Below, in pieces: positions 1-12,868 of a stretch of 12,868 nucleotides of DNA (positions are counted from its first letter, which is position 1; each line of letters begins with the position of its first letter). Origin of the DNA: Actinomycetota bacterium (lineage in GTDB: Bacteria > Actinomycetota > Actinomycetes > Actinomycetales > Microbacteriaceae); NCBI GenBank assembly GCA_016870695.1, contig VGAV01000031.1, forward strand, positions 1-12,868. Reading direction: 5' to 3'. The notes under the pieces are model-generated. The model was not told the origin of the DNA. It ran no database searches and worked only from the letters and a program-made list of their open reading frames with translations. A program made the translations under genes and the position numbers.

Positions 1-384
1 GACGCGTCCACCGGACCGGGCACCGACATCGCCCTCCGTCCCGGCACCAACGCCACCAACGCCCAGGTCATCGGAAACGTGGTGAACGCGCCGTACGCCA
101 TGTCGGCATTCAGCGGTAACGGCGCCACCCCGAGCGGTGTGAGCATCATCAGCAACACGGCGCTCGGGAGCGCCGCGTTCTCCTACACCGGCCTCGTGCA
201 GCCGCGCATCTTCATGAACGCCGGCACCGTCTCCAACGGCAACACGGATGCCCGGCTCGGCTTCTACTTTGCGGCGCCTATCGCGCGGCAGACGATCGCC
301 GCTGCGGCGACCGACGCAGCCACGACCCAGAGCCTGGTCAACGACCTCCGGGCGAAGCTGGTCAGCCTGGGACTCGTGCAGTAG
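1..384 (+). CDS. Prophage tail/fibre protein, C-terminal part (5' end outside window)
   Basis: The frame is open from the first base and stops with TAG at 382-384, giving 127 visible residues; the start lies left of the window. The visible part is rich in Gly, Ala, Asn, Ser and Thr with alternating short hydrophobic runs, as in beta-helical or beta-rich phage fibre and tail-spike proteins. It then ends in a short helical tail (SLVNDLRAKLVSLGLVQ). A closing helix of the type 'LVNDLRAKLxxLGL' is common at the C-termini of actinophage minor tail and fibre proteins. It would act in host-surface recognition on the virion. Its 3' end overlaps the 3' end of the convergent acyltransferase gene by 23 bp (362-384). 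The att-like sequence at 2521 downstream supports a prophage late region. The family assignment rests on composition and the C-terminal signature, not on a recognised domain. Confidence 0.6.
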   Translation, partial: DASTGPGTDIALRPGTNATNAQVIGNVVNAPYAMSAFSGNGATPSGVSIISNTALGSAAFSYTGLVQPRIFMNAGTVSNGNTDARLGFYFAAPIARQTIAAAATDAATTQSLVNDLRAKLVSLGLVQ

Positions 385-1636
385 CGCGGCGCTTCGGTGC
401 GACGAGGTTGAGGAAGCTCATGCCTCGGCGGTGGTCGCCGGTGAACGCGGTGCGAGTGACGAGGTTCGTGTTGACGAGCTCGTAGAACACGAGAGCTGAG
501 ACGGCGGTGAGCGCGACCGTGACGGCCCATCCGGCCCAGGAGTAGACGCCTGCCTGCTGGACGAGGATGGAGTACAGCACGATGAGCGGCTGGTGGACGA
601 TGTAAACGACGAGTGACGCGTCCACCAGCCACCGCACGGACGCCCTCGGCTTGTTGAAAACGCGTGTCGAGAGGCGGAAGGCTGCGCTCGCGAGGGTCAG
701 GCCCCCAATGGTCCAGCACACCGACTGCAAGGCAAGAGCGGCCGCTGAGTCTGCCTGCAGCACGACGTCGAGGACGATGACGATTGCCGTGCTGGCGAGC
801 CCGACGGGCAGCGTCACGCCGTACGGGGCCGAAAGGAACGCCCTGAGGTTTGCTGGGTCAGCGCCAAGGGCGACACCGAGAACGAACGCCGGTGCGAAGA
901 CGAGCACGTTCCGGGTGATGAGCCCGAGCAGCAGCTCATCGCCGTTGGCCACCTGCCAAGCCGCGAGCGATACGACGACCGAGACACTTGCACCGACAAG
1001 CAGAACCGCCGAGCCCAACGCGGGACGACGCTGGACCCACGCGCTCAGCGCGGCAAGAAGGTGGGCTGCTCGACCGCGCAGCGGCGACGCGTACACGGCG
1101 GCGAGCACACAGCAATAGATGAGCAGCTCGACGAGGAACCACAGGTGCATCGTCCACCATTCCGACGGCGGCCACAGCTTGGAGAGCGCGAAGGTGGATG
1201 CGCCAACGCCTGCGTCGCTGCGTCCCCATCCGACGAGCAGCCACTGCAGGGGGCTGAACACGATCATGCCGAATAGCAGGGGGATGCCGAGCCGCTTGAA
1301 GCGACCCTTCACCCACCGACCGGAACCCTGCCGCCGGAGGATGAGCGCCGCGAAGAACCCCGCGACGGCATAGAACGCGGGCATGCGCCACACGTGCAGG
1401 AACTCGCCGAATGCCTCCACCGTGGGGGCGAGCTGCGGGCTCGTCACCAGCCACTGCGTCCCAGCGAAGGCGAGAGCGGTATGGAACGGGATGCCCAGAA
1501 GCATGAGCGATGCGCGCAGCCCGTCGAAGTAGTCGATGCGTTCTGCTCGCGCAGCACGCGAACCCGCTCGAGTCTTGCCCACCATCTGCTGTTCGCGCCC
1601 CATGAGTGTCGAGGGTAGCGGCAACACGTCATGCAT
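362..1636 (-). CDS. Membrane acyltransferase, acyltransferase-3 family (OpgC/MdoC-like)
   Basis: This 424-residue integral membrane protein would transfer acyl groups to a cell-surface glycan or similar acceptor. The N-terminal region has the family pattern YFDGLRASLMLLGIPFHTAL, with the conserved His at about residue 52. It is followed by RMPAFYAVAGFFAALILRR, a basic loop (GRFKRLGIPLL), a second His region (MHLWFLVELL), and about ten hydrophobic segments ending near VVYIVHQPLIVLYSILV. Length and layout fit acyltransferase-3 proteins, and the RMPAF..AGFFAA..L.RR pattern is closest to the glucan-modifying OpgC/MdoC group. The ATG at 1634-1636 has only a weak GAAAG upstream; starts at 1603 or 1585 would also keep the whole membrane domain. 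It lies between prophage tail and att on the strand opposite the tail gene. This suggests a cargo gene, for example surface modification blocking superinfection (inference). The substrate is unknown. Confidence 0.85.
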   Translation of the reverse strand: MHDVLPLPSTLMGREQQMVGKTRAGSRAARAERIDYFDGLRASLMLLGIPFHTALAFAGTQWLVTSPQLAPTVEAFGEFLHVWRMPAFYAVAGFFAALILRRQGSGRWVKGRFKRLGIPLLFGMIVFSPLQWLLVGWGRSDAGVGASTFALSKLWPPSEWWTMHLWFLVELLIYCCVLAAVYASPLRGRAAHLLAALSAWVQRRPALGSAVLLVGASVSVVVSLAAWQVANGDELLLGLITRNVLVFAPAFVLGVALGADPANLRAFLSAPYGVTLPVGLASTAIVIVLDVVLQADSAAALALQSVCWTIGGLTLASAAFRLSTRVFNKPRASVRWLVDASLVVYIVHQPLIVLYSILVQQAGVYSWAGWAVTVALTAVSALVFYELVNTNLVTRTAFTGDHRRGMSFLNLVAPKRRATARVPG

Positions 1637-1667
1637 CTTTCGTGCGCAGATTGCACCACCGCACCCG

Positions 1668-1704
1668 AGCCCCCGGCTGCCTCATCTTGAGGCGGTCGGG
1701 GGCT
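1668..1704. terminator. Two-part hairpin at the 3' end of the 105-residue ORF
   Basis: Outer arms AGCCCCCG (1668-1675) and CGGGGGCT (1697-1704) pair perfectly. Inside them GCCTC (1679-1683) pairs with GAGGC (1689-1693) around a 5-nt loop. The structure straddles the stop codon of the minus-strand ORF ending at 1682 and lies just upstream of the acyltransferase start at 1636. No clear T tract follows on either strand, so it may be a Rho-independent-like terminator or only a structured 3' end. Confidence 0.4.
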
Positions 1705-1999
1705 TCTCGTCGTTGCGGCGATCGACCTCGCGCACCGCGACAGCGTTACGCCACACGACGGTGCCCCAGTGGCCGCCCTCGGAGGGGATCTCGAGCATCA
1801 CGATGCGATCGTTCGCGCCGACCGCCCAGCATGCCTCACGCGTTGCGGCTCGGTCGCGCCACTGCACCCATGCCCACACCGGCCGCTTGTCGAACCACTC
1901 GACCGGCTGCGGGCCATACGCCTGCTGAGGAATCGTGACGGGCGGCATCGATCCGACCGCCTGCGCCATCTTCTCGGCGGTGACCTTCGTAGACCCCAT
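1682..1999 (-). CDS. Hypothetical prophage protein, 105 residues
   Basis: I do not recognise this protein. It is soluble and has no signal peptide or membrane segment. A helical N-terminus is followed by a Trp-rich middle (EWFDKRPVWAWVQWRD, then HWGTVVWRNAV) and a charged tail. The ATG at 1997-1999 is preceded by AGGGGAC about 11 nt upstream, an acceptable ribosome binding site. It reads toward the acyltransferase on the same strand, with a hairpin at its stop codon, and is divergent from the DUF3263 gene starting at 2091. Its place between tail gene and att fits the short accessory ORFs of actinoprophage right ends. Overlapping frames here are less protein-like: they are Arg/Pro/Ala-rich, as expected of GC-rich shadows. 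Confidence 0.6.
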   Translation of the reverse strand: MGSTKVTAEKMAQAVGSMPPVTIPQQAYGPQPVEWFDKRPVWAWVQWRDRAATREACWAVGANDRIVMLEIPSEGGHWGTVVWRNAVAVREVDRRNDEKPPTASR

Positions 2000-2052
2000 G
2001 CGTAGACCGGTCCCCTATCCCCGGCCGAGGGGAGCAGCGTACCTCGACCCTC

Positions 2053-2068
2053 CCGACATCGATGTCGG
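2053..2068. promoter_or_regulatory. Perfect 16-bp palindrome, candidate operator
   Basis: CCGACATC GATGTCGG is a perfect 16-bp inverted repeat with no spacer. It lies in the 91-bp gap between the divergent starts at 1999 (minus) and 2091 (plus), 22 bp before the DUF3263 start codon. That position suits a repressor site controlling one or both genes. No regulator for it is visible in the window. Confidence 0.4.
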
Positions 2069-2090
2069 ACCCCCGGCGGAGGATGGCAGC

Positions 2091-2330
2091 ATGATCCCCC
2101 TCGACGAGCTGCTCGACTTCGAGCGGGCCTGGCCGCGGTGGAGCGGGCGCAAGGACGAGGCGATCCGCGCGCGCTTCGCCGTGCCGCCGGCGCGCTACTT
2201 CCAGATCCTGCACCGAGCCCTCGACTCACGTGACGCGGTCGAACTCGACCCCTTGCTCGTGGGCCGCCTGCGTCGGCGACGCGACATCGCTGCCACCGAG
2301 AGCGAGCGGCGGCGGGGGATGGCGTCCTAG
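2091..2330 (+). CDS. DUF3263 family small protein
   Basis: This 79-residue protein matches the actinobacterial DUF3263 pattern as I know it. LLDFERAWPRWSGRKDEAIR corresponds to 'xLDFERxWWxxxGxKExAIR', followed by ARYFQILHRAL for 'TRYYQxLNxLI' and DPLLVGRLRRRRD for 'DPMLVKRLRRLR'. It is all-helical and basic at the C-terminus. The function is not established; the helical layout and basic tail suggest a DNA-associated or regulatory role (inference). I chose the ATG at 2091 because GGCGGAGGA sits 7 nt upstream. A longer reading from 1935 would add 52 unrelated residues and run into the divergent gene. Host chromosomes carry this family, but this copy lies inside the prophage, about 190 bp before the att-like repeat. 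Confidence 0.8.
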   Translation: MIPLDELLDFERAWPRWSGRKDEAIRARFAVPPARYFQILHRALDSRDAVELDPLLVGRLRRRRDIAATESERRRGMAS

Positions 2331-2410
2331 GGGCGGAACATCCACCCGTCGTTCGTCGACGCGCGACGCGTCGCCCGCGGCCAACGCCGACGCGTGCGCG
2401 AGGCATCCGT

Positions 2411-2429
2411 TCACGGTTTACTCACGGTT
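2411..2429 (+). repeat. Direct repeat TCACGGTTT x2, possible recombinase arm sites
   Basis: TCACGGTTT occurs at 2411-2419 and again at 2422-2430, one helical turn apart (11-bp period). Together with the AAGTAC array further right it occupies the non-coding 190 bp left of the tRNA-derived core. That is where tyrosine-integrase arm sites, excisionase sites or an IHF-like site are expected. The role is inferred from position only. Confidence 0.35.
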
Positions 2430-2446
2430 TTGCCGTCGTACTCCTA

Positions 2447-2510
2447 TGTACTTCGGCGTACCGAAGTGCTGAAAACCCGCGGAAAGTACAGGGAAGTACA
2501 CATAAGTACC
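2447..2510 (+). promoter_or_regulatory. Integrase arm-type site cluster (AAGTAC repeats plus hairpin)
   Basis: AAGTACA, AAGTACA and AAGTACC start at 2484, 2494 and 2504, exactly 10 bp apart and so on one face of the helix. An inverted copy, TGTACTT, is at 2447-2453 and forms part of a perfect hairpin, ACTTCGG-cgta-CCGAAGT (2450-2467). The array stops 11 bp before the tRNA-derived core at 2521. Short repeats in helical phase next to a tRNA-end core are characteristic of arm sites bound by tyrosine integrases. No integrase gene is in the window; it should lie to the left. Confidence 0.6.
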
Positions 2511-2520
2511 TCGCACTGCA

Positions 2521-2558
2521 CAAACGGGGGTTGCAGGTTCAAGTCCTGTAGCCGGCAC
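2521..2558 (+). repeat. tRNA 3'-end att repeat, copy 1 (right end of left prophage)
   Basis: The 38-bp sequence is 37/38 identical to 5747-5784, differing only at 2541 (A here, G at 5767). It folds as the 3' part of a tRNA: T stem and loop GCAGG-TTCAAGT-CCTGT, then the acceptor strand AGCCGGC and discriminator A, with no encoded CCA. The 5' half (acceptor GCCGGCT, D arm, anticodon arm) is absent upstream, where the arm-type repeats lie instead. So this is not a tRNA gene but an attachment-site remnant. The acceptor resembles some bacterial tRNA-Thr (E. coli GCCGACT), but the amino acid cannot be assigned without the anticodon. Prophage lies on its left; the second element begins on its right. 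Confidence 0.85.
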
Positions 2559-2649
2559 GGAATCACAGGGATCGCAGCCCACGAAGAGCTGAAGTCATGT
2601 CAGGGTCGAATGAAGGACGCCGCGGGGAAAAGCGGTCTTTGCCCTCCAT

Positions 2650-2824
2650 GTGAGCGAGAGGTACGAACAGGAAGAGCCCGCAACGGCGGCCAAGAAGGGG
2701 TGCGGCCCTCCCGAGTGCAAGGGGCGCAGAACGGGAGGGCCACATCGAGTACTCGGGCCGAATGCTGTTCTGGTTTGGGGCTTGCGCTATCGTCCAGGAT
2801 GGTCGCAAGTTGTGCGGCGGATAA
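2650..2824 (+). pseudogene. Possible frameshifted small Cys-containing protein
   Basis: From GTG 2650 the frame reads a charged N-terminus and then KKGCGPPECKG. If one G of the GGGG run at 2721-2724 is removed, it continues as AEREGHIEYSGRMLFWFGAC and then AIVQDGRKLCGG, ending at TAA 2822-2824. The product would be 57 residues with Cys pairs CGPPEC and C...LCGG, suggestive of metal binding. Without the correction the frame runs on into the next gene as low-quality sequence. No good ribosome binding site precedes the GTG. I do not recognise a family, and the join is my reconstruction, so this is tentative. Confidence 0.3.
2704..2757 (+). repeat. Two mutually exclusive inverted repeats
   Basis: GGCCCTCCCG (2704-2713) pairs perfectly with CGGGAGGGCC (2732-2741). 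CCCGAGT (2710-2716) pairs with ACTCGGG (2751-2757). The left arms overlap, so only one hairpin can form at a time. GAGTACTC (2747-2754) is also a palindrome. No T tract follows. It may be a structured RNA, an attenuator-like element, or chance in GC-rich DNA. Confidence 0.3.
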
Positions 2825-2990
2825 TCATCGGTTCCTTGCCAGCCGTGGGTGAGCCATGTCAAGGGTGGAACGAAAGCGACGTCCACCGGGTGATGGTCAC
2901 AGCAGCCGTAGGGTCTGTTAGCGAGGTAGCTCCTCCGGCGCCTGCTACCTTCCTCGTTGGCGCCCCTCAGGCGCCGGATTTGGGAGTGCC

Positions 2991-3278
2991 GTGGGACAGC
3001 TCGTCTACGAACAGAAGTCCACCTTCGACATTGAGGACCGCTCCCTTGCGCACCTGCGCATCGTGGTTATGAACAAGCTTCGCCGACAGGAGTCGTTCAT
3101 GCTGCAGGTCCCGCACCGGGAGGTCGGCCACGTGAGCTTGTGGATGGCGCCGGGCATTCCTGTCGCGTTCCAATTCTCCGGCAGTCGGTCACCCCGCATC
3201 GACCGCGATCTTGTCGATGAGTGGATGCAGCAGGCCAGCGGTTCGGACGGGCTGTCCCTGACGAGTCGCGCTCAATAG
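2991..3278 (+). CDS. DUF7882-like small protein, copy 1
   Basis: This 95-residue protein starts at GTG 2991 with GGGAG 4 nt upstream. It has the layout of a small Microbacteriaceae family that I recall as DUF7882, often mislabelled 'ATP-dependent DNA ligase'. It opens with MGQLVYEQK, continues with IEDRSLAHLRIVVMNKLRRQ and ESF, then a strand-rich centre (HVSLWMAPGIPVAFQFSGSR), a helix (RDLVDEWMQQA) and the closing GL. No catalytic lysine motif (KxDG) of DNA ligases is present, so a ligase function is not supported; the function is unknown. It shares the skeleton MGxLxY..I.D..L.HLR.V...KLRR.ESF with the minus-strand copy at 3833-4171. Both lie in the segment bounded by tRNA-end repeats, so they were probably brought by the element. 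Confidence 0.75.
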   Translation: MGQLVYEQKSTFDIEDRSLAHLRIVVMNKLRRQESFMLQVPHREVGHVSLWMAPGIPVAFQFSGSRSPRIDRDLVDEWMQQASGSDGLSLTSRAQ

Positions 3279-3351
3279 GTGCCCGGGTGGCAGCTCGCGG
3301 TGCGGGGGACACAGGAAGAGCCGCCACCCGAGCGTGGGCGGATGTAGCACG

Positions 3352-3380
3352 GCAGATGTTGGGGGTCTGCTGTCTTTCTT
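3352..3380 (+). terminator. Weak terminator-like hairpin after DUF7882-like copy 1
   Basis: GCAGA (3352-3356) pairs with TCTGC (3366-3370) around a 9-nt loop and is followed by the pyrimidine-rich TGTCTTTCTT (3371-3380). It lies 74 bp past the stop of the DUF7882-like gene on the same strand. The stem is short, so confidence is low. Confidence 0.3.
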
Positions 3381-3485
3381 CGCTGACGGTACCGAGTCCC
3401 TCCCCGGGCCGCGACCGCTTACAGCACGACGCAGGACCGGTGCAGACCTGGCGCCTAAGGGAAAGCTCTCGCGCGAGGCGTGAGG

Positions 3486-3737
3486 TCAATCTGAGCGGTC
3501 CGGGCGCTCTCCGAAGACTTTTTCCATGAACGCAACTCGGAAACGTTCCTGGTAGGCGTTGTAGGCGACCTGGTGGGCGTGGCGCTCGGCCGGTTCCGCG
3601 GAGGCAGCCATCGGCACCGGCTCGTGGAACCGGTCGGTCAGAACTTCATCCAATGGGTAGCCGTACTCGTCGCGGATCATCCGCCTACGGTACGCGGCCT
3701 GGAGCATCGGCTCTAGTCCCGGGCGTGCGGGCCTCAT
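3486..3737 (-). CDS. Hypothetical protein, up to 83 residues
   Basis: I do not recognise this protein. It looks soluble and mostly helical, with acidic and aromatic residues: DEYGYPLDEVLTDRFHEPVP, then AERHAHQVAYNAYQERFRVA and FMEKVFGE. The amino acid balance is more protein-like than the competing frames. Start choice is uncertain. ATG 3737 is preceded by GGCGAGG with no spacer; internal ATGs at 3707 and 3680 (MIRDEYGYPL) are alternatives and would give 73 or 64 residues. It is convergent with DUF7882-like copy 1 and follows copy 2 on the same strand by about 95 bp, so it may be its operon partner. Confidence 0.45.
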   Translation of the reverse strand: MRPARPGLEPMLQAAYRRRMIRDEYGYPLDEVLTDRFHEPVPMAASAEPAERHAHQVAYNAYQERFRVAFMEKVFGERPDRSD

Positions 3738-3832
3738 CCTCGCCCGGGGGAATTGTGGTGAACCAGCTCAGGACTGAACGGGCGCCACCGTTCTGGTCGA
3801 CGTCGCGCTCGATCGCTGGGAGCGGTCGACAC

Positions 3833-4171
3833 TCAACGTCCGATAGATTGCGTGCTCGGTTCGGGAAGAGGGTGCAGGCCACGATTTCCGCCAGCCGATT
3901 CGGCCAGTTTGACGAGCCACGCCTGGTTCAGAGGGCGCTGCAGCGGGCTGTCGAAGTTGAAGTACAACGACGAGGCCTTCGAAATCCAGATCGTCCCGAA
4001 CGCGCCGCGACCCGGTACGGCGTCGTCACCGTTCACATCGGGCTCGTCGTCCCAGGTGAACGAGAAGCTTTCGTCTCGGCGGAGCTTTGTCACGATTACC
4101 GCGCGGAGGTGGTAGAGCGCCCAGTCATCGATGTTGATAGCCGGCGCAACGCCATAGATGAGGTGTCCCAA
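3833..4171 (-). CDS. DUF7882-like small protein, copy 2
   Basis: With the TTG start at 4169-4171 this is a 112-residue protein beginning MGHLIYGVAPAINIDDWALY, then HLRAVIVTKLRRDESFSFTW, matching the family start. An ATG at 4228 would add 19 residues that the family does not have and lacks a good ribosome binding site. The TTG has GAAGGG about 7 nt upstream, so I prefer it. Compared with copy 1 it has a longer acidic loop after ESF (DDEPDVNGDD) and then the usual strands (TIWISKASSLYFNFDS), a helix (LNQAWLVKLAESA) and GLHPLPEP. The function is unknown. The two copies are clearly diverged, so this is not a recent tandem duplication. An inverted repeat, GTCGAG-cggat-CTCGAC (4193-4209), lies just upstream and could be an operator. 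Confidence 0.7.
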   Translation of the reverse strand: MGHLIYGVAPAINIDDWALYHLRAVIVTKLRRDESFSFTWDDEPDVNGDDAVPGRGAFGTIWISKASSLYFNFDSPLQRPLNQAWLVKLAESAGGNRGLHPLPEPSTQSIGR

Positions 4172-4192
4172 CCCCTGACCCTTCGAGTAAAC

Positions 4193-4209
4193 GTCGAGCG
4201 GATCTCGAC
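4193..4209. promoter_or_regulatory. Inverted repeat upstream of DUF7882-like copy 2
   Basis: GTCGAG (4193-4198) and CTCGAC (4204-4209) flank the 5-bp spacer CGGAT. The repeat sits 21 bp upstream of the TTG start on the minus strand, next to a TTGAAC sequence (4216-4211 on the minus strand). A promoter with that -35 would start too close to the ribosome binding site, so only an operator role is proposed, and weakly. Confidence 0.25.
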
Positions 4210-4414
4210 CGTTCAAAGTACTGCTCATACCTTCGAGAACGCTGCAAGCCGATGGCCGTTGTTCCCGCGTCGAGCGCAGCTCGTGCCCCCTCCTGTGGGC
4301 GCGTCCTGCACCCTGCGAGCTCGGCAGCCCGGCGCATAGAGCCGGGATCGTCCGCCGCGCGGGGTCAAAATCTTCGGCCGCCTCGAGGTGAGGCAGCCGG
4401 GGACGGTGGATGGG

Positions 4415-4513
4415 TCAGCGGGTCCGGCGCAGCAGACCGACAACGACAACCGCGAAGGCGGCAGACGAGACGGTCGGAGCTGCCGCCAGGATGAGCAAAG
4501 TCAGCTCGGTCGT
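4415..4513 (-). pseudogene. Tiny membrane ORF (32 residues) lacking a normal start codon
   Basis: AGGAAGGGG (4528-4520), a strong ribosome binding site, is followed after 6 nt by ACG where a start codon is expected. The frame then reads TELTLLILAAAPTVSSAAFA and VVVVGLLRRTR to TGA at 4417-4415. This is a single hydrophobic segment with a positive C-terminus. The form fits the one-TM proteins encoded after tail genes in many actinophages, some of them holin-like. It lies on the same strand about 200 bp past the broken tail gene. Either ATG mutated to ACG and the gene is dead, or translation starts at the in-frame TTG (4498-4496), giving 27 residues. The family is unknown. Confidence 0.4.
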
Positions 4514-4603
4514 GGGACACCCCTTCCTATGGTCCAGGAAGGCCTGTGCGCGTCAAGATGGGGTTCGCTTGTAGTTGCGCGGCCTTCATCGGTCGTGGTC
4601 GAG

Positions 4604-4625
4604 AGCCCCGGTTGCCGCCGGGGCT
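4604..4625. terminator. GC-rich hairpin, terminator-like
   Basis: AGCCCCGG (4604-4611) pairs perfectly with CCGGGGCT (4618-4625) around TTGCCG. On the plus strand it is followed by TTCGTGTTT. On the minus strand it follows the broken tail gene (stop at 4710), with AAAGGAGG at 4642-4635 just before it. Hairpins of this form are common between actinophage genes. Confidence 0.4.
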
Positions 4626-4709
4626 TTCGTGTTTCCTCCTTTCGTGCGCGGAGTCCAGGTAGGGAGACCGCCCCACTGAGGGGGTCTGCCCAAATATGTC
4701 GGCACGAGG

Positions 4710-5637
4710 TCACGCTGCCGGCGCATAGCCGACAGACGCGGACGCGTGAGGGGCACCGCGCCAGATGCACCCCGGCATGTCGCCGTCGATGTAGGGCCCC
4801 GTGTAGACGCCCTCGATCACCGCCACCTCATCCCAATACGCGTTCCGTTCTCACCGCCGAGGCGAATTTCCATCGTCGATCCGGGCTGAGGGGTGAAATG
4901 CGCGCGCACCACTGTGGAACCGGGAGCGTTCGGAGCCTGGGGAGAGGCAGGCTGCGACGGCTGGATCGAGTAGATGCGGCGCGCCTGGAGGGAGTTCGAC
5001 GAGGGGTTGGGAATCACGGTGTCCTGCCAGTACCGACCCACGACGGTGTACGTCTTCCCGGTTTCCATGCGGACGGGTGGATTCGGCCCAGTATTCGAGT
5101 TCGCAATGAGCAGACCCGCCACGGCGTCAAACCCGGCGAGGGGTTCGATGCGACAGCGCGCACCGGCGCCCTTGTCCCACGAGAGAACCGGCACCCGCTG
5201 AGTCCGGTTCGGGGAGGTCACGCCTGCGACCTGAACGCCCAGCAGGACACTCTGACTGGCGTTCTCTGGGCCTGTCCAGAGGGGCGAAGGTCGGCGTCCG
5301 GGGTGGCGGAACCATCGAATCCAGCGCGCGCGACGCTGGACTTCTCGATGGTCACCTGATCGTGAACTACCCACTTCACGCCCGCGGCGAAGTTCCCGCT
5401 CCCGGTGCGGAGGGTGAGGCGTGCACCGCCGCCGTTCGGCATCACGTACGGTGCCGAGACGAGCGACTTCCTCTCGCCGGGCTGAATGGTCACTGAAGAC
5501 CCTTGTCCGTCGAACCCCACTGTGGGGCTCGCCGAGATGTACAGGTTCCAGTAGAACGTCAGCGCGGTGGCCCCGGCGGGCACTGAGACATCCATCGTCC
5601 CTACGACGGTCTCGCGTCGTAGCCATCGCATACCCAT
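4710..5637 (-). pseudogene. Phage minor tail protein, broken by two -1 frameshifts
   Basis: Three reading frames join into one protein. Frame A (5637 to about 5284) reads MDVSVPAGATALTFYWNLYI, then GFDGSATPDADLRP. Frame B (about 5281 to 4840) continues WTGPENASQSVLLGVQVAGV, then METGKTYTVVGRYWQD and GSTMEIRLGGENGT. Frame C (to TGA 4710-4712) reads YWDEVAVIEGVYTGPYIDGD, then MPGCIWRGAPHASASVGYAP. Restoring one C in the CCCC run (plus 5281-5284) and one base near 4839-4843 gives 309 continuous residues. FDGSxTPD...WTGxxNASxS and YIDGDxPxCxWRGxPHASxS are hallmark repeats of actinophage minor tail proteins, probably sugar-binding. The upstream frame is closed by a stop near 5706, and the 5' end lies close to the att repeat, so an N-terminal part may be missing. 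Two losses of the same kind suggest decay; sequencing error in short runs is the alternative. Confidence 0.8.
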
Positions 5638-5746
5638 CGCTTTGAGCGGTACGCGACGGTAGATGGCGGGATGCGGCGGGAGGCCGTGAGGCGAGGAAAG
5701 CCCAGGTCAAGGGATACTGCGGAAGATCACGGTACAGGTTGTCGCC

Positions 5747-5784
5747 CAAACGGGGGTTGCAGGTTCGAGTCCTGTAGCCGGCAC
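5747..5784 (+). repeat. tRNA 3'-end att repeat, copy 2 (mobile DNA / chromosome junction)
   Basis: This is the second 38-bp copy, 37/38 identical to 2521-2558, with T loop TTCGAGT in place of TTCAAGT. It again has T stem, acceptor AGCCGGC and discriminator A but no 5' tRNA half, so it is an attachment remnant and not a tRNA gene. To its right the sequence becomes ordinary chromosomal genes, so this is the likely outer right junction (attR) of the whole integrated region. No AAGTAC array precedes this copy, unlike the first, which suggests that the element to its left used a different integrase or has lost its arm region. Confidence 0.85.
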
Positions 5785-5790
5785 TCCCTG

Positions 5791-5805
5791 GACGGCTTCG
5801 CCGTC
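5791..5805. terminator. Hairpin GACGGC-TTC-GCCGTC between att and AraC gene
   Basis: GACGGC (5791-5796) and GCCGTC (5800-5805) form a tight 6-bp stem with a TTC loop, just past the stop of the AraC-family gene (minus, ending 5811) and 6 bp right of the tRNA-derived repeat. It could terminate the regulator operon on the minus strand, or be the original terminator of the host tRNA gene on the plus strand. No T tract follows on either strand. Confidence 0.4.
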
Positions 5806-5810
5806 GGGTG

Positions 5811-6755
5811 TCAGCCGCGCAGGACGTCGGACGGTCGTGAGCCGTAGGTCGCACGGAACAGCTCGGCAAAACGGCTCGGCGAGGTGAAGCCCCACCGTCG
5901 CGCGACATCGCTCACCGTGACGCCCGCCGTGGCGTCGCCGTCGTGCAGGTCGGCCCATGCCGCCGCCAGTCGAGCATTGCGCAGGTATGCCGTGGGCGAT
6001 ACACCCTCGGGATGGACGGCGCGGAACGCCGCGACGAGTTCACGAGTGCCCACACCGGCGGCCGCCGCCGCGTCGTCGATGGTGATGGGCAGCGAGGCGT
6101 GGGCGTGAAGGTAGTCCGCGGCGGTCCGGTACACGGCCTGCTGCCGGGCGGCCGAGCTGCGGAGGGCCTGTCGGTCGCCCCGGAGCCGGAAGGACTCCAG
6201 CGCCGTGACGGTGAGCATCCGGAGCATGCTCGCGCGGACCAGGTCGTTGCGCAGGAGTCCGGCATCCAGATGGACCCGTGCGAGATCAAAGGCACTGAGC
6301 CACACGGTTCCGCTCCCCGGTGTCGCCGGACGAGGACCGTCGAAGGCCAGCACCAGGTCCGGATCGCCGTAGATGCGGCGCGCGCTCATCTGCAGGGCGT
6401 CCGCATCGAAGATGACGGCGCGGTTCTCGTTGTCGGCGAAGTGATTGACGTAGGGGACGCCGGGCCGGATGAGCACCGGCTCGAGGGCCATGTCGCCGCC
6501 GTGGCGGCCCTCCTCCCAGGCGCAGCTGCTGATCGCGGATGCTACGACGAACTGGGCCACTTCGATGTCGACGCGGTAGGACCCCTCGAACCGCCCCGTG
6601 TGCAGCTGCACGCTCTCGGTGCCGGCGAGCTCCTGGTGGAACAGGCGCATCCCTCGGGTCAGCGCGACGGGGCCGTACAGATCGCGGAGGTGCTGCTCGG
6701 TCTCGTCCGGATCGGTGATGTCGACGCGGGTCTCGACGAAGTCCGAATCACTCAT
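5811..6755 (-). CDS. AraC-family transcriptional regulator (downstream gene of pair)
   Basis: This is a 314-residue DNA-binding regulator. The N-terminal two thirds form an AraC-type sensor domain (strands such as SVQLHTGRFEGSYRVDIEVA, and the RPG turn in LIRPGVPYVNHFA). The C-terminal 100 residues form the double helix-turn-helix of the family: ITIDDAAAAAGVGTRELVAA as the first unit (from about residue 223), and VTVSDVARRWGFTSPSRFAE followed by LFRATYGSRPSDVL as the canonical second unit. Its ATG (6755-6753) overlaps the TGA of the upstream AraC gene in an ATGA, so the two are translationally coupled. The effector is unknown; position next to sugar enzymes suggests a carbohydrate signal (inference). 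The frame stays open upstream of this ATG, but a fusion is not supported because the upstream gene uses another frame. Confidence 0.9.
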   Translation of the reverse strand: MSDSDFVETRVDITDPDETEQHLRDLYGPVALTRGMRLFHQELAGTESVQLHTGRFEGSYRVDIEVAQFVVASAISSCAWEEGRHGGDMALEPVLIRPGVPYVNHFADNENRAVIFDADALQMSARRIYGDPDLVLAFDGPRPATPGSGTVWLSAFDLARVHLDAGLLRNDLVRASMLRMLTVTALESFRLRGDRQALRSSAARQQAVYRTAADYLHAHASLPITIDDAAAAAGVGTRELVAAFRAVHPEGVSPTAYLRNARLAAAWADLHDGDATAGVTVSDVARRWGFTSPSRFAELFRATYGSRPSDVLRG

Positions 6756-7702
6756 TCCTGGCCGGCCTCCGTGCGGGCGAGCGTCTGCGAGGGGTTCTCG
6801 CCGAAGGTGCTGCGGTAGAGGGCGGCGAAGCGCGCGGCGTGAGCGAAGCCGCAGCGACGGGCGATCCCCGCAACGGTGTCTCCGGCTGCGGGGCTGCTCC
6901 GCAGAAGGGCGTGGCGCGCCTCGGCCAGACGGACGGCACGCAGATATTCGTGCGGGCTGGTCTGATACTCGCGAGCGAACGCGTTCTGCAGGCCGCGTAC
7001 GCTCATCCGCGCTGCGCGGGCGATATCGGCCGCGGTGATCGGACGGTGGGCGTTGTCGTGGATGAAGTCCCGCGCCCGACGGACGGCGACGGGCACCGTC
7101 GGGGGCGCCTCGAACGCGGCGTCCTCCCACGTGTGGGAGAAGCAGGCCAGGCTCGAGGTGACGATGAGATCGAGCAAGCTCGACGCGACGAGCGGCTCCT
7201 TTGTGGTGCCCGCCTCGATCGCGTGTTCGACCGCGTCCATGACGGCGTCCCAGTACCTGCCGTGCGACGGGGTGCGCGGACCGTGGCCCGTGAAGGCGAA
7301 GGCCCCGCCGCGGTGGGGGACGCGGTCGCGCAACTGCGCGAGGAAGACTCCGGTGTCGATCGTCAAGACGCGCGCGTGTGCGAGGTCGTACCGGCTCCGC
7401 AAGCCAGGGCGGATGAGGTACGGCTGCAGGGGGTCGACCTCGTCCCGGCCTACGCTCATGTCGCCGCGCATGCGAACGGCGCGAGCGAACATGAAGCCCC
7501 CGGTGTCCTCGACGGCGGTGGTCAGCGGCCGCCCGCCGATCGTGAAGTCGAGGAAACCGAGCCCCGACGGCAGCACGGAGGCGGTCATGGAGAACTCGAG
7601 CTGCTGACCTCGGGCGGAACCGATCTGCACGCCGGGGAAGTGCGTCTCGAGAGCGGCGACGGCGGCGTCGGCCTGGGTCGCGCTGCTGTGGATCGACGGC
7701 AT
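6752..7702 (-). CDS. AraC-family transcriptional regulator (upstream gene of pair)
   Basis: This is a 316-residue regulator with the same build as its downstream partner. An N-terminal sensor domain of about 200 residues (LEFSMTASVLPSGLGFLDFT; LIRPGLRSRYDLA) is followed by the helix-turn-helix pair PITAADIARAARMSVRGLQN (from about residue 221) and VAGIARRCGFAHAARFAALY with RSTFGENPSQTL. The ATG at 7700-7702 has AAAGGGGG about 5 nt upstream, a strong ribosome binding site. The two regulators share the RPG turn and overall layout but differ widely in sequence, so they are old paralogues. Transcription diverges from the glycoside hydrolase region. The 290-bp gap holds repeated ATCCG motifs and an inverted repeat that are candidate binding sites, making this pair the probable local regulators (inference). 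Confidence 0.92.
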   Translation of the reverse strand: MPSIHSSATQADAAVAALETHFPGVQIGSARGQQLEFSMTASVLPSGLGFLDFTIGGRPLTTAVEDTGGFMFARAVRMRGDMSVGRDEVDPLQPYLIRPGLRSRYDLAHARVLTIDTGVFLAQLRDRVPHRGGAFAFTGHGPRTPSHGRYWDAVMDAVEHAIEAGTTKEPLVASSLLDLIVTSSLACFSHTWEDAAFEAPPTVPVAVRRARDFIHDNAHRPITAADIARAARMSVRGLQNAFAREYQTSPHEYLRAVRLAEARHALLRSSPAAGDTVAGIARRCGFAHAARFAALYRSTFGENPSQTLARTEAGQE

Positions 7703-7717
7703 GGTCCCCCTTTCGGG

Positions 7718-7732
7718 TCACGCTAACCGTGA
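7718..7732. promoter_or_regulatory. Inverted repeat TCACG-ctaac-CGTGA, candidate operator
   Basis: TCACG (7718-7722) and CGTGA (7728-7732) form a 5-bp inverted repeat, extended by two further pairs after one mismatch (7715-7716 with 7734-7735). It lies 16 bp upstream of the AraC start codon, in the 5' leader or promoter of the regulator operon, so autoregulation is possible. Confidence 0.35.
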
Positions 7733-7780
7733 TCCGGAACGCGCAATATGCCATCCGCGAGACGCATCATCCGGATCACG
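7732..7780 (+). repeat. ATCCG direct-repeat cluster in the AraC-hydrolase gap
   Basis: ATCCGGAACGCG (7732-7743) and ATCCGGATCACG (7769-7780) match at 10 of 12 bases, with a weaker copy ATCCGCGAGACG (7753-7764) between them. AraC-family proteins typically bind direct repeats, so these are candidate sites for one of the two neighbouring regulators. This is inferred from position and pattern only. Confidence 0.35.
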
Positions 7781-7832
7781 CAGCCGGTGAGCGGCGGTGG
7801 GCGAGGAGGGGGGTCTGCTCGGGTGAATTTCG

Positions 7833-7862
7833 TTGCAGGCTTCCAGATGCCCTTCCTAGGGT
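7833..7862 (+). promoter_or_regulatory. Weak candidate promoter for the leader ORF and hydrolase
   Basis: TTGCAG (7833-7838) and TAGGGT (7857-7862) are spaced by 18 bp and fit the loose actinobacterial pattern TTGNNN / TANNNT. Transcription would start near 7870, leaving a leader of about 85 nt before the small ORF at 7955. Similarity to consensus is low. Confidence 0.25.
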
Positions 7863-7954
7863 GATCGCACACGCGCGGCTTCGCATGTATGCATCTCCTC
7901 CGCGCTATTCGAATCGCCTGGATCGTCCCGCCGGGACGGGGACGGAGCCTGCCC

Positions 7955-7996
7955 ATGATCACCTGCCCGCAGACCGACGACCGGGACGCGTCGTGA
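7955..7996 (+). CDS. 13-residue leader ORF overlapping the hydrolase start
   Basis: The ORF ATG 7955 to TGA 7994-7996 encodes MITCPQTDDRDAS. GGAG lies 7 nt upstream of its ATG, a better ribosome binding site than the one in front of the hydrolase GTG. Its stop overlaps the hydrolase start in GTGA (7993-7996), the usual arrangement for translational coupling. The peptide has no run of identical codons that would point to attenuation. It may simply deliver ribosomes to the GTG. The alternative is that the hydrolase starts elsewhere and this overlap is chance. Confidence 0.4.
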   Translation: MITCPQTDDRDAS

Positions 7997-9603
7997 GCGA
8001 TCTCCTCCGCTTCGCCACGAGCTCTCTCGCCTTCCCCGAGCCGACGACCGCACGGCCGCAGATCTCCCTGCCGCTGGTCGGCGTCGACGGACCCGTCGAG
8101 TGGACGGTCCGGCGCTTCCCCGACGACGTCGTCATCGCCTCTGGGGTCGCGCCCGCGTCGGAGAGCGGCACGGCCACGATCGTCCTCGAGCCGCGGGCGT
8201 GGGCGCCGGGCTACGTCCGGGTCGAGGCGGCATCCGGATCCCGGCAGGCGGCCGTGCCGTTGATCGTGCAGACTCCGCCCGCGGCGGACGGCTTCTTCGG
8301 CGGCGTCACGCTCTTCCCGCATTCCGACGACTCCGATCAGGTGGCGCAGCGCAAGGAGACGCCGAACGACCTCATTCCGGTGATGGGCGCGCTGGGGATG
8401 GGGGCGCTTCTCGACACGCTCCCGTGGTCGATCATCGAGACCACGCGCGGCGAGTACGCGTTCTCTCAATGGACCGACCAGATCGTCGAGCTGTGCCAGA
8501 AGCACGGCCTGCGCCTGACCCTCCGCTGCATGCAGAACAACCCGCTGTACAACGGCGGTGACTCCTCGCAGAAGGGGCTGACGCGCCTCCCGGGGACCGA
8601 CGAGGAGGTGACGGGGTTCACGAACTTCGTACTGGCGGCGCTCCGGCGCTACCCCGGCAAGGTCCACGCGGTCGAGCTGTGGAACGAGGTGAACAGCGCC
8701 TCGTTCAACTCGGGATGGTGGCCCGACGCGGACGCGCGGACGATCCTGCCCCTGCTCCGGGCCGCCCACACCGCCATCGCCGACGAGTTCCCGGACGTCC
8801 AGGTGCTGACGCCCGGGGCGGTCGGAACCGGTGTGCAGACGGCCGGCGAGTTCTGGAAGCAGTTCATCGAGGAGGGCGGCCTCGAGCACTGCGATGCCAT
8901 CAGCGCGCACCCGTACGAGCAGTCGCCGCGGCAGTTCCGGGCGCTCATGAAGGCCCTCAACAAGAAGATGATCGCCGTGAACGGCGCGGTGCACCCGGTG
9001 GCGTTCACCGAGGCGGGCTGGTCGCGGGTGGTCCCGGATCCGACCGGCGGCAACGGCGCCTGGGTCCGCACACTGCACGCGCAGGCGATGGCGCTCGTCC
9101 ACCTTCTCGTGGGCGCGCAGGAGTTCGCTAACGTGTCGAGCGCGTTCTGGTACAACATGGTCGACTCCTGGTGGGACGACCCCGGCGGAACCGAGAACAA
9201 CTTCGGCCTGTTCGTGCTGCGCGGGAACGCGTCGGATGCCGACCGTCCGAAACCCGTCGCCTGGGCGTTCGCGCGACTGCGTCGGGAGCTCGCCGGCGTC
9301 GCGTTCCACTCCGTCCGCTCCTTCGACGACGGGGGTCGTCACGTGGACGTCTTCCGGTTCACCGGGGGAGGGCGCACGCGGCTGGTGGCCTGGACGACAC
9401 CCGACCAGATCGACCCCTATCCCGACGAGCTGCGCAGCGCGCGCGCCGGGGACGGCGCGGTGTCGCTCCCGGTCAGCGCCGTCGTCGCCGACGGGGAGCG
9501 CATCACCGGCATGCGGGACATCTACGGCGATGCCCTCGTCGTCGACGGCGCCGTGACGCTGTCGTTCACGCCGGCCTACATCGACGTCGTGAAGGCGACG
9601 TAG
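7993..9603 (+). CDS. Glycoside hydrolase, clan GH-A TIM barrel, no signal peptide
   Basis: From GTG 7993 this is a 536-residue enzyme in three parts: an N-terminal beta-sandwich (to about residue 98), a TIM barrel (about 100-430) and a C-terminal beta domain. The acid/base is Glu232 in AVELWNEVN (the Asn-Glu pair of clan GH-A), and the nucleophile is Glu340 in VAFTEAGWS. Their 108-residue spacing is typical of retaining clan GH-A enzymes. Other barrel features include HGLRLTLRCMQNNPLYNGG and ISAHPYE. The exact family (GH5- or GH39-like among others) and the substrate cannot be read off. No signal peptide or membrane segment is seen, so it should act in the cytoplasm on imported glycosides. 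The frame extends upstream to 7729, but that part is Arg/Pro-rich and non-protein-like; GTG 7993 overlaps the leader ORF stop. It is divergent from the AraC pair and convergent with the amylosucrase gene. Confidence 0.8.
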   Translation: MSDLLRFATSSLAFPEPTTARPQISLPLVGVDGPVEWTVRRFPDDVVIASGVAPASESGTATIVLEPRAWAPGYVRVEAASGSRQAAVPLIVQTPPAADGFFGGVTLFPHSDDSDQVAQRKETPNDLIPVMGALGMGALLDTLPWSIIETTRGEYAFSQWTDQIVELCQKHGLRLTLRCMQNNPLYNGGDSSQKGLTRLPGTDEEVTGFTNFVLAALRRYPGKVHAVELWNEVNSASFNSGWWPDADARTILPLLRAAHTAIADEFPDVQVLTPGAVGTGVQTAGEFWKQFIEEGGLEHCDAISAHPYEQSPRQFRALMKALNKKMIAVNGAVHPVAFTEAGWSRVVPDPTGGNGAWVRTLHAQAMALVHLLVGAQEFANVSSAFWYNMVDSWWDDPGGTENNFGLFVLRGNASDADRPKPVAWAFARLRRELAGVAFHSVRSFDDGGRHVDVFRFTGGGRTRLVAWTTPDQIDPYPDELRSARAGDGAVSLPVSAVVADGERITGMRDIYGDALVVDGAVTLSFTPAYIDVVKAT

Positions 9604-9646
9604 GCGCGGCGCACCGGAGCGACCCTCGGGTGATCGACGCATTCCT

Positions 9647-9662
9647 CGCCGCCGCTGCGGCG
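9647..9662. terminator. Hairpin between convergent hydrolase and amylosucrase genes
   Basis: CGCCGC (9647-9652) and GCGGCG (9657-9662) pair perfectly around CGCT in the 76-bp gap between the two stop codons. It could serve both strands as a terminator, but no T tract follows, so it could also be GC-rich background. Confidence 0.35.
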
Positions 9663-9679
9663 CGTCGTCGGAGTGCGAT

Positions 9680-11587
9680 TCAGCGCAGCGTCACGCGCAG
9701 CCAGAGCACCCCGTGGGCGGGGATGTCCAGGCCGCCGGCCACGCCGACCTCCTCGCCCGAGACGAGGTCGACGGCATCCGGTTCCAGGCCCGACAGCGTG
9801 AGCGCGTCGACGTGGACCGCCCCGTCCGCCACGTTCGCGAGCACCAGCACCGCGGATCCGACCCCCGGACGCAGAAAGCCCACGACGGAGGCCACGGGGG
9901 TGCCGAACCCGATCAGCGTGTTCCCCGCGAACTCCGGCGTCTCGCGGCGGACGGCGATGAGCCGCGCCAGCCGGGAGAAGACACGGCCGGCCGGGGTGTC
10001 GGCATCCCTCCGGTCCGCGTAGTTCTGCGCGGGTCGGTGCGGCCGGTGCACCCACCGGCTGTCGCCCGCCTCGTGCGGGTCGTCCGCGTACGAGTAGTCG
10101 TTGAGCTGGGCGACCTCGTCGCCCAGATAGAGCAACGGGATGCCGCCGGTCGAGAGCGCGAGGGCGTGCGCGAGCACCACGCGGTCCTCGCCGCCCGCAT
10201 CCCCGGCCTCGATCCCGGCGAGCGAGGCGGTCGTGCCCGTGACCCGGGCGTCGCCGGTGCGCGGGTTCTCCTGGAACGGGACCCCGCGGGCGAACGTGCC
10301 GTCGTGACGGCCGACGTAGAAGTCGTTGAGGAACCGGCGGTGCGGGTACCCCTCGATGCCGAGCTCGGCGGCATCCTCGTCCGCGAAGGTCCAGCCGATG
10401 TCGTCGTGACTGCGCACGTAATTGACCCACGCGGTGCCCGCCGGCAGAGTGTGGCGCCGCTCGAGCGCCTGCTGCAGCAGCCGGCCGTCACGGGTGGCGA
10501 GCGCCTCCCAGGTGAGGGCCATCTGCAGCGGGTTGTAGGAGATCTGGCACTCCTCCGGCGAGATGTAGGAGACGACCTCGTCCGGGTGGACGATCGCCTC
10601 CGACTTGAACAGCAGTCCCGGCGCGGCCATCGCGAGGACGGCGTTGAACGCTTGCAGGAGCAGGTGCGCCTCGGGCAGCGACTCGCACGTCGTCCCGAGC
10701 TGCTTCCAGATGAACGCGACGGCATCCATCCGCAACACCTCGACGCCCTGGTTCGCCAGGAACAGCATCTCCCCGGCCATCGCCTCGAAGACCGCCGGCT
10801 CGGCATAGTTGAGGTCCCACTGGAAGTGGTAGAACGTCGCCCAGATCCACCGTCCGTCCGGCAGCTGCACGAACGAGCCGGGGTGGTCGTCGGGGAAGAT
10901 CTCTCGGGTGGTCCGCTCATAGGCGTCGGGCATCGTCCGGTCCGGGAAGATCAGGTAGAAGTCCTCGTACCCCGGCACGCCTGCGACGGCCTTCTGCGCC
11001 CATTCGTGCTCGTTGCTCGTGTGGTTGAAGATGAAGTCGACCACGAGCGAGATCCCTGCGCGCCGGAACTCCGCGGCGAGGTCCGCCAGCTCCGCCATCG
11101 TGCCGAGCCGCGGGTTCACCCGCCGGTAGCTGGACACCGCGTACCCGCCGTCGCTGTTGCCCTCGGGGCTCTCGAACAGGGGCATCAGGTGCACATAGCT
11201 CAGCCCCAGCTCGCGGAAGTAGGGGATCTGATCCCGGATGCCGCGGAGCCCACCGGCATAACGGTCGACGTAGCAGACGCCTCCGAGCATCCGCTCGCTC
11301 TCGAACCAGGTCGGATTCGCCACGCGGGCGTCGTCGAGGGCGCGGAGCTCGGCCGGCCGTTCGGCCCACGACCGGCGGGCGAGGTCGACGACGGATGCCA
11401 GGCGCTCGGCGCCGTCCGCCCGCTCGCCGTACAGCCGGCGGAACAGGTCGTGAAGGCGCGGCAGCTGCGCCTCCGCCCGCACGAGGAAGGAACGGTCCGC
11501 GCCGGCGGCGCGGGCCGCGCGCAGGATGCGGGAGACGTCGGCGGCGGAGTCGGCACGGAGCTGGGGCACAACCACACCCTGGCGCAT
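9680..11587 (-). CDS. Amylosucrase-type enzyme (GH13, sucrose-using glucosyltransferase)
   Basis: This 635-residue protein is closely amylosucrase-like. Amylosucrase (EC 2.4.1.4) uses sucrose to build alpha-1,4-glucan and releases fructose. The catalytic triad is present: nucleophile Asp288 (VLRMDAVAFIWKQ), acid/base Glu330 (FKSEAIVHPDEVV) and transition-state Asp395 (VNYVRSHDDIGWTFADED). Each is two positions beyond the Neisseria polysaccharea residues (286, 328, 393 from memory). Other family blocks are YVHLMPLFESPEGNSDGGYA, GGIPLLYLGDEVAQLND, and an N-terminal helical domain of about 100 residues. The ATG at 11585-11587 has GGGGAGGG 5 nt upstream and is preferred over an ATG at 11611. There is no signal peptide, so the enzyme is cytoplasmic. 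Related GH13 subfamily members may mainly hydrolyse sucrose or make other glucosides, so polymer formation is not certain. Confidence 0.92.
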   Translation of the reverse strand: MRQGVVVPQLRADSAADVSRILRAARAAGADRSFLVRAEAQLPRLHDLFRRLYGERADGAERLASVVDLARRSWAERPAELRALDDARVANPTWFESERMLGGVCYVDRYAGGLRGIRDQIPYFRELGLSYVHLMPLFESPEGNSDGGYAVSSYRRVNPRLGTMAELADLAAEFRRAGISLVVDFIFNHTSNEHEWAQKAVAGVPGYEDFYLIFPDRTMPDAYERTTREIFPDDHPGSFVQLPDGRWIWATFYHFQWDLNYAEPAVFEAMAGEMLFLANQGVEVLRMDAVAFIWKQLGTTCESLPEAHLLLQAFNAVLAMAAPGLLFKSEAIVHPDEVVSYISPEECQISYNPLQMALTWEALATRDGRLLQQALERRHTLPAGTAWVNYVRSHDDIGWTFADEDAAELGIEGYPHRRFLNDFYVGRHDGTFARGVPFQENPRTGDARVTGTTASLAGIEAGDAGGEDRVVLAHALALSTGGIPLLYLGDEVAQLNDYSYADDPHEAGDSRWVHRPHRPAQNYADRRDADTPAGRVFSRLARLIAVRRETPEFAGNTLIGFGTPVASVVGFLRPGVGSAVLVLANVADGAVHVDALTLSGLEPDAVDLVSGEEVGVAGGLDIPAHGVLWLRVTLR

Positions 11588-11642
11588 CGACGCCCTCCCC
11601 GGCGACTTCAACGCGCGGAGACGTCCCGCGGCGACCCGTTCC

Positions 11643-11707
11643 TCGCAGAATCACGCGAGACGCGCAGAATCCGGACGAGATCCTGCGAGCGCGGACGCAT
11701 TCTGCGA
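11643..11707. promoter_or_regulatory. Nested dyad of four 9-bp half-sites between divergent genes
   Basis: Two forward half-sites, TCGCAGAAT (11643-11651) and GCGCAGAAT (11662-11670), face two inverted ones, ATCCTGCGA (11680-11688) and ATTCTGCGA (11699-11707). Spacing is 19 bp within each pair, and both the inner and outer pairs are centred on 11675. The outer pair is a perfect inverted repeat. It lies 56 bp upstream of the amylosucrase ATG and 85 bp upstream of the transporter GTG, as expected for an operator read by a dimer-of-dimers regulator. I do not recognise the motif as a known actinobacterial box. Confidence 0.65.
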
Positions 11708-11791
11708 GAGACCGTCGCGACGGACGAGGGCCGCCCGGGCCGTAGCATTCTCGATGGCCCTCGCGTGTGCAGCGGCCGGGAAGGACGTCCT

Positions 11792-12730
11792 GTGGACGAG
11801 CGTCGGACGGTCGGCATCGCCGTGATCGGCGCCGTTGTCATCGGCGCCCTCACCGCGCTGCAGGCCCGGATCAACGGCACGCTCGGCGCCGAGATCGGCG
11901 ACGGCATCTACTCCGGCGTCATCTCGTTCGGCTCCGGGCTGCTCATCCTCATCGTCCTGTCCGCGCTTGTCCCCGAGGGGCGCCGCGGATTCGGCCGTCT
12001 GGTGGGCGGCATCCGGGACCGCCGAATCCCGCCGTGGATGCTCATGGGCGGGATCGTCGGCGCCTTCACCGTCGCCAGCCAGGGACTGACGGTCGCGACG
12101 ATCGGAGTGGCTCTGTTCACCGTCGGCTTCGTCGCGGGCCAGACCGCCGGCGGACTCGTGCTCGACCGGGTCGGCTACGGACCGGCCGGCGTCGTGCCCA
12201 TCACCCCGGGGCGTCTCGTCGGCGCACTGCTGGCCATCGTCGGCGTCGTGGTCTGCCTCGCGGGAGACGACGTCCGCGGTGTGCCCGTCTGGATGCTGAT
12301 CGTCCCCGCGATCGCCGGTGCGGGCGTCGCCTGGCAGCAGGGGACGAACGGGCGCCTGCGCGTCCGCGTCGAGAGCCCCCTGACCGCCACCCTGGTCAAT
12401 TTCATCGGCGGGACGGCCGTCCTGCTTCTCGCGGCCGTCGTTCGCGCGGTCTTCACCGGTCTCCCCGACGCCCTCCCGCCCGAGCCGTGGCTCTACCTCG
12501 GCGGCGCCGTCGGGGTGACGTACATCTTCCTCTCCGCGATCGTGGTGCGCCGCACCGGCGTGCTGCTGCTCGGCCTCGGCTCCGTCGTGGGGCTGCTCGC
12601 CACCTCGGTCGTGCTCGACGCGCTGTGGCCCGCCCCCGCCGCGCCCTCCACGCTCGTGGCGATCATCGCCGCCGCCGTGGCGATCGCGGGGGTGGCGGTC
12701 GCCGCCGTGCCCTGGCGCCGCCGCGGCTGA
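11792..12730 (+). CDS. DMT-superfamily transporter, two-domain YdcZ type
   Basis: This 312-residue protein has about ten hydrophobic segments in two similar halves. The first half begins AVIGAVVIGALTALQARING with LGAEIGDGIYSGVISFGSG. The second begins LIVPAIAGAGVAWQQGTNGR with LTATLVNFIGGTA. This repeated 'QxxxNGxL...A...F..G' pattern is that of the YdcZ (DUF606) family of inner-membrane exporters in the drug/metabolite transporter superfamily. Many actinobacteria carry fused two-domain forms of this length. The GTG at 11792 has GGGAAGGA 6 nt upstream. The frame is open far to the left, but that part is antisense to the amylosucrase gene. It is transcribed divergently from the amylosucrase gene, with a symmetric operator-like array between them. 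The substrate is unknown; co-regulation with sugar metabolism is possible but not shown. Confidence 0.85.
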   Translation: MDERRTVGIAVIGAVVIGALTALQARINGTLGAEIGDGIYSGVISFGSGLLILIVLSALVPEGRRGFGRLVGGIRDRRIPPWMLMGGIVGAFTVASQGLTVATIGVALFTVGFVAGQTAGGLVLDRVGYGPAGVVPITPGRLVGALLAIVGVVVCLAGDDVRGVPVWMLIVPAIAGAGVAWQQGTNGRLRVRVESPLTATLVNFIGGTAVLLLAAVVRAVFTGLPDALPPEPWLYLGGAVGVTYIFLSAIVVRRTGVLLLGLGSVVGLLATSVVLDALWPAPAAPSTLVAIIAAAVAIAGVAVAAVPWRRRG

Positions 12731-12741
12731 ACCAGGGCGGA

Positions 12742-12763
12742 CGCCGGCGCCGATCGCCCGGCG
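12742..12763. terminator. Hairpin between convergent transporter and partial gene
   Basis: CGCCGG (12742-12747) and CCGGCG (12758-12763) pair around a 10-nt loop in the 40-bp gap between two convergent stop codons. No T tract follows. It is a possible shared terminator. Confidence 0.3.
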
Positions 12764-12770
12764 AGGCGCG

Positions 12771-12868
12771 TCAGCCCGCGTCGACGCTCTTCTTCGACCG
12801 GCGGCGGCCGGACGGCATGCGGGACAGGTGCTTCGCGGCATCCACCGTCTTCCGACGGACGGGACGCG
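12771..12868 (-). CDS. Partial gene, basic C-terminal tail (5' part outside window)
   Basis: The frame is open from the right edge to TGA at 12773-12771 and shows the last 31 residues: RPVRRKTVDAAKHLSRMP then SGRRRSKKSVDAG. The tail is strongly basic, as in nucleic-acid-binding or membrane-associated proteins, but no family can be named from so little. It is convergent with the transporter gene. The call rests on the open frame, the gene-like gap and codon use with G or C at third positions. Confidence 0.45.
   Translation of the reverse strand, partial: RPVRRKTVDAAKHLSRMPSGRRRSKKSVDAG

Follow-up and report, generated by a model that had tools for sequence, protein, structure and literature searches.

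Genes encoding tRNAs are classic docking sites for phages and islands, mostly in their 3' half, and Williams in 2002 reportedly dealt with the sublocation of integration within tRNA genes. Tandem integration is known, as is integration in the 5' half. The Islander database records tandem islands at tRNA and tmRNA genes, with 125 tandems of at least two and 4 of at least three from a total of 3919 islands, 3760 of the 3919 being at the 3' half and 159 having a 5' fragment (PMC4383910). The pTN3-like archaeal elements are described as having the 5' half of a tRNA gene as their attB (PMC8371274), and actinophages as integrating at the 3' half with a common core of 30-45 bp (PMC10865867).

The locus described here was found in a window of 12,868 nt (the whole stretch of DNA analysed), which is one contig (C31) of a Microbacterium draft genome (G000) of 654 contigs that is 88% complete. 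The window contains two scars that are very probably the attR sites of two different elements, prophage A and element 2, integrated in tandem in one tRNA-Thr(TGT) gene, with a third element (element B) in the opposite half of that gene. As in the Islander tandems the tRNA appears rebuilt and displaced 3' fragments lie at the element ends (PMC4383910), but in contrast to those tandems element 2 is without a recognised integrase and the 5' half of the gene holds a further element. An integrase of its own for each member is an Islander-type trait, here prophage A has a fragment of one on contig C250 and for element 2 none is recognised. Element B is like the pTN3-like elements and the Islander islands with a 5' fragment in having a 5'-half attB and element DNA upstream of the rebuilt tRNA (PMC8371274, PMC4383910), yet differs from both in that its host is a Microbacterium and the 3' part of the same gene is also occupied. 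The 35-nt 3' core, the putative arm-type sites alongside it and the rebuilt tRNA resemble the actinophage sites, whereas the hosts and tRNAs of that study are others, and in its tRNA-dependent lysogeny the tRNA is not rebuilt and a phage-borne replacement is provided (PMC10865867). Lysogeny of that kind was rejected for this locus on the rebuilt tRNA, the core lengths (35 and 39 nt) and the intact tRNA at the junction. No report of a single tRNA gene with elements in both its halves was found in titles and abstracts of the openly licensed literature, which does not imply absence from print.

The two scars, recognised by the repeat and by alignment to the intact tRNA, lie on the plus strand at 2521-2558 (copy 1, attR of prophage A) and 5747-5784 (copy 2, attR of element 2). 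The first-pass annotation had described them as 38-bp repeats matching at 37/38, forming the T arm and acceptor of a tRNA and lacking its 5' half, all of which holds. They differ by a single A/G, repeat family D3 spans both of them (95% over 41 nt), and they align to the part of tRNA-Thr(TGT) that runs from the 3' side of the anticodon stem through the variable loop and T arm to the acceptor (reference L012:2338-2413). The 5' half is absent at both copies, as ARAGORN found 0 tRNA genes and Rfam gave 0 gathering-level matches in the window. Both copies start with CAAAC where the intact tRNA reads AATAC, therefore the left edge of the copies is not tRNA sequence, and the mismatch-free stretch shared by copy 1 and the intact tRNA is 35 nt. 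A chance repeat was rejected, since the 38-bp pattern, with up to 3 mismatches allowed, hits the window 2 times whereas 200 shuffles average 0.00 matches.

An intact tRNA beside a tyrosine integrase gene, which the first-pass annotation had proposed searching for, is present on contig C250 (C250:2338-2413), it is the single intact tRNA with this 3' end found in the draft and is flanked on either side by an integrase with a Phage_integrase domain. The two copies are in one orientation and both match this tRNA, which is on a separate contig, therefore its orientation relative to them rests on presumed joins. The A/G difference between the copies sits in the T loop, at a base we take to be position 57 in standard numbering. 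The suggestion that this base marks the element from which each copy came was dropped, as intact genes of the genus carry either A (e.g. G009, G210) or G (e.g. G001, G018, G022, G071) and the site of the crossover cannot be pinned down; it is the flanks of the copies that discriminate. In genome G086 attL has A and attR has G, a pattern that suggests the side of the crossover without fixing it.

Copy 1 would appear from sequence comparison to close prophage A, a relative of the prophage found in the same tRNA in G210. The right end of prophage A (1-2520) is recognised by tail-spike and DUF3263 matches. The C-terminal part of a tail-spike-like protein is encoded on the plus strand at 79-384 (phrog_29706, E 2.6e-06, residues 54-101 only), followed on the minus strand at 362-1636 by an acyltransferase (Acyl_transf_3, Pfam PF01757, E 7.8e-32), of which a 43% relative immediately follows the empty tRNA in G006 on its 3' side, a point against the tandem reading. 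The final gene before the attachment site encodes a DUF3263 protein (1935-2330, plus strand, Pfam PF11662, E 6.6e-19), and a DUF3263-like gene has the same placement just inside the attR of G210 (L039:8953-9207, 59%). DUF3263 alone is a weak phage marker because it is found in the loci of many relatives. A putative arm-type integrase site (2413-2434, plus strand) recurs as the same 22 bp ~60 nt 3' of the C250 tRNA, with a similar site in both attR and attL of G210. The integrase right of the C250 tRNA, that of prophage A (PF00589 at L012:3964-4485), is a fragment at the contig end and is 89% identical to the G210 integrase over 203 aa. The left flank of copy 1 aligns to G210 with a score of 53 (shuffles no higher than 30) and shows a slight likeness to G177 (28, shuffles no higher than 27). 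The earlier claim of a prophage end left of copy 1 stands, on the tail-spike match, the G210-like flank and, weakly, DUF3263. As points against, 12 kb from the middle of the G210 prophage give only two short weak matches in G000, and the right flank of G210 aligns weakly to that of C250 (a raw score of 29). The two ends of prophage A, the integrase domain near the tRNA and the tail-spike match in the window, are on separate contigs (C250 and C31).

Between the copies lies element 2 (2559-5746), which on ORF scans and six-frame and genus comparisons would be a 3.2-kb eroded relic rather than a complete tandem member. It contains two genes for DUF7882 proteins, at 2991-3278 on the plus strand (Pfam PF25355, E 5.3e-30) and at 3833-4228 on the minus strand (PF25355, E 3e-25), and an orphan ORF (5218-5637, minus strand) with no Pfam, PHROG or phage match, for which a search of 5.8 billion proteins returned the window's own protein only. 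At the end next to copy 2, a putative arm-type site of CCATCGC repeats (5612-5643, plus strand) is shared with the attR of G071, and the left flank of the copy aligns to that attR with a score of 44, against 29 or less in shuffles. An integrase was not found in the 4 ORFs scanned against Pfam and PHROG, nor did six-frame pieces of element 2 match the integrase genes of the loci compared. The DNA from 2200 to 5800 had no match to phages, and none of 366 genus genomes held 4300-5746 as one block. Against five attL right flanks, the 400 nt that follow copy 1 scored 18-23, within the shuffled maxima of 26-32; no left arm of element 2 was recognised there, and its left end is presumably at copy 1.

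It may be that 2559-5746 is mostly host DNA, in the form of the DUF7882 genes, trapped between the scars after a rearrangement, with the right part near copy 2 alone derived from an element. This is compatible with tandem integration but seems unlikely, as a minority reading that deserves some weight. In its favour, the single-copy tRNA of G022 and of G233 has DUF7882-like genes immediately on its 3' side, and the genes closest to those of the window, among the loci compared, lie far from the relatives' tRNA (54-67%). Against this, the window's DUF7882 genes are left of copy 2, on the side of that scar where the element lies, and a DUF7882-like gene also occurs in the prophage of G071, ~2.2 kb inside its tRNA end.

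A single prophage entry followed by duplication of copy 1 and its flanking DNA to give copy 2 is very improbable. Copies of the tRNA 3' end spaced by 65-137 bp are found in five genomes, so that duplication over short distances may occur here, but the 200 nt left of the two copies align no better than chance (a score of 17 against a mean of 17.5 for shuffles), and each flank matches the attR of a different relative; on these unlike flanks a duplicated scar was ruled out. Tandem integration of two elements at tRNA-Thr(TGT) is well supported by the sequence comparisons.

To the right of copy 2 lie two genes for AraC-type regulators (5811-6755 and 6752-7702, minus strand, Pfam HTH_18 and HTH_AraC), an alpha-amylase-family enzyme (9680-11611, minus strand, Pfam PF00128) and, in the same syntenic block, a DMT_YdcZ exporter (11783-12730, plus strand, Pfam PF04657). 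The latter two have relatives of 82-84% and 72-82% in the tRNA loci of G009, G007, G016 and G020, each of which has one exact copy of the tRNA 3' end and an empty tRNA with this gene pair no more than 2.7 kb downstream. The genes right of copy 2 are intact, as first described, with synteny beginning at 9680, but the ORFs at 5811-9603 (the AraC pair and an unassigned ORF) had no match in the tRNA loci of 17 relatives (L013-L029, E no greater than 1e-6). The relatives provide empty tRNAs with the gene pair downstream, but the exact junction of the tRNA with the sequence at 5785 was not found in them.

Element B lies on the other side of the tRNA, where a second integrase is found 5' of the gene on C250. 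Contig C89 carries the displaced tRNA nt 1-39, a core of 39 nt, adjoining a gene 72% identical to that just 5' of the G210 tRNA. By this comparison element B would have used the 5' half, with the displaced half left beside the left flank of the chromosome on C89 and the intact tRNA on C250. A 5' remnant is found in 5 of the 366 genus genomes (G000, G005, G101, G103, G218), all five having, 0.1-0.9 kb from the intact tRNA on its 5' side, a relative of intB that is broken in G218, and in the four other than G000 the displaced fragment and intact tRNA are at opposite ends of the element within one contig. Microbacterium hominis NBRC 15708 has the 5' remnant form only. The 3' remnant form is likewise found in five (G000, G071, G086, G177, G210), and G000 alone of the 366 has both. 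From 3' remnant to intact tRNA is 42.2 kb in G071, 3.2 kb in G086, 43.9 kb in G177 and 36.0 kb in G210; the integrase adjoins the tRNA in G086 and G210 and the remnant in G071, and is ~14 kb inside in G177. An assembly artefact, in which fragmented contigs fuse unrelated phage and host pieces, might be suspected of a draft in 654 contigs, repeats and phages being frequent misassembly points, but is highly unlikely given that the types of junction recur, with counterparts of copy 1 in G210, of the arm of copy 2 in G071 and of the ends of element B in G005, G101, G103 and G218, some within contigs of more than 1 Mb.

The leader that element B would place 5' of the tRNA may form a hairpin, in which 60/60 cells pair in 10 sequences, a result equalled by 0/500 shuffles. 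The count of double-change pairs was reached by 91/500 shuffles, with changes in 2 of the 10 sequences, and for two leaders folded with the tRNA z was -1.31 (G000) and -3.41, the predicted G000 fold being without the hairpin. The hairpin is thus treated as a possible lead only. A box resembling TAGACT or TAGAAT was seen by eye ~85-120 nt 5' of the tRNA in 10 leaders.

Sequential integration at one tRNA, as first proposed, is upheld by the two element types told apart by their flanks, four occupied relatives and the empty sites; element B was not foreseen by it, nor was an element 2 without a recognised integrase. As element B is in the 5' half, the array extends further left than the intact tRNA. 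The enzymes presumably act as follows. A tyrosine integrase would recombine the gene with an attP that holds the 3' part of the tRNA, by which the tRNA is rebuilt beside the newcomer and the old 3' part is moved to the far end; integration of element 2 would give copy 2 and that of prophage A copy 1. Element B would bring in its own version of nt 1-39, the 5' half, leaving that of the host by the left-flank genes on C89. From left to right the locus would then run from the chromosome through the 5' remnant, element B, the working tRNA, prophage A, copy 1, element 2 and copy 2 back into the chromosome. The 5' junction on C89, the C250 tRNA between its integrases and the two scars in the window are seen in the sequence, and the joins between these three contigs are ones that we infer. 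Judged by its erosion element 2 is probably the oldest, and the topology fits equally element 2 entering first or entering copy 1 later.

The working tRNA is bordered by mobile DNA on either side, was probably rebuilt by it, and may be transcribed from the DNA of element B. Tentatively, and with slightly less than even confidence, the tRNA-Thr may be seen as captured from both ends, with one element supplying its promoter region, its leader and its 5' half and another its 3' part. The lineage of the 5' invader may have switched sides by using the near-palindromic anticodon stem-loop the other way round, a switch proposed because its integrase family is found elsewhere at the 3' half of tRNA-Met, and the leader hairpin may help the captured tRNA keep working. 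One tRNA gene would offer two places to dock that do not overlap (nt 1-39 and ~40-74, numbered from the start of the gene), therefore unrelated elements can share it. The locus is a direct system for the choice of side by integrases, the expression of a captured tRNA and the independent excision of two elements.

The two 38-bp repeats reported in the first-pass annotation, at 2521-2558 (copy 1) and 5747-5784 (copy 2), are present as stated and both are the 3' part of a tRNA-Thr(TGT), with no complete tRNA found in the 12,868 nt of the window, which is one complete contig (C31) of a draft of 654 contigs and 3.19 Mb. The 30-nt 3' end of the tRNA occurs three times in the genome, twice in the window and once on contig C250, where the intact gene lies at C250:2338-2413, and a 47-nt stretch spanning the anticodon arm has one match (≤3 mismatches) in this draft, which is 88% complete, so the genome may hold a further copy. 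Tyrosine integrases are found on both sides of the intact gene, intB on the 5' side, ending at 2010, and on the 3' side the C-terminal part of intA (C250:3964-4593, minus strand), which is cut by the contig end.

The 3' remnant form starting AAACGGGGG was found in 5 of 366 genomes of the genus, a lower bound as the pattern is strict, with two copies in this genome and one each in G071, G086, G177 and G210, which lie 42.2, 3.2, 43.9 and 36.0 kb respectively from the intact tRNA. The integrase adjoins the tRNA in G210 and G086, adjoins the remnant in G071 and in G177 stands ~14 kb away from the tRNA; intA is 89% identical (over 203 aa) to the integrase of G210, 72% to that of G177, 69% to that of G086 and 44% to that of G071. 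When the 200 nt to the left of each copy are aligned, copy 1 scores 53 against G210 (shuffles up to 30), 36 against G086 (up to 25) and 28 against G177 (up to 27, a bare excess), copy 2 scores 44 against G071 (up to 29), and the flanks of the two copies score 17 against each other (shuffled mean 17.5). Copy 1 also has on its left the same 22-bp arm-like site that the C250 tRNA has on its right. On the basis of these alignments and the common site, copy 1 is assigned to a prophage of the intA type and copy 2 to an element of the G071 type. The tandem integration at one tRNA gene proposed earlier is borne out.

With a looser pattern, the exact 30-nt 3' end, 133 of the 366 genomes have a match and 19 have at least two copies; counted by eye from the match table, these are five with copies 65-137 bp apart, 11 at 1.2-44 kb, two on split contigs and the present genome. 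In G059, G069, G100, G226 and G309 the 3' part of the tRNA-Thr forms short arrays spaced about 64-137 bp; such arrays follow the tRNA in L021 (L021:10204-10301) and an attR, the element end with the displaced tRNA part, in L032. The G086 element (L037:8621-11862) is very small, with 3.2 kb between tRNA and remnant, and carries an integrase and an ORF that by eye has the look of an ImmA/IrrE-type peptidase.

An empty site is seen in G009 (L019), where the tRNA (9432-9505) is followed by an alpha-amylase-family gene at 9929 and then an exporter, 83% and 72% identical to the pair at 9680-12730 of the window. In G016, G020 and G007 the tRNA and this pair are 0.9, 1.9 and 2.7 kb apart, and in G210 the pair lies on the far side of the attR. 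Between copy 2 and this syntenic block (5785-9650), the AraC pair and the unassigned 539-aa ORF at 7984-9603 had no match in 17 loci (L013-L029); a relative (57%) of the second AraC gene lies near the tRNA, inverted, in G233. In G006 the tRNA-Thr has as its immediate 3' neighbour an acyltransferase (L013:9217-10443) with 43% identity to the one at 362-1636 of the window, so the genes left of copy 1 need not all be phage-borne.

The second element, between the copies, consists of two DUF7882 genes, a stretch in which no gene was recognised, and an orphan ORF. DUF7882 or DUF7882-like genes occur near the 3' side of tRNA-Thr(TGT) with and without an inserted element (L023, L108, L045, window 2991-4228). 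None of four ORFs scanned in the element is an integrase, none of its six-frame pieces of at least 35 aa matched integrase genes of the compared loci, and no left end was recognised. As a unit 4300-5746 was not found in the 366 genomes, 22 of which have some match (longest non-self match 92 bp), and a search with 2450-5900 gave matches in 20 of 38 genomes, the longer ones falling either on the DUF7882 genes or on the tRNA end. The G071 prophage has a DUF7882-like gene ~2.2 kb inward of its tRNA end, as would fit a deletion relic, although genes of this kind are also seen beside the single-copy tRNA of G022 and G233. Any age order of the elements would be inferred.

The same tRNA gene is also occupied at its 5' half. 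A search of the genome with this half found C250 and C89:6470-6491, where a TAGACT box like that of the relatives is followed by tRNA nt 1-39 and then a break. The gene left of this remnant has 72% and 71% identity to the immediate 5' neighbour of the tRNA in G210 and G009, and the DNA on its right codes for a product that shares 40% identity over 804 aa with the tape-measure protein of the element in G005. The 5' remnant form is found in five of the 366 genomes (again a lower bound), the present one and G005, G101, G103 and G218, in which it lies 16.3, 8.0, 15.9 and 3.3 kb from the intact tRNA; both remnant forms together are found only in the present genome. A relative of intB lies 5' of the intact tRNA at ~0.1 kb in G101, G103 and G218 and 0.9 kb in G005, with intB itself at 0.3 kb; identities are 64% (G101), 64% (G103) and 62% (G005), and in G218 two pieces in different frames have 72% and 55%. 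The elements of G005, G101 and G103 are phage-like by their head, terminase, tape-measure or replication family matches. In the leaders of ten elements of this kind (L012, which is the C250 locus, L025, L069, L072-L074, L079-L082) an inverted repeat with a 6-bp stem and 4-nt loop stops 3 nt short of the tRNA, with 60 of 60 cells pairing and double changes in two of the ten sequences. In G005, intB and the tRNA are separated by an ORF (L025:8961-9647) that by eye has the look of an Abi-type protein and had no PHROGs match.

Tandem integration at one tRNA gene is by itself ordinary (Islander, PMC4383910), and both it and 5'-half integration have precedent (PMC4383910, PMC8371274); no report of the two at one tRNA gene was found in the openly licensed literature searched.

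In GTDB genomes, a profile built from four intB family members found 16 loci. A tRNA-Thr(TGT) begins 76-123 nt downstream of the integrase in seven of them, four of which have a 5' remnant in the flanking DNA examined; in another five the integrase is 3' of a tRNA-Met(CAT), at 1.1 kb in the case of L085, with a 3'-half remnant in the DNA examined for two; and four have neither arrangement. A tree of 20 integrases shows the tRNA-Thr and tRNA-Met users as related groups, with the tRNA-Met user L085 branching from an open fork within the tRNA-Thr users. Only 19% of 200 bootstrap trees give the 5' users a single origin, so neither a number nor a direction of side switches is fixed. The repeats of both groups start or stop at the AA(T) on the 3' margin of the anticodon loop, which suggests that one crossover region may be used in opposite orientations by the tRNA-Thr and tRNA-Met users.
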